A DNA stretch of 64,000 bases, from positions 108,036-172,035 of the forward strand of contig CANGIS010000002.1 of the NCBI GenBank assembly GCA_947454055.1, given 5' to 3'. The notes beneath the pieces are model-generated. The model searched no databases and was not told the origin of the DNA. It worked only from the letters and a program-made list of their open reading frames with translations. Shown in pieces: positions 1 through 64,000 of the stretch (positions are counted from its first letter, which is position 1; every line of letters begins with the position of its first letter). Position numbers and translations under genes: made by a program. This DNA is from Hyphomicrobiales bacterium. GTDB taxonomy: Bacteria; Pseudomonadota; Alphaproteobacteria; Rhizobiales; Beijerinckiaceae.

Positions 1-180
1 GCCAAACGTGCCAAGCTGGGTTGGCTGCCCTTCTGCTGTAGCAGGGGCAGGCTTTACCGGTGCCGCTTTGGCCGGCTCAGGCTTCTTCGCCTGGGCGCTG
101 GCTTCCGGCGCAAGCGCAAGAAAGGCAGAAAAAAACAGTGCCGCCGATACGGCGATCCGAACGAAAGAACGATGTGTCAT
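1..180 (-). CDS. Secreted IalB-like protein, N-terminal fragment (runs off the window)
   Basis: Reading the minus strand from an ATG at 180 gives 60 codons with no stop before the window edge. The product starts with a signal peptide (basic n-region, hydrophobic core, Ala-x-Ala-type site near residue 30), then a Lys/Pro/Ala-rich linker and the sequence QPTQLGTFG. A signal peptide, a KP/AP linker and a Gly-Thr-Phe-Gly lead into a missing GDW-like motif is the pattern of the alphaproteobacterial invasion-associated locus B (IalB) family of periplasmic proteins. Only the N-terminus is visible, so the family call is an inference. The gene diverges from the downstream sigma factor gene. Confidence 0.55.
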   Translation of the reverse strand, partial: MTHRSFVRIAVSAALFFSAFLALAPEASAQAKKPEPAKAAPVKPAPATAEGQPTQLGTFG

Positions 181-261
181 GGGCGTATCAGGCTCCAACG
201 GAATCATTGCGCAGGATTGCGCCTACCTTAATCCGACAACGGAGGAAACCAAAATTGTCAT

Positions 262-933
262 TTGACGACGAAAACTCCGTTCCAACTTCCCCGATTTCGT
301 GCCAATATTAAACCAGAAGATGGTTTTTTCCGGGTAATTTCGGCGAGGAATTCAAGGTTGTCGACACATCAACAGCTCGGCGAACTTGTCCTCGCCGTGG
401 CTAATAGCCGTGACCGGGCGGCTTTTGCACAGCTTTTCGACCATTTTGGTCCGCGTTTGCGGGCCTATTTGGTGCGCTTGGGTTCAGACCCCGCATCTGC
501 CGATGAAATTTTACAAGACGTGATGACGACGCTTTGGACGAAGTCCCATCTTTTTGATCCGTCCAAGTCCTCGATCGCCACTTGGTTGTACCGAATCGCC
601 CGAAATCGCCGAATCGATACGCTTCGCCGCGATCGGCTCGACTTCTTCGATCCGATGGAAGCCCCCGAGATTGTCGCCGAAGATATCGAGGTTGATCGCA
701 AAATTGACATGCAATTTCGCGAGGGGCGTATCAAAGAATCCCTGATGATCCTGCCAGAAGAGCAGTTGAGCCTGATTCGTATGGCCTTTTTCGATGACCT
801 TTCGCACAGCGAAATCGCCGAAAAGACCGGCTTGCCCCTTGGAACCGTGAAATCGCGCATCCGGCTGGCCTTCAGCAAGCTGCGCCGCCAACTGGAAACC
901 AACGGCGTTATCGACGCCGGTTCGGAAAACTGA
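262..933 (+). CDS. ECF-type RNA polymerase sigma factor, RpoE/ECF11-like
   Basis: Group 4 sigma factor that would direct RNA polymerase to a stress regulon. Region 2 runs from about residue 55 to 125 (FAQLFDHFGPRLRAYL, then ATWLYRIARNRRIDTLRR) and region 4 from about 155 to 215 (LPEEQ..., LSHSEIAEKTGLPLGTVKSR). These motifs resemble the alphaproteobacterial RpoE group that is normally paired with a zinc-cupin anti-sigma ChrR. No ChrR gene follows: the next gene is phhB on the other strand. The longest frame begins with TTG at 262, 15 nt after GGAGGA. A second TTG at 358 sits 8 nt after GAGGAA and would give 191 residues, closer to the usual family length, so the real start may be 358. Confidence 0.88.
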   Translation: MTTKTPFQLPRFRANIKPEDGFFRVISARNSRLSTHQQLGELVLAVANSRDRAAFAQLFDHFGPRLRAYLVRLGSDPASADEILQDVMTTLWTKSHLFDPSKSSIATWLYRIARNRRIDTLRRDRLDFFDPMEAPEIVAEDIEVDRKIDMQFREGRIKESLMILPEEQLSLIRMAFFDDLSHSEIAEKTGLPLGTVKSRIRLAFSKLRRQLETNGVIDAGSEN

Positions 934-936
934 ACC

Positions 937-1245
937 TTAGACGGTAGACTCCGCCGCGATGGCTTGGATGATTCGGGCGAGATCGACATCGCGCTGCGAC
1001 AAGCCCTTCACATCGTGGCTCGTCAGCACAATATCGACGGTGCGATAAACATTCGTCCATTCCGGATGATGGTCGTGCTTTTCTGCCTCCAGCGCCACGC
1101 GCGTCATGAAACCAAACGCGGCGTTGAAGTTTTTGAAGGTGAAGCGGCGAAAGATCGCATCACGCCCCTCGACAAGCGACCAGCCCTTCAACTCGACCAA
1201 GGCCGCGGCGCGTTCGGTATCCGAAACAAGATCTTTATTGGCCAT
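937..1245 (-). CDS. phhB: 4a-hydroxytetrahydrobiopterin dehydratase (pterin-4a-carbinolamine dehydratase)
   Basis: Small cytosolic enzyme that dehydrates 4a-hydroxytetrahydrobiopterin and so recycles the pterin cofactor of aromatic amino acid hydroxylases. At 102 residues it has the usual length, and it carries the family signature EKHDHHPEW at residues 55-63, which supplies the active-site histidines. The ATG is preceded by GAAGGG at good spacing. It starts 10 nt after the thpR stop, so the two are probably co-transcribed. No phenylalanine hydroxylase gene is in the window, so its partner is not known from here. Confidence 0.93.
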
Positions 1246-1255
1246 TGTTTACCCT

Positions 1256-1825
1256 TCAGGCCATCCGCAGCGCGCGCGAATCAGCCGGCTTCTCAAAAAG
1301 TGGATAACTGGCTTCGACCACATAAGGCCCGCCACCGGTAGAGGCCCGAGATGAAAAGACATCGAAGGTTTCAGCCGTAAACCGCATTGACGGCAGATGA
1401 CCTATCCCGCTCAGGAAATTGGCCAGCTCGAAGGGCGAGGTATCGCGTAATCGCGCCAGCGTGATGTGGGGCGTATATTTGCGCGCCTCGGGTGGCAAAC
1501 CGACCCGACGCATCAGGCGCTCATGCTCGGCCTGCAGGTCCATCAAGGCCGGCGTCGGCGCCACTTTGGCGACCAGGGCGCGGGGCCTGTCACCACCGAA
1601 CACGACAATGTCATCGACCACCACCGGAATCGGCGGGCGGGAGACCCGAGCGAGAATGGCGAAGACATCGCGGGCCGTTGGCTCATCAATATCCCCGATA
1701 AAGCGCAGGGTGATATGGTAATGATCCGGCGTTATCCAGCGCGCGCCGGAAAGGCCGCCGCGAACCGAAAGCAAACGGTCCGTGACCGTGTCCGGAATTT
1801 CGAGGCCGGTGAAGAGGCGGGGCAT
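1256..1825 (-). CDS. thpR: RNA 2',3'-cyclic phosphodiesterase (2'-5' RNA ligase family)
   Basis: Member of the 2H phosphoesterase superfamily that opens 2',3'-cyclic phosphates on RNA. The 189-residue product has the two HxTL motifs that define the family, HITL at residues 37-40 and HITL at 120-123, and the typical N-terminus MPRLFTGLEIP. GGAGG lies just upstream of the ATG. It is the first gene of a two-gene minus-strand unit with phhB; there is no evident functional link between the two beyond co-transcription. Confidence 0.92.
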   Translation of the reverse strand: MPRLFTGLEIPDTVTDRLLSVRGGLSGARWITPDHYHITLRFIGDIDEPTARDVFAILARVSRPPIPVVVDDIVVFGGDRPRALVAKVAPTPALMDLQAEHERLMRRVGLPPEARKYTPHITLARLRDTSPFELANFLSGIGHLPSMRFTAETFDVFSSRASTGGGPYVVEASYPLFEKPADSRALRMA

Positions 1826-1937
1826 GGGCTCCTCCTTCGTCGGTCAACAAGCCGTACAGACTGCGAATCAAGTCGTCAGAAGTCCATCATAGCGTGCCGC
1901 ACCGCACAAGAGCGCAAGACTACAATCTTGCCGGATC

Positions 1938-2834
1938 TCAAGCCCGTGCCAATTGCCGCGATTTCCAGCTCTCGGCGAAAATCAGCGCAAAACCGCTCAC
2001 CAGAATAAGAGCTGCCCCTTCAAAGACGGCCTGAGGCGGCCAATCGCCCCAGATCAGAAAGCCCCAGCCGAAAGCCCAGATCAGCGTGATATATTCGAAT
2101 GGCGCAACAGCAGAGGCGGGTGCCAGCCGATAGCCCTCAAACATCAGATATTGCCCCAAAGCACCAACAAGGCCGAGGCCCACAATCAGCAGCACGCCGG
2201 TCCATTCGGGCGTTACCCAGACAAAGGGTAAGGGCAGGACGCTGACAAGAATCACCACCCCGTTGCTGGTGAGCATCATATTGATGGTGGTTTCCTTCTG
2301 GCTGATCATGCGCACCAGTATATGCGTCCAGGCCCAGCAAAACGCCGCAAGCAGGGTCAGGGCAATCGGCAAGGGATCAACCAGACTTTTGGGGCCTGCC
2401 GCCACCACAACGCCTGCGAACCCCAGAAGGGTAGCCCCCCACCGCACCAGACCGACCGTTTCCTTCAGCACGAAAATCGACAAAATCACCACGAAAATTG
2501 GAGCTGAGAAATAGATCGTAACCAGCTCGGCCAGATGCAGCGAACGCGAGGCCGTAAAATAAGCGAGCCAAGCCATCAGAATAAGCGCCGAGCGGATCAA
2601 AAGAGCCTTGCGATTGGGGCTGTGCACGAGCGCGATGACCTGCCGCGGTCCGGTTATAGCGAGGCCGATCAAGACGATAAGCGAACTGCGGATGCACAAC
2701 ACTTCCCATACCGGCAGCGAGGTGACGAGCCATTTGACCACCGCGTCCTGCACGGAGAAAACCGAGAACCCCGCCATCGCATAGCCGATCCCCAGCATGG
2801 TACGGGACTGGACCTTGTGTTCGGCAGAGGACAT
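1938..2834 (-). CDS. EamA/DMT-family permease
   Basis: Inner-membrane transporter of the drug/metabolite superfamily, 298 residues, with about ten hydrophobic segments arranged as two EamA repeats. The first repeat includes GFSVFSVQDAVVKWL and the second ends in the usual small-residue helices before a short basic tail. It diverges from the DeoR regulator at 3015, and the shared 180-bp gap holds TCACA repeats, so it may respond to the same signal as the phosphonate operon. The substrate cannot be read from the sequence. AGAAG precedes the ATG. Confidence 0.85.
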   Translation of the reverse strand: MSSAEHKVQSRTMLGIGYAMAGFSVFSVQDAVVKWLVTSLPVWEVLCIRSSLIVLIGLAITGPRQVIALVHSPNRKALLIRSALILMAWLAYFTASRSLHLAELVTIYFSAPIFVVILSIFVLKETVGLVRWGATLLGFAGVVVAAGPKSLVDPLPIALTLLAAFCWAWTHILVRMISQKETTINMMLTSNGVVILVSVLPLPFVWVTPEWTGVLLIVGLGLVGALGQYLMFEGYRLAPASAVAPFEYITLIWAFGWGFLIWGDWPPQAVFEGAALILVSGFALIFAESWKSRQLARA

Positions 2835-2970
2835 GGAACGCTTCTTCTAAGTTCAGGACAAGACCACAGGATGTGGCAACCCACAACGGACGCTGCTAAC
2901 GATTTAGGCAGTACTTCGATGATCCGGCAAGTGCACCAACCGCTATCAACGCTGGGCAAGGTTCATTTAA

Positions 2971-3000
2971 TCACATATAATGTCACAAAATATCACATAA
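2971..3000. promoter_or_regulatory. TCACA direct repeats in the EamA/deoR gap (candidate operator)
   Basis: Three TCACA pentamers start at 2971, 2983 and 2993 in an AT-rich stretch just before the deoR start, spaced 12 and 10 bp, close to one helical turn. The inverse pentamer TGTGA occurs at 3837-3841 in the gap before phnW. DeoR-family proteins often bind short repeated boxes in their own and their target promoters. Assignment as the binding site is inference. Confidence 0.35.
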
Positions 3001-3014
3001 AGATCGGCATCGCT

Positions 3015-3779
3015 ATGAACCGTCCGCTGGCCATCAACCGCCTCAACCATATTGTGCACGCTTTGGAGGAAGCAGGTTCGGTGAGTGTGACGGGCCTTGC
3101 CGAGCGGTTTAATGTCTCTAAAGAAACCATCCGCCGCGATCTTAAATTGCTCGCCGATAAGGGCCGTGCCAGCCTCGTGCATGGCGGTGCAACGGTTAGC
3201 CTGCCGTCCGAACCGTCGCTCTCCCGCCGGGAGTCGGAAAACACCGCCGGCAAAAGCGCGATTGGCCGCAAGGCCGCGGGTCTGGTTGAAGATGGCATGG
3301 TGATCCTGATCGACTCAGGATCAACCACCCTGTTTCTGGCCGAAGCGCTGGCCTTGCGCGAAAACCTCACCGTTTTGACCAATAGCCTGCCCATCGCCCT
3401 GACATTATGCCGGACGCGCGGGGTCAAAACGATCATGCTCGGCGGCGAAATCCACGCCAATGACGAGGCGGCCTTCGGCGTCGATACGCTCGAAACGCTA
3501 AGACATTTTCAGGTTGATTTAGCCTTTGTCGGCGCTGGCGGCATTTCGGAGGAAGGCGATTTCACCGATTACACGCGACTGGCCGCCGAACAACGCCACC
3601 GGATGCTCGAATGCGGTCGCCGCGCCTATATGCTGGCCGACCAAACCAAATTCGAACGCCGCACCCCGGTGCGGATCGAGCCTTCCTCGCGGATTGCCGG
3701 GCTGATCGTCGATTGCCTGCCCGAAGGCTCAGAGGCTGCCGAGGCGGCGAGCCGTCGCTGGCCCGTCATCATCGCCTGA
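3015..3779 (+). CDS. DeoR/GlpR-family transcriptional regulator
   Basis: Repressor-type regulator of 254 residues. The N-terminus has the DeoR winged helix-turn-helix (TGLAERFNVSKETIRRDLK, about residues 24-42), followed by a DeoR C-terminal sensor domain of the isomerase-like fold with IDSGSTT, GGEI and FVGAGGI segments that usually bind a phosphorylated ligand. The frame stays open far upstream, but residues before the ATG at 3015 do not belong to the family. It lies 154 bp upstream of phnW on the same strand, so control of the phnWAY operon by a phosphonate or phosphorylated intermediate is likely but inferred. Confidence 0.9.
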   Translation: MNRPLAINRLNHIVHALEEAGSVSVTGLAERFNVSKETIRRDLKLLADKGRASLVHGGATVSLPSEPSLSRRESENTAGKSAIGRKAAGLVEDGMVILIDSGSTTLFLAEALALRENLTVLTNSLPIALTLCRTRGVKTIMLGGEIHANDEAAFGVDTLETLRHFQVDLAFVGAGGISEEGDFTDYTRLAAEQRHRMLECGRRAYMLADQTKFERRTPVRIEPSSRIAGLIVDCLPEGSEAAEAASRRWPVIIA

Positions 3780-3933
3780 GATCATGGAACCGAGAGCATC
3801 GGCAGAATCCGCTTAATGTCGTTAAATGTTGTTTATTGTGAGATATTGACGGTTTTTGTGGAATGAGATACACCATCGCGCTAACAAGATGTTGGCCTTT
3901 TACAAACGGCTTGTCCGCACCGGAGATCATCGC

Positions 3934-5082
3934 ATGACCCGACCTTTTCGCGGCCCTCAAGGGCAAGAGACCACCCCTTATCTCCTCACCCCCGGCCCGC
4001 TGACGACGACACCGGCCGTCAAAGAGGCCATGCTGCGGGATTGGGGCTCATGGGATGCCGATCTGCGCAAGGTTGTAGCAGGTATTCGCGAGCAATTGCT
4101 GGAGATTGCGGACGCCACAAACGGTTTTGAATGTGTGCTGTTGCAAGGCTCTGGCTCCTATGGAGTCGAGGCGGCTTTGGGTTCGTTTGCGCCCAAAGAT
4201 AAAAAGACACTGATGTTGACCAACGGGGCCTATGGCGAACGCGCCATCAAGGCGCTCGCTTATATGAACCGCGATTTCATCAGCTATGAGACCGACGAGC
4301 TCGAGGCCCCCTCGGCGGATGAGGTAGCGGCCCTCCTGAACGCCAATCCGGACATCGGGGCGGTGTTCATGGTCCAATGCGAAACCACCAGCGGCATCGT
4401 CAACCCGATCGAGGATATTGCCGCCGTTGCCCAAAAAGCCGGATGCGTGGTGATCCTCGATGCGATGTCGAGCTTCGGAGCGATGGACATTTCGATGAAG
4501 CGGATGGGTCTGGATGTGGTCATCTCGTCCGCCAATAAATGCATCGAGGGCGTGCCTGGTTTTACCTATGTGATTGCCCGGCGTGATTTACTCGAAGCCT
4601 CCCAAGGCGTATCCCATTCACTCGCGCTCGATCTATATGAGCAGTGGGCCTATATGCAGAAAAGCGGGCAATTCCGCTTTACGCCACCCACCCATACGCT
4701 GGTGGCCTTTGCCGTTGCGCTCGAGCAACACGCTGCCGAGGGTGGCGCACCGGGACGTCTTGCCCGTTACAAGAAGACCGCCAAAGCCTTGCGCGACGGC
4801 ATGCGGCGGATCGGATTGACGCCGCTTTTAGGCGACAATGAAACCGGTCCGATCATCCAGACCTTCGCCACGCCACGCGATGCCAATTTTGATTTCATGG
4901 GTTTTTACGAGGGCCTGAAGCAACGCGGCTTCATCATCTATCCCGGCAAGCTCACCAAAAAGCCTAGCTTCCGCATTGGCAATATGGGCGCGCTCGATTG
5001 GGAAGTGATGGAGATGCTGGTGGATGCGACCCAAGCGACCCTCAAAGCCATGAATGTTACCGACCTTCAGCCAGCGGATTGA
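3934..5082 (+). CDS. phnW: 2-aminoethylphosphonate--pyruvate transaminase
   Basis: PLP-dependent class V aminotransferase that moves the amino group of 2-aminoethylphosphonate to pyruvate, giving phosphonoacetaldehyde and alanine. The 382-residue product starts with the family motif LLTPGPLTTTPAVKEAML and DWGSWD. The PLP-stacking and phosphate-binding region is around residues 70-80, Asp176 is in VVILDAMSSFG, and the Schiff-base lysine is Lys202 in SANKCIEG. The frame is open further upstream, but the ATG at 3934 is 8 nt after GGAG and matches the family start. Five nucleotides separate it from phnA. Confidence 0.93.
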   Translation: MTRPFRGPQGQETTPYLLTPGPLTTTPAVKEAMLRDWGSWDADLRKVVAGIREQLLEIADATNGFECVLLQGSGSYGVEAALGSFAPKDKKTLMLTNGAYGERAIKALAYMNRDFISYETDELEAPSADEVAALLNANPDIGAVFMVQCETTSGIVNPIEDIAAVAQKAGCVVILDAMSSFGAMDISMKRMGLDVVISSANKCIEGVPGFTYVIARRDLLEASQGVSHSLALDLYEQWAYMQKSGQFRFTPPTHTLVAFAVALEQHAAEGGAPGRLARYKKTAKALRDGMRRIGLTPLLGDNETGPIIQTFATPRDANFDFMGFYEGLKQRGFIIYPGKLTKKPSFRIGNMGALDWEVMEMLVDATQATLKAMNVTDLQPAD

Positions 5083-5087
5083 ATAAA

Positions 5088-6326
5088 ATGACCAAAGCCC
5101 CGATCACCATCAATGGCCGCACTTTCGCTTGGCCCAAGCGCACCCTCGTCGTGATTTGTCTCGATGGCTCCGAGCCCGCTTATACCGATGAAGCTCGCAA
5201 GCGCGGCCTCATGCCGAACCTCGAAAAACTGATCGCAAAAGGCGGCGAATACCGCGCCGACAGCGTGATCCCCAGTTTTACCAACCCGAACAATCTCTCG
5301 ATTGTCACGGGACGTCCCCCCGAAGTGCACGGCATTTGTGGCAATTATCTCATCGACCCGGACACGGGGTTAGAGACGATGATGAATGATCCGAAATGGC
5401 TGCGCGCTCCGACCATTTTTGCCGAGTTCCAGAAAGCAGGCGCTCGCATCCTGATGGTCACGGCGAAAGATAAGCTCCGCCTCCTGCTCTCGAAAGGCCT
5501 CGTCTATGATGGCTCCGCGATTGCGTTCTCCTCCGAGAAGGCCAATATCGCAACGCTTGGCGCCAATGGCATCGACAATCCCTGCGCGGCCTGGAACATG
5601 GCGCTGCCGGATGTCTATTCGGGCGATCTCTCCGAATTCGTTTTCGCAGCGGGCGTGAAATTGATCCCCGAGATGAAGCCGGATTTGGTCTATCTCTCGA
5701 CCACCGATTTCATCCAGCATAAATTCGGTCCGACCGAAAAAGGTGCGCTCGATTTTTACGCGATGTTCGACAGCTATGTCGGTGAACTCGACGCGCTCGG
5801 CGTCACCCTCATCGTCACCGCCGATCACGGCATGAACGACAAACACACCGCCGATGGCAAGCCCGATGTGCTCTATTTGCAAGATGCGCTCGATGCCACC
5901 TTCGGCGCGGGCAAAAGCAAAGTCATTCTCCCGATCACCGATCCTTATGTCGTTCATCACGGCGCGCTCGGTTCTTATGCAGCAATCTATCTTTATGGCG
6001 CGGACGCTCAAGTCGTGGGCGATTATGTGCGTTCGCTTGAGGGCATTGATGTGGTGCTTTCCAAAGCCGATGCCTGCGCCCGTTTCGGCCTGCCGCCGGA
6101 TCGTACCGGCGATCTCGTTGCCGTATCGGGCGGCCCGAATAAAACCAAAGTCATCGGCACGTCGACCTCCGCTCATGATCTCTCGGGCCTTGATGTCCCC
6201 TTGCGCTCGCATGGCGGCTTGACCGAACAGACGGTGCCTTTCTTCATCAACGGACCAGTGAGCGGCTTGCCGCAGGGCCTTCGCAATTTCGACGCGTTTT
6301 TCGTCGGCTGCAACAACGCAGAGTGA
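5088..6326 (+). CDS. phnA: Phosphonoacetate hydrolase
   Basis: Alkaline-phosphatase superfamily enzyme that cleaves the C-P bond of phosphonoacetate to acetate and phosphate. The 412-residue product has the metal ligand Asp26 (CLDGSEPAY), the probable nucleophile Thr65 ([10 protein letters not shown]) and the second metal motif DHGMNDKH. In the well-studied Sinorhizobium enzyme the matching residues are Asp29 and Thr68, which supports this call over a generic phosphodiesterase. The ATG at 5088 follows phnW closely, and its stop overlaps the GTG of phnY. Together with phnW and phnY it forms the hydrolytic route for 2-aminoethylphosphonate; no C-P lyase genes are present. Confidence 0.92.
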
Positions 6327-7774
6327 GTGATATGAGCAAGATCATCAAAGAGACCATGCGGATCGGTGGCAAGCAGGTAGCAACCGATGGCGTCGTGAAC
6401 GTCCATTATCCCTACACCAATGAAGTGATCGGCACCGTGCCCGCAGGGCGTGCCGAACACGCGCGCGAAGCCTTCAAGATTGCCGCAAATTACAAGCCTA
6501 AGCTTACACGCTATGAGCGACAAAAAATTCTGTTCCGCACCGCTGAATTGATCAATGCCAAGAAGGATACGCTGGCCCCTTTGATCACCAGCGAACTCGG
6601 CATCTCGTTAAAAGATTCACTCTACGAATGTGGCCGCGCCTATGATGTGTTCACCCTTGCCGGCCAGCTAGCCATTCTCGATGACGGCCAGATTTTTTCC
6701 TGCGATCTGACGCCGCATGGCAAATCGCGTAAAATTTACACCAAGCGCGAGCCAGTGCGGGCGATCTCGGCGATCACGCCCTTCAACCATCCGCTCAACA
6801 TGGTATCGCATAAATTGGCCCCCGCAATTGCAACCAATAATTGCGTCGTGTGCAAGCCGACCGAATTGACGCCGCTCACCGCCATCGCGCTTGCCGATAT
6901 TTTGTATGAAGCAGGCTTGCCGCCCGAAATGGTGCAAATGGTCACCGGCATGCCCGACGATATCGGCGACGAGATGATCACCAATCCCGACATTTCGCTC
7001 ATCACCTTTACGGGGGGCGTGAAGGTCGGCAAGATGATCGCCAACAAGGCGGGTTACAAGCGCGCGGCGCTAGAACTTGGCGGCAATGATCCGCTGATCA
7101 TATGCGATGATCTCTCCGACAGCGATCTCGACAAAGCGGCAGAACTCGCGGTTCAAGGCGCCACCAAAAATTCGGGCCAGCGCTGCACCGCCGTCAAACG
7201 CATTCTCGTGATGGAACGCGTGGCCGATGCCTTTGTCGAAAAGGTTCTGGCCAAAGCGAAAAAGATCAAATTCGGTGATCCGATGGACCCCGACACCGAC
7301 CTCGGCACCGTCGTGCATGAGCAAGCGGCTGCGCTGTTCGAAAAGCGCGTGTTCATGGCCGAAGAACAGGGCGCGAAAATTCTCTACCATCCAGGCCGAC
7401 AAGGCGCATTGTTGCCGCCCATCGTGGTGGATTTTGTGCCGCATGCTTCCGAGTTGGTGCTGGAGGAAACCTTCGGCCCGATCATTCCGATCATCCGCGT
7501 GCCGAACGATGTCGAAAAAGTCATCGAGATTTCAAACTCGACCGCTTTCGGCCTTTCCTCCGGTGTCTGCACCAACCGGCTTGACCGCATCACGGCCTTC
7601 ATCGAGGGGCTCGATGTCGGCACCGTGAACATCTGGGAAGTACCGGGCTACCGGATCGAGATGTCCCCTTTCGGCGGCATCAAGGATTCCGGCAATGGCA
7701 TCAAGGAAGGTGTGCTGGAAGCGATGAAATTCTTCACCAATGTGAAGACCTATTCGCTGCCTTGGCCTGCGTGA
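6323..7774 (+). CDS. phnY: Phosphonoacetaldehyde dehydrogenase
   Basis: NAD-dependent aldehyde dehydrogenase of 483 residues that would oxidise phosphonoacetaldehyde to phosphonoacetate, the middle step between PhnW and PhnA. It shows the ALDH hallmarks: FTGG at about 229-232, catalytic Glu251 in LELGG and catalytic Cys288 in NSGQRCTA. The GTG at 6323 overlaps the phnA stop; an in-frame ATG at 6332 is an equally reasonable start. By sequence alone it could be read as a general ALDH; the operon context is what gives the substrate. Confidence 0.88.
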
Positions 7775-7872
7775 GACGATCCGAAAAGCCCACAATTTTC
7801 TTTCGTCAAGACAAAGTCGTGAAAAAGTGGTTTGGCTATTCAATAGGCGTTCTTCAAAGCTAGAAGGCAACA

Positions 7873-8142
7873 ATGGCAAGTGGCTTCCTGCAATTATTGA
7901 TGCATGGTGCAGAGTCGCACACTGCGACTATTTTGCATGAGCTCGATTACGTCTGTTTGATGGATGATGCCCAATGGGATGGTCAATCTATTCCGAGGGG
8001 ATCAAAGGGCACTATTGTTGATTGGGTTGAGGCATCGTCCTCTTGCGAAGTTGAGTTTGTTGATCCGTTTCCATGCGTACTGACCTTGGAAAAAGACAAA
8101 CTCAGAAAAGCAAATGACGCGCCCTTACATTCCAATTCATAA
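7873..8142 (+). CDS. DUF4926-like small protein
   Basis: An 89-residue acidic protein with the pattern LHELDYVCLMDD...IPRGSKGTIVDW...CEVEFVDPF, which fits the DUF4926 family: a small beta-rich domain with a conserved Gly-Thr-Ile-Val core. GAAGG precedes the ATG. Base composition is more AT-rich than in the neighbouring genes. It overlaps the next gene by 29 bp, so the two are translationally linked. Proteins of this family often sit beside DUF6883 proteins, and a toxin-antitoxin-like or immunity role has been suspected for such pairs; nothing in the sequence proves a function here. Confidence 0.65.
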   Translation: MASGFLQLLMHGAESHTATILHELDYVCLMDDAQWDGQSIPRGSKGTIVDWVEASSSCEVEFVDPFPCVLTLEKDKLRKANDAPLHSNS

Positions 8143-8437
8143 AATCCGGCTTTATCTTCTCAATCCAGATCACCCACAAGGACGAGAAAAAGCCCGTTTC
8201 TTTTTGCAATTCGGCTTTAGCTTGAACAATTTCGAAGCGTTAGAGGCCTCTCTAAAGGCCCATCCTTTTGAGGCTAAGTTGATCACGTCCGAGAAAACGC
8301 CCGACGGACAATCAAAGCTCATTTTTGAATGCGAAATCAATGTTCCGAATGGACGGCGCCCCTGTATCCGAAGCGTGTGGATCGAAGAGCCGGATACGAC
8401 CATCCTCAGGCTCGTAACAGCCAACCCGTTTCAATAG
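8114..8437 (+). CDS. DUF6883-like small protein
   Basis: A 107-residue protein with the run KIRLYLLNPDHPQGREKARFF, then FECEINVPNGR and VWIEEPDT...RLVTANP, which is the pattern of the DUF6883 family often found next to DUF4926 proteins. There is no signal peptide or membrane segment. It overlaps the DUF4926-like gene upstream and ends 9 bp before the converging zapE stop. The function is unknown. The pair has a composition unlike the adjoining phnY and zapE, which hints at separate acquisition. Confidence 0.65.
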   Translation: MTRPYIPIHKIRLYLLNPDHPQGREKARFFLQFGFSLNNFEALEASLKAHPFEAKLITSEKTPDGQSKLIFECEINVPNGRRPCIRSVWIEEPDTTILRLVTANPFQ

Positions 8438-8446
8438 TGTCGCCCG

Positions 8447-9604
8447 TCAGGCCTTTGAAGCAACCCTCTCGCCATGCGGCAAAGCCCTATAATCCGCCGA
8501 TTGCATCTCGATCAACCGCGACGCGGTGCGATCGAACTCAAACGCTTCACGGCCGCTATCGGCGAGATAAATCTTGTGTGGCTCAACCTCGGCTGAAGCG
8601 TAGAGTTTGACGCTCTGATCATAAAGCGCATCGATCAACGCAATGAAGCGCTTCGCCTCGTTGCGGCTCTCCGCGGGTATAACAGGAATGCCATCAATCA
8701 TCACGACAGGATAGGATTGCGCGATCGCCAGAAAATCGAGATTACCGAGCGCTGCCTTGCACAGGGCTTCATAGGGAAAACGCGCAACGCCCTTGCCCGC
8801 CAGCGGCACGATTACTTTCCGACCCTTCACCAATAGCGTATCGGAAGCAGCAACAACCCCACCCAACATCGAGCGAAAGGCCGCATCCAATTGAGCCTTT
8901 GCCTTGCCATCCGCAGGCACATGATAGACCGGTGAGCCGCCGAGCTTTTCAAGACGATAATCCGTCCTTGCATCAACCTCGACGATCTCGACCCGCTGCT
9001 TCAACAGCGCAACAAAGGGCATAAACAAAGCGCGATTGAGGCCGCCTTCATAGAGCCTATCCGGCTCGACATTCGAGGTCGCGACCAGCACCAAACCGCG
9101 CGCAAACAATGCTTCGAATAGGCGAGCCAAAATCATCGCGTCGGCAATATCGGTAACAGCGAATTCGTCCAGACAAAGGAGCTGCGTCTCGGCCATATAT
9201 TCGGCAGCAATCGGCGGCATCGGATCGGTATCTTTCCGCTCGCCGCGCTTCACGCTTTCGCGGAACCGATGGATGCGGTTATGGATATCCGCCATGAAGG
9301 CTTGGAAATGCAGTCTTTGCTTTTTTTCAACGGGTGCCGCTTCCAGCATCAAATCCATCAGCATGGTTTTGCCGCGACCAACCGAGCCCCACAGATAAAG
9401 CCCGATGGGCGCTTCCGGCCTTTTGCGCTGGAGCAGACGGGCAAGCCTACCGCCTTTTCCCTCCGAAGCAGCCAAACGGCGGCACAGATCGTCCATGCGT
9501 TCAAGCGCCAAGCTTTGGGAAAGGTCCGGCTCCACAACGCCGGACGCGATCAGCTCCCGATAGGCCTCGCTGGGCAATAGACCGGTTGAACCTGCCACTG
9601 ACAT
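8447..9604 (-). CDS. zapE: Cell division protein ZapE (AFG1-like ATPase)
   Basis: AAA-type ATPase of 385 residues that in other proteobacteria associates with the FtsZ ring late in division and is homologous to mitochondrial AFG1/LACE1. The Walker A motif is GSVGRGKT at residues 73-80, the Walker B is LLCLDEFAVTD near residue 150, and the HFQAFM and ATSNVEPDRLYEGGLNR segments are typical of the family. GGGAAAG precedes the ATG. It stands alone, convergent with the DUF6883-like gene and divergent from the MAPEG gene. Confidence 0.92.
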   Translation of the reverse strand: MSVAGSTGLLPSEAYRELIASGVVEPDLSQSLALERMDDLCRRLAASEGKGGRLARLLQRKRPEAPIGLYLWGSVGRGKTMLMDLMLEAAPVEKKQRLHFQAFMADIHNRIHRFRESVKRGERKDTDPMPPIAAEYMAETQLLCLDEFAVTDIADAMILARLFEALFARGLVLVATSNVEPDRLYEGGLNRALFMPFVALLKQRVEIVEVDARTDYRLEKLGGSPVYHVPADGKAKAQLDAAFRSMLGGVVAASDTLLVKGRKVIVPLAGKGVARFPYEALCKAALGNLDFLAIAQSYPVVMIDGIPVIPAESRNEAKRFIALIDALYDQSVKLYASAEVEPHKIYLADSGREAFEFDRTASRLIEMQSADYRALPHGERVASKA

Positions 9605-9750
9605 TCTTTCCCACCAGACGCGAAGGTCTCACGCGGCGGATCAAGCATGAAGTGCCGCTTGCTGCAAGCTTTCTACCTGTGCCACAGTCGCATCCGGTGA
9701 ACCAATGCCGTCGGTGCGGCGTAAATTCTTCATCTTTTGGAGTGTCCTTC

Positions 9751-10137
9751 ATGCCTATCGCAGCCTGGTGCTTGTTAATCATTGTAATCATGCCGCTTGT
9801 GGCCGTCGGCTTTGCCAAAGCCGGTGCGGGCTACGACAACCGTGAACCGCGCCAGTGGATGCAGACGCTGGAAGGCGCACGTCGCCGCGCCTATGCGGCG
9901 CATATCAATTGCTATGAAGCGCTGATGGTGTTTCTCGCCTGCCTGTTTATCGCGGTTTGGACGGATGCGCCCTCGCCTCTCGTTGATACGCTGGCGGTCA
10001 TCTTCGTACTCGCCCGTATCGGATACGTCGCCGCCTATATCGGCGACCGTCCGGCCGCCCGTTCTTTCGTATGGAGCGTGGCCTATCTATCGTCGCTGGC
10101 CCTAGCGCTTAGCAGCCTGATCCCGCACGCGGGATAA
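9751..10137 (+). CDS. MAPEG-family integral membrane protein
   Basis: A 128-residue inner-membrane protein with four hydrophobic helices and the family pattern REPRQWMQTLEGARRRAYAAHINCYEALMVF (Asn and Glu in the second helix) followed by RIGYVAAYIGDR. MAPEG proteins are trimers related to microsomal glutathione transferase; the bacterial members have no firm substrate. Although the frame is open far upstream, GGAG lies 8 nt before the ATG at 9751 and the protein has the normal length from there. It converges with proA, the stops being 3 bp apart. Confidence 0.85.
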   Translation: MPIAAWCLLIIVIMPLVAVGFAKAGAGYDNREPRQWMQTLEGARRRAYAAHINCYEALMVFLACLFIAVWTDAPSPLVDTLAVIFVLARIGYVAAYIGDRPAARSFVWSVAYLSSLALALSSLIPHAG

Positions 10138-10140
10138 GGT

Positions 10141-11433
10141 TCAAGGGCGCGTCTGCCCCGTTCCATGCACGCTATATTTAAACGAGGTCAGCTGGTCGAT
10201 CCCGACCGGTCCGCGCGCATGCATCCGGCCTGTGGCAATGCCAATCTCGGCGCCAAAACCAAACTCGCCACCATCAGCAAATTGGGTTGAAGCATTGTGC
10301 AACACGATGGCTGAATCAACGCGATTGAGAAAGGCCTCTGCTGCCACACCATCATCCGTGACGATCGAATCGGTATGATGCGAGCCATAGGTTTCGATAT
10401 GGTCGATCGCCGCATCCAACCCCTCAACAACCTTCACCGAAATAATCGCATCGAGATATTCCGTCCGCCAGTCAGCGTTCGTTGCCTCGGTCACCCGCGG
10501 ATCGGCTGCCATCACCCGTGCATCGCCGCGAACGGCGCAGCCTTTGTCGATCAAAGCGGCAAGCAGCGGCTTTAAATGCGTCGCAACGACCGCTTGATCA
10601 ATCAACAGCGTCTCGGCCGAACCGCACACACCGGTGCGGCGCAGCTTGGCGTTCAGCACAATCGAAACGGCCATAGCGAGATCGGCTTTTGCGTGAACAT
10701 AGACGTGGCAAATCCCCTCCAGATGCGCAAACACCGGCACCCGCGCCTCGCTCTGCACACGGGCCACAAGGCTTTTGCCACCCCGCGGCACGATCACATC
10801 GATATTGCCGTCGAGCCCCTTCAGCATGAGGCCAACGGCCTCCCGCGCGCGCGTCGGCACAAGCTGAATAGCGTCTTCCGGCAGGCCTGCACCGCGTAAT
10901 CCCGCCCGCATCGCCTCGGCGATGACCGCTGACGTTCGAAAACTTTCCGAGCCCGCGCGGAGGATCGAGGCATTGCCACTTTTAAGGCAGAGCGCACCGG
11001 CATCCGCCGTTACATTGGGGCGGCTTTCAAAGATCACGCCGATCACACCGAGAGGCGTCGATACCCTCTCGAACCTTAAACCGTTGGGCTGTGTCCACTC
11101 CGCCAGCACACGGCCAACCGGATCATGCAAGGCAGCGATATCGGCTACGGCCTTAGCGATGGCTTCGATCCGCGAAGCGTCCAGCATCAAGCGGTCTAGA
11201 AACGAGCCCTTGATGCCTTTGGCTTCGGCATCCGCCATATCAGCGGCGTTCGCGATCAGAAGCTCCGGTAGGCGCGAGCGCAATTCAGCGGCTGCCGCTA
11301 ACAAGGCTTCATTTTTCTGGATAGCAGACGCATTGGCAAGAACGCGCGCGGCACCGCGTGCGCGTTGGCCCATGTCCCCCATCAGAACGTCCAAGCCCTG
11401 ATTATCCTGATCTTCGGTCGCAACCATGCGCAT
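10141..11433 (-). CDS. proA: Glutamate-5-semialdehyde dehydrogenase (gamma-glutamyl phosphate reductase)
   Basis: Second enzyme of proline synthesis: it reduces gamma-glutamyl phosphate to glutamate semialdehyde with NADPH. The 430-residue product has the family motifs [29 protein letters not shown] and the catalytic Cys270 in RTGVCGSAE. It starts 12 nt after the proB stop in an obgE-proB-proA unit. In many Rhizobiales nadD and rsfS follow proA; here the unit ends at proA and a convergent MAPEG gene follows. Confidence 0.95.
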
Positions 11434-11445
11434 GGGGTTTCGTCC

Positions 11446-12570
11446 TCAGGCGCTGCCCAGCGCCATATCGTCGCGATGAATAAGTTCGGCCCGCCCTGCA
11501 TAACCCAAAATCTCGGTGATGTCGCGCGAGGAGCGTCCTGCGAGCTGCACGGTTTCGGTGGAATCATAGCCGATCAGACCACGACCCAATTCGCCGCCAT
11601 CGGGCGCGCGCATCACCACCGCATCGCCACGCTCGAACGTCCCTTCAACCCGTTTCACCCCCGCAGGCAACAGGCTCTTGCCCGAGCGGATGGCACTCGC
11701 AGCGCCTGAATCAAGATGCAGCACACCCTTGGGCTCCAAAGCACCCGCAATCCATGTCTTGCGCGCCGAGACGGGATTGGAACCGGTGAGGAACCAGCTG
11801 CAGGGTTTACCCTCCATGATGGCCTTCAGCGGATGCGAAACCCTGCCATCGGCAATCACCATATGGGTGCCGCCGGCGGTCGCAATTTTTGCCGCCTCGA
11901 TCTTGGTGCGCATTCCTCCGCGCGAAAATTCGGAGGCCGCACCGCCCGCCATCGCCTCGATCTCGGCGGTAATCCTCGGAATAACAGGGATCAGCTTTGC
12001 ATCCGGATCAGCTCCGGGTGGGGCAGTGTAAAGGCCATCAATATCGGACAGTAAAACCAGCAAATCCGCACCTGCCATGGTCGCCACCCGGGCGGCCAAC
12101 CGGTCATTATCGCCATAGCGGATTTCATTGGTCGCGACCGTGTCATTCTCGTTCACCACCGGCAGCGCTTTGAGATCCAGCAACCGCCCAATGGTGGCGC
12201 GGGCATTGAGATAGCGCTGCCGCTCCTCGGTATCGCCCAGCGTCACAAGAATTTGCCCGGTTGTAATCCCCCGTGCGCCGAGCACTTCGGCCCACGCTTT
12301 TGATAGAGCAATCTGACCGACAGCGGCAGCGGCCTGGCTTTCCTCCAGCTTCAGTCCGCCGCGTGGCAGGCCCAGCACGCCGCGCCCCAGCGCGATGGCG
12401 CCCGATGACACGACCAGCACGTCGACACCGCGCTCACGCCAATCGGCGATATCGCTGCCAAGCGCCAAAAGCCATTCCGCGCGCAAGCCATGGACCGGAT
12501 CGACCAGCAACGACGATCCGACCTTGATGACGACCCGATGAAAAGAACCAAAGTCAGGCCGCTTTATCAT
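11446..12570 (-). CDS. proB: Glutamate 5-kinase
   Basis: First enzyme of proline synthesis, making gamma-glutamyl phosphate. The 374-residue product has the amino acid kinase domain (VIKVGSSLL at the N-terminus, [35 protein letters not shown]) and a C-terminal PUA domain from about residue 280. This full two-domain form is normally feedback-inhibited by proline. It lies between obgE and proA with gaps of 13 and 12 nt, so the three are one transcription unit. Confidence 0.95.
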
Positions 12571-12583
12571 GGCTGCCCGTTCG

Positions 12584-13621
12584 TCATGGATGCCAGGCCT
12601 CGGGTGGCTTGGCGGCGGCCACTTCCTCCGCGCTCTTCTCGTTGGCGATGGTCAAAATCGCCCGTAACGCCTCTGGCACGCCCTGCCCTGTTGCGGCGGA
12701 TAACACCATCGGATCTTTTTTCGCCGCCCGCTTCAGCCGCGCCTTTTGCTCTTTGAGCACTTCGGGCGTCACCGCATCGATTTTTGAAAGCGCCACGATC
12801 TCGTCTTTTTCTTCCAAGCCATTGCCATAGGCATCAAGCTCGGCGCGAACAACCTTATAGGCTTTGCCCGCGTGCTCGCAGGTCGCGTCGACCAGATGCA
12901 GCAGCACGCGGCAGCGCTCGACATGGCCCAAAAAGCGGTCACCAAGGCCAAGGCCCTCATGCGCTCCCTCGATCAAGCCGGGAATATCAGCAAGCACGAA
13001 TTCGCGCTCATCGATCCGCACCACGCCAAGGCCCGGATGAAGCGTGGTAAACGGATAATCGGCGATTTTAGGCTTGGCCGACGTGACGCTGGCCAAAAAG
13101 GTCGACTTGCCCGCGTTCGGCAAACCCACAAGGCCCGCATCCGCGATCAGTTTCAGCCGCAACCAGATCCAGCGTTCCTCGCCCTCAAGGCCCGGATTGG
13201 CGCGGCGTGGCGCGCGGTTGGTGGAAGTCGCAAAATAGGCATTGCCGAAGCCGCCATTGCCGCCTTTGGCAAGACGGATTTTCTGGCCGATTTCGGTCAG
13301 ATCGGCGATCAGCGTTTCGCCGTCCTCGTCGAAAATCTGCGTGCCCTTCGGCACTTTGAGCAAGACATCCTCGCCCTTGCCGCCCGCACGGTTTTTTCCC
13401 ATGCCATGCGTGCCGGCGCGCGCCTTGAAATGCTGCTGATAGCGGTAATCAATGAGCGTGTTCAACCCGTCGACGCATTCGACGAACACATCGCCACCGC
13501 GTCCGCCGTCGCCCCCGTCGGGACCGCCGAATTCGATGAATTTTTCGCGACGAAAGGAGATGCTACCTGCACCTCCATCGCCCGAGCGGATAAAGACTTT
13601 AGCCTGATCAAGAAATTTCAT
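12584..13621 (-). CDS. obgE: GTPase ObgE/CgtA
   Basis: Essential GTPase linked to 50S ribosome maturation and stress control. The 345-residue product has the glycine-rich Obg domain ([26 protein letters not shown]), then the G domain with G1 GLPNAGKS at 166-173 and the switch region [12 protein letters not shown]. The C-terminal OCT domain of larger Obg proteins is reduced to a short tail, as in many alphaproteobacteria. It heads the obgE-proB-proA unit and is downstream of the DUF3833 gene, with a gap of about 55 bp. Confidence 0.95.
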
Positions 13622-13676
13622 GCGCTCTCTTTACAGCAAATTGGCTGAAATGGGAGCGCGAATATCAGATTTCGTT

Positions 13677-14192
13677 TTAGTGACCGTTCCGCTTGATGGT
13701 GAGTTCGACCTCGCCAACCTTGATAAAGCCGAGAAAAGAGACATCCGCCGTGTTGCGCACCGTCTTGGTATCGATTTCCGTCAGGCGATCCTTAAAGTTC
13801 AGATCGAAACCACCAACTTTGGCCACGTAGCTCAGCAAAATATCGCCATCGACCGCCTCGACTTTGGCTTCCTTCACTACATCCTCGCGCGTCCCGGCAT
13901 AGGTTTTGTCATCCAACTTGGTGAAATTCCAGGTCTTTTGGTCCTTTTCACCATCCGAGTAGACAAAGTCTTCCTTGAGCGTGAGAACGACGCCGTTCCA
14001 TTTGCCCTGCATCTGAACCTTCAAATCACGCCGCGCTCCTGTCCAGACATTGGTGAAATGGCCCTCGGCCGAAAGTTTTCCGGCAAAGAATTTTTCGAGC
14101 ACCAAGGGAGTAGCGGTGTCAGCCTTGGCCGACCCGGACGATAGACCCGATACCGCAAGCAAACCCGCTACAACAAGGGAAATAAACCGCAT
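13677..14192 (-). CDS. DUF3833-family secreted protein
   Basis: A 171-residue protein with a clear signal peptide (MRFISLVVAGLLAVSGLSSG, cleavage near residue 24) and a body that fits DUF3833: LEKFFAGKLSAEGHF at the start, then KEDFVYSDGEKDQKTW and YAGTREDVV. DUF3833 proteins are small exported beta-rich proteins, often lipoproteins; this one has no lipobox Cys, so it is probably free in the periplasm. GGAG precedes the ATG. The gene lies between the acetyltransferase and obgE on the same strand. Molecular function is not known. Confidence 0.8.
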   Translation of the reverse strand: MRFISLVVAGLLAVSGLSSGSAKADTATPLVLEKFFAGKLSAEGHFTNVWTGARRDLKVQMQGKWNGVVLTLKEDFVYSDGEKDQKTWNFTKLDDKTYAGTREDVVKEAKVEAVDGDILLSYVAKVGGFDLNFKDRLTEIDTKTVRNTADVSFLGFIKVGEVELTIKRNGH

Positions 14193-14260
14193 CGTCTGAT
14201 CTCCGTGACATTGGTTTCTTATTTAATTACGAAACGGCATCGACATTGGACCAATAGGCG

Positions 14261-14839
14261 TCAATTCAATCCCCGTGACGCCCATTTTTCGCGCTCGAGT
14301 TCGAACCAGTGAACCTTTTGGGCGCTGTTACGCGCCGGCATAAACGGCTCCGAGTCATGCGTGTAGGTAAAGCCGTTTCGTTCCAGCACCCGACGGGAGG
14401 CGGGATTGATGATTCTCACCGAGGCAATCATCCGGCTGGCGCGGCTCAAGCCGAACCCGATATCGATCATGCCGCTAACCGCTTCGCTGGCATAGCCTCG
14501 CCCCCAAAACGGCACACCCAGCCAATAGCCGATGACAAGTTCGCCCTCGACATCGGTCGGCGCGAGCGTGATGGCACCAATCGCCTGCGCGGGCTTCGCA
14601 TTGGGGGTGATGACGAGGCCTATCGACTGACCGTCGCTGTTGCTTCGCCGTGTTTCGAAAACAAACCGTTCCGCCTCTTCCGGCGGATAGGGATGCGGAA
14701 TACGCGAGGTCATTTTGGTTACTTCGTGGTCAGCCAGATAGCGCGCAAGGTTCAGCGCATCCGTCAGCCGCGGCCAACGCAGCCAGAGCTTTGGCGTTTC
14801 AAGGCGATAAATATCGTCCCGCGCAAGTTCATGAAACAT
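14261..14839 (-). CDS. GNAT-family N-acetyltransferase (RimJ/RimL type)
   Basis: A 192-residue acetyltransferase with the RimJ/RimL-like pattern: LETPKLWLRWPRLTDA at the N-terminus, the acetyl-CoA loop region GYWLGVPFWGRGYASEAV and the C-terminal INPASRRVLERNGF. An in-frame ATG exists 33 nt upstream, but the ATG at 14839 has GGAG at a spacing of 8 and the upstream one has none. The gene sits between rpmA and obgE, a place often occupied by a GNAT gene in Rhizobiales, but a strong terminator separates it from rpmA. The acetylated target is not known. Confidence 0.88.
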   Translation of the reverse strand: MFHELARDDIYRLETPKLWLRWPRLTDALNLARYLADHEVTKMTSRIPHPYPPEEAERFVFETRRSNSDGQSIGLVITPNAKPAQAIGAITLAPTDVEGELVIGYWLGVPFWGRGYASEAVSGMIDIGFGLSRASRMIASVRIINPASRRVLERNGFTYTHDSEPFMPARNSAQKVHWFELEREKWASRGLN

Positions 14840-14880
14840 CGGTTTGACTCCGGCCTGTCGGATCTTAGGCATGGAAAATT

Positions 14881-14920
14881 AAAATAAAAAAGCGGGGAAT
14901 GTGAATGCCACATTCCCCGC
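14881..14920 (-). terminator. Rho-independent terminator of the rplU-rpmA unit
   Basis: A perfect 12-bp inverted repeat (arms 14892-14903 and 14909-14920, loop of 5) is followed on the minus strand by a T-rich run (TTTTTATTTT). It lies about 95 bp after the rpmA stop and before the acetyltransferase gene. Confidence 0.88.
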
Positions 14921-15015
14921 TTCGGTCCTTTCGGACGATACGGATCAAACCTTATGAAAAAGTCGATCCGCCGGGGTTTTCACCAAACCGGCGGGACCTT
15001 TTCGGTATCGCCGTC

Positions 15016-15282
15016 TTATTCTGCTGCCAGTTTGGCGTGGACCGTAACATACATCCGGTCATTGGCCTTTTTCTGGAACTCGACCGTGCCGGTCGTGGTC
15101 GCAAACAAGGTGTGATCCTTGCCCATGCCGACATTGGCGCCCGGATGGACGCGGGTGCCGCGCTGACGCACGATGATGTTGCCCGAAATCACGGCTTCGC
15201 CACCGAACTTCTTGACGCCAAGACGGCGGCCATCTGAGTCACGACCGTTGCGGGATGAACCGCCTGCTTTTTTATGAGCCAT
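15016..15282 (-). CDS. rpmA: 50S ribosomal protein L27
   Basis: Ribosomal protein L27, 88 residues, starting [16 protein letters not shown] and including GVKKFGGE and [22 protein letters not shown], which are diagnostic. Its N-terminal tail reaches the peptidyl transferase centre. It follows rplU by 76 bp on the minus strand and is followed by a strong terminator. Confidence 0.98.
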
Positions 15283-15358
15283 TGTACTGCTCCTGATCCT
15301 TTAGCGGGTCATCATGACCCGGAAATGTCAAAATCGATGATTGATCGCTGCGTTCCGC

Positions 15359-15742
15359 TTACGCGGAGGCGGCGACTTCAGCTTCGGCCTTAGCCTTAGG
15401 CGCCTTCTTGGCAGCCTTCGGTGCTTCGCCCGATGCGTTGATCGAGGTGATACGGACCACGGTCAGATCCTGACGATGACCCTTCTTGCGCTTCGAGTTC
15501 TGGCGGCGGCGCTTGACGAAATGGATCGACTTCTTCGACCGCGTCTGCTCGACGATCTCGCCCGTAACCGTTGCGCCAACAACGGTCGGCGCGCCGATTT
15601 CGCTGCCTGCGCCGGAGGTGATCATCAACACTTCGCCGAAAGAAACGGCCGCACCGGCCTCACCCTCGAGCTTTTCAATCGTAATCTTGTCGTCAGCGGC
15701 AACTTTGTACTGCTTGCCGCCGGTCTTGATAACTGCGAACAT
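15359..15742 (-). CDS. rplU: 50S ribosomal protein L21
   Basis: Ribosomal protein L21, 127 residues from the ATG at 15742 (MFAVIKTGGKQYKV). KIHFVKRRRQNSKRKKGHRQ-type residues form the RNA-binding core (here IHFVKRRRQNSKRKKGHRQ). About 28 residues of Ala/Lys-rich tail follow the core, a common extension in alphaproteobacterial L21. The frame is open for 70 codons upstream, but those residues are not part of the family and AAGGAC precedes the chosen ATG. First gene of the rplU-rpmA unit. Confidence 0.97.
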   Translation of the reverse strand: MFAVIKTGGKQYKVAADDKITIEKLEGEAGAAVSFGEVLMITSGAGSEIGAPTVVGATVTGEIVEQTRSKKSIHFVKRRRQNSKRKKGHRQDLTVVRITSINASGEAPKAAKKAPKAKAEAEVAASA

Positions 15743-15923
15743 CTTCTTGTCCTTGTGTTCTAACGACTCTGGACGCTTTTGATCGCGACCGGCCGTCTTT
15801 TTGGCAGTGGCCCGGCAACCGTCCCGCCTGCCCCTCACGGACAGGCTTTGCGGCCTAAACGCATCTTCATCGAAGAAAATGCACCCACGCGCGGAACCAT
15901 AGGCCCCACGCGGAAGAGAGGGG

Positions 15924-15952
15924 TTCGTACTCTGCAGGCCGTTTTCTGTCAA
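15924..15952 (-). promoter_or_regulatory. Candidate sigma-70 promoter for rplU-rpmA
   Basis: On the minus strand TTGACA (15947-15952) and TACGAA (15924-15929) are separated by 17 bp, about 180 bp upstream of rplU. The remaining stretch to rplU would be an untranslated leader. The rest of the 304-bp gap between rplU and tRNA-Ser shows no gene. Confidence 0.5.
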
Positions 15953-15983
15953 TCATCAGGTTAGAAAGAGATACGCTTCGGCC

Positions 15984-16012
15984 TTGTGAAACAGCAAACG
16001 ACGTGCTATCTC
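15984..16012 (+). promoter_or_regulatory. Candidate promoter for tRNA-Ser
   Basis: TTGTGA and TATCTC spaced by 17 bp, ending 34 bp before the tRNA. Reasonable match to alphaproteobacterial housekeeping promoters; not proven. Confidence 0.4.
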
Positions 16013-16046
16013 GCCGCCCGACCATGGGTTTTACGACCCATCCTAC

Positions 16047-16136
16047 GGAGAGGTGGCAGAGTGGTCGAATGCACCGCACTCGAAATGCGGCATAGGGGCA
16101 ACCCTATCGGGAGTTCGAATCTCCCCTTCTCCGCCA
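16047..16136 (+). tRNA. tRNA-Ser (anticodon CGA)
   Basis: A 90-nt type II tRNA. The acceptor stem GGAGAGG pairs with CTTCTCC, the anticodon stem CCGCA/TGCGG encloses the loop CTCGAAA with anticodon CGA at 16081-16083, the long variable arm is ATAGGGGCAACCCTAT-like, the T loop contains GTTCGAATC, and CCA is encoded. It decodes UCG. Confidence 0.96.
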
Positions 16137-16291
16137 TTTACTTTTCCCAATGCTGATTTTCATAATCCATTGAATCCCATAATTTTTTGGATTTTATTTA
16201 ATTCTGCCAAAGCAGACGCGAAGGTGGTGAACGCCGTTCCGAGCCGATACGGACACTATTCTGCGGACGGCGGTCATGTTAGGCACGGTCC

Positions 16292-16927
16292 ATGCTGCAT
16301 AGCCTCATCATGATCTTGGATTGGTTTGGTATCTGCGTTTTCGCGATCACCGGCGCGCTTGTGGCGTCGCGCAAGCAAATGGATATTGTTGGCTTTGCCA
16401 TGCTCGGCAGTGTGACGGGGATCGGCGGAGGCACCATACGCGATGTCTTGCTGGGAATTCAGCCCATCTTCTGGGTGGAACAGCCGGCCTATTTGCTGAC
16501 CTGCGTCCTTGTCGCCTGTGCCACCTTCTTTTTTGCCCATATCCTTCATCACCGCTATCGCTATCTGCTGTGGTTTGACGCCATAGGGCTGGCTTTATTT
16601 GCCGTAACCGGAGCCGATAGTGCTCTTGCTCATGGTGCGAGCCCCAGCATCGCGGTGGCCATGGGGGTTGCCACCGCAACCTTCGGTGGCCTCATTCGCG
16701 ACATTCTGGGCGGGGAGAGCCCCGTCATCCTGAGCCAAGAGGTCTATATTACCGCTGCCTTATCCGGCGCGATTGTCTTTGTGGGCTTGGTCGGATTAGG
16801 CGCATCGCAGGACGTGGCTGTGGTCATGGGGTTTGCTGCAGGCTTCGGGTTGCGGGCAGCCGCACTCCATTTGGGCCTGACCTTGCCGCGTTATCGTCCC
16901 AAAAACGGCTTCAACGGGGACCAATAG
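16292..16927 (+). CDS. TRIC-type channel family protein (YicG/UPF0126)
   Basis: Inner-membrane protein of 211 residues with about seven hydrophobic segments and two inverted-related copies of the family motif: GIGGGTIRDVL near residues 44-53 and FGGLIRDILGG near 131-140. Prokaryotic TRIC homologues form trimeric cation-selective channels. The C-terminus is short and basic. It stands alone, and its stop is followed by a weak inverted repeat (CCTAGA/TCTAGG) and then by a remnant of a helicase gene end. Confidence 0.88.
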   Translation: MLHSLIMILDWFGICVFAITGALVASRKQMDIVGFAMLGSVTGIGGGTIRDVLLGIQPIFWVEQPAYLLTCVLVACATFFFAHILHHRYRYLLWFDAIGLALFAVTGADSALAHGASPSIAVAMGVATATFGGLIRDILGGESPVILSQEVYITAALSGAIVFVGLVGLGASQDVAVVMGFAAGFGLRAAALHLGLTLPRYRPKNGFNGDQ

Positions 16928-17262
16928 CCTAGACATGATCCAATTCTAGGGGTGGGCCCAAAGAATTAACCATCGACAGCGCGAAAAAGGGGCGGAGGCA
17001 ATCAATCCCGCCCGGCCCAATCCTGAAACGCCACCAACATTGAGCCGGTTGCCAGATCCCTCGTTAAATGCCGATGATTTGGTATTTTGGGCTATGCATT
17101 TTAATCTTTTTACGATTTAACTTTACTAATGGCAGCATTCGCTTAGCCTTGGGTATATGCCAGTAAACAATAAGTTCCGTCGAATGTTCCACCGAGTTAT
17201 TCTAGCTTGATTAGAATTGGCGCATTTTTCTGAATTTCGGCCGAAATTATATTGTTAATCTA
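16928..17262. other. Intergenic region with a helicase remnant and an AT-rich segment
   Basis: The 335-bp gap holds a weak hairpin (CCTAGA at 16928-16933, TCTAGG at 16945-16950) just after the TRIC gene, the helicase 3'-end remnant listed separately, and from about 17085 an AT-rich stretch leading to the autotransporter gene. No ORF of note. The AT-rich part presumably holds the autotransporter promoter, but no clear -35/-10 pair was assigned. Confidence 0.5.
17002..17058 (-). pseudogene. Remnant of a PIF1/RecD-like helicase 3' end
   Basis: On the minus strand this stretch reads DLATGSMLVAFQDWAGRD followed by TGA. The intact helicase gene at 19433-20977 ends DLKTDSMLVAFQEWAGRE. By hand count 46 of 57 bases and 14 of 18 residues agree. 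Similarity stops upstream of this segment. The remnant is in the same orientation as the intact gene end, so the two form a direct repeat flanking the autotransporter gene. Confidence 0.82.
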
Positions 17263-19404
17263 ATGCATATTGGAGTGCGTAGCGTGCGTCGTATAGAGTT
17301 TGTTGCCGTCCTCTTTTCTTTCGTGCTTGCAACCCTAGCATTACTTTTATGTGGCAATGAGGCAAAGGCATCCGTTGTTTGCTCGTCTTTTGGGAATGGG
17401 GCCTTGATATACGATTTCGTCGCACAGAAATGCGTCGAAAGCCCGGTTTGGCAAACAGACACAGAAACCTATGGGCCTACCGACAATATCGACGCGATGA
17501 CCTCTGTCAGGGCGACGCGGGATGCCTTTTTAAAAGCTGAAAATGAGTACTTGCTGGCTAAAGGCGCGGCCTCTGTTTCGAGCGGTGATCCCGTGACCGA
17601 CGCGGGAAGGCAAGCTGCACTGGCAAAAGCCCTCGGTGAGCTGCAATTAGCCGGAAACGTGCTAATGAATGTCGACAGATTGAGCCGGAACAATCAATTC
17701 GGGTCTTACAGTTCGGGAGGAGCTCCTAATTCCTATAGGGGTGATTTACCCGGCGCCGCCTATGTCAAAGCTTTGCCAAATGGCGCGCTCATTAAAACGC
17801 TCTCCTATGTCACTGTTAGTGGCCATACTTCCGCACCGACGACCGGCGCTTTGAACGCTGATGGAAGCTTGGTATCCGATCTGACGGGGCAGTTAGGCTG
17901 GGGATATGTGAATACCACTTCAATCGCCTCGATCGTCAATGACTTTGTGACGACCTATTCGGATTGCTACGCCGCTACCCCAATTCATACCGAGGACCAA
18001 TGCACGGCGGGCCGCGCAGCGCGCGATCAGCGCCTTTTGAATACGTTGCGTGGAATACTTTACGGAAACGCAATCTCAAGCTCCCAACGCACGCCTTATG
18101 GCGTTTATATGAAGATCGGAAATTTTGATTCGACCGACACATTCTCCATCCTGTTTTCTGGCGGACCCGTTCAGACAACAACCTCCCAAATCGCAGGCGC
18201 TTTACGCAATCAGGCGTCAATCTTGGCGGGTGCAGGTCCAGCAACCGCTCGGGCCCATGAGAGGCTCGGCGGACATACGGGCGGAAGCGGTGTCGCTGGC
18301 CTTTTTGCGGATGATCGACCAGCCACGTCTATGGCAGCCGGTCTTCCGCAGGCTTTAGTGTCGTCGACGAGTGGCGAAACGGCTTACGAAGCCTTAGCAG
18401 GCACCGCTGCCTTGCAATCACCGATTGAGCGTTCGCTCGGATTTGCACTCCCGACCACGATGCGAAACGCAAGTGGCAAGATCGATTTCTCGACCTCTCT
18501 CAATTCGGCAAACGGGTCCATTCAACCTGACGACAGATTGCTCGAAAACCGCGACGGCCCAGGCCGGCACCATGGCGTATTTGGCATTTCTGATGCCGAA
18601 AAGGGCACCGCCGACACATCGCCGGAGGGACGGCTCAATGTCTGGACTGAAGGACGAACGGTCAATTTTAGCCGCACTACAATCGATGGCAAAACAAAGG
18701 GAACGACCGATCTGATTTCGACGGGCGCGGATTATGTGATTACCCCCAATCTGCTTGTCGGAGCGATGAGCCAGTTTGACTGGAATTCAGACTCGAATGG
18801 GGGTATTTCGCAGTCTCATTCCGGGCAAGGTTGGATGGTTGGGCCGTATGTTTCGGCACGCATATCAGATCACCTGTTTTTCGATGGTCGTGCGGCGGCG
18901 GGACAGTCGACCAACAATATCTCACCGTTCGGATTGTATGAAGACACCTATGACACCCAACGCGCTTTGATTGACGGGAAAATTTCGGGTGAATTTTATG
19001 CAAATACAATTGCGATCCAGCCATCCATTGGTTTGACCTATTTTACCGAGTCTCAGCATGCCTATACCGACGGGAACGGACTTGCGATTGATCCATCGAC
19101 GAACCAGCTCGGACGATTGACCTTCGGATCTGAATTCACCCGCATATTTGATACCGGCAACAAGTCCGCCTTTGAACTTATGGCAGGTGCAAAAGGAATA
19201 TGGGATTTTTACCGGACTGACATTTATGAAGCGGACGAAACTCTCGTCTCTTCACCCAATCTTCGGGCACAACTGGAGCTCGGAGCCGCCTACCGCCTTT
19301 CTAATGGCATGCGGGTGCGTGTCGCCGGAGATTGTGATGACGTAGGCTCGTCCAGCGATCAAGTCTGGCAAGCACGCCTCGCTTTCGAAATGCCATTCAA
19401 ATAA
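17263..19404 (+). CDS. Autotransporter beta-barrel domain protein
   Basis: A 713-residue outer-membrane protein. It has an N-terminal hydrophobic signal segment (about residues 11-36, ending AKA), a passenger of about 400 residues with no evident tandem repeats, including a helical stretch around residues 75-135, and a C-terminal autotransporter barrel from about residue 445 (RLNVWTEGRTVNFSR, then alternating aromatic strands, LGAAYRLSNGMRVRVAG, ending ARLAFEMPFK). Unusually the chain ends in Lys rather than the normal terminal Phe or Trp. Base composition is clearly more AT-rich than in the flanking genes. It is flanked by two copies of a helicase gene end, which suggests it arrived by insertion. 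The passenger function is not recognisable. Confidence 0.8.
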   Translation: MHIGVRSVRRIEFVAVLFSFVLATLALLLCGNEAKASVVCSSFGNGALIYDFVAQKCVESPVWQTDTETYGPTDNIDAMTSVRATRDAFLKAENEYLLAKGAASVSSGDPVTDAGRQAALAKALGELQLAGNVLMNVDRLSRNNQFGSYSSGGAPNSYRGDLPGAAYVKALPNGALIKTLSYVTVSGHTSAPTTGALNADGSLVSDLTGQLGWGYVNTTSIASIVNDFVTTYSDCYAATPIHTEDQCTAGRAARDQRLLNTLRGILYGNAISSSQRTPYGVYMKIGNFDSTDTFSILFSGGPVQTTTSQIAGALRNQASILAGAGPATARAHERLGGHTGGSGVAGLFADDRPATSMAAGLPQALVSSTSGETAYEALAGTAALQSPIERSLGFALPTTMRNASGKIDFSTSLNSANGSIQPDDRLLENRDGPGRHHGVFGISDAEKGTADTSPEGRLNVWTEGRTVNFSRTTIDGKTKGTTDLISTGADYVITPNLLVGAMSQFDWNSDSNGGISQSHSGQGWMVGPYVSARISDHLFFDGRAAAGQSTNNISPFGLYEDTYDTQRALIDGKISGEFYANTIAIQPSIGLTYFTESQHAYTDGNGLAIDPSTNQLGRLTFGSEFTRIFDTGNKSAFELMAGAKGIWDFYRTDIYEADETLVSSPNLRAQLELGAAYRLSNGMRVRVAGDCDDVGSSSDQVWQARLAFEMPFK

Positions 19405-19432
19405 ACCTCGTTTAGTGTTTGGCAGAGGCACT

Positions 19433-20977
19433 TTACTCCCGTCCGGCCCATTCCTGAAACGCCACCAGCATCGAGTCCGTCTTCAGATCACTTGTCCGCA
19501 GCGCCCGCGCGAGCGACAATCCCGCCATCGAGCGTACGCGCGATAGCGCAACATAGGTTTGCCCCGGCGCGAAAGCACCATTCACCAGATCGATCCGCAC
19601 ATCATCCAGCGTCAGGCCTTGCGCTTTATGGATGGTAATGGCCCAAGCATACACAAGCGGCACCTGTTTATAGGAGCCCACCACTTGGCTGGCGATGGTG
19701 TGAGAGCCCTCGTCCCAGACCTGCTTGATCTGATCCCAACTGACCGGCGCCACGACATGCTCGAGGCCCGTCGCATCGAACCGGACGGAGACTTCATCGT
19801 CATCAACCCGGCTCACGGTACCAAGCGAGCCATTGATCCAACGCCGCTCGGGATCGTTGCGCGTCGTCATCACCCGCGCGCCGATTTTTAATTCCAGATG
19901 CTGGGGCACCGGCAATCGATCCCCCGCCAGATCGAACTTACCCGCCATGCTCGCGCCATAGATCGAGGTTTCGCCCGCAATCGCTTGCAAGCCTTGCTGG
20001 TTATAGCGGTCCGCCGCCGCCCGCGTGGCCGTCAACAGGAGCGGCGTGATGCCCGCCCGATGCGGCCTGAAACATTGGGCATTCAGCGTTTCAACCGCGT
20101 GCTCGACATCCTCGCCGAGCCGGATCGCGTTCAACAGATCAACAAATTCGCGCTCGTCCTGACGATGGACTTCATCAAGCGTGATCTTGGACGTCGCAAC
20201 GCCTTGAAGCGCATGGGCGCTAAAGGCGTAGGGCGTGACATAGCCAAGCTGCTCCAGCAGCGGGCTGTCTTCTTGTTGCACCACGGGCGGCAATTGCAGA
20301 AAATCGCCGACCATTACCAGCTGCACACCGCCAAAAGGACGCTGATCGCTGCGGATTTCCTTCAAGCGCGTGTCGATGGCATCGATCACATCCGCCCTGA
20401 CCATCGAAATTTCATCGATCACCAACCGCGTCATGCGCTGATAGATCGGGCCGAAATGTTTGCCGGGCAGCATATTGCGGGCATCCAGCACCCCGAAAGG
20501 GAGTTGGAAAAACGAATGGATCGTTTGCGCCTCGGCGTTCAGCGCCGCAACACCTGTGGGTGCCACGACAATTTGCGTCTCCCCGCCCGGCCGCGCCTTC
20601 AAATACCGGATGAGCGTCGTTTTGCCGGTGCCCGCGCGGCCCGTGATCAGAATAACGGGCGCCTTGGCATCGATCGCGGCAAGCGCCTCGGCAACGCCGG
20701 AGGTTTGCTCATAGGCGGGGTCGGCGTTGAAAACCGTGCGGCGCGGCGGCGCCAAGGTTTTGGAACCATAGGCCGAGGGACCGCCGAACCGCCGCATGGC
20801 GCGAGTTGAAAGCGAGTCCTCGTCGCTCGGGCCCTCAAACGCATCCAATGCCGCCAATAGCTGATCAGCCTCGCGGCGTTTGGTCGAATTGCTCCCACGC
20901 TTGGCCTTTTCGCAATTGCGACGAAGCTGCACCCGTTCAATCGCCGACATGAAGGGAATCTTGTCGCTGAGGCTCAT
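19433..20977 (-). CDS. PIF1/RecD2-like ATP-dependent DNA helicase
   Basis: A 514-residue superfamily 1B helicase-like protein. Walker A is GRAGTGKT at 113-120, followed by VAPTGVAALNA, Walker B VIDEIS at about 185-190, GDFLQLPPV, and a C-terminal UvrD-type motif VI region YVALSRVRSMAGL. The N-terminal 80 residues are basic and low in complexity. This architecture is that of AAA_30/PIF1-type helicases of unclear role in bacteria. The first Met or the one at residue 10 could be the start; neither has a strong ribosome binding site. It ends 28 bp from the converging autotransporter stop; a degenerate copy of its last 19 codons lies at 17002-17058. Confidence 0.88.
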   Translation of the reverse strand: MSLSDKIPFMSAIERVQLRRNCEKAKRGSNSTKRREADQLLAALDAFEGPSDEDSLSTRAMRRFGGPSAYGSKTLAPPRRTVFNADPAYEQTSGVAEALAAIDAKAPVILITGRAGTGKTTLIRYLKARPGGETQIVVAPTGVAALNAEAQTIHSFFQLPFGVLDARNMLPGKHFGPIYQRMTRLVIDEISMVRADVIDAIDTRLKEIRSDQRPFGGVQLVMVGDFLQLPPVVQQEDSPLLEQLGYVTPYAFSAHALQGVATSKITLDEVHRQDEREFVDLLNAIRLGEDVEHAVETLNAQCFRPHRAGITPLLLTATRAAADRYNQQGLQAIAGETSIYGASMAGKFDLAGDRLPVPQHLELKIGARVMTTRNDPERRWINGSLGTVSRVDDDEVSVRFDATGLEHVVAPVSWDQIKQVWDEGSHTIASQVVGSYKQVPLVYAWAITIHKAQGLTLDDVRIDLVNGAFAPGQTYVALSRVRSMAGLSLARALRTSDLKTDSMLVAFQEWAGRE

Positions 20978-21048
20978 AGGGATCGGGCTTTCGGTGCGGA
21001 ATTTTTCAAGCCCACCGCTTAGCTGAATCGCCCCGCGGCGTCACGCCT

Positions 21049-21576
21049 TCACTTTTGCCACTTGCGGTCCCACGCGATGACCAGCGCTTTGGCACGGTCG
21101 ACATCGTCTTGCGACATCACCGTCAGAATTTTGTCGCGCGTGCGCACGGCCTTTTCGCGCTGATCGGTCTGCCATGGCGAAAGCCTGAAATTCGCGAGGC
21201 TGAGCCAGCGATAGGCCTCGACAAAATCAACAGGCACACCAATACCCGTGGCATACATCATGCCCAGCGCATATTGCCCTTCGGGTGAGCCATTAATGGC
21301 CGCCTTTTTGTACCAGACGGCAGAACGGGCCTCGTCCTTTTTGAAGCCCCGACCAAAGCGGTACATTTCACCCATATAAAATTCGGCGGCCGAATCGCCG
21401 TCATCCGCCAAAGGCCGTAAAATCGAAACCGCTTTGGCATAATCGCCAACGGCATAAGCCGCCGCACCCTTTTCGACCGTGCGGATAAACATCGGCATGA
21501 TAGCGAGCGCAACCAGAAGCCCGCCCACAGCGACAAAGCCGAGCACAGACGCCCAGATGGCTGTGGAACGATTCAT
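21049..21576 (-). CDS. Sel1-repeat protein with N-terminal membrane anchor
   Basis: A 175-residue protein with one N-terminal transmembrane helix (about residues 8-30), then Sel1/TPR-like helical repeats: AVSILRPLADDGDSAAEFYMGEMYRFGRG and AVWYKKAAINGSPEGQYALGMMYATGIGV. Sel1 proteins are scaffolds for protein contacts. The N-terminal helix is uncleaved by appearance, so the repeats would face the periplasm or cytoplasm close to the membrane. It lies between the helicase and a divergent permease; no functional partner is obvious. Confidence 0.82.
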   Translation of the reverse strand: MNRSTAIWASVLGFVAVGGLLVALAIMPMFIRTVEKGAAAYAVGDYAKAVSILRPLADDGDSAAEFYMGEMYRFGRGFKKDEARSAVWYKKAAINGSPEGQYALGMMYATGIGVPVDFVEAYRWLSLANFRLSPWQTDQREKAVRTRDKILTVMSQDDVDRAKALVIAWDRKWQK

Positions 21577-21749
21577 AATGCAACCCTGGTTAGTGCCAAA
21601 TCAATTGAACTAAATTTACGCGAGTTTATGCCAAAGCGCCATGGCAACGGAAAGGGCCGCCCGCCAGCAAGGCTTTAGGCCTCTTTCGACTCTGTCATCG
21701 AAGTGTCATAAACGATCCGCAGACCGCGTTTGGTCTGCGGGGAAGCACA

Positions 21750-22592
21750 ATGAGTTTTGACGTTTTTCTTGCCGTTTTGCTCGGCGCTATTTTGCACGCG
21801 AGCTGGAATACGTTGGTCAAAGCGGGCAACGACAAGCTGGTAGCCACCGCCCAGGTTGCGGCAGGCTGCTGTGTCATCGCCATGCCGATGCTGCCCTTTG
21901 CTCCCCTGCCCGCCTGGGAATCCCTGCCCTATCTGATCGCCTCGGCGATGATCCATGTCGGCTATCTGACCTTGATCGGGTTGTTATACCGCAATGCCGA
22001 TCTCTCGGTCGCCTATCCGATAACGCGGGGCTCGGCGCCCTTGATTGCAACGGTGCTGGCGGCGTTATTCTTGCACGAAATTCCCAGCGGGCTCGCCCTG
22101 ACAGGCGCTTTATTGCTGAGTTCCGGCATTTTGTGGCTCGCCGCCGATGGCGTACGTAAGGGAGGCATTGACCGACGCACATTGGCCGTCGCGCTTACCA
22201 TTGCGTGCGTTATTGCCCTTTATACCTTGGTGGACGGCACCGGAGGGCGCCTTTCGGGCCATTCCGTCAGCTACAATATCTGGCTTGAATTTCTGGATGG
22301 CGTGCTCTTCATACCTGCCGCCCTTTATGTTCGCGGCAAACCGCTGGCGCGCGCCATTTGGAAAGGCTGGAAAATCAGCCTGCTTGGCGGGGGGGCGGCA
22401 TTCGCCTCCTATGGCATTGCGATTTGGGCGATGACGCAAGCCCCCATTGGCCTCGTCGCGGCGGTACGGGAATCATCGGTGTTTTTTGCGACCGTTTTCG
22501 GCGCTCTGTTTCTGGCCGAAAAATTCAGCCGTGCCCGCTATGTCGCGGCCATTTTTGTCGCCGCCGGTTTGGCGGCCCTGCGGTTCGGATAA
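21750..22592 (+). CDS. EamA/DMT-family permease
   Basis: A 280-residue inner-membrane transporter with about ten hydrophobic segments in two EamA halves (FLAVLLGAILHASWNTLVKAG at the start, VAYPITRGSAPLIATVLAALFL, and a second AVRESSVFFATVFGALFLAEK). GGGGAAG precedes the ATG. It converges with asd, with a terminator hairpin between them. Its substrate is not predictable. It belongs to a different DMT subgroup from the permeases at 1938 and 24028. Confidence 0.85.
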   Translation: MSFDVFLAVLLGAILHASWNTLVKAGNDKLVATAQVAAGCCVIAMPMLPFAPLPAWESLPYLIASAMIHVGYLTLIGLLYRNADLSVAYPITRGSAPLIATVLAALFLHEIPSGLALTGALLLSSGILWLAADGVRKGGIDRRTLAVALTIACVIALYTLVDGTGGRLSGHSVSYNIWLEFLDGVLFIPAALYVRGKPLARAIWKGWKISLLGGGAAFASYGIAIWAMTQAPIGLVAAVRESSVFFATVFGALFLAEKFSRARYVAAIFVAAGLAALRFG

Positions 22593-22630
22593 AAAGGGCG
22601 GCACGCTTTTCGTTAAAGATCGTGCCGCCC
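22591..22630 (-). terminator. Terminator of asd
   Basis: A perfect 10-bp GC-rich inverted repeat (22596-22605 and 22621-22630, loop of 15) is followed on the minus strand by TTTTT, 10 bp after the asd stop. On the plus strand there is no T run, so it mainly serves asd but may also stop transcripts of the permease. Confidence 0.78.
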
Positions 22631-22640
22631 CTGATTGGAC

Positions 22641-23678
22641 TTAACCTCGAGGCTTCAAAAGCTTCCGGTTGATCAGCGATTCGGCGATCTGGATCGCGTT
22701 CAAAGCTGCGCCCTTGCGCAGATTGTCCGATACGCACCAGAAGGCCAGACCGTGTTCGACGGTCGAATCTTCACGGATCCGCGAAATATAGGTCGCATCT
22801 TCGCCCGCCGCATCATGCGGGGTGATGTAGCCACCAGGCTCGCGCTTATCGATGACGAGACAGCCCGGCGCGGAACGCAACAGGTTGCGTGCCTCATCGG
22901 CCGTGATCGGGTTTTCGAACTCGACATTCACCGCTTCCGAATGCGCGATAAACACCGGCACCCGCACGCAGGTGGCGGTCAGCTTGATTTTGGTGTCGAG
23001 AATTTTCTTGGTCTCGACCACCATCTTCCACTCTTCCTTCGTATAGCCGTCATCGAGGAAGACATCGATCTGCGGGATCACGTTGAAGGCAATCCGCTTC
23101 GGGAATTTTTCGATCTTTACTTCGGTAGCCGAAAAGATCGCGCGCGACTGGTTGAACAATTCATCCATCGCGTCCTTGCCCGCGCCCGAAACCGACTGAT
23201 AGGTCGACACCACCACGCGCTTGATGGTCGCGCGGTCATGCAGCGGCTTCAACGCCACCACGAGCTGTGCGGTCGAGCAGTTCGGATTGGCAATAATGTT
23301 CAGCCGGTTCGCATCGGCCATAAAGCGGTTAAGCACATCCGCATTCACTTCCGGCACAATCAGCGGCACGCGCTCGTCATACCGCCAGCAGGACGAGTTA
23401 TCGATCACAAGGCAGCCCATCGCGCCGATTTTGGGCGACCAAACCTTCGAAACTTCCGAACCCGCCGACATCAGGCAAATATCGGTCTTTGAAAAATCAT
23501 GATGCTCGAGGTTTTGAACCTTGAGCACTTTATCGCCATAAGAGACTTCCGTGCCAAGGCTGCGCGAGGAGGCGAGCGCAATCACCTCGTCGACCGGAAA
23601 GGCCCGTTCGGCCAAAATGGAGAGCATTTCACGACCCACATTGCCCGTGGCGCCGACAACCGCGACCTTAAAACCCAT
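22641..23678 (-). CDS. asd: Aspartate-semialdehyde dehydrogenase
   Basis: Makes aspartate semialdehyde from aspartyl phosphate for lysine, diaminopimelate, threonine and methionine synthesis. The 345-residue product begins with the dinucleotide-binding motif VAVVGATGNVGREML and has the catalytic Cys134 in NPNCSTAQ, plus the ISGAGKDAMDEL-like segment SVSGAGKDAMDELFNQ. AAGGA lies 8 nt before the ATG. Monocistronic, with its own terminator. Confidence 0.96.
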   Translation of the reverse strand: MGFKVAVVGATGNVGREMLSILAERAFPVDEVIALASSRSLGTEVSYGDKVLKVQNLEHHDFSKTDICLMSAGSEVSKVWSPKIGAMGCLVIDNSSCWRYDERVPLIVPEVNADVLNRFMADANRLNIIANPNCSTAQLVVALKPLHDRATIKRVVVSTYQSVSGAGKDAMDELFNQSRAIFSATEVKIEKFPKRIAFNVIPQIDVFLDDGYTKEEWKMVVETKKILDTKIKLTATCVRVPVFIAHSEAVNVEFENPITADEARNLLRSAPGCLVIDKREPGGYITPHDAAGEDATYISRIREDSTVEHGLAFWCVSDNLRKGAALNAIQIAESLINRKLLKPRG

Positions 23679-24027
23679 TGAACTGATCCTTCTTGGTGTC
23701 TGTACTTCCGCTCCCCTTACCCACCGCCTCTTGAGCGGTTTGCCTCATCCCCGCCGGGGGGAGAGACCGGAGCGAGGACCATGTCAGCGCGTCGCGCCGC
23801 CTTTTTTGGCGGTCGACGTTTTCGTCTTCGGTTTTTGGAAGGCGACTGGCGATAGAGACGACTGGGACATGGTGAGGCCACGAGAAAAGTGATGACGCCA
23901 CCAAAAATACAGTTATCGCGGGCTTGTCAATCACCGGCTGCACAAATTGCGTTCGAGACCTCTCGACCTGCCGGCGATCCTTCGCTATCACGCAACAATC
24001 AGCCTCAGGGCAGCCGGACCATTACCC
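23679..24027. other. Intergenic region with palindromic repeat fragments
   Basis: The 349-bp gap holds no supported gene. Segments rich in CTCATCCCC and GGGGGGAGAG around 23712-23775 resemble the repeat near leuC (37425-37547). A hairpin CCGCC-TTTTTT-GGCGG lies at 23797-23812. These look like decayed intergenic palindromic repeats. Confidence 0.45.
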
Positions 24028-24918
24028 GTGTCACAATCATCCCCATCGCTGTTGTTGCGTCTGGCGCCCGCGCTCTTTGTTGCCATCTGGTCCACCGGCT
24101 GGGTTTCGGCGCGATATGGCGCCGACTATGCCGATCCGCTGACCTTCCTCTCCGCGCGCTTTGTGCTGGCCTTTGTCGCCATGGTCATCATCATCCTGCT
24201 CTCACGAGCGACATGGCCCAGAGGACGCGACATTCTGCACGCGATGATGTCGGGCATCTTGCTGCATGCCCTTTATCTGGGCGGCGTATGGTGGGCGATC
24301 GCCCATGGCGTTCCCACCGGCATTTCCGGATTGGTGGCCGCCATCCAGCCGATCCTGACGGCCTTTCTGGCCCCCCTTATTTTGCGCGAACATATCGGGC
24401 GCATCCAGTGGGCGGGCGTGTTTCTGGGCTTTTGCGGGATCGCTCTGGTTCTCGAACCCAAACTGGCGGTGATCGATCCGGCGCATATGCGGGAAACCTT
24501 GGGACCCCTTTTGGTCAATATGGTGGCGATGGTTTCGGTGACGTCGGGTACTTTTTATCAAAAACGCTTTATTCCAAAAGGCGATTTGCGAACCGTCACA
24601 GCGCTACAATATGCCGGTGCCTTTCTGGTCGTGACCCCGCTCGCCTTCCTGCTCGAGCCGATGCGGTTGGTGTGGAACCTCCCGCTTATCGCGGTAATGG
24701 CGTGGTCTGTGCTGGCCTTGTCGCTCGGCGCGATCGGGCTGCTGCTGCTGCTCATTAGGGAAGGGGCGGTCTCACGCGCTGCGGCTTTGATCTATCTTGT
24801 CCCGCCAAGCGTGGCGGTCGAGGCCTATTTTGCCTTTGGCGAGACCATGCAAATCGTCCAGCTGATCGGCCTTGGCTTGACCGTGGTGGGCGTCGCCCTC
24901 GCCACCCGTCGTCGCTGA
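24028..24918 (+). CDS. EamA/DMT-family permease
   Basis: A 296-residue inner-membrane transporter with two EamA repeats (LAPALFVAIWSTGWVSARYGAD at the start, GVPTGISGLVAAIQPILTAFLAP at the end of the first half, LIYLVPPSVAVEAYFAFGE in the second). The frame is open further upstream to a TTG at 23947, but those residues are not transporter-like. The GTG at 24028 places the first helix at the usual distance; the ribosome binding site is weak. Located between asd and the host-attachment-like gene. Substrate unknown. Confidence 0.82.
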   Translation: MSQSSPSLLLRLAPALFVAIWSTGWVSARYGADYADPLTFLSARFVLAFVAMVIIILLSRATWPRGRDILHAMMSGILLHALYLGGVWWAIAHGVPTGISGLVAAIQPILTAFLAPLILREHIGRIQWAGVFLGFCGIALVLEPKLAVIDPAHMRETLGPLLVNMVAMVSVTSGTFYQKRFIPKGDLRTVTALQYAGAFLVVTPLAFLLEPMRLVWNLPLIAVMAWSVLALSLGAIGLLLLLIREGAVSRAAALIYLVPPSVAVEAYFAFGETMQIVQLIGLGLTVVGVALATRRR

Positions 24919-25000
24919 ACAAGTTAATGTAGATCAACGCAACCTACCCGTATCCATGAGCATTATTCTCGGTAACCTCCATTACCCCGGGAATGCCGTC

Positions 25001-25459
25001 ATGACCTATGCCCACCTTTCAACCGGAACCCACATCGTCATCGGCGATGGTAAAAAGGCGCTGATCCTCATCAATGAGGGTACCGCCACAAGCCCTGTGC
25101 TCACGGTTGAAACCGTCCTCCATCAAAAGAACGCGTCCAACCAGGCCATGGGCACCGATCGTCCGGGACGGGTTTTTGCCAGTGTGGGTCCGCGCAGCGG
25201 GAGCGCCGAGCCGACCGACTGGCATCAATTGGCGGAGGACCGTTTCGCCCACGAGATCATCGCCGGCCTCGTCAAACTGGCCGAGCGTGAAAAACTCAAG
25301 AAATTGGTGATTGTTGCGCCCGCACGAACACTCGCCGAACTGCGCCGCGCCATGCCGGACGATTTTACCAAGCTCATCGCCGCCGAGATCGTCAAGGATT
25401 TAACCAAGCACTCCATACCCTCGATCGCGCAGCATCTCATGGCCGAATTGGCCGCCTGA
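25001..25459 (+). CDS. Host attachment protein family (baeRF-like)
   Basis: A 152-residue protein with the family pattern: THIVIGDGKKALILINEG, then GTDRPGRVFASVG, TDWHQLAEDRFAHEIIAGL, KLVIVAPARTLAELRRAM and VKDLTKH. The family is related to the release factor eRF1-like baeRF proteins; the name comes from a plant-attachment phenotype in Agrobacterium, but the biochemical role is unknown. An earlier in-frame ATG exists at 24956; the one at 25001 has GGGAA at suitable spacing and matches the family N-terminus. Confidence 0.85.
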   Translation: MTYAHLSTGTHIVIGDGKKALILINEGTATSPVLTVETVLHQKNASNQAMGTDRPGRVFASVGPRSGSAEPTDWHQLAEDRFAHEIIAGLVKLAEREKLKKLVIVAPARTLAELRRAMPDDFTKLIAAEIVKDLTKHSIPSIAQHLMAELAA

Positions 25460-25473
25460 ACCAGTGGACAAAT

Positions 25474-25501
25474 CTGTCGCGCCCGAAACCGGGCGCGACA
25501 G
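25474..25501. terminator. Convergent hairpin between the host-attachment and DUF1993 genes
   Basis: A perfect 12-bp GC-rich inverted repeat (25474-25485 and 25490-25501) with a 4-nt loop, between two convergent stops. There is no clear T run on either side, so it may act with Rho or as an RNA-stabilising hairpin. Confidence 0.6.
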
Positions 25502-25510
25502 GGTGACGGT

Positions 25511-26017
25511 TCAATAGACGCCAAGAAAATCACGCTTGCCGATCTCCACGCCATTGTGACGCAAAATATCGTAAGCGGTGGCTGTATGAAAAAAGAAGTT
25601 CGGTATCGCGCCATGACGCAGATAGGTCAGCGCGTTGAACGTTTTTGGCTCAGGGCGCATCGGCACAACAATATCGCGGCCTTCAGCGCCGACAAATTTA
25701 TCTTTCGCGATGGAAGCGATAAACGCCAACGTCTTTTCAATCCGGGCATGGAGCTCGGCGAAGGTTACTTCGGTATCGGCGTAGCTTGGCACATCAACAC
25801 CGGCGATGCGGGCGGTACCGCCTTTGGCAAAATCGGTCGCAAGCTGAACCTGTCGTGTAAATGTGAACATATCGGGCGCAAGGCGGGCGGTTAAAAACAC
25901 CGAATGTTCGATTTTCTTGGCATCCGCGTGCGCCTCGGCCTTGGTGAGGATGTCGGCAAGCGCCTTAAGCGAATGGGCAAAGACAGGAACGGACAGATCA
26001 TAAACGGATAGACTCAT
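25511..26017 (-). CDS. DUF1993-family protein
   Basis: A 168-residue soluble, mostly helical protein. The pattern MSLSVYDLSVPVFAHSLKALADIL at the start, LAPDMFTFTRQVQLATDFAK in the middle and LRHGAIPNFFFHTATAYDILRHNGVEIGKRDFLG at the C-terminus is that of DUF1993, a DinB-like four-helix bundle family without an assigned reaction. The frame is open upstream, but only the ATG at 26017 gives the family N-terminus. It diverges from tRNA-Ala. Confidence 0.88.
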   Translation of the reverse strand: MSLSVYDLSVPVFAHSLKALADILTKAEAHADAKKIEHSVFLTARLAPDMFTFTRQVQLATDFAKGGTARIAGVDVPSYADTEVTFAELHARIEKTLAFIASIAKDKFVGAEGRDIVVPMRPEPKTFNALTYLRHGAIPNFFFHTATAYDILRHNGVEIGKRDFLGVY

Positions 26018-26160
26018 GGCAGAAAATTCCTTTGATGGGCATGAACGGCGCAGCGTAAAGCCACACACCGCTCCTATATACGCTGTTCCTCGAACTTGGA
26101 TATGCCGATATGCCCGAGCAGACGGTGCAGCAGACCTCCTTCGTCCGGCCAACGCCGACC

Positions 26161-26189
26161 TTGCATTTTCGGTTAAAAACTCTTATTCG
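26161..26189 (+). promoter_or_regulatory. Candidate promoter for tRNA-Ala
   Basis: TTGCAT and TATTCG with 17 bp between them, ending 41 bp before the tRNA. Confidence 0.4.
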
Positions 26190-26230
26190 AACCTTCTCTG
26201 ACGGATCGGGACTTTGTCTTACCGCCGTGG

Positions 26231-26306
26231 GGGGCTGTAGCTCAGTTGGGAGAGCGCCTCGTTCGCAATGAGGAGGCCAGCGGTTCGATTCCGCTCAGCT
26301 CCACCA
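26231..26306 (+). tRNA. tRNA-Ala (anticodon CGC)
   Basis: A 76-nt tRNA with acceptor stem GGGGCTG/CAGCTCC, D arm AGCTCAGTTGGGAGAGC, anticodon stem CCTCG/TGAGG enclosing TTCGCAA with anticodon CGC, T loop GGTTCGATTCC and encoded CCA. It decodes GCG. Confidence 0.97.
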
Positions 26307-26338
26307 ATTACCGCTTTACATGCACAGACTTTATTCGC

Positions 26339-26821
26339 CTATTTTCTAATGTCATTTTTAAACTCGCCAACAATTTTCAACACGTCCGCCAGGGATCGAA
26401 TCTCAATTTCGGGATAGATCGCCCTGAGTTGCAGGTCTTTATTCAACAGGCGTCGATCCTCCGTAATCAAATAGCCGGCGCCCGTTTCGACAGCCTCCGC
26501 TAAAATTCTGGCATCGCTATTGTGCCGATAGGGTCTCCCGCCCCCGATCAAAACCGCGCTGGCAAGGTTGCGCCTGATCTGTTGGTCGTCGGTCACTTGA
26601 AAGACATGGGCGCGATAGTAAGGTCTATATTTTTCGACGATATGAGGCGGCGTGTTGGGGGCTGATATTTCTTGCCAAACGCTTTCAGTAACAAGCAGCT
26701 CGAACTCACCAGCACGCAGAAACGCTTCAAAATGATCGAGACTCGAGGCATGCGTCGCGCTGCCCGCGTCAAACACGTTGGAATCGATGGCGATTAAACT
26801 GATCCTGGGATCTTCCATCAT
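26339..26821 (-). CDS. PIN-like domain protein
   Basis: A 160-residue protein with the acidic pattern of PIN nucleases: Asp13 in AIDSNVF, Glu46 in VTESVWQEI, Asp103 in HNSDARILAEA and Asp122 in LITEDRRLL. PIN domains are metal-dependent RNases and form the toxin of VapBC pairs, but this one is longer than a typical VapC and no AbrB- or RHH-type antitoxin gene is beside it. The upstream gene on the same strand is the small DUF2805 protein, 30 bp away. It ends 33 bp from the 3' end of tRNA-Ala. A role in RNA cleavage is inferred from fold motifs only. Confidence 0.7.
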   Translation of the reverse strand: MMEDPRISLIAIDSNVFDAGSATHASSLDHFEAFLRAGEFELLVTESVWQEISAPNTPPHIVEKYRPYYRAHVFQVTDDQQIRRNLASAVLIGGGRPYRHNSDARILAEAVETGAGYLITEDRRLLNKDLQLRAIYPEIEIRSLADVLKIVGEFKNDIRK

Positions 26822-26851
26822 AAAATCAGCGCGTCTGTTTAAACGTCACCT

Positions 26852-27106
26852 TCAAAACCCGGCACCCTCTAAATCAACCGAAAGCTTCTCAATTCGAAAT
26901 AGTTTTTGATGCTTGGTTTTACGGCCCGAAACGCGCTTTCGCCAAAGCCTGAAGCTGCTGGGCTTAAGCAGACGTCGCATGACATAAATGACATCGGCCT
27001 CCGCTAGGCCCAGCTTTTTTTTGATATCTTCAAAGGAGACATCGTCCGCCCAAGCGAGCCCAATAATTTCACTCAACTCGCCATCCGAGAATTTGGATAT
27101 GTCCAC
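26852..27106 (-). CDS. DUF2805/TIGR03643-family small protein
   Basis: An 84-residue basic protein that fits the TIGR03643/DUF2805 family: LSEIIGLAWADDVSFEDIKKKLGL, then a helix-turn-helix-like stretch EADVIYVMRRLLKPSSFRLWRKRVSGRKTKH. The family is widespread, small, and without an assigned role; the basic C-terminal half could bind nucleic acid. The start is GTG at 27106 with a weak ribosome binding site. It precedes the PIN gene by 30 bp and is probably co-transcribed with it. Confidence 0.82.
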   Translation of the reverse strand: MDISKFSDGELSEIIGLAWADDVSFEDIKKKLGLAEADVIYVMRRLLKPSSFRLWRKRVSGRKTKHQKLFRIEKLSVDLEGAGF

Positions 27107-27163
27107 TTTTCAACCGCCTATTGTGTTGCAGATGATCACGTTAAGCGACAACATCAGCCACAC

Positions 27164-27619
27164 TTAATCCGGCACCGCAAACGCCGTTTCAGTTTTAATG
27201 CGCTCCATAGCGAAACGCGACGTGACATTCTTGAGCCGCGCACCGGCAATCAGTCTTTTATAAAAGCCGTCATAGGCGGACATGTCCGACACCGTGACGC
27301 GCAACACATAATCCGTATCGCCCGCCATGCGATACACTTCCATCACCTCCGGTTGGGCGGCGACGAAGCCCGCAAATTCCGTAAGCCATTCGATCGAATG
27401 GTCGCCCGTCTCGATCGAGACAAACACCGTCAGCCCGAGCCCGATCTTTTCTGGCGAGACAAGCGCTACCCGCTTCAGGATCACACCGTCTTCCTCGAGC
27501 CGCTGAACGCGTTTCCAGCACGGTGTCTGCGATAGGCCGACGCGGCTGGCCAGTTCGGCAACCGATAGACTCGCATCCCGCTGCAACTCCGTCAGAATTT
27601 TCCGGTCGATGGCATCCAT
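27164..27619 (-). CDS. Lrp/AsnC-family regulator, DecR-like
   Basis: A 151-residue Lrp-type regulator. The N-terminal helix-turn-helix contains VAELASRVGLSQTPCWKRVQRLEEDGVI and the C-terminal RAM sensor domain contains PEKIGLGLTVFV, RMAGDTDYVLRV, YDGFYKRLI and VTSRFAMERIK. The TPCWKR, YD-FYKRL and SRFAMERIK-type motifs are close to those I recall for Escherichia coli DecR (YbaO), which senses cysteine. The gene diverges from the sulfonate operon across a 340-bp gap, so it may control that operon in response to sulfur amino acids. That link is inference. Confidence 0.88.
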   Translation of the reverse strand: MDAIDRKILTELQRDASLSVAELASRVGLSQTPCWKRVQRLEEDGVILKRVALVSPEKIGLGLTVFVSIETGDHSIEWLTEFAGFVAAQPEVMEVYRMAGDTDYVLRVTVSDMSAYDGFYKRLIAGARLKNVTSRFAMERIKTETAFAVPD

Positions 27620-27738
27620 GCGGGCGATCCTATCCTTAAAGAGTTCAAGAAAATATCGTTCTTAATTTCGAACAAATTCAATAGATCTATGCTACCCGTC
27701 AAGCCTGAGATAGACAATTTCCCATCATATTACTGAAA

Positions 27739-27768
27739 TATTCTCTAAAATGGGTGATATTTAGAATA
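27739..27768. promoter_or_regulatory. Dyad in the lrp/ssu gap (candidate operator)
   Basis: TATTCT (27739-27744) and AGAATA (27763-27768) form the ends of an AT-rich dyad, with CTAAA and TTTA continuing it inward after a 2-nt offset. It lies between the Lrp-type gene and the ssu leader. The rest of the 340-bp gap before the leader ORF (27620-27959) holds no gene; a TTGACG at 27808 could be a -35 element, but no convincing -10 was found. Confidence 0.35.
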
Positions 27769-27914
27769 AACTTCTCTTATTGCCGTACTTTTAAAAGAAC
27801 ATTCTCGTTGACGTCATACCCCCTATAAGGCATGTTTTATCCATCGGCTCGGAACGGGTCGGTCGCGGAGATTTGAAGCCAGCAGCTTGCACCGCGTCAT
27901 CAAATGCTAAAGCG

Positions 27915-27935
27915 CCACGAAAAGCGATTTCGTGG
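27915..27935 (+). promoter_or_regulatory. Leader hairpin before the ssu upstream ORF
   Basis: CCACGAAA and TTTCGTGG form a perfect 8-bp stem with a 5-nt loop, ending 12 nt before the AGGAGAAG ribosome binding site of the Cys-Cys leader ORF. It could influence access of ribosomes to that ORF. Confidence 0.45.
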
Positions 27936-27959
27936 GCTCCACACCATAGGAGAAGTACC

Positions 27960-27986
27960 ATGACGTCGCATTATTGTTGTCCATAA
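27960..27986 (+). CDS. Leader peptide ORF MTSHYCCP upstream of the sulfonate operon
   Basis: An eight-codon ORF (Met-Thr-Ser-His-Tyr-Cys-Cys-Pro, TAA stop) starts with ATG six nucleotides after a strong AGGAGAAG Shine-Dalgarno sequence. It lies 150 bp upstream of ssuA in a leader without other genes. Two adjacent Cys codons just before the stop are what a cysteine-sensing attenuator would need: ribosomes would slow there when cysteine is short. Several short inverted repeats follow (28049-28066 and 28095-28108) that could form alternative structures, but none has a T run, so any attenuation would be Rho-dependent or translational. Function is inferred from position and composition. Confidence 0.68.
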   Translation: MTSHYCCP

Positions 27987-28135
27987 TCCGGACCCGCTGC
28001 CCGAAGCGATAAACGGGATCATCTCATTCCCCCTTTCTATCCTGCGTGAATCCCCAAACCGGGATTGCCCTTAACGCGTCTGATCCGCGACGGCGGAGCT
28101 GTGGCTCCCGCGCCCATCCCAATAGGACGAAGCAC

Positions 28136-29098
28136 ATGTCAAAACGTCATTTCCTCAAGACACTCTTTACCGTCTCGATTGCCGCCATCGCGCTGGCACC
28201 CGCCTCCCTCTTTGCCCAGACAGCACCGAAGGAAATCCGCATCGGCTACCAAAAAAACGGCGTGCTGTTTTTGGCCAAGCAAACCGGAAAGATTGACGAT
28301 GCCTTCAAGGCCAAGGGTATCGACGTCAAATGGGTCGAGTTTTCCTTCGGCCCTCCGCTTTTGGAAGCGCTTAATCTCGGTAGCATTGATTACGGCACCA
28401 CAGGCGATAGCCCCCCGATCTTCGCTCAGGCGGCAGGGGCCAATCTCGTCTATGTCGCAGCCCAAGAAGCGGCCGGAGCGGGTGCTGCCATTCTCGTAAA
28501 GCAAGACTCGCCGCTGCAAACACTTGCGGACTTAAAAGGCAAAAAGATCGGCTTTGCCAAAGCCTCTTCGGCTCATAATTTGACGATTGCGGCGTTGGAA
28601 AAAGCAGGCCTTACCTATCAGGATATCACCCCCGTCTATCTCGCCCCCGCCGATGGTGCGGCGGCCTTTGCCAAGGGCGCCATTGATGCCTGGACGATCT
28701 GGGACCCCTTCTTCGCCGTCGCTGAAGCGCAACCGGGCACGCGGGTTCTGGCCCCTGCCAAGGGCATCGTAACGCAGAACTCCTTCTTTCTCGCCAATGC
28801 TAAATTCACCACGGAAAATCCGGAGCTCGTTGCTCTCGTCAATGCCAGCCTCGCCAAAACCGCCGGCTGGGCTGAGACGCATCGCGGCGAGGTGACAAAA
28901 ATCCTGACAGAGGCCACCGGCATCAGTGCGGAGGCTCAAGCAAAGGCCGTCGAGCGCACGGAATTCGTGATCAATCCACTTCGCGATTCCGTGATCAACG
29001 AGCAGCAGCGTATCGCCGACCGCTTCTTGGCTTTGGGCCTTATTCCTAAGCCGATTACGGTCAAGGACATCATCTGGAGGTGGAAACCCGCCACCTGA
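28136..29098 (+). CDS. ssuA: Aliphatic sulfonate ABC transporter, substrate-binding protein
   Basis: Periplasmic binding protein of 320 residues for alkanesulfonates. The signal peptide covers about residues 1-25 ([21 protein letters not shown], cleavage after SLFAQ-like). The mature part has [45 protein letters not shown] and [19 protein letters not shown], typical of SsuA. AGGA precedes the ATG at 28136; the frame is open upstream through the leader but without family similarity. It is followed by a hairpin with a T run before ssuD. Confidence 0.93.
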
Positions 29099-29115
29099 GC
29101 AACCTCCCAACCTTG

Positions 29116-29157
29116 CGCCGCGGCCTTACCCCCTTGGGTCGTGGCGTCCCTTTTTTC
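29116..29157 (+). terminator. Intra-operon terminator-like hairpin between ssuA and ssuD
   Basis: CGCCGCG (29116-29122) pairs with CGTGGCG (29140-29146), allowing one G-T pair, and is followed by TCCCTTTTTT. It would lower transcription of ssuD and the downstream genes relative to ssuA, a usual arrangement for binding-protein genes. Confidence 0.6.
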
Positions 29158-29180
29158 ACGAGACGCGAAGGATATTTTCC

Positions 29181-30359
29181 ATGTCCGTTACCTCCCTTCC
29201 TACCCCCTCGTCCGACAAGCCCCTTGATGTGTTCTGGTTCATTCCCGTGAGCGGGGATGGCTCTTATCTGGGCACCGAAAAAGGCCATCGGCCCGCCGAT
29301 TTCAGCTATCTGAAACAAATCGCTGAAGCCGCTGACCGCTTGGGCTTTGGCGGCGTTCTGATCCCGACCGGCAAATCCTGCGACGACCCCTTCATCACGG
29401 CAGCCGCCTTGGCCAGTCATACCGAACGGTTGCGCTTTTTGGTGGCGCTGCGTCCAGGCGTCGCCTCGCCCACCTTTGTGGCGCGGCAAGCCGCTGCGCT
29501 GGACCGGATCAGCAATGGCCGCTTTCTCGTCAACGTTGTTACCGGTGGTAATCCAACCGAACTCGCGGGCGATGGCATCTTCCTGCCGCATGATGAACGC
29601 TACGCGCATTCAGCAGAATTCCTGACGATCTATTCGCGGCTCCTGCGCGGCGAGAAGGTCGATTTTGATGGTAAATATCTGAAGGTCAAAGGCGCGCGGC
29701 TTGACTTTCCACCCGTCCAGCAACCCTCCCCGCCGATCTGGTTCGGCGGCTCGTCGGATGCAGCCCTTGATGTCGCCGCCGAACATGTCGACACTTACCT
29801 CACCTGGGGCGAGCCGCTTGCCGATGTGAAGCTAAAGCTCGATGCCGTACGCCAGCGCGCCAAGGCCTTTGGTCGCACGGTTAAATTCGGCCTTCGGATC
29901 CATCTGATCGTGCGGGATACCGAAGACGAAGCATGGGCAGCCGCCGACCGGCTGATTCAGCATCTGCCTGACGAGGCGATCGAAGCCGCCCAAAAGAAAT
30001 TCGCCGCCGAGTCAGATTCCGTCGGTCAAAAGCGCATGAGCGCGCTACATGGCCATGGGCGACGCGACAGCCTCATTATCGCTCCCAATCTCTGGGCCGG
30101 TATTGGCTTGGTTCGCGGCGGCGCAGGCACGGCCCTTGTGGGCGATGCCGATACGGTTGCCACCCGCTTGCGCGAATATCAAGCGCTCGGCATCGAGACG
30201 ATCATCGCGTCCGGCTATCCGCATCTGGAGGAGGCCTATCAGACCGCCGAACTCCTGTTTCCCAAGCTCGGCATTTCGGCGAAATCGCATCTCAGGCACA
30301 CCACCGCGCCGGGCGAGTTTGGCGTTAGCGGCACGGGCATCCGTGTCTCGGCATCGTGA
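29181..30359 (+). CDS. ssuD: FMNH2-dependent alkanesulfonate monooxygenase
   Basis: Flavin-dependent luciferase-like monooxygenase of 392 residues that splits alkanesulfonates to aldehyde and sulfite using reduced FMN. Motifs include [16 protein letters not shown] at the N-terminus, [14 protein letters not shown] (the conserved Cys), [24 protein letters not shown] and the C-terminal [10 protein letters not shown]. It follows ssuA and overlaps the reading start region of ssuC. Reduced flavin would come from the flavin reductase at the end of the operon. Confidence 0.95.
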
Positions 30360-30367
30360 GGTCAATC

Positions 30368-31210
30368 ATGAGCGATCTTGCCCTGCGGGCGGGCCATCCA
30401 GCCATCAAAGAACGGGGCGCTTTGGCGTCCCTTTCCCGCTTGTCGCCTGATCGATTGGTGCCTTGGCTCCTGCCGTTGATTCTGCTCGTGCTCTGGCAGG
30501 CTTCGGCCAGCCTCGGCACCTTACCGCCCTCTATCCTTCCGGCCCCGTTCGATGTGGCCAAAGCGGGCTGGCGGCTGTTGCGATCAGGTGAATTATTAGC
30601 CAACGCCCTGATCAGTTTTGAGCGCGCCTTGTCAGGGCTGCTCGTGGGCGGCAGCATCGCGTTTATTTTGGGCCTGTCCAACGGGTTATCTCGCCTATCG
30701 GAACGGGTAACCGATTCAACGATCCAGATGGTGCGCAACATCCCCAATCTGGCGCTTATTCCGCTTGTCATTTTGTGGTTCGGTATCGAGGAAGGCGCCA
30801 AGCTTTTTCTCGTTTCCTTCGGAGTGTTTTTCCCGATTTACATCAACACGTTTCACGGCATTCGCACGGTTGACCCGCAACTTGTCGAAATGGCGCGCTC
30901 TTATGGCTTTAAGGGCTTTGAACTGTTTCGCCGCGTAATTTTGCCCGGCGCGCTACCCTCCATTCTCGTCGGTTTGCGCTATGCGCTCGGTATTATGTGG
31001 CTGACCTTGATCGTCGCCGAGACCATCGCCGCCCAATCAGGCCTAGGTTACATGGCAATGAGCGCGCGTGAATTTATGCAAACCGATGTCGTGGTGCTGG
31101 CTATCTTAATCTACGCCCTGCTCGGTAAACTGGCCGATTCAACAGTGCGTGTGATCGAGCGTTACAGCCTTGCTTGGCATCCAGCCTATCGGAAAGGAGC
31201 CCGCGCATGA
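30368..31210 (+). CDS. ssuC: Aliphatic sulfonate ABC transporter, permease
   Basis: Inner-membrane permease of 280 residues with about six transmembrane segments and the BPD_transp_1 EAA loop (EMARSYGFKGFELFRRVILPGALPSILVGLR). A GTG at 30356 overlaps the ssuD stop, but the ATG at 30368 is six nucleotides after TGAGG and is the better start. Its stop overlaps the ssuB start (ATGA), so translation is coupled. Confidence 0.94.
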   Translation: MSDLALRAGHPAIKERGALASLSRLSPDRLVPWLLPLILLVLWQASASLGTLPPSILPAPFDVAKAGWRLLRSGELLANALISFERALSGLLVGGSIAFILGLSNGLSRLSERVTDSTIQMVRNIPNLALIPLVILWFGIEEGAKLFLVSFGVFFPIYINTFHGIRTVDPQLVEMARSYGFKGFELFRRVILPGALPSILVGLRYALGIMWLTLIVAETIAAQSGLGYMAMSAREFMQTDVVVLAILIYALLGKLADSTVRVIERYSLAWHPAYRKGARA

Positions 31211-31995
31211 CAGCGTTAGCGACCAAGCCGAGATCCGCCCAAACACGCGGCGCCTCCGTTTCCCTGCACGGCATCACCCGCAGCTTCGGCGATACCCCAG
31301 TGCTCAAAGGGATCGACCTTGACGTCCGACCCGGCGATTTCGTCGCCATTGTCGGCCAATCCGGTTCCGGCAAAAGCACTTTGCTACGGATCATTGCCGG
31401 CCTCGACCAAGGGTTTGAGGGCAGCTTTACCGTAGGCGACACAGCCAGCGAAAAAGCCTCGTCCCGCATCATGTATCAAGAACCCCGCTTGCTGCCCTGG
31501 GCCAGTGTGATCGAGAATGTCGCTTTCGGTCTCGGGCCCGTCCCCGCCCGCGATCACGCCTTTTCCCGCGCCCGCACCGCGCTCGAAGCCGTTGGCCTTG
31601 GTGATCGCGGCGGAGAGTGGCCGGACGTGCTGTCGGGCGGTCAAAAACAACGCGTTGCCTTGGCCCGCGCGCTGGTTAGCCGCCCAGATCTGCTCGTGCT
31701 CGATGAACCCTTGGGCGCGCTGGATGCCTTGACCCGTATCGGCATGCAGAGCCTGCTCGAACGCGTCTGGCAGGAGGAGGGCTTCACCGCCCTGCTTGTC
31801 ACCCATGATGTCGCCGAAGCCCTGACCTTGGCCGATCGTGTCGTGCTGATTGAAAACGGCCGCATTGCGCTTGATCTCGACATTCCCTTCGCGCGGCCCC
31901 GCCGACGCGGCGCCGTGCAATTCGGAGCCCTTGAGGACGAATTGCTCACCACCCTTTTGAAATCAAAATCCCAGACCGAGGAGTACATCATATGA
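31207..31995 (+). CDS. ssuB: Aliphatic sulfonate ABC transporter, ATP-binding protein
   Basis: ABC ATPase of 262 residues that powers SsuC. Walker A is VGQSGSGKST near residue 50, then the Q loop MYQEPRLLPW, the signature LSGGQKQR, Walker B LLVLDEPLGALD and the H loop VTHDV. MYQEPRLLPW is typical of nitrate/sulfonate/taurine importers. The ATG at 31207 overlaps the ssuC stop and the stop overlaps the flavin reductase ATG. Confidence 0.94.
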   Translation: MTALATKPRSAQTRGASVSLHGITRSFGDTPVLKGIDLDVRPGDFVAIVGQSGSGKSTLLRIIAGLDQGFEGSFTVGDTASEKASSRIMYQEPRLLPWASVIENVAFGLGPVPARDHAFSRARTALEAVGLGDRGGEWPDVLSGGQKQRVALARALVSRPDLLVLDEPLGALDALTRIGMQSLLERVWQEEGFTALLVTHDVAEALTLADRVVLIENGRIALDLDIPFARPRRRGAVQFGALEDELLTTLLKSKSQTEEYII

Positions 31996-32516
31996 ACCCC
32001 GCCATTGATCCAGCCATCTTTCGTCAGGCCATGCGGCGGCTTGCGGGCGGCGTTGGCGTCATCACGGTCGGCACCGGCGAGGACAGAACCGGCTTGACGG
32101 CCACTTCTGTGACGGCACTTTCCGCCGAACCGCCAAGGCTCTTGGTCTGCATCAACCGCAGCGCCTCCGCTTGGCCTTTGCTGACCGAGTATGGCTCCTT
32201 CGGCGTCAATCTTCTCGATTCAAACCAGCAGGATCTGGCCGACCGGTTTGCGGGTAAAAGCGGAGAAAAAGGGCCTGCACGCTTCACGGGCACGCGCTGG
32301 AAAAGCCTCGTCACTGGCGCCCCTCTGCTCGAAGGCGCCTTAGCCGCCATTGATTGCACGGTTGAGGAAGTCATCGAGCGCCATTCGCACGCCATTGTCA
32401 TCGGCCGGATCGAGGCGGTCGACCTTGGCAATTGGTCCGACCCTTTGCTCTATTGGTCAGGTCTATATCGCACGACGCGCGATCTGCCCTCGGTGCCATT
32501 TGCGGCAGTCGGCTGA
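31992..32516 (+). CDS. Flavin reductase (DIM6/NTAB family), SsuE role
   Basis: A 174-residue NAD(P)H:flavin oxidoreductase of the DIM6/NTAB (HpaC-like) type: FRQAMRRLAGGVGVITVG, GLTATSVTALSAEPPRLLVCIN, FGVNLL and the C-terminal GRIEAV...DPLLYWSGLYR. It overlaps ssuB by ATGA and is the last gene of the operon, so it most likely supplies FMNH2 to SsuD. It is not a homologue of the NADPH-dependent FMN reductase SsuE of Escherichia coli, but fills the same place. Confidence 0.9.
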   Translation: MNPAIDPAIFRQAMRRLAGGVGVITVGTGEDRTGLTATSVTALSAEPPRLLVCINRSASAWPLLTEYGSFGVNLLDSNQQDLADRFAGKSGEKGPARFTGTRWKSLVTGAPLLEGALAAIDCTVEEVIERHSHAIVIGRIEAVDLGNWSDPLLYWSGLYRTTRDLPSVPFAAVG

Positions 32517-32520
32517 CAGC

Positions 32521-32557
32521 AAAAAGCCGCCGCCCATTATCCAGAGCGGCGGCTTTT
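32521..32557. terminator. Bidirectional terminator after the ssu operon
   Basis: GCCGCCGC (32526-32533) and GCGGCGGC (32546-32553) flank a 12-nt loop, with TTTT on the plus strand and TTTTT on the minus strand. It serves the ssu operon and the converging nitroreductase gene. Confidence 0.9.
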
Positions 32558-32571
32558 AGAGGTCGTAAAAA

Positions 32572-33210
32572 TTACTTGATTTCGGTAACAAAGCTTTCGA
32601 GCGGACGGCGCACTTTTTTCAGCGGTAACAGCCAGTCATTGGCCACATCGCGATAGCCGAGAGGCATAATCGTGACACTGCGAAGGCCTTTGGCACGCAG
32701 CCCCAGAAGCTCATCAAGCGCCTTTGGGTCAAAGCCTTCCATCGGTGTCGCATCGACGCCCTCTTCGGCGGCAGCGACCATCGCAATACCGAGCGCGATA
32801 TAGGTTTGCTTGGCCGTGTGCTCGAAATTCACGTCAGGCCCGCGCACTGGGTAATTGGCCAGCATATTTTTGCGATAGGCTTCGGTCCGCTCATTGGTAC
32901 CAACGCCGCGCTCGGCAATCGTAAAGTCAAACGAGCTGTTGATGCGCTCGGCCGTGTAATCATCCCATGCCGCAAAGACGATCAGATGCGAGCAATCGGT
33001 GACCTGCGACTGGCCCCATGCCATGGCTTGGATTTTTTCTTTGATGTCTTTGTTGGTGATCACCAACACTTCATAGGGTTGCAAGCCGCTGGAGGTTGGC
33101 GTCAGACGAATGGCTTCAATAATCCGATCAACCTTGTCCTGCGACACTGCTTTTGAAGGGTCCATTTTCTTGGCAGCGTAGCGCCAGTTCAGTTTTTCGA
33201 TCAGAGTCAC
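32572..33210 (-). CDS. Nitroreductase-family NAD(P)H oxidoreductase (NfsB-like)
   Basis: A 212-residue FMN-dependent enzyme. The motifs RYAAKKMDPSK, IRLTPTSSGLQPYEVLVITN, AIERGVGTNE-like IAERGVGTNERT and EGVDATPMEGFDP are those of the NfsB/YdgI group of nitroreductases and dihydropteridine reductases. The start is GTG at 33210 with AGGAAA upstream. It converges with the ssu operon across the bidirectional terminator. The physiological substrate is unknown. Confidence 0.9.
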   Translation of the reverse strand: MTLIEKLNWRYAAKKMDPSKAVSQDKVDRIIEAIRLTPTSSGLQPYEVLVITNKDIKEKIQAMAWGQSQVTDCSHLIVFAAWDDYTAERINSSFDFTIAERGVGTNERTEAYRKNMLANYPVRGPDVNFEHTAKQTYIALGIAMVAAAEEGVDATPMEGFDPKALDELLGLRAKGLRSVTIMPLGYRDVANDWLLPLKKVRRPLESFVTEIK

Positions 33211-33375
33211 GATGCAATTTCCTTTTTTGAATGTTCTAGCTTTGTCCGGTCTTCAAGTAACGCTCAATGATGAAATAACAAGCTCGGTTTTGACAGGTTC
33301 TGGATCAAAGGGTGGCTTGCCATCGCTTTCTTCGCTAAGCTTTAAATAAGCTATACGCAAAGAGGGGATATTTAG

Positions 33376-33897
33376 ATGCAAATCACCGTTCGGCAGGCCA
33401 CCGAGGCTGATCTCCCCGGCATTCTGGAAATCGTTAACGACGCGATTTTGAACACAACGGCCATCTGGTCGCATTACGCCTACACGCTGGAAAGCCGCAG
33501 AGCCTGGCTGAAAGATCGCAACGATCATCATTATCCTGTGTTTGTTGCGGTTCTGGGCAACGAGATCGCGGGATTTGCCAGCTTCGGTGATTTCAGGCCG
33601 CATGACGGCTATCTGCATTCCGTCGAACATTCGATTTATGTCCACCGCCACCACCATGGCAAAGGCATTGGCAAGCAGCTGATGCCGCCTTTGATCGAAG
33701 CGGCAAAAGCGCTCGGCAAACATGTCATGATCGGCGGCATTGAGGCGGGTAATTCAGGCTCCCTCCGCTTTCATCAAGGCTTCGGCTTTGTCGAAACAGG
33801 GCGGCTGAAAGAAGTAGGCTTCAAATTCGACCGTTGGCTCGATCTCGTTTTCATGCAGAAAACACTCGATGCGCCGAAGCCGATGAAGCTCGACTGA
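33376..33897 (+). CDS. GNAT acetyltransferase, phosphinothricin/methionine-sulfoximine type
   Basis: A 173-residue acetyltransferase with the PAT/MddA/YncA-type pattern: VRQATEADLPGILEIVNDAILNTTAIW, then GFASFGDFRP, VEHSIYVHRHHHGKGIGKQLM (acetyl-CoA loop) and SLRFHQGFGFVETGRLKEVGFKFDRWLDLVFMQ. Relatives acetylate methionine derivatives or phosphinothricin. It precedes the SRPBCC gene by 26 bp on the same strand, so the two may be co-transcribed. Confidence 0.88.
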   Translation: MQITVRQATEADLPGILEIVNDAILNTTAIWSHYAYTLESRRAWLKDRNDHHYPVFVAVLGNEIAGFASFGDFRPHDGYLHSVEHSIYVHRHHHGKGIGKQLMPPLIEAAKALGKHVMIGGIEAGNSGSLRFHQGFGFVETGRLKEVGFKFDRWLDLVFMQKTLDAPKPMKLD

Positions 33898-33923
33898 CCC
33901 TTTCTTTTGCAAGGTGAACCACA

Positions 33924-34433
33924 ATGACCAAAGAAGATCAAAAAACAATCGATCCTTTCATTATCTCGCGCGACTATACCGTGCCAGTGGCAACCCTCTA
34001 TCGCATGTGGAGCGAACCCGAGGCGATGCGGCAATGGTGGGGGCCAAAAGGGGCTTCCGTCACCGCCGCTGATCTCGATCTAAGGTCGGGTGGCTCCTAT
34101 CATTACGGCATGAAAATACCCGACGGCACGGAAATGTGGGGCCTCTGGCGGGTTCTCGAGGTCGAACCCCAGCACAAGCTCGTTTTCATCAGCGCCTTTT
34201 CCAATGCCGAGCGTGGCCTGACCCGCCATCCAATGAATGCCGATTGGCCGCTGGAATTGAGGAGCGAAATTCGTTTCGAGCCTATTGCTGGAGGTGCTCG
34301 GGTAACGGTGATCTGGACACCCCACAACGCGTCCGATGTCGAGAACGCAACCTTTGATGCCGGGCGCGAGTCGATGAAAATGGGGTGGGGCGGATCCCTC
34401 GATGTCTTGGAATCCGTTCTTAAAGAAGCTTGA
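33924..34433 (+). CDS. SRPBCC/AHSA1-domain protein
   Basis: A 169-residue protein with the AHSA1 START-like pattern: ISRDYTVPVATLYRMWSEPEAMRQWWGPKG at the start, LRSGGSYHYGMKIPDGTEMWGLWRVLEVEPQHKLVF in the middle and a C-terminal GWGGSLDVLESVLKE helix. The fold makes a hydrophobic pocket; family members act as co-chaperone-like or ligand-binding proteins. AAGGTG precedes the ATG. No specific function can be read. Confidence 0.88.
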   Translation: MTKEDQKTIDPFIISRDYTVPVATLYRMWSEPEAMRQWWGPKGASVTAADLDLRSGGSYHYGMKIPDGTEMWGLWRVLEVEPQHKLVFISAFSNAERGLTRHPMNADWPLELRSEIRFEPIAGGARVTVIWTPHNASDVENATFDAGRESMKMGWGGSLDVLESVLKEA

Positions 34434-34470
34434 TCCTCGTTTTCTATCCCATCACACGAAGAGTTAGCCC

Positions 34471-35430
34471 ATGCCGCTCCATCCCGACGTCACCGCTCTG
34501 ATTTCTTTGCTGACCACGTGGCAAAAAGAAAACAATGTCCCCGCGCGCACCGCAGAAAACTTCCCCGAGCAGCGCGAATGGGGCCGTCGGCAATTTCCCC
34601 TTAAAAAGACGGTCGAAGACCGCGCGGGCGTCCGCGTCGAACGCTCGACAATCCCAACACGGGGTGGCAAACGACCCGTCATCATCTATCGGCCCGAAGG
34701 TCGGACCAACTTGCCTACCCTCGTTTTCGTGCATGGCGGCGGTTACGCGGTAGGCAGCATCGACGATGTGCACCACGAAGCGCTGCGGTTGGCCGCATCC
34801 GTTCCGGCCAATGTTGTCTCGATGTCGTATCGTTTGGCGCCCGAACATCCATGGCCCGCCGGCATCGACGACGGTGAGGATATCATCGAAGCGATCGCTT
34901 CGGGGGTCATACCGGACCTCGAAACCAAAAAAATCGGCTTTGGCGGCATCAGTGCTGGGGCGGGGCTTGTCGCCGCTGTCACCCAGCGTTTTTTGGCCAA
35001 AGGAAATTCGCCACTGGGCCTCTTGTTCCTGATGAGCCCCTGGCTCGACCTGACGCAAACCCTGCCCGCAACGCAGATTTACGGCACCGGCTATATGCTG
35101 GAACGGACGCTGCTCGATATCTTTATCGAAGCCTATCGCGGCAACAATCCTGCCTTGGTCGAGGATCCTGAAGTATCACCTGCCCGCCATCCTCTTCCGG
35201 CCAATTGGCCCGCGACGATTATCCTAAGCGCCGAATGCGACCCGCTGGCCGATGATGCGGCCATTTTCTCGCGACGTTTGACAGAGGCCGATATTCCCCA
35301 TGTCTGGCGCGTGGCGCGCGGTATGCCGCATGCTTTCCATGCGTGGGTAGGCCAACTCCCCTCCGCCAGCACCGAGACCGATTGGCTAGACGCCCACCTT
35401 CGCAACTGGTTTGCGAACGGCTCGCTCTGA
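34471..35430 (+). CDS. Alpha/beta hydrolase (HSL-type esterase)
   Basis: A 319-residue esterase of the hormone-sensitive lipase group. The oxyanion motif HGGG is at residues 88-91, the nucleophile Ser161 lies in GGISAGAG, an acidic residue follows in SAECDPLADDA, and the catalytic His is in MPHAFHAW near the C-terminus. No signal peptide. The dehydratase gene at 35442 begins 12 bp after its stop, suggesting a small catabolic unit, perhaps opening a lactone or ester before dehydration; that pairing is inference. Confidence 0.88.
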   Translation: MPLHPDVTALISLLTTWQKENNVPARTAENFPEQREWGRRQFPLKKTVEDRAGVRVERSTIPTRGGKRPVIIYRPEGRTNLPTLVFVHGGGYAVGSIDDVHHEALRLAASVPANVVSMSYRLAPEHPWPAGIDDGEDIIEAIASGVIPDLETKKIGFGGISAGAGLVAAVTQRFLAKGNSPLGLLFLMSPWLDLTQTLPATQIYGTGYMLERTLLDIFIEAYRGNNPALVEDPEVSPARHPLPANWPATIILSAECDPLADDAAIFSRRLTEADIPHVWRVARGMPHAFHAWVGQLPSASTETDWLDAHLRNWFANGSL

Positions 35431-35441
35431 AAGATTTCTGC

Positions 35442-37166
35442 ATGACACGCAAAACACCCGACACGCTTCGCAGCCATCGCTGGTTTAGTGCGGATGATTT
35501 GCGCTCCTTCGGCCACCGATCCCGCGCGTTGCAGATGGGCCATCGCTACGAGGATTTCATGGGCAAGCCCGTGATCGCGGTGATCAATACCTGGAGCGAG
35601 GCCAACCCCTGCCACACCCATCTTCGCGCGCGCGCCGAAGAGGTCAAGCGCGGCATCTGGCAAGCGGGCGGCTTTCCGATGGAATTGCCCGCGCTCTCGC
35701 TCTCGGAAAATTTCGTTAAACCCACCACGATGCTCTACCGCAACTTCCTGGCGATGGAGACGGAGGAATTGCTGCGCTCGCATCCGGTCGATGGCGCCGT
35801 GTTGCTCGGCGGGTGCGATAAAACCGTGCCCGGTCTGTTGATGGGCGCCACCAGCATGAACCTGCCCGCCATTTTCATGCCGGCGGGCCCGATGCTGCGC
35901 GGCAATTGGGGCGGCAAGCAGCTTGGTTCCGGCTCGGATGTCTGGAAATATTGGGCCGAGAAAGAAGCAGGCCGCATCAGCGAAGCCGATTGGCGCGAGA
36001 TGGAGCAAGGCATCGCCCGCTCCTTTGGCACCTGCATGACCATGGGCACCGCCTCGACCATGGCAGGTATCGCCGAAATACTCGGCTTTACGCTCTCAGG
36101 TGCCGCTTCCATTCCGGCAGCCGACGCGGGCCATACCCGCATGGCGGTGCAATGCGGCGCCGAAATTGTCGATATGGTCTGGAAAAATATCACGCCAAAA
36201 AGCATCCTGACCCGTGGTGCCTTCGAAAACGCCATTCTGGCTTTGATGGCCATGGGCGGCTCGACCAATGGCATCATCCATCTCGTCGCCATGGCGCGGC
36301 GGGCGGGCATCGACCTGCCTTTGGCCGAGTTCGACCGCCTCTCGCTCAAAGCGGGCGTGATTGCCAATATAAGGCCATCGGGTGCGTTTCTGATGGAAGA
36401 TTTTTTCTACGCTGGCGGCTTTCCTGCATTTTTCAGACAGCTCTTGCCGCTGCTCAACACGGCTGAGAAAACCGTCACCGGCCAAACCATTGGCGAGCGC
36501 TACTCGGACGCCAAAATCTGGAATGCCGATGTCATCCGCCCGCTGGATAACCCCATCGCGGCAGGTGGTAGCATTGCAGTACTCACCGGCAATCTTGCCC
36601 CACGCGGTGCGGTGATGAAACCCGCCGCCGCCGAAGCGCATCTCACAAAGCATACCGGCCCCGCCCTCGTATTTGACGATTACGACACGATGATGCGGGC
36701 GGTGAATGACGAGACGCTCGATGTGACCGCCGATCACGTGATGGTCTTCCGCAATGCAGGCCCCGTTGGCGGGCCCGGCATGCCGGAATGGGGCATGTTA
36801 CCGATCCCGAAAAAACTCCTGAAACAGGGCGTCCGCGATATGGTCCGCCTCAGCGACGCCCGCATGAGTGGCACGAGCTATGGCGCGTGCATTCTCCATG
36901 TCGCACCCGAAGCGGCCATTGGCGGGCCGCTCGCCGCCGTGCGCGATGGCGATCTCATCACGGTCGATGTGAAGAAACGCCTGCTGCACCTCAACGTATC
37001 AGACGCCGAGATCGCGGCTCGCCTTGCCGCATGGACGCCACCCAAAAAGCCTGCCGCGCGCGGCTATCTCCGGTTGCATGGCGCGCATGTGACGCAGGCC
37101 GATGAAGGCTGTGATTATGATTTTCTCGAAGGCACCGAGCCGCTGCCCGAGCCCGAAATCCACTAA
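35442..37166 (+). CDS. IlvD/Edd-family dehydratase, probably a sugar-acid (arabinonate-type) dehydratase
   Basis: A 574-residue [Fe-S] dehydratase. The three cluster or metal cysteines are Cys57 (SEANPCHTHL), Cys125 (GGCDKTVPGLLMGA) and Cys198 (FGTCMTMGTAST). HRWFSADDLRSFGHRSRALQMG at the N-terminus is typical of the L-arabinonate/D-xylonate dehydratase branch rather than biosynthetic IlvD. The frame is open upstream inside the esterase gene, but the family N-terminus starts at the ATG at 35442. Together with the esterase just upstream it suggests a sugar-acid pathway; the exact sugar is not determinable. Confidence 0.86.
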   Translation: MTRKTPDTLRSHRWFSADDLRSFGHRSRALQMGHRYEDFMGKPVIAVINTWSEANPCHTHLRARAEEVKRGIWQAGGFPMELPALSLSENFVKPTTMLYRNFLAMETEELLRSHPVDGAVLLGGCDKTVPGLLMGATSMNLPAIFMPAGPMLRGNWGGKQLGSGSDVWKYWAEKEAGRISEADWREMEQGIARSFGTCMTMGTASTMAGIAEILGFTLSGAASIPAADAGHTRMAVQCGAEIVDMVWKNITPKSILTRGAFENAILALMAMGGSTNGIIHLVAMARRAGIDLPLAEFDRLSLKAGVIANIRPSGAFLMEDFFYAGGFPAFFRQLLPLLNTAEKTVTGQTIGERYSDAKIWNADVIRPLDNPIAAGGSIAVLTGNLAPRGAVMKPAAAEAHLTKHTGPALVFDDYDTMMRAVNDETLDVTADHVMVFRNAGPVGGPGMPEWGMLPIPKKLLKQGVRDMVRLSDARMSGTSYGACILHVAPEAAIGGPLAAVRDGDLITVDVKKRLLHLNVSDAEIAARLAAWTPPKKPAARGYLRLHGAHVTQADEGCDYDFLEGTEPLPEPEIH

Positions 37167-37405
37167 TACCAGCCTAAAACTTTCAGAGCCAACGAGCCGG
37201 CAAGAAACACAAAAAACACCGCGCCAAGCCCGCGTCCGATGCGTTTACCCCATTTCTCAATGGCGTCATTGGCGGAAGCATCATCCGCCCGAAGATGCTC
37301 AGCCATGCGAGCAAGCGCCGAGGTACCAAGCGTATCGCGATCAGCGGCCAAGCGAGCCAGATCACGCTTGGCTTGGGCTGAGGGGTCGTTAACAGGGTCC
37401 GTCAT
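37163..37405 (-). CDS. Small C-terminally anchored membrane protein
   Basis: An 80-residue protein with a polar, helical N-terminal part (MTDPVNDPSAQAKRDLARLAAD) and one transmembrane helix near the C-terminus (GLGAVFFVFLAGSLALKVLGWY). The frame continues upstream into the palindromic repeat, so the ATG at 37405 is taken as the start. It overlaps the end of the converging dehydratase gene by 4 bp and lies downstream of leuC. Not recognised as a named family. Confidence 0.6.
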   Translation of the reverse strand: MTDPVNDPSAQAKRDLARLAADRDTLGTSALARMAEHLRADDASANDAIEKWGKRIGRGLGAVFFVFLAGSLALKVLGWY

Positions 37406-37424
37406 ATCAAACCGTGATGATAAT

Positions 37425-37547
37425 CCCTCTCCCATTGGGAGAGGGTGGGCCGCGAAGCGGGTCGGGTGAGGGGATCGCATGCAAAACGGCTCATATGACC
37501 TCCCTCATCCCCCTGCTCCGCAGGGACCTTCTCCCCGAGGGAGAAGG
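37425..37547. repeat. Nested palindromic intergenic repeat
   Basis: Two palindromes, CCCTCTCCCA/TGGGAGAGGG (37425-37445) and CCTTCTCCC/GGGAGAAGG (37527-37547), flank inverted segments GGTGAGGGG and CCTCATCCCC. This pattern is a common dispersed repeat in alphaproteobacterial intergenic DNA. It lies directly after the leuC stop and probably also folds in the leuC transcript. Confidence 0.65.
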
Positions 37548-37561
37548 AAAATCAGGGTAAA

Positions 37562-38977
37562 TTAACCCCAAGTCCTCACGTCAACAAAATGCCCTTCAAT
37601 CGCCGCCGCTGCTGCCATCAAAGGCGACACCAGATGCGTACGGCCCTTGAAGCCCTGACGGCCCTCAAAGTTGCGGTTCGAGGTTGAGGCGCACCGCTCG
37701 CCCGGAGCAAGCTTGTCCGCATTCATCGCCAGGCACATCGAGCAACCCGGCTCGCGCCAGTCAAAACCTGCCGCCTTGAAAATCTTGTCGAGACCTTCTT
37801 CCTCGGCCTGCAGCTTCACAAGGCCAGAGCCCGGCACGATCATGGCGGAGACGGTGGACGCCACCTTCTTGCCGTCAACGGCCTTGGCAACGGCGCGCAA
37901 ATCTTCAATACGGCCATTGGTGCACGAGCCGATAAAGACGCGATCAAGCTTGATGTTGGTCATCTTCTCGCCGCCCTTAAGCCCCATATAATCGAGCGCA
38001 CGGGCAATGGCCGCCTTCTTCTGTTCGGTATGGCCGCTATCGGCATGCGGAACGATGCCCGCCACAGAAACCACGTCCTCGGGGCTGGTGCCCCACGTCA
38101 CGATCGGTGGCAGATTAGCCGCATCAAGACGGATTTCACGGTCGAAATGCGCGCCTTCATCGGTAACGAGCGTTTCCCAATAGGCTTTGGCCATATCCCA
38201 TGCCATGCCCTTCGGTGCCTTCGGACGACCCATGAGATAGGCGTAGGTCTTCTCGTCCGGCGCCACCAAGCCGGCGCGCGCGCCACCTTCGATCGACATG
38301 TTGCAGATCGTCATGCGACCTTCCATCGACAAAGCGCGAATCGCTTCGCCGGTATATTCCATGACGTGGCCGGTGCCGCCTGCGGTACCGATTTCGCCGA
38401 TGATGGCGAGAATGATGTCCTTCGCCGTCACGCCTGCCGGCAATTTGCCATCCACCGTGATGCGCATGTTCTTGGCTTTGGACTGGATCAGCGTTTGGGT
38501 CGCGAGCACATGCTCGACTTCCGACGTGCCAATGCCATGCGCCAACGCGCCAAACGCGCCATGCGTCGAGGTATGGCTATCGCCGCACACAATCGTGGTG
38601 CCGGGCAAGGTGAAGCCCTGCTCCGGTCCGATGATGTGGACAACGCCCTGACGCTTATCGAGTTCGTTGAAATATTCGATGCCGAATTCACGCGCATTCT
38701 CGGCCAAAGCCGCAACTTGGGTCGCGGCCTCGGGGTCGGAAATACCATGCGAGCGATCCGATGTCGGCACATTGTGGTCGACCACGGCCAGCGTCTTTTC
38801 CGGCGCGCGAACCTTGCGGCCCGTCATGCGCAGGCCTTCAAACGCCTGTGGCGAGGTTACTTCATGCACCAGATGCCGGTCGATATAGAGAAGGCATGTG
38901 CCATCCGGCTGGGTATCGACAACGTGATCGTCCCAGATCTTGTCATAAAGGGTGCGCGGTGCAGAAGAATTCGCCAT
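37562..38977 (-). CDS. leuC: 3-isopropylmalate dehydratase large subunit
   Basis: Large subunit of isopropylmalate isomerase in leucine synthesis. The 471-residue product has the aconitase-family motifs [29 protein letters not shown] and the [4Fe-4S] cysteines in FIGSCTNGR and [11 protein letters not shown]. The frame extends 17 codons upstream; the ATG at 38977 ([15 protein letters not shown]) matches the family. leuD is not adjacent in this window. It follows rplS on the minus strand, with a hairpin between them. Confidence 0.96.
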
Positions 38978-39060
38978 TGTTTTACTCGCCGTTTTTAAAG
39001 GTCGCCCCTTCATGCCAGAGAAGGGCAACCGACTTCAACGAAATTTCACATCAATTTTAA

Positions 39061-39093
39061 AACGACAAAGGCGCGTCCATATCTGGCCGCGCC
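39061..39093 (-). terminator. Probable terminator of rplS
   Basis: GGCGCG and CGCGCC (39070-39075, 39088-39093) with an inner CCA/TGG extension form a stem followed on the minus strand by TTTGTCGTTTT. It lies 30 bp after the rplS stop and before leuC. Confidence 0.55.
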
Positions 39094-39122
39094 CCGTCAA
39101 ACCGTCCAAAGCCTTGGATAAA

Positions 39123-39506
39123 TTAGGCTTTGTCTTCGAATCCGTGGCCGGTCTTGCGCTCGACGATACGAGCCGATTTACCGCGACGATCGCGCAGGTA
39201 ATACAGCTTCGCACGACGCACCGTGCCGCGGCGGACCACCTTGATCGAGTCGATCATCGGCGAATAAACGGGAAACACGCGCTCGACGCCTTCGCCGTAT
39301 GAAATTTTGCGAACCGTGAAGCTCTCATTGATGCCGCCGCCATTACGCGCAATGCACACGCCTTCATAGGCCTGCACGCGCGAACGCTCGCCTTCAACGA
39401 CCTTCACATTGACTTGTATCGTGTCGCCGGGCTCGAAATCCGGAATCGGACGGATGGCGGCGAGTTTATCGGCCTGCTCTTTTTCGAGCTGCTGAATAAT
39501 ATTCAT
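39123..39506 (-). CDS. rplS: 50S ribosomal protein L19
   Basis: Ribosomal protein L19, 127 residues, with the diagnostic stretches [45 protein letters not shown] and [15 protein letters not shown]. Located upstream of leuC as in many Rhizobiales; trmD and rimM are not in the window on its upstream side, where a repeat and putA lie instead. Confidence 0.97.
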
Positions 39507-39660
39507 ATCTAGTCTCCTGCCGGTTTGACCTCAGTAGCCCTAGGGCCCATCCGTCAGCGCTTCGGCTCGCTGTTGTGAGTTGAAGTGGGGTGCATACAGA
39601 TAGTCGGAGCGAATGTCGACTCTCGTAGGGTGAAAAAATAAACCGCTGTCGATATTTTAA

Positions 39661-39836
39661 CCGTCATTGCAAGCGATGAGCGAAGCAACCCAGCTAAACG
39701 ATCTTATCGGGCGCGCGGCGTCACCACAGCACTTATTCTTTCAACATCAACTGGGTTGCTTCGCGTTCGTCCCTCAAAACGATCCACCGGATCGTTTTGT
39801 TTGCTTCGCAAACCGCTCCTCACCTCGCAATGACGG
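39661..39836. repeat. MITE-like nested palindromic element
   Basis: A 176-bp element bounded by the inverted ends CCGTCATTGC (39661-39670) and GCAATGACGG (39827-39836). An inner 13-bp inverted repeat CGAAGCAACCCAG/CTGGGTTGCTTCG lies at 39681-39693 and 39751-39763. A further 10-bp hairpin AAAACGATCC/GGATCGTTTT (39776-39798) and TTTGC/GCAAA follow. No coding potential. Such CGTCATTGCGAG-type elements are dispersed non-autonomous repeats in alphaproteobacteria. It lies between putA and rplS; the remaining part of that gap (39507-39660) holds nothing I recognise. Confidence 0.78.
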
Positions 39837-39847
39837 ATGAGTGGCTC

Positions 39848-42800
39848 TTACTCCCCCATCGCAATCAAACTCGCGTTACCACCCGCTGCAGCCGTATTCA
39901 CCGTCACCGTTTGCTCCAGCGTAAACCGGCGCAGATAATCCGGCCCGCCCGCTTTCGGACCCGTGCCTGAGAGCCGCGAACCACCAAAAGGTTGCGTGCC
40001 CACCACCGCACCGATCATGTTGCGGTTGATGTAGCAATTGCCCGCATCCAATCGGTCGACAATCTTTTCAACCACCGTATCAATCCGCGAATGCACGCCC
40101 AGCGTCAGGCCGTAGCCGAGCCCGTCAATGGCGTCCAACAGCGCATCCAACTGGCCGGATTTCCACCGGACGACGTGCAAAATCGGGCCAAACACCTCGC
40201 GTTGAAGATCGGTTACCTTGCCTATTTCAAACAAATGCGGCGCGACATAGGTGCCATCTTTCGGTGCAACGCCGGCAAAATGCAGCTTCGCCGTTTTAGC
40301 CATGGCCGCAATATGCGCGTCCAAGCCCGCTTTCGCCTCGGCATCAATCACCGGCCCGATATGGGTGGAAGGCTCACGCGGATCGGCGATTTTAAGCTCA
40401 GCTGCCGCGCCCGCAATCATCGCGAGCATTTTGTCGGCAACATCATCCTGCACGCATAAAAGGCGCAAAGCCGAACAACGCTGGCCCGCCGAGCGGAAGG
40501 CCGACATGACCACATCGTCCGATACCTGCTCGGACAATGCGGTTGCATCGACGATCATGGCGTTGATGCCGCCCGTTTCCGCAATCAGGGGCACAATCGG
40601 CCCGTCTTTAGCGGCCAGCGAGCGGTTGATCCGCCAAGCCGTCTCGGTGGAACCGGTAAACGCAACCCCGCCAACGGCAGGATGGGCAACTAAAGCCGCG
40701 CCCGTTTCACCCGCACCGGGGACAAAATGCAGCGCCTGCACCGGCACACCCGCTTCATGCAGCACTTTGACGGCTTCAAACGCCACCAATGGCGTTTGCT
40801 CGGCTGGCTTGGCGATCACGACATTGCCCGCAGCAAGGGCTGCGGTGACTTGGCCTAAGAAAATAGCGAGCGGGAAATTCCACGGGCTGATGCAGACAAA
40901 CACACCGCGTCCGCGCCGCACCAAGCGGTTATCCTCACCCGTTGGCCCCGGCAAAACCTCGCCCTCGCCGCAGATGGCGCGGGCTTCAGCTGCATAAAAG
41001 CGGCAGAAATCGACCGCTTCGCGTAATTCAGACAGCGCATCATCCAGCGTCTTGCCCGCCTCAACCCGCAACAGATGCAGGAACAAGCCACGGCGGGCTT
41101 CCAGCAGATCAGCGGCTTTTTCGAGCGCCGCCGCGCGAGTCCCCGCCGGCGTTCTGTCCCATGCGCGAAAACCATTGCGGGCTGCTTTCATGGCTAATGT
41201 GGCGGTGGCGGCATCGGCCTCGATAACCGTGCCGACCTTCAACAGGCCATCAATCGGCGATAGAATATCCCGTGCTGAGCCCGCAACGGCTTTGCCATCC
41301 ATCAGCGGAACCGCATTCGGCATAACCGCTTTGGAGGCGTCGATCTCGGCCAAAAGCCCATCAAGCGAGGCGGCATGGCCAAGCTCCACACCGGACGAAT
41401 TGCGACGACGCGGCGCATATAAATCAGCAGGCATCGGCAAATGCGGATGGCGCGCTTTCTCCGCCGTGGCGATGATCGCTTGCGGACGCGTCAGCAGCGT
41501 CTCGACCGGCACATTGGGATCAGCCGCCACCGACACAAAGGAAGAATTCGCTCCATTCTCAAGCAAACGCCGAACCAGATAGGCGAGCAAATCGCTATGC
41601 CCGCCCACCGGCGCATAGGTGCGGCAGGCAAGGCCGGGGCGGTCCTTCAGCAAATGCTGATAAAGCGCATCGCCCATGCCATGCAGCCGCTGGAACTCGA
41701 AGCCGTCAACACCTCCGGCCCTCTCTAAAATAGAGGCGACCGTCAGCGCATTATGGGTCGCAAATTGCGGATAGAGGCGGGGGCGCACGGCCAGCAACCG
41801 CTCGGCGCAGGCGACATAATTGAGGTCGGTCATCGCCTTGCGGGTAAAGACCGGATAATCATCAAGCCCGCGCTCCTGCGCGCGTTTGACTTCCGAATCC
41901 CAGTAAGCCCCCTTCACCAGACGCACCATCATGCGGCGACCATGGTGGGCGGCAAGCGCGTCGATCCAGTCAATCACTTCCATCGCGCGCTTTTGATAGG
42001 CTTGAATGGCCAGACCAAAGCCGTCCCAGCCGGCAAGCGACGGTTCAGCAAACACGGCGGCAATCACATCGAGCGAGAGTTCAAGCCGGTCGGCTTCTTC
42101 GGCATCAACCGTGAAATTCATGTCGTATTTTTTGGCCTGTTGGGCCAGATCAAGCAGCACCGGAACGAGCTCGCGCATCACGCGTTCGCGCGACACCCAT
42201 TCATAGCGCGGGTGAAGCGCCGAGAGTTTCACCGAAATACCGGGCCGCGCGGGCAAAGGCTCGTTGCCTGCCGCTTCCCCAATCGCCGCAATGGCCGCGC
42301 TATAGGAGGCAAAATAACGGTCGGCGTCTTCTTGTGTGCGCGCGCCTTCGCCGAGCATGTCGAAGGAGTAGCGGAACAACCGCCCCGCCCCTGAACGCGC
42401 CCGATCCAGTGCTTCGCCAATCGTCTGGCCCAGCACAAAATGGCTACCCAAGACCCGCATGGCCTGCTTGGTCGCGGTGCGAACGGCAGGTAAGCCCAGC
42501 CGCTTCACCAATTGACCGATCATGCTTTCCGGCGTCTCGCCCGGCTGGATGACGCGGGCGGTTACGCCCAGCGCCCAAGCGGAAGCCGACACCAGCAACG
42601 CGCCTGACTGCGTCTCATGGTGCAAGAAATCGCCTTGGCCGAGCTTGTCCTCGATCAGCTGATCGGACGTTGCCGCATCCGGCACCCGCAACAAGGCTTC
42701 GGCCAGCACCATCAGCGCCAGACCTTCGGGCGTTGAGAGCGAATATTCCCTGAGCAATTCCTCGACACCGCCAAGACCCGAGGTTTTCGAGCGGATTGCC

Positions 42801-42934
42801 TCGATCATTCCACGCGCCGAGGCATCGATCCGCTGCTCGGCATCGGAGGCGAGCGCCACCTTGGCAAGAAGCGCCGCAGCGAGGCCCTCGTCACGCGGGG
42901 CAAAATCGGTACGAAAAGCGGCAAAGTCGGCCAT
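39848..42934 (-). CDS. putA: Bifunctional proline dehydrogenase / P5C dehydrogenase
   Basis: Two-step proline oxidation enzyme of 1028 residues. The N-terminal part carries the FAD-dependent proline dehydrogenase barrel (GISVKLSALHPRYEW, VRLVKGAYWDSEVKRAQ, FATHNALT) and the C-terminal part the glutamate semialdehyde dehydrogenase (SPWNFPLAIF, FTGSTETA, AETGGINAM, catalytic Cys near residue 820 in SAGQRCSALRL). There is no ribbon-helix-helix DNA-binding domain, so regulation must come from elsewhere. The frame is open far upstream across putR, but AGGAG precedes the ATG at 42934. It diverges from putR. Confidence 0.96.
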   Translation of the reverse strand: MADFAAFRTDFAPRDEGLAAALLAKVALASDAEQRIDASARGMIEAIRSKTSGLGGVEELLREYSLSTPEGLALMVLAEALLRVPDAATSDQLIEDKLGQGDFLHHETQSGALLVSASAWALGVTARVIQPGETPESMIGQLVKRLGLPAVRTATKQAMRVLGSHFVLGQTIGEALDRARSGAGRLFRYSFDMLGEGARTQEDADRYFASYSAAIAAIGEAAGNEPLPARPGISVKLSALHPRYEWVSRERVMRELVPVLLDLAQQAKKYDMNFTVDAEEADRLELSLDVIAAVFAEPSLAGWDGFGLAIQAYQKRAMEVIDWIDALAAHHGRRMMVRLVKGAYWDSEVKRAQERGLDDYPVFTRKAMTDLNYVACAERLLAVRPRLYPQFATHNALTVASILERAGGVDGFEFQRLHGMGDALYQHLLKDRPGLACRTYAPVGGHSDLLAYLVRRLLENGANSSFVSVAADPNVPVETLLTRPQAIIATAEKARHPHLPMPADLYAPRRRNSSGVELGHAASLDGLLAEIDASKAVMPNAVPLMDGKAVAGSARDILSPIDGLLKVGTVIEADAATATLAMKAARNGFRAWDRTPAGTRAAALEKAADLLEARRGLFLHLLRVEAGKTLDDALSELREAVDFCRFYAAEARAICGEGEVLPGPTGEDNRLVRRGRGVFVCISPWNFPLAIFLGQVTAALAAGNVVIAKPAEQTPLVAFEAVKVLHEAGVPVQALHFVPGAGETGAALVAHPAVGGVAFTGSTETAWRINRSLAAKDGPIVPLIAETGGINAMIVDATALSEQVSDDVVMSAFRSAGQRCSALRLLCVQDDVADKMLAMIAGAAAELKIADPREPSTHIGPVIDAEAKAGLDAHIAAMAKTAKLHFAGVAPKDGTYVAPHLFEIGKVTDLQREVFGPILHVVRWKSGQLDALLDAIDGLGYGLTLGVHSRIDTVVEKIVDRLDAGNCYINRNMIGAVVGTQPFGGSRLSGTGPKAGGPDYLRRFTLEQTVTVNTAAAGGNASLIAMGE

Positions 42935-43020
42935 GATTGGGCGCTCCTGATGGCGGTATGTGATAAACCTTTGATAACCTATAAAGAAGGGTGTTTTAAT
43001 TGGGTAATTTTGCTTTAGAA

Positions 43021-43035
43021 TAGTGAAAATCACTA
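43021..43035. promoter_or_regulatory. Palindrome in the putA/putR gap (candidate PutR operator)
   Basis: TAGTGAAAATCACTA is a perfect dyad with 6-bp arms around AAA, 26 bp before the putR start and in the gap shared with putA. Lrp-type regulators bind such AT-rich dyads in their own divergent promoters. Confidence 0.5.
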
Positions 43036-43060
43036 AATAATAGAAATTTTTAGGGATATC

Positions 43061-43522
43061 ATGACCGAGCTTGACCGCACCGACCGCAGCATCCTCAAAA
43101 TCCTCCAAAGCGATGGCCGCATCACCACCGTTGAGCTGGCCGATATGGTCGGCTTGTCTCCGACAGCCGCCAGCGAGCGGATTAAACGGTTGCAGCGCGA
43201 ACACTATGTCCTGGGCTATCGCGCCATGCTGGACCCACAAAAGCTCGGCCTCGGTCTCCTCGTTTTTATCGAGGTAACGCTCGATAAAACCACGCCCGAT
43301 GTGTTCGAACGGTTTGCGGATGCCGTAAAGCGCTCGCCCGAAGTGCTGGAATGCCACATGGTTGCGGGCGGCTTTGACTATCTGGTCAAAACCCGCGTGG
43401 CCGATATGGCCGCCTATCGCAGCCTGCTGGGCGATGTATTGCTGGCGTTGCCGGGTGTGAAGGAAAGCCGCACCTATGCCGTGATGGAAGAGGTCAAATC
43501 CGACGGCGCTCTGCCCGTTTAA
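43061..43522 (+). CDS. putR: Lrp/AsnC-family regulator of proline use
   Basis: A 153-residue Lrp-type regulator. The helix-turn-helix is in TTVELADMVGLSPTAASERIKRLQRE and the RAM domain holds PQKLGLGLLVFIEV, ECHMVAGGFDYLVKTRVADM and GVKESRTYAVMEEVK. Divergent arrangement with putA matches the known PutR activators of rhizobia and Agrobacterium, which switch on putA when proline is present. That role is inferred from family and position. Confidence 0.9.
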   Translation: MTELDRTDRSILKILQSDGRITTVELADMVGLSPTAASERIKRLQREHYVLGYRAMLDPQKLGLGLLVFIEVTLDKTTPDVFERFADAVKRSPEVLECHMVAGGFDYLVKTRVADMAAYRSLLGDVLLALPGVKESRTYAVMEEVKSDGALPV

Positions 43523-43615
43523 TCGGCCCCCTTGCTGCACCGCACCTATTGCATTGCACGATGAGGGTTTTCGCGTTTATGGTGGCGTCCGTTTTGGGCA
43601 GGGTCAGGCTGGTTC

Positions 43616-45232
43616 ATGCTTCCCGATATCAGAGACGAAAAGCAGCTTCACGCCGCGTTCCGGTGGGATATTCCGGCGCGCTACAACATCGGCGTAGCCG
43701 TCTGCGATCGCTGGGCCGAGCGCGAACCCGAACGCCTCGCTTTGCTCGATGTGGCGGATGACGGCACCGTCACACGGGTAAGCTATCAGGAGCTGCGCGC
43801 CCAATCGAACCGCCTGGCCAATCTTCTGGTGGCTGCCGGCATTGAGCGCGGCGAACGCATAGCCATCTTGCTCCCCCAATCGCGCGAAGTCGCCGAAAGC
43901 CATATCGCCATTTATAAAGCGGGTGCGGTGGCCTTACCCTTGGCCGTCCTGTTCGGCATCGACGCGCTGACCTATCGTCTCGACGATGCAGGCGTCACAG
44001 GGCTGATTACCAATGCGGCGGGGCTTGCCAAACTCCGCTCGGCACCAGACGGCATACCCACCTTCAAGCTGCTGCTGTCGATTGATGGGCCGGACGATGC
44101 AGCCCAAGATTACAACGAGGCCTTGGCCAGCCAGCCATCCGACTTCACACCGGTCGATACCACGCCCGATGATCCGGCTCTGATGATCTATACCTCGGGC
44201 ACCACCGGCCAACCGAAGGGTGCGTTGCATGGCCACCGCGTGTTGCCGGGCCATTTGCCGGGCTTTCAACTGGTGCATGAATTCTTACCCCAAAAGGGCG
44301 ATCTGCTCTGGACGCCCGCCGATTGGGCATGGGCGGGCGGATTGCTCAACGGCCTCTTGCCCTCGCTCTCGCTCGGCATTCCGGTGGTTGCGCGGAAATT
44401 TGAAAAATTCGATCCGGATGAGGCCTGGCAACTGATCGCTGATCTCAAGATCCGCAACATTTTTATTCCGCCCACAGCGCTTCGAATGCTCCGCACCGTT
44501 CCAAACCCGCGCACCACCTATGATATTCAACTCCGCACTATCGCCTCGGCTGGGGAAGCGCTGGGGGCTGAAACGCTGTTATGGGCGCAAGAAGCACTGG
44601 GTCTCACGATTAACGAGGCCTATGGCCAGACCGAGTGCAATCTCGTCATCGGCTCATCGGGTGCCATCGGCATGACCAAACCCGGCTTTATCGGCAAACC
44701 CGTGCCGGGCCATGTCGTGGCCATCATCCGCGAGGATGGTACGCCATGCCAGATCGGCGAAGTGGGCCAAATCGCCATCCAGCGTCCCGACCCCGTGATG
44801 TTTTTGGGCTATTGGAACCGCGAGACGGCAACGGCAGAAAAATTCATCGGCAAGTGGATGACGACCGGCGATCAGGGCGTCACCGATGAAGAAGGCTATA
44901 TCCGCTTCATCGGTCGCGATGACGATGTGATTACATCATCGAGCTATCGCATCGGGCCGGTCGAGATCGAGGATTGTCTGATCTGCCACCCCGCCGTGGC
45001 ACTGGCAGCGGCTGTGGGCAAACCCGATCCACTCAGAACCGAAATTGTGAAAGCCTTTTTGGTGCTGCGACCGGACGTTGAGCCTACCAACGCGCTCAAA
45101 GACGATATCCGCGATTTCGTCAAACAGCGGCTTTCGGCGCATGAATATCCGCGCGAAATTGAATTTGTGGCCTCGCTACCCATGACAACCACCGGCAAAA
45201 TCATTCGCCGCGAGCTTCGCGCGCGCGGCTAA
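43616..45232 (+). CDS. AMP-binding acyl-CoA synthetase
   Basis: A 538-residue adenylate-forming ligase of the medium-chain acyl-CoA/acetyl-CoA synthetase branch. It has the ATP-binding P-loop YTSGTTGQPKG near residue 190, NEAYGQTEC, TTGDQG, GRDDDVITSSSYRIGPVEIE (hinge and CoA region) and the C-terminal catalytic lysine in TTTGKIIRREL. It lies downstream of putR on the same strand, 93 bp away, and before a LysE-type exporter. Exact acyl substrate is unknown. Confidence 0.9.
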   Translation: MLPDIRDEKQLHAAFRWDIPARYNIGVAVCDRWAEREPERLALLDVADDGTVTRVSYQELRAQSNRLANLLVAAGIERGERIAILLPQSREVAESHIAIYKAGAVALPLAVLFGIDALTYRLDDAGVTGLITNAAGLAKLRSAPDGIPTFKLLLSIDGPDDAAQDYNEALASQPSDFTPVDTTPDDPALMIYTSGTTGQPKGALHGHRVLPGHLPGFQLVHEFLPQKGDLLWTPADWAWAGGLLNGLLPSLSLGIPVVARKFEKFDPDEAWQLIADLKIRNIFIPPTALRMLRTVPNPRTTYDIQLRTIASAGEALGAETLLWAQEALGLTINEAYGQTECNLVIGSSGAIGMTKPGFIGKPVPGHVVAIIREDGTPCQIGEVGQIAIQRPDPVMFLGYWNRETATAEKFIGKWMTTGDQGVTDEEGYIRFIGRDDDVITSSSYRIGPVEIEDCLICHPAVALAAAVGKPDPLRTEIVKAFLVLRPDVEPTNALKDDIRDFVKQRLSAHEYPREIEFVASLPMTTTGKIIRRELRARG

Positions 45233-45308
45233 GGCCAGCGGAAACGGGTTTTCGATCCTGCAATATCGGCGTAAGAAGCCCAGATGCTGTTGTGCATTGA
45301 GGCCTCCC

Positions 45309-45959
45309 ATGCCGGTTTTTGACTTTATCCCGTCGCTCCAAACCATCGCACTGTTTTCACTTGCAGCCTTCCTGCTCGCGATCACGCCCGGCCCTGATAT
45401 GGGTCTCTTTCTCGCGCGCACGGTGACGGGCGGGCGCAGCGCGGGCTTTGCGGCGATGTTTGGCGCTTCAACCGGCCTGATTGTGCACGCGACCCTGGCG
45501 GGGCTCGGTCTCTCGGCACTGCTCGCTGCTTCAGCCACCGCGTTTTTCGTGCTCAAAATTGTCGGCGGCCTTTATCTGCTTTGGCTCGCTTATGGGGCGA
45601 TCCGGCACGGCTCGGCCTTTGCCATCGATAAAGACTCGGTGCCCAAACAAAGCCTATTCGCCACTTTTCTCACAGGGCTCGGTATCAACCTCACCAACCC
45701 GAAAGTGATTGTGTTTTTCGTAACCTTCCTGCCGCAATTCATCGATCCTGCCGATCCGATGGCCTCCGGCAAGCTGCTGTTTTTGGGCTTCTTCTTCCTG
45801 CTGATCGGTATCCCTACGGGCGCGGCGATTATTCTTGTCGCCGAAAAATTCACCCGTTTCATGCAATCGTCGCCCAAAGCCATGCGAATTTTCGATTATG
45901 GTTTTGCCGGCGTCATGTCCGCTTTCGCCCTGAAGCTGATCCTGACGCAGGGCCGCTAA
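45309..45959 (+). CDS. LysE/RhtB-family amino acid exporter
   Basis: Inner-membrane efflux protein of 216 residues with about six hydrophobic segments. The family signature FLLAITPGPDMGLFLARTVTGGRSAGFAAMFGASTG is at the N-terminus, and GLGINLTNPKVIVFFVTFLPQFID in the middle. A TTG 12 nt upstream is in frame, but the ATG at 45309 is preceded by GAGG at normal spacing. The substrate cannot be told; RhtB relatives export homoserine, threonine or other neutral amino acids. Confidence 0.9.
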   Translation: MPVFDFIPSLQTIALFSLAAFLLAITPGPDMGLFLARTVTGGRSAGFAAMFGASTGLIVHATLAGLGLSALLAASATAFFVLKIVGGLYLLWLAYGAIRHGSAFAIDKDSVPKQSLFATFLTGLGINLTNPKVIVFFVTFLPQFIDPADPMASGKLLFLGFFFLLIGIPTGAAIILVAEKFTRFMQSSPKAMRIFDYGFAGVMSAFALKLILTQGR

Positions 45960-45971
45960 ATCAACCGGCGA

Positions 45972-46676
45972 TCAAGCAACCTGCAGCGAAATCGCGCCAA
46001 GACCTTCAATATAGGCGCGCATGGTCTGGCCACGCTCGACCTTGCCGACACCTTCGGGCGTACCGGTGAAAATAAGATCGCCCGCCTTCAGCTCGAAATA
46101 ACGCGACAGGATCGCAATCTGCTCCGGCACCGACCAGATCATGTCGGAGAGATCCGAGGATTGCCGCGATTCACCGTTCACCGACACGCTGATCTTGCCG
46201 CGCGACGGATGGCCGACCGAGGAAACCGGATGCAGCGGCCCGATCGGGGCCGAATGATCCGCGCTTTTGCCAACTTCCCACGGGCGCTTCAGCGTCTTAG
46301 CCTCGTCCTGCAAATCGCGCCGCGTCATATCAAGGCCGACCGCGTAGCCGAAGACGTGGGAAAGAGCGTCCGATTCCGAAAGATCGCGGCCACCCGATTT
46401 CAGCGCCACGACCATTTCCACCTCGTGGTGATAATTGCTCGTCATCGGCGGATAGGGGTGCTGGATGGTGGTATCCGCCGGGCAGGCTTGAACGGCGTCG
46501 GAGGCCTTTTGGAAGAAAAATGGCGGTTCACGATTCGGATCGCCGCCCATTTCGCGCGCATGGGCTGCGTAATTGCGGCCTATACAATAGATGCGACGAA
46601 CGGGAAAAGCCTTATCGCTCCCCATCACAGAAAGGGTGGCGCGTGGCTCGATCTCGATCGCAAACGAAACACTCAT
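45972..46676 (-). CDS. Fumarylacetoacetate hydrolase family protein
   Basis: A 234-residue FAH-fold hydrolase. RRIYCIGRNYAAHAREMG, PFFFQKASDA, NYHHEVEMVVAL (metal-binding Glu pair) and GDLIFTGTPEGVGKV are typical of the fumarylpyruvate hydrolase/isomerase group. An earlier in-frame ATG is 15 nt upstream; the one at 46676 has GGAGAAT at the right spacing. It converges with the LysE gene. Its pathway is not shown by the neighbours. Confidence 0.9.
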   Translation of the reverse strand: MSVSFAIEIEPRATLSVMGSDKAFPVRRIYCIGRNYAAHAREMGGDPNREPPFFFQKASDAVQACPADTTIQHPYPPMTSNYHHEVEMVVALKSGGRDLSESDALSHVFGYAVGLDMTRRDLQDEAKTLKRPWEVGKSADHSAPIGPLHPVSSVGHPSRGKISVSVNGESRQSSDLSDMIWSVPEQIAILSRYFELKAGDLIFTGTPEGVGKVERGQTMRAYIEGLGAISLQVA

Positions 46677-46777
46677 ACGGTAATTCTCCAATTCTCTTCT
46701 CTAACGACCCGGCTATGCGCTAAAGCTAACGCAACACTGACCGAGCGACGGCGTACTGGCAAGGGCGCACCCCATTG

Positions 46778-47380
46778 ATGAGGAACGAGACCGTGACCGA
46801 GAGCGAGACCAAAACCCGCAAGAAACTTTCCCCGCTCGTTCGGCTCGCTTTTGATATGGGGCCTCTACTGGTCTTTTTCATCGGCTACAGCTTCGGTGAT
46901 TTCTTTATTGCGACGGCCACCTTCATGGTGGCGCTCTTTGCGGCGATGGCGGCCTCGTTCATCCTGACGCGGCATTTACCGATCATGTCGATCGTTTCAG
47001 GCATCATCGTTGCGGTGTTTGGCGGGCTGACGCTGTTTTTGCACGACGAAACTTTTTTCCGGATGAAACCGACCATCATCTACGCGCTGTTCGGCAGTTT
47101 GCTGCTGGGCGGCCTGATGCTCGGCAAGCCGCTGCTTGCCGCGGTTCTTGGCGAAGCGGTTGATCTGACGGAAGAAGGCTGGAAGCTTTTGAGCCTGCGC
47201 TGGGGCGTGTTTTTCTTCGGTCTTGCCCTGCTCAACGAAATCGTGCGCCTTTGGTTGCCAGATTATTGGGTCATGTTCAAAGTCTTCGGCGCCACCGCTC
47301 TCACCCTCGCCTTTGCCATGTCGCAAACGCCTTTGATGCTTAAATATGAGCGCAACAAAGACGCGGGCGAAACGGAATAA
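46778..47380 (+). CDS. Inner-membrane-spanning protein YciB / septation protein A
   Basis: A 200-residue membrane protein with about five hydrophobic segments and the YciB/IspZ pattern: LAFDMGPLLVFFIGYSFGDFFIATATFMV, then FGGLTLFLHDETFFRMKPTIIYALFGSLLLG and FFFGLALLNEIVRLWLPDYWVMFKVFG. In other bacteria it is linked to cell envelope synthesis and division. GTG at 46793 has a better Shine-Dalgarno (GAGGA, spacing 8) than the ATG at 46778 and may be the true start. It converges with ccmG. Confidence 0.92.
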   Translation: MRNETVTESETKTRKKLSPLVRLAFDMGPLLVFFIGYSFGDFFIATATFMVALFAAMAASFILTRHLPIMSIVSGIIVAVFGGLTLFLHDETFFRMKPTIIYALFGSLLLGGLMLGKPLLAAVLGEAVDLTEEGWKLLSLRWGVFFFGLALLNEIVRLWLPDYWVMFKVFGATALTLAFAMSQTPLMLKYERNKDAGETE

Positions 47381-47392
47381 GCGCGGGGCTCT

Positions 47393-47968
47393 TTATCCGC
47401 CCTTCGAGGCTTTCTCGATCGCCGCATTGATCGGCCCGCGAAGGGCATCCTCGGTCAGGGGGCCGACATGCTTGTAGACGATCTGGCCGTTGCGATCGAT
47501 GACGAAACTTTCCGGAACGCCATACACGCCCCAATCAATCGCGGCACGCCCGATGACATCCATGCCCACGGCGGTATAGGGGTTGCCCAACGCGCCCAGA
47601 AAGCGGCGCGCATTGTCCGGCTCGTCCTTGTAATCGATCCCCATCAGACGCACCCGCCCGTCACCGGCCAATTTCAGCAGCAAGGGATGCTCTTCCCGAC
47701 ACGGCGCGCACCAGGACGCAAATATATTGATAACGGTGACCTGACCTTTCAGATCGCCCGTTGAAAAGCCCGGAAGGGACAAGCCACCGGCATTGCCACC
47801 CGACAAAGCCGGCAAGGAAAAATCAGGCGCCGGACGGCCGATCAGCGTCGAGGGAATGGCCAGACTAGGGCCGCGCCAAAGGCTGTAGAGAAACAGAACC
47901 GAGAGCACGCTAAAAATCGCACTGGGCAGAACAAACAAACTCAAACCACTGGCTTTTGCGATGCTCAT
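47393..47968 (-). CDS. ccmG: Cytochrome c biogenesis thioredoxin-like protein CcmG/DsbE
   Basis: Membrane-anchored periplasmic thiol reductase of 191 residues, acting on apocytochrome c or CcmH during haem attachment. It has an N-terminal transmembrane helix (about residues 9-30), PAPDFSLPAL, and the thioredoxin motif WCAPC followed by REEHP. Its start overlaps the ccmD end by 4 bp in a purH-ccmC-ccmD-ccmG unit. Confidence 0.94.
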   Translation of the reverse strand: MSIAKASGLSLFVLPSAIFSVLSVLFLYSLWRGPSLAIPSTLIGRPAPDFSLPALSGGNAGGLSLPGFSTGDLKGQVTVINIFASWCAPCREEHPLLLKLAGDGRVRLMGIDYKDEPDNARRFLGALGNPYTAVGMDVIGRAAIDWGVYGVPESFVIDRNGQIVYKHVGPLTEDALRGPINAAIEKASKGG

Positions 47969-48135
47969 CTCAAATCCCCATCCGACCGGCGCCGGGCTCC
48001 TGCCGCCTCCAGCTCCTCAAGCGCCTTTTTCTGTAACCGGAAATCCGTAACGATCCAGTATACAAGACCGATCAAAATGCAGATAGCTGCAAGGTACGCC
48101 GCAACAATAAATCCCAGATGCGGATCATCCATCAT
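47965..48135 (-). CDS. ccmD: Haem exporter protein CcmD
   Basis: A 56-residue membrane peptide with one transmembrane helix (FIVAAYLAAICILIGLVYWIV) followed by a basic, charged tail. CcmD is the small subunit of the CcmABCD haem-handling complex. The ATG at 48135 overlaps the ccmC stop as ATGA, which decides the start over longer in-frame options inside ccmC. Confidence 0.88.
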   Translation of the reverse strand: MMDDPHLGFIVAAYLAAICILIGLVYWIVTDFRLQKKALEELEAAGARRRSDGDLR

Positions 48136-48875
48136 GCTGAAAAGCCTTGCGTTTCCCTGCTCGCTGCCATCAGCCCGAGCGTACGGACCCGACGACGCAA
48201 AATCTCGTTGCGCATCGCCGCCATATGCAGGCAGACCATGACCAAAGTGAGGCCCAAAGCCACCGTCAGCAAAGGCCACAGCATCGAGGCATCAATCGTC
48301 GAGCCGCCCATCCGAAACACACTGGCAGGTTGATGCAAGGTATTCCACCAATCGACCGAAAACTTGACAATAGGGAGATTGATCGCGCCCACCAGCGTCA
48401 TCACGGCTGCCGCCCGCCCCGCGCGCGCCGGATCTTCATACGCGTTCCACAACGCCAAAATGCCGCAATACATCAAAAACAGCACGAGCACAGAGGTCAA
48501 TCTTGCGTCCCATACCCACCATGCCCCCCACATCGGGCGACCCCACAGCGATCCGGTGATCAGACACAAAAAGGTAAAGGCCGCGCCGATCGGTGCCATC
48601 GCCTTCGCCGATACATCCGCCAGCGGGTGCCGCCAGACCAGCGTCCCGATCGAGGACAGCGCCATCATGCCGTAGCAGGCCGTGGAGAGCCACGCCGCCG
48701 GTACATGGATATAAATGATGCGGACCGTTTCACCCTGCTGATAATCAGCCGGTGCAAGCGCAAAGGCACCATAAAATCCGATGCCGGCCAGAACCGCCCC
48801 AAGCGCGCCCACCCATGGAATGGCAAGGCGGGCGAAGGCTAAAAATCGGCTCGGATTGGCAAAGGTGAGGTTCAT
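48132..48875 (-). CDS. ccmC: Haem exporter/handling protein CcmC
   Basis: Inner-membrane protein of 247 residues with six transmembrane segments. The periplasmic tryptophan-rich WWD motif is GRPMWGAWWVWDARLTS, and flanking haem-ligand His are in IYIHVPAAWLS and NTLHQP. It loads haem onto CcmE. It begins 6 nt after the purH stop. The usual partners ccmA and ccmB are not upstream; purH takes that place. Confidence 0.94.
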   Translation of the reverse strand: MNLTFANPSRFLAFARLAIPWVGALGAVLAGIGFYGAFALAPADYQQGETVRIIYIHVPAAWLSTACYGMMALSSIGTLVWRHPLADVSAKAMAPIGAAFTFLCLITGSLWGRPMWGAWWVWDARLTSVLVLFLMYCGILALWNAYEDPARAGRAAAVMTLVGAINLPIVKFSVDWWNTLHQPASVFRMGGSTIDASMLWPLLTVALGLTLVMVCLHMAAMRNEILRRRVRTLGLMAASRETQGFSA

Positions 48876-48881
48876 GCGGCC

Positions 48882-50471
48882 TTAATGCCTGAAATGACGG
48901 GTGTCGGTAAAGACCATAGCGAGCCCATGCGCGTCGGCTGCTGCAATCACCTCATCGTCCCGCATCGAGCCGCCGGGCTGAATAACGGCGGTTGCGCCCG
49001 CTTCGGCCGCGGCCAGTAAGCCGTCGGCAAACGGAAAAAACGCATCGGACGCAACGACCGAACCGATCGCCAGACTTTCAGGCTCATGCGCGAGCTTGGC
49101 AGCATCCGCCGCCTTCCACGCTGCAATACGGGCCGAATCGATCCGGCTCATCTGTCCGGCACCGATACCGACGGTTGCCCCGTCCTTGGCATAGACAATC
49201 GCGTTGGATTTGACGTGCTTGGCGATGCGGAACGCAAACCGCAAATCGGAAAATTCCGCGGCCGTGGGTGCGCGTTTGGTCACAACCCGCAGCGTCATGT
49301 CGTCGACCACCACATTGTCTCTGGCCTGCGCCAGAAAACCGCCCGCGACCGAACGCACCAACAGACCCGCCCGACGCGGATCGGGCATGCCTCCCGTGAG
49401 CAGCAAACGGAGGTTTTTCTTGGCCGCCACGATTGCGATGGCCTCGTCATCGGCCTCGGGCGCGACGATCACTTCGGTGAAAATTTCGACAATCGCGCGC
49501 GCGGCTTCCGCATCGAGCCGCCGGTTGACCGCAACAATCCCGCCAAAGGCCGAGACGGGATCACACCGCAGCGCATGGCGATAGGCCTCCGCCAGCGTGC
49601 TGCCAATGGCCGCACCTGCCGGATTGGCATGTTTGACGATGACGGCAGCAGCAATCGACGGGTCAAATTCGGCGACACATTCAAACGCGGCATCCGTATC
49701 ATTGATGTTGTTGAACGAGAGCTGCTTGCCCTGCAATTGCCGCGCGGTCGCAACCCCCGGCCGCTGCTCCGGCGTGCGGTAAAACGCCGCCGATTGATGC
49801 GGGTTTTCGCCATAGCGCAGCACCTCGATCCGGTGTCCGCCCAGCGTCCGCCAATCCGGCGTCGCCTCGCCCTCTTGGGTGGCAAACCAGTTCGCAATCG
49901 CTGAATCATAGGACGCCGTGCGCGAGAACGCTTTGGCCGCCAAGAACCGGCGCGCCTTCAGCGTGGTCGATCCCTGGTTCGACTGCAACTCGTCCAGAAT
50001 GAGGCCGTAATCGCCGGTATCGACGATGACCGCCACATCAGCATGGTTTTTTGCCGCCCCGCGGATCATTGCCGGACCGCCCACATCGATATTCTCGATC
50101 GAGGTCGCATAATCATCGGTCTTCGCAATCGTCTCCTCGAAGGGATAGAGATTGACGACCAAGAGATCGATCGGCCCGATGCCGTGGGCGAGCATGGCGG
50201 CCTCGTGCTCGGGATTGCCGCGAATGGCAAGCAACCCGCCATGAACTTTCGGATGCAGCGTCTTGACGCGGCCATCCATCATTTCAGGAAATCCGGTAAG
50301 ATCGGAAACATCGCGGACGGGCAAGCCCGCGGCAGCCAGCGCTTTGGCCGTTCCACCCGTCGAAAGCAACTCGATACCGTACCCGTGCAGGGCCTTGGCA
50401 AAATCCAAAAGCCCCGTCTTGTCGGACACGGAGAGAAGAGCGCGCGTTACTCGGCGCAGATGATGGGGCAT
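48882..50471 (-). CDS. purH: Bifunctional AICAR transformylase / IMP cyclohydrolase
   Basis: Last two steps of purine synthesis. The 529-residue protein has the N-terminal MGS-like cyclohydrolase domain ([45 protein letters not shown]) and the C-terminal transformylase ([46 protein letters not shown]). Located after the heparinase-like gene and before ccmC, on the same strand. Confidence 0.96.
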
Positions 50472-50569
50472 CGAATTTGACCTTGCTGAAACGATAGGGC
50501 GGAGTGTTTGAATATCACGGCTGACGATTGTCGATAAGATTGGCCTTTAGGCGGATGACCGATCCCCGA

Positions 50570-52255
50570 TCAGCGCGGAATCTCCGTTGAATCGCCACGG
50601 ATAAGTGACCATTTAACCCGCGCGCGTTGGGCAAGATCCCCGTCAATCACAAGCTGCGTTGTACGGCGCATCCCGTCGAGGCTCGCAAATAACACGCTGT
50701 CATCCCTCTGCACCGGCGCATCCGCGGCAAAGGTCCAGGTTTGGCCCGATGGCATGATCAACCGCACAATATCGTGTTCGACCGCCTCGGCCGTGATGCC
50801 CGGATGAAGATGAAACCGGATGGCATAGCTCAAAGGTTTGTTGCCATCCTTTTCGCGCACCGGCCGGATCGTATCCTCACCCATCAGCCAGGCGCCCTGA
50901 TGATCCAGCGTCAGCGACCGGCCATGGATAACCCCGAACCGTCGGGCATAGCCGTCATGGGAGGCGGTGATCCGTTCGCTTTCCGGATCACTTTCCCGCA
51001 AAGCCGGAACGCGGGACGGGCCACCAATCATCGGGCTGCCCGACATTCTGCTGCCCTCCTGCCCCGCAACAAACCGGCACGACGATGTATCGCCGACAAC
51101 GAGCGTGGAATGGGCAGCGGTCGCACGGGCCATAAGCCGCCGCGCTTCATGCCCCGCGGGCGGCGCGCCGCAATTGGTAATCAGCTTTTCGCCGCCATCG
51201 GACAGTTCGAACGAGAGACAACCGGCATGGGCAAAGCCGGAATAGGCTTCCGGCGGCGGTTGGCCGACATCCATGACCAGAACGGTGTCTTTGCCCTGAA
51301 TTCGGCGATAACCGGACGGACCCGCCGTCTCCGCACCGGCCGATCTTGTGTCTTGATAGGCCAACAGCGTCGCAATCAGATCGGGTGCGGTGGCCGTCAT
51401 CCCGTTAAACAAGGCAAGCGTGCCGTCGCCATGCCGGAACAACCGGATCATCGGCATCATCCGGTCAATCGCATTGAGCAATTCGGCCGGCGGGGTCAGC
51501 GATTGCGACAAGAAACAATGCCGTAGCGGCAAAAGATCGGCCAGAAGATCAACAATTTTTTGCGGATTACGGCTGATATGCCCGCCGTCGGAGAGAATTT
51601 CGCGGTCAATTTGACGATTGAAATGGTCGACCACCCGTTTCGTACGGCGTGGGCCCAGATCGGTGCATAACGCAACCAGCACAAGGGCAAGCGCTGCGTG
51701 CAGGCGACCCTCCCGTTGGTCGATGCGACGGGACTTCCGCCATAAAAACGTCGACTGGCGGCGAATCGACCCCATGAATCGCCGGTAAAAAGCGCGGTCG
51801 GCACCGTCCAGAATCAAAGGCGAGTGACTGAGCCATGCAATCAATCGCTGGGCGATGACCGGCGTATCCCAGGTCGGCGATCCGTCCGGCTTGCCACATC
51901 CCGAAATCCAGTCATCCACAAGTGTGCGGGCATTGGCGCGGGCGAGCGCGGTGTCGGCGGCCCGGATATCCCGCAGCCATCCGAAGCCCATCAGCCCCAC
52001 TGTCCATTCCTGTGACGGCGGAACGGCATCGAAAGGCGAACGGCCGCCGGTTGCAACAACCTTGCCGGCAAATGCGAAATAGCCGGAATAAATATCGCCG
52101 GCCGCCGTCGGATCCGTCGTGCGCAAATCCTGCGGCGCGATCTGGATCCGCTCGATCCTGCCGCGGAAAGGAGTTGGCCTGAGCCACCGGACGGTGGACA
52201 ACGCCATCGCGGCGGAACGCACCGCCGCGCGACGAAGCGCAAAGCTCACGCCCAT
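50570..52255 (-). CDS. Heparinase II/III-family protein
   Basis: A 561-residue protein from the ATG at 52255 (a TTG at 52315 would add 20 residues). The N-terminal half is an alpha/alpha-barrel-like region (NARTLVDDWISG, TWDTPVIAQRLIAWLSHSPLIL, LLADLLPLRHCF) and the C-terminal half is the beta-rich heparinase II/III domain (YRRIQGKDTVLVMDVGQPPPEAY, FAHAGCLSFELSDGGEKLITNCG, HDGYARRFGVIHGRSLTLD). Rhizobiales keep such a gene between rsmB and purH; its polysaccharide substrate is not known. It is not obviously exported. Confidence 0.86.
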   Translation of the reverse strand: MGVSFALRRAAVRSAAMALSTVRWLRPTPFRGRIERIQIAPQDLRTTDPTAAGDIYSGYFAFAGKVVATGGRSPFDAVPPSQEWTVGLMGFGWLRDIRAADTALARANARTLVDDWISGCGKPDGSPTWDTPVIAQRLIAWLSHSPLILDGADRAFYRRFMGSIRRQSTFLWRKSRRIDQREGRLHAALALVLVALCTDLGPRRTKRVVDHFNRQIDREILSDGGHISRNPQKIVDLLADLLPLRHCFLSQSLTPPAELLNAIDRMMPMIRLFRHGDGTLALFNGMTATAPDLIATLLAYQDTRSAGAETAGPSGYRRIQGKDTVLVMDVGQPPPEAYSGFAHAGCLSFELSDGGEKLITNCGAPPAGHEARRLMARATAAHSTLVVGDTSSCRFVAGQEGSRMSGSPMIGGPSRVPALRESDPESERITASHDGYARRFGVIHGRSLTLDHQGAWLMGEDTIRPVREKDGNKPLSYAIRFHLHPGITAEAVEHDIVRLIMPSGQTWTFAADAPVQRDDSVLFASLDGMRRTTQLVIDGDLAQRARVKWSLIRGDSTEIPR

Positions 52256-52377
52256 CCAGAATTCCAATCCGCTACGTTGTTCCAACCTTAAACCCACTTC
52301 GCCGTTGCCGATCAAACGCCGTCATACCCTGTTTGGCGACGGATCGCCAAATGCCTTGGCCATCAATTATGGGGAAC

Positions 52378-53739
52378 TTATGTCCGAACCAGCCGGGCGG
52401 CGAAAAATCCATCGATCCCCTGCAGACGCGGATCCTCGTTCGGCAACATCGAGGGCAAGGTACGCAACTCGCCCTGACCATTGATCGCGCGGGCCAGATC
52501 CGGTCCAAGCCGCGCCATATCGTCCTTGCCGAAGGGAGCGCGCGTCACGCGATCATCGGCGGCGAGCAGAGCCGCAATCTGGTCTTCGCCCTCTTCAGGC
52601 TCCAGCGAGCAGGTGCAATACACCAGCCGTCCGCCCGGTTTGAGCATCCCGATCGCCTTGTTCAACAGGCGGGATTGCAAAGCGGCAAGCTTTCGCATGT
52701 CATCGGGCTCTTTGGTCCACAAGACATCGGGATGGCGGCGGATGGTGCCGGTGGCCGTACACGGCGCATCGAGCAAAATCGCATCGAAAGGCCCGCCATT
52801 ATAAAGCATCGCATCCCGCGCAATCGTTTCGACGGAAAACCGCAGCCGTGTCATGTTCTCGCTCAACCGTTCAAGCCGCTTGGCCGACCGGTCGATGGCG
52901 GTAACGGTTGCACCCGCCGCCGCCAATTGCGCGGTCTTGCCGCCCGGTGCGGCGCAAAGATCGGCGATCACCTCGCCGGGCTTCGGATCCAAGAGCATAG
53001 CGGGCAATGCTGCGGCGGCATCCTGAACCCACCATTCCCCGTCCACATAGCCGGGAAGCGACACAACATTGGTGCGTCCCTTCAGGCGCAGCGAGCCCGT
53101 CGGCAAAATGACCGCGTCGAGCCGCTCGGCCCAACCGGCCGCGTCACCCTTCACCGTCAGATCGACGGAGGCTTCCTGCATATTGGCGGCGGCAATCTTT
53201 TTGGCCCCCTCCTCGCCATAGGCTTTGGTCCATTTGGCGGCGAGCCATTCGGGCGTATCGCGGTTCAACGGATCATCATTGGCCAGAATGGCCTCCCGCT
53301 CCCGCGCAATCGTGCGAAGCAGGCCATTGGCAAGCTTGATAAAGCGGCGGGCTTCGGGGTCGGCCTGAACCAGCCTGACCGACAGATCAACCGCCGCATG
53401 ATCGGGCACATCGAGATAAAGAAGTTGCGCAACGCCTGCGACAAGGATCGATTCAAGCCGGCCGGAATGATCGGGTAGGCCTTTTTCGAGCCGCTTCATC
53501 AAGGCTTCACCAATCGTACCCAGACGGCGGGTCGCCGCCATCGCAATCGCCCGCGCCAATCCGCGATCGCGATCCGACAATGCCTTGCCATCGGGGCCGG
53601 ACAGGATCCGGTCGAGCGTTTCATCGAGCGGCAGGCTCCGGATCAGCAGGTCGTCAATGGCCAGCATGGCGCACCGACGGGCCACAAGGCCCGGGATTTC
53701 TTCGGTTGAAGGGGTCTCGCCCGTCTCTAAATCAGTCAT
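52378..53739 (-). CDS. rsmB: 16S rRNA (cytosine-967-C5)-methyltransferase family protein
   Basis: A 453-residue RsmB/NOP2 methyltransferase. It has an N-terminal NusB-like RNA-binding region (about residues 20-150), the SAM site CAAPGGKTAQLAAAG, DAPCTATGTIRRHPDV and the second catalytic Cys in CTCSLEPEEGEDQ. A TTG 15 nt upstream is in frame, but the ATG at 53739 has GGGAAG upstream. First gene of an rsmB-heparinase-purH-ccmCDG strand. Confidence 0.9.
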   Translation of the reverse strand: MTDLETGETPSTEEIPGLVARRCAMLAIDDLLIRSLPLDETLDRILSGPDGKALSDRDRGLARAIAMAATRRLGTIGEALMKRLEKGLPDHSGRLESILVAGVAQLLYLDVPDHAAVDLSVRLVQADPEARRFIKLANGLLRTIAREREAILANDDPLNRDTPEWLAAKWTKAYGEEGAKKIAAANMQEASVDLTVKGDAAGWAERLDAVILPTGSLRLKGRTNVVSLPGYVDGEWWVQDAAAALPAMLLDPKPGEVIADLCAAPGGKTAQLAAAGATVTAIDRSAKRLERLSENMTRLRFSVETIARDAMLYNGGPFDAILLDAPCTATGTIRRHPDVLWTKEPDDMRKLAALQSRLLNKAIGMLKPGGRLVYCTCSLEPEEGEDQIAALLAADDRVTRAPFGKDDMARLGPDLARAINGQGELRTLPSMLPNEDPRLQGIDGFFAARLVRT

Positions 53740-53861
53740 CAAGGTGCTTCCCAAAGGTGTGTTCGGTCTGCGGTTCCAGCAAGGACCGGCTTGACCAGAC
53801 GCTCTCTATGCCGCCAGAAGGGGGTCAGCTGCAAGTTTTACCGTCTCCGGAGCCTCATTCT

Positions 53862-54077
53862 ATGGTCGACAATGCCTTGGCCGACCAGGCCGAACCTGAG
53901 CCAACCCGCGCCAAACCGTTAAGCCCCGCGGCGCAACGGGCGTTGGCCGAGGCCGAGGCCCGTCGGGTCGCCCTGAAAGGGGCAGCAACGCTCGCGCCGG
54001 AGGTCAATGGCCGTGACGGACCGGAGCCTGTGCGCTATGGCGATTGGGAAGTGAAGGGACTGGCCAGCGACTTTTGA
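53862..54077 (+). CDS. DUF1674 protein, succinate dehydrogenase assembly factor 4-like
   Basis: A 71-residue protein, disordered and Ala/Glu-rich at the N-terminus, ending PVRYGDWEVKGLASDF. The RYGDWE-x-KG-x-x-x-DF ending is the signature of DUF1674, the family of Sdh8/SDHAF4, which protects flavinylated SdhA before it joins SdhB. GGAG lies 9 nt before the ATG. It diverges from rsmB; no sdh genes are nearby. Confidence 0.82.
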   Translation: MVDNALADQAEPEPTRAKPLSPAAQRALAEAEARRVALKGAATLAPEVNGRDGPEPVRYGDWEVKGLASDF

Positions 54078-54146
54078 GCCGTTTGGCACGGTTCTGGCTA
54101 CAATTCGACGAAAGGACCGGCGGGTCCGGGTTTTTTGGAGTTTGGT

Positions 54147-54899
54147 GTGGGATTCGATCGGCGACAAATCATAGCGGGATTATTGGCGATGCCACTGGCA
54201 TCCTCATGGGCATCCGCGCAAGAGCAAAAGCCATGGACCTATGACGGCACCGAGGGGCCGGACAAATGGGCGGAGCTGGATCCGGCCAACCAGATCTGTT
54301 CGACCGGAGCCGAGCAATCCCCTGTCGATCTCAAAAAATATAATATCGCAGCGCTTGAACCGATCAGCTTCGATTGGAAGCCGCAACTCTTTTCGATCGT
54401 CAATAATGGCCGCTCGGTCTATGCGACCGTTGCCAAAGGCAGTTCGACCAAACTGGGCGAAGAAGAATTCGCCCTCAAGCAGATTGTATTTCATTTGCCA
54501 AGCGAGCATGCCGTCGAAGGCATTCGTCAGGCCATGGAAATCCAGTTCGTCCATACGCTGGGCGCCAAACGGCTCTTGATGGTGTCGGTGCTGCTTCGTC
54601 CCGGCGATAAAAACGACGTCTTTTTTGCCATGATGGCGAAAGCACCGGGCAAGCTTGGCACCCAGCCCTTGCAAAACCCCGTCGATGCGATGGCGCTTTT
54701 GCCTAAAACCCGCAGCCTGTTCCGGTATCGCGGCTCGCTGACGATGCCGCCCTGCACGGAAAATGTCGATTGGCTCGTTTTTGCCGAACCGGTCGAAGTC
54801 CTGCAAAGCGATATCGACACGTTCAAACAAATTTTTGCGATGAATGCGCGGCCCTTGCAGCCTATGAATCGACGGTTTTTGTTAAAGGGCGTATTATAG
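54147..54899 (+). CDS. Alpha-carbonic-anhydrase fold protein lacking two zinc ligands
   Basis: A 250-residue exported protein. GTG at 54147, six nucleotides after GGAG, gives a Tat-like leader (FDRRQIIAGLLAMPLASSWASA). The body follows the alpha-carbonic anhydrase fold: WTYDGTEGPDKWAEL, AEQSPVDL, and SLTMPPCTENVDWLVF near the C-terminus. In active enzymes the zinc is held by His94, His96 and His119 (human CA II numbers) in QFHFH and ME-x-H-x-VH. Here the sequence reads QIVFHLPSEH and MEIQFVH, so the first and third ligands are Val and Gln. The protein is therefore probably not a normal carbonic anhydrase; a ligand-binding or structural role, or a different metal, is possible. Confidence 0.82.
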   Translation: MGFDRRQIIAGLLAMPLASSWASAQEQKPWTYDGTEGPDKWAELDPANQICSTGAEQSPVDLKKYNIAALEPISFDWKPQLFSIVNNGRSVYATVAKGSSTKLGEEEFALKQIVFHLPSEHAVEGIRQAMEIQFVHTLGAKRLLMVSVLLRPGDKNDVFFAMMAKAPGKLGTQPLQNPVDAMALLPKTRSLFRYRGSLTMPPCTENVDWLVFAEPVEVLQSDIDTFKQIFAMNARPLQPMNRRFLLKGVL

Positions 54900-55005
54900 C
54901 CTTATTCACTCTTTTAGGGTTATCGGCACGACCAACCTGCCTCGGGGCCGGTTTAACGCTTTTTCTTCTTACGCAACCCGCGTGCAACGCCAGATTCAGG
55001 ATGCT

Positions 55006-55815
55006 ATGGCCTCTTCTGATCCATCCGTGATGATTGATTTGAACGGCGTCCGCTTTTCCTATGCGGACCGTCCGATCCTGCAAGGCATCGACCTGACCAT
55101 CAAGAAAGGCGAGATTGTCGCCATTATGGGCGGCTCTGGCGGCGGCAAGACAACGCTGCTCGGCTTGATGGCAGGGCGTCTCAAGCCCAGTTCGGGTTCC
55201 GTCACACTCGATGGCTTTGATGTGCCCCATCTTGGCAAGAAAGACCTGTATGCCTTGCGGCGTCGCATCGGCATGCTGTTCCAATTCGGCGCGCTTTTCA
55301 CCGATCTCACGGTCTTTGACAATGTCGCCTTCCCCTATCGCGAACAAACCGATCTGCCTGAAGCCATGATCCAGGCGCTTGTGCTGATGAAGCTCGAAGC
55401 CGTGGGCTTGCGGGGCGCCCATCGTCTGATGCCGTCCGAATTATCAGGCGGTATGGCGCGGCGGGTAGCCCTTGCGCGCGCCGTCGCCCTCGATCCCGCC
55501 CTCATGCTCTATGATGAGCCCTTTACCGGCCTTGATCCGATTTCCGTCGGTATCATCGGCCGATTGATCAAACGGCTTAACCGTGCGCTTGGCATGACCT
55601 CCATCATTGTAACCCACGATCTCAACGAGACCTTGCGTCTGGCGGATCGCGTCATCGTGCTGTCGGGCGGTAAAGTGCACCGCGATATGGCCCCCGATGA
55701 AATTCGGGAAACAGAGGATCCGTTCATTCGCCAATTCGCCGACGGATTGCCCGACGGGCCCGTGCCGTTCCACTATCCCGCCGAGGATTATCTGACGGAG
55801 CTGATGGGATCATGA
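55006..55815 (+). CDS. mlaF: Mla lipid transport system, ATP-binding protein
   Basis: ABC ATPase of 269 residues for retrograde phospholipid transport between outer and inner membrane. Walker A is GGSGGGKT at 42-49, the Q loop has [21 protein letters not shown] (typical of MlaF), the signature is LSGGMARR and Walker [18 protein letters not shown] is 5 nt before the ATG at 55006; a GTG 24 nt upstream is also in frame. It overlaps mlaE by 4 bp and opens a six-gene operon. Confidence 0.94.
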
Positions 55816-56609
55816 CGGGACGGATGGCCGCAATCTTGGAGTCCCTTGGACATCTCCTCACCGGTCGGCTGGACCGGCTGGGGCTCGCCGCGCGTTTTGC
55901 CGGTGCGCTCGTCCTTGTGCTGTGGATGTCCATCCGCCGGACATCTCTCATCATCCGCGAACTCTATTTTTCGGGCGTGCGGTCGCTGTCGATCATCGCC
56001 GTTTCAGGGCTCTTTGTCGGCATGGTGCTGGCCGTGCAAGGCTATGAAGTGCTGCAACGCTATGGCTCGACCGAATCGCTGGGCGTGATTGTCGCTTTGT
56101 CGCTGGTCCGCGAGCTCGGACCGGTGGTGACCGCACTGTTGTTTGCCGGTCGGGCGAGTTCGGCGGTCACCGCCGAGATTGGCCTGATGCGCGCCACCGA
56201 GCAATTGGCGGCCATGGATATGATGGCGGTCGATCCGCTGTCGCGCGTCATCGCCCCGCGCTTTTTGGCCGCGATCGTGTCCATGCCGCTTCTGGCCGCG
56301 ATCTTTTCGGTGGCCGGCATCATTGGCGCCTGGATCATCGGCGTTCAATTGATCGGGATTGACGACGGGGCATTCTGGTCGCAAATGCAGGCCAGCGTCG
56401 ATGTCCGGATCGACGTTTTGGACGGATTGCTGAAAAGCATCGTGTTTGGAACAGCGGTTGGGTTGATCTCGGTGTTTGAGGGCTACTTCGCCGCACCAAC
56501 GGCGGAAGGCATAGCAAGTGCCACCACGCGAACCGTGGTGATCTCGTCGCTTTCGGTTCTGATGCTCGATCTTGTGTTAACGGTGATGATGTTTCGGGGG
56601 CTAAGCTGA
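55812..56609 (+). CDS. mlaE: Mla lipid transport system, permease
   Basis: Inner-membrane permease of 265 residues with the MlaE/YrbE domain: [79 protein letters not shown] and a C-terminal [14 protein letters not shown] helix. Starts in an ATGA overlap with mlaF and shares one base with mlaD. Confidence 0.95.
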
Positions 56610-57082
56610 TGAATCGGTCCAGATTTGACATTGCCGTAGGCTTTTTTGTCGCCCTTGGCCTTCTGGCCATGGTGTTTATGGCGTTAAAGGTCGGCAATCT
56701 TGCCAGTTTCGACAACGGTACCGGCTATGCGCTCGAAGCGCATTTCGACAATATTGGCGGCTTGAAGGTCCGTGCGCCGGTGAAAAGCGCCGGCGTTGTG
56801 GTCGGCCGCGTCGAATCGGTCGGGCTCGATCAGGATACCTATGAAGCCGTCGTCCGCCTCCGCATTTACCCGAATTTTCGTTTCTCGAAAGACACGATCG
56901 GCTCGATTCTCACCTCGGGGCTGCTGGGTGAACAATATGTGGGCTTGGAACCTGGCGGGGATCCTGTATATCTCGGCAATGGCGACCGCTTGGGCAAAAC
57001 CCAGTCCGCCATGATTTTGGAAAAACTCATCAGCCAGTTTCTTTTTAGCAAGGCGGCGGAAACGCCGGCAAAGGTTCCATGA
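56609..57082 (+). CDS. mlaD: Mla lipid transport system, MCE-domain protein
   Basis: A 157-residue protein with one N-terminal transmembrane helix (IAVGFFVALGLLAMVFMALKV) and one MCE domain (YALEAHFDNIGGLKVRAPVKSAGVVVGRVESVGLD, then ILTSGLLGEQYVGLEPGG). MlaD forms a hexameric ring in the periplasm on the MlaFEB complex. It is a short member, with little sequence after the MCE domain. It overlaps mlaA by 4 bp. Confidence 0.94.
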   Translation: MNRSRFDIAVGFFVALGLLAMVFMALKVGNLASFDNGTGYALEAHFDNIGGLKVRAPVKSAGVVVGRVESVGLDQDTYEAVVRLRIYPNFRFSKDTIGSILTSGLLGEQYVGLEPGGDPVYLGNGDRLGKTQSAMILEKLISQFLFSKAAETPAKVP

Positions 57083-57840
57083 AACGTCTTGTAGCCTCTT
57101 TAGCCCTTCTCGCGGCGCTTGCGCCGGCGCTGGCCTCCGCTGCGCCGCTTAAAAAAGCGAAGCCTGTGGCTGTTGCGGCCCCTATCGTCGAAGACGAGGA
57201 ACCCGCCGCGCCGAATGACGCGCTGGAGCCGTTGAATCGGGTCACCTTTGCCCTCAATGACGGCATCGACATGGTGCTCGTCAATCCGCTTGTGACGCTT
57301 TGGAACGGCGTGATGCCCAGCTTTGTGCGCACCGGCGTCAGCAATTTTTTCAACAATCTTGACGATGTCTATGTCGGCGTAAACCATGTGCTGCAGGGCA
57401 ATGGAAGTGCTGCGGGGGCCGATTTTGAACGCGTCGCCGTCAATACAACCGTCGGCCTTGGTGGTTTGTTCGATGTTGGTGCAAAAATGGGCCTTCATAA
57501 AGTCGATGGCGATTTCGGTCAGACCTTGGGCGCATGGGGGCTACCGACCGGCCCCTATCTGATTCTGCCCTTGCTCGGCCCCTCAACCTTGCGGGAAACC
57601 GCCGGGCGGAGCGTGCGCGTAATGACCGATCCGCGCAGCTATATGGATTCCGTCCCCTCTTATTCGCTGATGGGCATCGAATACCTTCAGACCCGCGCGG
57701 ATACAAAGGCGAATGAAGGGCTTATTGCCGCTTCGAGCCTTGACCGTTATGTCTTCGTGCGAAACCTCTATCTGCAGAAGCGGGCTTTGCTCGTCAAATC
57801 CGCGCGTGACAAGACGTCATCGGCTGCGGCCACTAACTGA
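57079..57840 (+). CDS. mlaA: Outer-membrane lipid asymmetry protein MlaA (VacJ)
   Basis: A 253-residue VacJ/MlaA protein. DALEPLNRVTFALNDGIDMVLVNPL, RTGVSNFFNNLDDVYVGVNHVLQG, TVGLGGLFDVGAKMGL and GQTLGAWGLPTGPYLILPLLGPSTLRETAGR are family motifs. The signal peptide (MKRLVASLALLAALAPALASA) has no lipobox Cys, unlike Escherichia coli MlaA, so it may reach the outer membrane without a lipid anchor. Being inside the mla operon, between mlaD and mlaC, supports a dedicated Mla function. Confidence 0.93.
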   Translation: MKRLVASLALLAALAPALASAAPLKKAKPVAVAAPIVEDEEPAAPNDALEPLNRVTFALNDGIDMVLVNPLVTLWNGVMPSFVRTGVSNFFNNLDDVYVGVNHVLQGNGSAAGADFERVAVNTTVGLGGLFDVGAKMGLHKVDGDFGQTLGAWGLPTGPYLILPLLGPSTLRETAGRSVRVMTDPRSYMDSVPSYSLMGIEYLQTRADTKANEGLIAASSLDRYVFVRNLYLQKRALLVKSARDKTSSAAATN

Positions 57841-57860
57841 TCCAGGGACGATAGGGCATC

Positions 57861-58493
57861 ATGATGCGGCGCTTCCTCGGCCACCTGACCCATGCGATCA
57901 CATCCGTGTGCTTGTGCACGATGGTCATCACCGGACTGGCTATTTCTTCCGCCCGTGCCGAGGTGCAGGCCCCCGACGATTTGGTGGGTAAACTGGCCGT
58001 TGAAATGACACAGGCCGTCCGCTCCGATCCCGAATTGCAAAATCCCGGTTCGCTTAAAATTTCCGATTTCGTCCAGAAAAACATCGTGCCGCGGTTCGAT
58101 TTCGATCGCATCACCCAGATCGCGATGGGACGCAACTGGAACAAAGCCGATCCCGCGCAGCAAAAGCAGATCGTCATCGAGTTCGGCCGGCTGCTGACCC
58201 GCACCTATTCCAACGCGATTGCAAACCTGAAAGATCTCGATGTCGAGGTTAAAGCAACGCGCGTTACGACGCCCAACGCCGATGTCACGGTGAAAACGCA
58301 AATGATCGGCCGCGCCCAACCGGTTGCCATCGATTACGGCCTGATCAACGGTCCGGCTGGTTGGAAAGTCTATGATGTGACGGTCGAGGGCATCAGTCTG
58401 GTCGCCGCCTATCGCGATGAATTCAACGGTCTTGTGACATCGTCGGGTGTTCAGGGCGTGATTGACGCCCTCAAGAAAAAGAACGGCGAATAA
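57861..58493 (+). CDS. mlaC: Periplasmic phospholipid-binding protein MlaC
   Basis: A 210-residue Ttg2D/MlaC protein that carries phospholipids between MlaA and MlaD. The signal peptide is about residues 1-36 (ends SSARA). The mature part has ISDFVQKNIVPRFDFDRITQIAMGRNWNKADPAQQKQIVIEFGRLLTRTYSNAI and the C-terminal GPAGWKVYDVTVEGISLVAAYRDEF, the MlaC signature. 20 bp after mlaA. Confidence 0.94.
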   Translation: MMRRFLGHLTHAITSVCLCTMVITGLAISSARAEVQAPDDLVGKLAVEMTQAVRSDPELQNPGSLKISDFVQKNIVPRFDFDRITQIAMGRNWNKADPAQQKQIVIEFGRLLTRTYSNAIANLKDLDVEVKATRVTTPNADVTVKTQMIGRAQPVAIDYGLINGPAGWKVYDVTVEGISLVAAYRDEFNGLVTSSGVQGVIDALKKKNGE

Positions 58494-58496
58494 GCC

Positions 58497-58784
58497 ATGG
58501 TGGCTCACGTCATCGCCCCCACCGGTTCCTTGACGATGGCCACCGCCGCTCGCCCGTTCCGCGCGATCGAGAAACTTCCCCGTGGCACCGACATTCTTAT
58601 CGATTTATCCGGCGTCGAGCGGGCCGACTCAAGCGCCTTGGCGCTGGTGATCGCGGCGGTGCAAAACGGCCGCAAAGCCGGCCAGACCATCCGGCTTTCC
58701 GCGCTTCCGGACCATATCAAGCCGTTTACGGAGATTTACGGCCTCGCTGAAGCGTTCGATCGGCTGGCGCAATCAGGCGCCTAA
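58497..58784 (+). CDS. mlaB: STAS-domain protein MlaB
   Basis: A 95-residue STAS domain, with the phosphorylation-like loop ILIDLSGVERADSSALALV at residues 35-53. MlaB binds MlaF and is needed for activity of the MlaFEDB complex. It starts 3 bp after the mlaC stop and is the last gene of the operon. It converges with frcR. Confidence 0.9.
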   Translation: MVAHVIAPTGSLTMATAARPFRAIEKLPRGTDILIDLSGVERADSSALALVIAAVQNGRKAGQTIRLSALPDHIKPFTEIYGLAEAFDRLAQSGA

Positions 58785-58793
58785 AGGGCACGG

Positions 58794-60023
58794 TTAGCCG
58801 GCGTCGTGCAGCATCGGGGTCGAAACCAGCATGAATTTGTCGAAAAACGGCAGACACGCACCCCCGATCGCCCGCGCCTGATTGCCCACGGTCCCTTCGA
58901 TGACGTGTGGCGCGACAAGCCCGCTCAGATTGAGTTTGTCGAGGGCCTTCTGCGTCGCATGCACGATCCGCGACCGCACATCATCCGGAAATCCGCCATC
59001 AATCACGATCGCCGAAAAATCGATCACAGCGCATGAGCCGACAATGGCCTTTGCCAGATGGGGAGCAATCTCCTCAATCCAGTCGTCGATGAAATCGGCA
59101 AAGAGCGCCCATCCGCCCGCCTGGTTCCAGATGGGCGAGGGATCCAGTCCCGCAGCCCTGATCCGAGCTTCCAGATTGGCAGCCGACGCCACATCGATCA
59201 ATTGGGCCGCTTTACCATCGGCGCCCGTTACCGGAAAAGATCCGATCGCGCCGGCATTGCCCGACGGTCCCGTAAAGACGCCCCCGTTGAGCACCACGCC
59301 GCCGCCGATGAAAAAGCCGATAAACAGATAGAGGTAATTGGGAAATTCGTAGCCGCGACCAAAGACAAATTCGGCACCACAGGCCGCCGTCGCGTCATTC
59401 TGCAAATAGACCGGAAACGGCATATCGCTGTCGATGGCTTGAACCAGATCGTTCGAGCGCCAGGAATCCATCGCCCCCGCCGGCGCGCCGATACCTTCTT
59501 CCCATTGCCAGAGTTCAAACGGCGAAGCGATACCAAGGCCCGCAATCCGTGCCCGCTCGGAGGCTGACAGCTCGGCCAGAACCGCCGCCACACTGCGACG
59601 GGTAAAATCAATGATCGCATCGGGCATGGGCCAAGCATAGGCCTCGCGGAAGGAGTGCCGGACATTACCGACAAAATCGATCAGCACCAATTCCACGCTG
59701 CGCCGTCCGATTTTGACGCCGAACGAAAAAGCGCCGTCGGCCGCCAGCGCCATAGGCGTCGAAGGTTGGCCGATCTTTCCCCGCAACACGGTACCGCGCT
59801 GCACCAGACCATCTTCCTCCAACCGCCGGATGATCACCGAAATCGCCTGCGCCGAAAGACCCGTCAGCCGCGAGGTTTGCGCCTTCGTCAGGCGGCCATG
59901 GCGGCGAATAAGCGTCAGTAACAACCGCTCGTTGTACGCGCGTACATCCGCCTGCTTCGTTCCACGCCCTGACGCGCCTGGCCAAAGCAAGGAACCTGTT
60001 GATATTTCCGTCGAGACCGACAC
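58794..60023 (-). CDS. frcR: ROK-family transcriptional regulator of fructose transport
   Basis: A 409-residue ROK repressor with an N-terminal winged helix (LLLTLIRRHGRLTKAQTSRLTGLSAQAISVIIRRLEEDGLV) and a sugar-kinase-like ROK domain (FGVKIGRRSVELVLIDF, QNDATAACGAEFVFGRG, FIGFFIGGGVVLNGGVF). A TTG at 60038 is in frame, but the GTG at 60023 has GAGGGG 7 nt upstream. It diverges from frcB; in Sinorhizobium FrcR lies in the same place and controls the fructose operon. The sugar ligand is inferred from this synteny. Confidence 0.88.
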   Translation of the reverse strand: MSVSTEISTGSLLWPGASGRGTKQADVRAYNERLLLTLIRRHGRLTKAQTSRLTGLSAQAISVIIRRLEEDGLVQRGTVLRGKIGQPSTPMALAADGAFSFGVKIGRRSVELVLIDFVGNVRHSFREAYAWPMPDAIIDFTRRSVAAVLAELSASERARIAGLGIASPFELWQWEEGIGAPAGAMDSWRSNDLVQAIDSDMPFPVYLQNDATAACGAEFVFGRGYEFPNYLYLFIGFFIGGGVVLNGGVFTGPSGNAGAIGSFPVTGADGKAAQLIDVASAANLEARIRAAGLDPSPIWNQAGGWALFADFIDDWIEEIAPHLAKAIVGSCAVIDFSAIVIDGGFPDDVRSRIVHATQKALDKLNLSGLVAPHVIEGTVGNQARAIGGACLPFFDKFMLVSTPMLHDAG

Positions 60024-60098
60024 GGCATTTCCCCTCAACCGTCCCGCAGGAACGGTCGTGTATGTTTTTCAGCCTTAAGCCAAACAAATCCCATTAAA

Positions 60099-60125
60099 TA
60101 AATCAAGTTGATTTAATCATTGACA
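60099..60125. promoter_or_regulatory. frcR/frcB operator palindrome and candidate -35
   Basis: TAAATCAAGTTGATTTA (60099-60115) is a perfect palindrome with 8-bp arms around one G. A TTGACA starts at 60120, immediately beside it, and could be the -35 element of the frcB promoter, with a weak -10 (TCGCTA or similar) about 18 bp on. ROK repressors such as NagC and Mlc bind AT-rich dyads at this kind of position. Confidence 0.6.
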
Positions 60126-60247
60126 TCGCCTTGTTTTCGATGTTCGCTAAACGCTGAGATCGGGGGGTGGCAGTGGCTGCAACCCGTCATTCTCGTTATG
60201 TCGAGATCGGCGCTCAGCCGGCTCATTTGGATTTTAGGGAGGCACTC

Positions 60248-61270
60248 TTGAACAAGACTCTTGTCACATCTCTGCTCGGCGCCATTGCAATGGGCGCGCT
60301 TTTTGCTGCTCCTGCCAGCGCTGCTGACGTCGGCGCATGCTTGATCACCAAGAACAACACCAATCCTTTCTTCGTGAAGATGAAAGAAGGCGCGACGAAG
60401 GGCGCCGCCGATGCAGGCATCAAGCTCTCGGCCTACGCCGGTGTTAAGGACGGCGATGCCGCTCCGCAGATCTCCGCCATCGAAAACTGCATTGCTTCGG
60501 GCGCGAAGGGTATCCTGATCACCGCTTCGAACGATTCGGTCATTCCTGCTCTGAAGAAGGCCCGCGCTGCTGGTCTCCTCGTCATCGCTCTTGACACGCC
60601 AATCGGCGACAAGGATGCGACCGACATGACCTTTGCAACCGACAACTATCAGGCCGGTATCCTCATTGGTCAGTGGGCCAAGGCAACGCTTGGCGACAAG
60701 GCCAAGGACGCCCGCATCGGCATGCTCGACATCAACAAGGACAACATCTCGGTCGACGTTGCACGCGACACGGGCTTCCTTGCTGGCTTCGGCATCGACG
60801 TTCCAAACAAGAAAGTCATGGGCTCCGAAAAGGACCCACGCGTGATCGGCCATCAGTCGTCGGATGCTAACCCAGAAGGCGGCGTGAAGAGCGTTGAGAA
60901 CCTTCTCGCGAAGGATCCGAACATGAACGTCGTTTACACGATCAACGAGCCAGCAGCTGAAGGCGCTTTCCAGGCGCTCAAGAAGGCCGGCAAGGAAAAG
61001 GGCGTGTTGATTGTATCGGTTGACGGTGGCTGCCCAGGCGTGAAGAGCGTTGCTTCGGGCGTGATCGGCGCGACCTCGCAGCAGTATCCGCTTTTGATGG
61101 CCTCCAAAGGCATCGAAGCCATTGCAGCGTTCGCCAAGGACGGCACGAAGCCTAAGGCTTCCGACGGCCTCGACTTCTTCAACACGGGCGTGAACCTCAT
61201 CACCGACAAGCCAGCCGCTGGCGTTCCTTCGATCGACACGAAGGAAGGCACCGCGAAGTGCTGGGGCTAA
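60248..61270 (+). CDS. frcB: Fructose ABC transporter, substrate-binding protein
   Basis: A 340-residue periplasmic binding protein of the ribose-like (CUT2) type. Start is TTG at 60248, 5 nt after AGGGAGG, giving a normal signal peptide ([26 protein letters not shown]). [46 protein letters not shown] and [25 protein letters not shown] follow, as in rhizobial FrcB. Codon use is strongly biased, as expected for an abundant protein. A strong hairpin separates it from frcC. Confidence 0.93.
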
Positions 61271-61302
61271 TCAACTCGATCTTATGATGTCTTGACTAAT
61301 TT

Positions 61303-61328
61303 GGGGGGCGATCGTCTGATCGCCCCCC
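61303..61328 (+). terminator. GC-rich hairpin between frcB and frcC
   Basis: GGGGGGCGATC (61303-61313) and GATCGCCCCCC (61318-61328) form an 11-bp stem with a 4-nt loop and no T run. It probably protects the frcB 3' end or weakens read-through, so that the binding protein is made in excess. Confidence 0.68.
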
Positions 61329-61421
61329 AGATAATTGGAAGTAAGCCGCACCCTTCAGCGTGCGCACGCTAGCCCCGGAGATCGGAGGCTGTCGTAAAAG
61401 TGATGGAATGGGAACACGCCA

Positions 61422-62504
61422 ATGAGCGCGAATTCTGAACCTCAAAAAACAATCTCGGATTTTGAAGCCGTTCTCGAAAAGGCAGATACGTCTGTCGCCT
61501 CCTTCGAGCAGGACCGGAATAGCCCGCTGGACGTGTTGCGCGATTTTCTGCGGACGACACCAACCGCGATCCCCGCCGGCGTTTTGATCCTGAGCGTGCT
61601 CGGATTTGGTCTCGTTGCGCACAATTTTCTTAAACTGAGCACATTGTCCCTGGTGCTTCAGCAAGTCACCGTTACCGGCATTATCGCCATTGCCCAGACG
61701 ATGATCATCCTGACTGCAGGCATTGATCTGGCGGTCGGCCAGCTGATGGTTTTATGCTCGCTGGTGATGGGTAAACTCGCTGTCGAAATGGGCTGGCCCG
61801 CCTGGATCGCGATTGCCATCGGGTTTCTTGCCGGTGGCGCCATGGGGTGCCTGAATGGCGTCTTTGTCGCCTATTGGCGACTGCCGCCCTTCATCGTTAC
61901 GCTCGGCACGCTCGGCATCTTCAAAACCTTGAAGCTTTGGTATTCGGGCTCAGAATCGATCCGCGCTTCGGATATTGAGGAAACAGCTCCCTTCCTCGAT
62001 TTTTTTGGGCAAACCATCAAGCTCGGTGCGGGCGCTGAAATCACCTATGGCGGCATTGCCCTCGTTGTGACGGCGATCGGCGCTTGGTATGTGCTTAACC
62101 GCACGCCGTGGGGTCGCCATGTTCACGCGGTCGGCGATGATCCCGACTCGGCCTTGCTCGCCGGTATCCAGACCAAGCGGGTGCTGTTATCGGTTTACGT
62201 CGTTGCTGGCCTCGTCTGCGCCTTTGGCGCATGGATATCCATCGGCCGCGTCGGCACGATCAATCCCGAGAGCTTTGATCAGGTCAATCTCGACTCGATC
62301 ACCGCAACCGTGATCGGCGGAACCTCGCTCTTTGGCGGACGCGGTTCGCTGTTCGGCTCGGTGCTGGGCGCGCTGATCGTCGGCGTGTTCTCAACCGGTC
62401 TGGCGCTCGCGGGCGTCGATTCCTACTGGCAATATTTGACCATCGGCGTCCTCATCATTCTCGCCGTGGCGATCGATCAATGGTTGCGGAGGGCTACCCA
62501 GTGA
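61422..62504 (+). CDS. frcC: Fructose ABC transporter, permease
   Basis: A 360-residue CUT2 permease with a polar N-terminal extension of about 50 residues and then eight to ten transmembrane segments. GIIAIAQTMIILTAGIDLAVGQLM, GCLNGVFVAYWRLPPFIVTLGTLGIFKTL and the C-terminal GGTSLFGGRGSLFGSVLGALIVGVF are typical. Its stop overlaps the frcA GTG. The N-terminal extension before the first helix is also seen in rhizobial FrcC. Confidence 0.93.
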   Translation: MSANSEPQKTISDFEAVLEKADTSVASFEQDRNSPLDVLRDFLRTTPTAIPAGVLILSVLGFGLVAHNFLKLSTLSLVLQQVTVTGIIAIAQTMIILTAGIDLAVGQLMVLCSLVMGKLAVEMGWPAWIAIAIGFLAGGAMGCLNGVFVAYWRLPPFIVTLGTLGIFKTLKLWYSGSESIRASDIEETAPFLDFFGQTIKLGAGAEITYGGIALVVTAIGAWYVLNRTPWGRHVHAVGDDPDSALLAGIQTKRVLLSVYVVAGLVCAFGAWISIGRVGTINPESFDQVNLDSITATVIGGTSLFGGRGSLFGSVLGALIVGVFSTGLALAGVDSYWQYLTIGVLIILAVAIDQWLRRATQ

Positions 62505-63286
62505 GTGAACAGCACCCAGTTTTATCGGCGCGCGGCCTTTCCAAGCGCTATGGCCATGTTGTCGCCCTCAACAATGCCGATTTCGACCTGTATCCCGGCG
62601 AAATTCTGGCCGTGATCGGCGATAACGGCGCAGGCAAGACGACGCTGATCAAGGCGTTGACGGGAGCCATCACGCCCGATCATGGCGAAATTCGCCTCAA
62701 TGGTGAGGTGGTTCATTTCCGTTCGCCACAGGATGCGCGTGCCTTGGGCATCGAGACCGTTTACCAGAATTTGGCGTTGTCACCGGCGCTTTCGATTTCG
62801 GAAAACATGTTTTTGGGCCGGGAGCGGCTCAAGCCCGGCCTTCTGGGCAAGCTGCTCTGGACGCTTGACCGGTCGGGCATGAACCAGTTCGCGCGCGAAA
62901 AACTCAGCGAGCTTGGGCTTTTGACGATTCAAAACATCGAGCAACCGGTTGAATCGCTCTCGGGCGGCCAGCGTCAGGGCGTAGCCGTTGCGCGTGCCGC
63001 AGCCTTCGGATCGCGCGTCATCATCATGGATGAGCCGACCGCCGCTTTGGGTGTCAAAGAATCGCGTCGCGTGCTCGAACTGATTCTCGACGTGAAAAAG
63101 CGCGGCATGCCGATTGTGCTGATTTCGCACAATATGCCGCATGTCTTCGAAGTCGCGGATCGTATCCACATCAACCGGCTCGGCCGGCGTCTGTGCGTGA
63201 TCAATCCGAAAGACTATTCGATGGCGGATGCCGTAGCCTTCATGACGGGCGCCAAAGAACCCCCGCCTGAAACCGTGGCGGCTTGA
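62501..63286 (+). CDS. frcA: Fructose ABC transporter, ATP-binding protein
   Basis: A single-domain ABC ATPase of 261 residues; most CUT2 importers use a double ATPase, so the short form is a mark of the Frc group. Walker A is GDNGAGKT at 41-48, then TVYQNLALSPALSISENMFLG, the signature SLSGGQRQ and Walker B VIIMDEPTAALG. GTG at 62501 overlaps the frcC stop and has GGAGGG at good spacing. It precedes frcK by 6 bp. Confidence 0.93.
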   Translation: MSEQHPVLSARGLSKRYGHVVALNNADFDLYPGEILAVIGDNGAGKTTLIKALTGAITPDHGEIRLNGEVVHFRSPQDARALGIETVYQNLALSPALSISENMFLGRERLKPGLLGKLLWTLDRSGMNQFAREKLSELGLLTIQNIEQPVESLSGGQRQGVAVARAAAFGSRVIIMDEPTAALGVKESRRVLELILDVKKRGMPIVLISHNMPHVFEVADRIHINRLGRRLCVINPKDYSMADAVAFMTGAKEPPPETVAA

Positions 63287-63292
63287 TCGATT

Positions 63293-63931
63293 TTGACCGA
63301 GCTTTCAGCCATTGTTGACCGGCTCTGCGAAACGATGATCGAACGCGATGACGGCCAGACCCGCTTGATGGTCGCCATTGCAGGCCCGCCCGGTGCGGGT
63401 AAAAGCACGGTGGCGGACGCGTTGGCCATAGCGTTGAACAACCGGCTGGCCGATCATCCTGCTGAAGTCGTCCCGATGGATGGCTTTCACTACGACAACG
63501 CCATCCTCGACGCCCGCGGCCTTATCGACCGGAAAGGCGCGCCCGAGACGTTTGATGCCGATGGCTTTCTCGCTCTTGTCCGCAGGCTTCGGACGGAAAA
63601 GGGCGACATCGCGACGCCGGTCTTCGACCGTTCGATCGACCTTGCACGCGGCTCCGCCCGGATCGTGCGTCACCAGCAGCGTCTGCTAATTGTCGAAGGC
63701 AATTATCTGCTTCTGCGTCGTCCTGTATGGCAGGAGCTACCGGCCTTTTTCGATCTCACGGTGTTCTTGAAGCCGTCGATTGAAACCATTGAGGCAAGGC
63801 TGATCCAGCGTTGGCTCGATCACGGGCTGGATGCCGACGCTGCGGCCCGACGCGCGCGCGGCAATGATCTAGCCAATGCGCAAACCGTTCTCACCGAAAG
63901 CGGCTCTGCACATATCACCCTTCAGGGATGA
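63293..63931 (+). CDS. frcK: FrcK-like P-loop kinase
   Basis: A 212-residue P-loop kinase of the uridine kinase/panthothenate kinase-like fold. Walker A is GPPGAGKS at 31-38, then VVPMDGFHYDNAILDARGLIDRKGAPETFD and LLIVEGNYLLLRRPVW, with RARGNDLANAQTV near the C-terminus. In rhizobia this gene closes the frc operon and its role in fructose use is unproven. Start is TTG at 63293, 6 bp after frcA, without a strong ribosome binding site. No feature was seen in the last 69 bp of the window. Confidence 0.86.
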   Translation: MTELSAIVDRLCETMIERDDGQTRLMVAIAGPPGAGKSTVADALAIALNNRLADHPAEVVPMDGFHYDNAILDARGLIDRKGAPETFDADGFLALVRRLRTEKGDIATPVFDRSIDLARGSARIVRHQQRLLIVEGNYLLLRRPVWQELPAFFDLTVFLKPSIETIEARLIQRWLDHGLDADAAARRARGNDLANAQTVLTESGSAHITLQG

Positions 63932-64000
63932 CAAGACACGGCTATGTGATCGCCGTGGGATCGTCTACAACACAGCTCTAATCGGATGATCGGCAAAGAC

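What the first reader, a model, noticed from the sequence alone, without database searches (positions are those of the whole stretch)
27915..28135. Eight-codon Cys-Cys leader ORF (MTSHYCCP) upstream of a sulfonate operon
The ssuA leader holds a tiny ORF with a strong Shine-Dalgarno, two adjacent Cys codons and then Pro-stop, preceded by an 8-bp hairpin and followed by short dyads. A sulfur-scavenging operon is exactly where a ribosome-based cysteine sensor would be useful. Poly-Cys leader attenuation is known in actinobacteria; I do not know of a worked-out alphaproteobacterial case for ssu. No T-run terminator is seen, so the mechanism would have to be Rho-dependent or translational.
Basis: partly seen in the sequence, partly recalled or inferred. 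Interest (0 to 1): 0.75.

Follow-up and report, generated by a model that had tools for sequence, protein, structure and literature searches.

The report
SAM-type riboswitch plus cysteine-codon leader
Ahead of a sulfur-scavenging operon sits a short leader gene with cysteine codons, placed right behind an RNA that resembles a known SAM sensor; the same pair recurs in many related bacteria, which suggests one leader that checks two sulfur signals at once, though no function has been tested.

Summary
MTSHYCCP (27960-27986, SD AGGAG) is real. The "8-bp hairpin" is the 3' part of a conserved element, 27864-27940, that carries the 13 pocket nucleotides listed for the SAM-II riboswitch but scores below Rfam's thresholds (22.6/44, 19.0/36 bits). 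A covariance model built from six sequences of other lineages finds the window (E 1.2e-13) and 83 of 397 genomes of the order; a second model finds 77 of 385 in the class. In the order set 67 of 71 non-redundant short ORFs behind the element contain Cys, mostly near the stop; Cys codons number 151 in frame, 60 and 40 out of frame. In 97 further loci 43 have a short Cys ORF, 14 a short ORF without Cys, 40 neither. Thirty canonical SAM-II loci give 3 by the same rule, one Cys each, no frame excess. Best reading: a two-input leader, SAM-type aptamer beside a ribosome-based cysteine sensor. Ligand, translation and stalling are untested; how a stall would act on ssuA is unresolved (no terminator; no SD unmasking). 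Cys-Cys attenuation was predicted before for cysS (PMC8632094).

The parts
27864..27940 (+). SAM-II-like aptamer element with added 3' hairpin (model R1 positions 1-74, 69.7 bits)
27864..27868 (+). P1 5' strand CGCGG, pairs with 27892-27896 CCGCG
   Evidence: 99.8% of cells paired, 2 of 5 pairs with changes on both sides
27872..27874 (+). UUU, equivalent to SAM-II U10-U12 (pocket)
   Evidence: 99 of 99 elements; pocket list from PMC3764141, passages
27887..27890 (+). UUGC, equivalent to SAM-II U20-C23 (pocket, P2 5' strand)
   Evidence: 99 of 99
27906..27911 (+). GCUAAA, equivalent to SAM-II G42-A47 (pocket, P2 3' strand)
   Evidence: GCUAA 98 of 99, last A in 87 of 98
27915..27935 (+).
   Evidence: 6 of 7 modelled pairs with changes on both sides
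27936..27940 (+). GCTCC, proposed 3' strand of a P2 extension that pairs with the P1 loop across P3
   Evidence: for; weak
27948..27952 (+). Shine-Dalgarno AGGAG of the leader ORF
   Evidence: spacing
27960..27986 (+). leader ORF MTSHYCCP with stop TAA
27975..27980 (+). two adjacent TGT Cys codons
28136..29098 (+). ssuA, aliphatic sulfonate binding protein
29181..30359 (+). ssuD, FMNH2-dependent alkanesulfonate monooxygenase
30356..31210 (+). ssuC, permease (longest ORF; true start may be later)
31174..31995 (+). ssuB, ATP-binding protein (longest ORF; true start may be later; scanned as 31210-31992)
31992..32516 (+). flavin reductase of the RutF/HpaC type

Best explanation
The ssu leader is a two-input cis-regulatory RNA. 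Shown by comparison: a conserved SAM-II-like element (P1, pseudoknot core with the SAM-II pocket nucleotides, an added P3 hairpin) is followed at near-constant spacing by an SD and a short ORF whose recurrent feature is Cys near the stop, mostly ahead of genes with a plausible sulfur role. Inferred: the element binds SAM or a near relative and, being next to the leader's ribosome-binding site, gates translation of the leader; a ribosome short of Cys-tRNA pauses at the Cys codons and this raises expression of ssuA and the operon. Proposed logic (least certain, roughly 0.35): the SAM-bound element blocks leader translation and keeps the operon off; with SAM low the leader is translated and the operon turns on only if cysteine is also scarce.
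For: R1, built from six sequences whose SsuA is 60-65% identical to the window's, against 75-80% within the genus, finds the window at 69.7 bits, E 1.2e-13. 83 of 397 genomes of the order and 77 of 385 of the class match. P1 and P3 covary (74 cells changed on both sides against 20 in shuffles). Pocket: UUU 99/99, UUGC 99/99, GCUAA 98/99. Leader Cys: 67 of 71 non-redundant short ORFs (shuffle mean 44, maximum 54), 151 Cys codons in frame against 60 and 40 (shuffle mean 73, sd 7, maximum 91 in 300). Further loci: 98 against 41 and 30 in 53 non-redundant short ORFs. Last Cys at most 5 residues from the stop in 107 of 130 leaders. Canonical SAM-II control by the same rule: 3 of 30 loci with a short Cys ORF, Cys codons 3 in frame, 2 and 5 out of frame. 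Leader start 19 nt after the element, IQR 17-22, 127 loci. In the window's genus the element is in all 7 genomes with a close SsuA.
Against: No binding or expression data. Scores below Rfam gathering (window; 0 of 20 loci). L3 is 8-9 nt where 30 of 30 canonical elements have 11. In the class set 40 of 97 elements have no ORF of 45 aa or less by my rule, and 14 have one without Cys; five such direct ORFs that I checked are MetZ (two), an O-acetylhomoserine sulfhydrylase, CysG and a sulfate-binding protein. So element and Cys leader are not always coupled. Three ssuA leaders (L003, L012, L021) have a short Cys ORF and no element. A simulated stall at the Cys codons exposed the next SD no more than control stalls (0.29 against 0.30, free 0.25, n=51). 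No own-locus advantage for pairing of the element with leader SD or start. No terminator in the window; 11 of 99 in the order set.
Confidence: 0.68

Rival explanations
1. The Cys leader is a real cysteine attenuator, but the upstream element senses something other than SAM, for example SAH, methionine or a sulfur intermediate, because its L3 is shorter and it has an extra hairpin.
For: Systematic departure from canonical SAM-II: L3 8-9 against 11 nt, Rfam scores below threshold; model R2 gives 68-78 bits to five named variant loci, 20-26 bits to six of seven canonical loci and nothing to the seventh.
Against: The listed SAM-II pocket nucleotides are kept, and in the class set similar elements stand directly before MetZ genes, which canonical SAM-II also precedes.
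Confidence: 0.15
2. The Cys-rich nascent peptide senses metal or redox state and arrests the ribosome, with no role for Cys-tRNA supply.
For: CC, CCC and longer Cys runs near the stop. A copper-responsive Cys-containing upstream peptide in Rhodobacter is recalled, not looked up.
Against: Spacing of the Cys residues is not conserved and one Cys is enough in several leaders (MTRLRC, MTNRLC, MTLSSCRR). Of 30 downstream proteins checked, 20 belong to families with a plausible sulfur role.
Confidence: 0.1
3. The Cys codons are a by-product of an RNA sequence such as TGTCG that is kept for base pairing.
For: TGTCG recurs within hairpins in some leaders, for example L010 and L139; Arg is the commonest residue.
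Against: Frame-specific excess (151 against 60 and 40), both codons used inside 34 of 60 Cys runs, leaders with TGT not followed by CG, such as MTRLRC.
Confidence: 0.05
4. Chance short ORF without function.
For: Eight codons only; the G009 leader (L005/L088) keeps one Cys.
Against: Recurrence across the order and class with controls.
Confidence: 0.02

Closest known systems
SAM-II riboswitch (Rfam RF00521, RF01726)
   Same: P1 stem, pseudoknot core CUUGC/GCUAAAG, listed pocket nucleotides, alphaproteobacterial sulfur genes.
   Different: Below both Rfam thresholds, L3 two to three nt shorter, extra P3 hairpin, often followed by a Cys leader ORF. Of 30 canonical loci most run straight into a long ORF; the four I checked are MetZ (three) and MetA; 23 of 30 have a terminator.
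uORFC-8-2 motif, Cys-Cys uORF before cysS in Rhodobacterales (PMC8632094, 12 of 13 passages seen)
   Same: Short ORF with tandem Cys codons, proposed ribosome-mediated attenuation in Alphaproteobacteria.
   Different: That motif precedes cysS only and has a U-run in all cases; the passages name no aptamer. Here various sulfur genes, an aptamer-like element and mostly no terminator.
Polycysteine leaderless uORFs of mycobacteria (recalled; only lists papers that hold those words, none read)
   Same: Cys codons in a short leader ORF before sulfur genes, cysteine response.
   Different: Leaderless start there, SD start behind a structured element here.
Tandem SAM-II/SAM-V and ppGpp/T-box leaders (PMC9481103, passages)
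   Same: Two sensors in one leader; T-box reads tRNA charging.
   Different: The second sensor here would be a ribosome on a Cys ORF; the review's text has 0 occurrences of 'leader peptide' and 'uORF'.
B12 riboswitch with uORF before metE and ppe2 (PMC11260477, abstract and outline)
   Same: Riboswitch beside a translated upstream ORF that affects the main gene.
   Different: Different ligand and phylum; no amino-acid codon signature in the abstract.

Membership tests
SAM-II riboswitch | Score at or above Rfam gathering (44 bits RF01726, 36 bits RF00521) | tested here: not met
   Window 22.6 and 19.0 bits; 0 of 20 variant loci; 0 of 17 loci, of which 14 carry the element
SAM-II riboswitch | P1 stem and P2 pseudoknot | tested here: met
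   P1 99.8% paired, 2 of 5 pairs covary; P2 core 98.5% paired but nearly invariant
SAM-II riboswitch | Conserved pocket nucleotides U10-12, U20-C23, G42-A47 (PMC3764141, passages) | tested here: met
   99/99, 99/99, 98/99; last A in 87 of 98. Selection by the model favours this
SAM-II riboswitch | L3 of the length seen in canonical copies (11 nt in 30 of 30) | tested here: not met
   9 nt in 79, 8 nt in 18, 2 unread of 99
SAM-II riboswitch | Binds SAM selectively | not testable with these tools
   Needs in-line probing
Cysteine leader-peptide attenuator | Short SD-led ORF with a cluster of the regulatory codon | tested here: met
Cysteine leader-peptide attenuator | Lies before genes that supply the amino acid | tested here: met
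   ssu operon. Of 30 downstream proteins elsewhere: 20 plausible sulfur families, 4 not, 2 unclear, 4 without a Pfam match
Cysteine leader-peptide attenuator | Terminator or SD-masking structure that responds to the stall | tested here: inconclusive
   No terminator in window; 11 of 99 elsewhere; simulated stall no better than controls
Cysteine leader-peptide attenuator | Expression responds to Cys-tRNA charging | not testable with these tools
   Needs reporter and ribosome profiling
Mycobacterial leaderless polycysteine uORF | Leaderless start codon (recalled) | tested here: not met
   SD AGGAG and a conserved upstream element that is presumably transcribed; transcript start not mapped

The most novel reading that the evidence does not exclude
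A class-wide family of alphaproteobacterial leaders in which a SAM-II-derived aptamer, below Rfam's thresholds, controls translation of a cysteine-sensing leader ORF, so that one mRNA computes a logical combination of SAM and Cys-tRNA levels before expressing sulfur genes, often with an uncharacterised small protein as the first gene.
Probability: 0.45. Interest if true: 0.87.

Novelty: new variant of a known kind. Interest (0 to 1): 0.76.

Why it matters
If true it joins two separately known RNA sensors, a metabolite aptamer and a ribosome reading one amino acid, in a single leader that recurs across Alphaproteobacteria and that Rfam's own models miss at their thresholds. It would explain how these bacteria weigh methionine-branch and cysteine-branch sulfur status when they turn on scavenging, and gives an unannotated regulon marker. 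It is directly testable, for instance in Azospirillum brasilense Sp7, which carries a copy with a Cys leader before a MetQ-type gene.

Tried and rejected
P2 extension on fixed alignment columns gave weak support (70% paired, 60 of 500 shuffles as high; covariation 23 of 500). A register-free duplex test supports it (0 of 300 and 0 of 1000 permutations for Cys loci; 0 of 300 and 1 of 1000 for direct loci), so I keep it as moderately supported. Relatedness is only partly controlled, by 75% dereplication.

Idea that the element's 3' end, P1/L3 or L1 masks the leader SD or start: no own-locus advantage. Two rows (P1/L3 against the SD) are invalid because of empty slices; one search holds a similar test.

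Stalled-ribosome simulation: no specific SD unmasking (one search was the same script and failed).

The single-strand fold of the window leader is no more stable than shuffles (z -0.40); that program cannot show the pseudoknot.

Bradyrhizobium ssuA leaders with MMPSCSCFARRVK-like ORFs looked like Cys leaders, but the sequence is a dispersed repeat, 38, 42 and 36 copies in three genomes, reversed-pattern controls 0. Rejected.

My leader-picking rule fails for some loci, for example L173 and L206; I did not tune it. Eight of 99 loci whose chosen ORF exceeds 45 aa were dropped before the Cys count. The six weakest matches and seven weakest were not fetched.

Literature searches found no report of a SAM-II-type element joined to a Cys leader; only open-licence PMC text was searched.

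Full report
OBSERVATION. The tiny ORF is as described: AGGAG at 27948-27952, ATG at 27960, MTSHYCCP, TAA at 27984-27986, hairpin 27915-27935, ssuA at 28136. The operon is ssuA, ssuD, ssuC, ssuB and a flavin reductase. No terminator-like site lies in 27640-28140.

CLOSE RELATIVES. SsuA was used to fetch 80 loci from named genome contigs and to search 60 genomes, own included. Seven leaders of the window's genus compared have the same layout, with ORFs MTSHYCCP, MMSHCCCP (three), MTCLCCW, MTCLCCCR and MVPYECRDAR. Mean pairwise identity is 0.90 in the upstream element, 0.72 in the ORF, 0.59 between ORF and ssuA. The last ORF has one Cys only. Of 12 genomes of the genus, 8 hold the element: the seven with a close SsuA, plus G011, where the ORF behind it (L271) has no Cys leader and resembles the window's flavin reductase by eye (no NCBIfam match at the strict 1e-60 used). 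Two of the eight hold a second copy; the one in G009 has the leader MVLPFCRFN (L268).

THE ELEMENT. Aligning leaders showed that the conserved block starts at 27864. Rfam at gathering finds only two tRNAs elsewhere in the window; the lax search gives SAM-II 22.6 bits (gathering 44) and SAM_alpha 19.0 bits (gathering 36), E about 0.07 for 601 bases. I built model R1 from six sequences (Bosea two, Terrarubrum by its record one, and three other Hyphomicrobiales). Their SsuA is 60-65% identical to the window's, against 75-80% within the genus, so I take them to lie outside it. R1 finds the window at 69.7 bits, E 1.2e-13, and 83 of 397 genomes of the order at E 0.01, 27 of 142 genera. On 99 elements (window, 9 earlier loci, 89) P1 and P3 are 96.3% paired, with 74 cells changed on both sides against 20 in shuffles, and slid structures score far lower; the alignment was fitted to this structure, which favours it. 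The P2 core is 98.5% paired but nearly invariant. PMC3764141 (passages) lists the SAM-II pocket as U10-12, U20, U21, G22, C23, G42, C43, U44, A45-47; these read UUU in 99 of 99, UUGC in 99 of 99, GCUAA in 98 of 99 (the miss is L203), with the last A in 87 of 98. Because the model selects similar sequences, this conservation is partly built in. L3 is 9 nt in 79 and 8 nt in 18 of 99; it is 11 nt in 30 of 30 canonical elements. None of 20 variant loci reaches Rfam gathering. Model R2, built from the 99, scores five named variant loci at 68-78 bits and six of seven canonical loci at 20-26 bits, the seventh not listed. A further helix between the P1 loop and the end of the element, across P3, is weak on fixed columns but its own-locus energy beats all permutations in the Cys set (0 of 300; 0 of 1000) and nearly all in the direct set (0 of 300; 1 of 1000), with GAGC/GCUC, GGGC/GCCC, GACC/GGUC and other pairings.

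THE LEADER ORF. By one fixed rule (best SD and start within 75 nt of the element), 91 of 99 loci have an ORF of at most 45 aa; 71 remain at under 60% identity. 67 of 71 contain Cys (shuffles 44, maximum 54). Cys codons number 151 in frame, 60 and 40 in the two other frames; shuffles give 73, sd 7, maximum 91 in 300. Cys is 9.5% of residues, TGT 99 and TGC 52; in 40 long ORFs of the window Cys is 0.82%, TGT 30 and TGC 93. In a second set of 97 loci (89 from the class search, 8 from relatives), 43 have a short ORF with Cys, 14 a short ORF without, 39 only a longer ORF and 1 none; among 53 non-redundant short ORFs 39 contain Cys and Cys codons number 98 against 41 and 30. Over both sets 34 of 60 Cys runs use both codons, and the last Cys is at most 5 residues from the stop in 107 of 130. 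Control: the 30 best canonical SAM-II loci of 199 genomes of the order. By the same rule 7 have a short ORF, 3 of them with one Cys each (L221, L223, L230, GTG or TTG starts), Cys codons 3 in frame, 2 and 5 out of frame. Most run straight into a long ORF; of four checked, three are MetZ and one MetA. Canonical matches over the cut-off occur in 144 of 199 genomes, and some of these, such as G079, G084 and G119, hold both kinds. The leader start lies 19 nt after the element (IQR 17-22, 127 loci), against 26 for direct genes (45 loci).

DOWNSTREAM GENES. Pfam on 30 chosen proteins: 20 fall in families with a plausible sulfur role (NMT1/SsuA type, MetN with NIL domain, MetQ, sulfate-type binding proteins, homocysteine methyltransferase, Cys/Met PLP enzymes, class V aminotransferase, serine acetyltransferase, luciferase-like monooxygenases; the role is my inference), 4 do not (Na/H exchanger, GroEL, glutamine synthetase, class III aminotransferase), 2 are unclear (GAF domain, amino-acid binding protein) and 4 have no match. 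The four odd ones lie 500-740 nt away, behind a small protein. In the class set five direct ORFs are MetZ (two), O-acetylhomoserine sulfhydrylase, CysG and a sulfate-binding protein. Named carriers include Bosea, Terrarubrum flagellatum, Microvirga ossetica, Tistrella mobilis, Niveispirillum cyanobacteriorum (leader MTCCCP) and Azospirillum brasilense Sp7 (leader ending CCQMRNACCRR). No listed feature covers the element in these five plasmid records, but that gene table is incomplete and two of the records carry one feature each.

HOW IT MAY WORK. The element sits beside the ribosome-binding site of whatever ORF comes next, in the class set often a structural gene. I infer that ligand binding limits initiation on that ORF; where it is a Cys leader, SAM would gate the cysteine sensor. 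The link from stall to ssuA is open: terminators are rare (11 of 99 against 23 of 30 canonical), 6 of the 11 lying 123-131 nt behind the element, just past the leader stop, and folding with a stalled ribosome does not expose the next SD more than control stalls (0.29 against 0.30, free 0.25). Rho-dependent control would fit but was not tested.

WHAT IS KNOWN. Cys-Cys attenuation before cysS in Rhodobacterales has been predicted (PMC8632094, passages). SAM-II in Sinorhizobium precedes metA and metZ (PMC9373788, start of abstract and two passages). Corbino 2005 (PMC1273637, 12 of 26 passages) places SAM-II before methionine and SAM genes. A review of tandem riboswitches has no leader peptides in its text (PMC9481103, passages). 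Ten searches found no report of this pairing in the open-licence library.

VERDICT. The comparative case for a cysteine-codon leader is strong, for a SAM-II-like aptamer good, for the joint logic suggestive only.

Noticed in passing
L010:2759-2980, L006:2754-2957, L165:1754-1978, and by eye L344:3270-3467: A small protein of about 64-105 aa (consensus DAYVIEVDDEAAGIVVREGGGFRFFAAEPAFAALEGQVFASAEAAERAAR) follows the leader in 79 of 99 order loci (on which its profile was iterated), 24 of 97 further loci and 0 of 30 canonical SAM-II loci. Four members have no significant Pfam or NCBIfam match; fold predicted at pLDDT 80 without a PDB match at E 0.001. The window's genome has no convincing copy.
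   Followed up: partly
L319, L321, L324, L287, L252: Further, weaker element matches near the main one (E 4e-4 to 9e-4), possibly tandem aptamers.
   Followed up: no
Bradyrhizobium genomes behind L030, L066, L032: TGTTTTGCCCGACG is a dispersed repeat with 36-42 copies per genome that mimics a conserved Cys-containing leader ORF upstream of ssuA.
   Followed up: yes
L003, L012, L021: ssuA leaders with short Cys ORFs (MTNCCCYR, MSGRRSC, MTCRCSFCL) but no element found at E 1, so the Cys leader can stand alone.
   Followed up: partly
L137, L139, L142, L151, L180: Genomes of one family (f35) have a T-run terminator just behind the leader, with competing helices that include the Cys codon region; a good place to study transcription attenuation.
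   Followed up: partly
window 27164-27619, - strand: Divergent Lrp/AsnC-type regulator gene next to the ssu operon.
   Followed up: no
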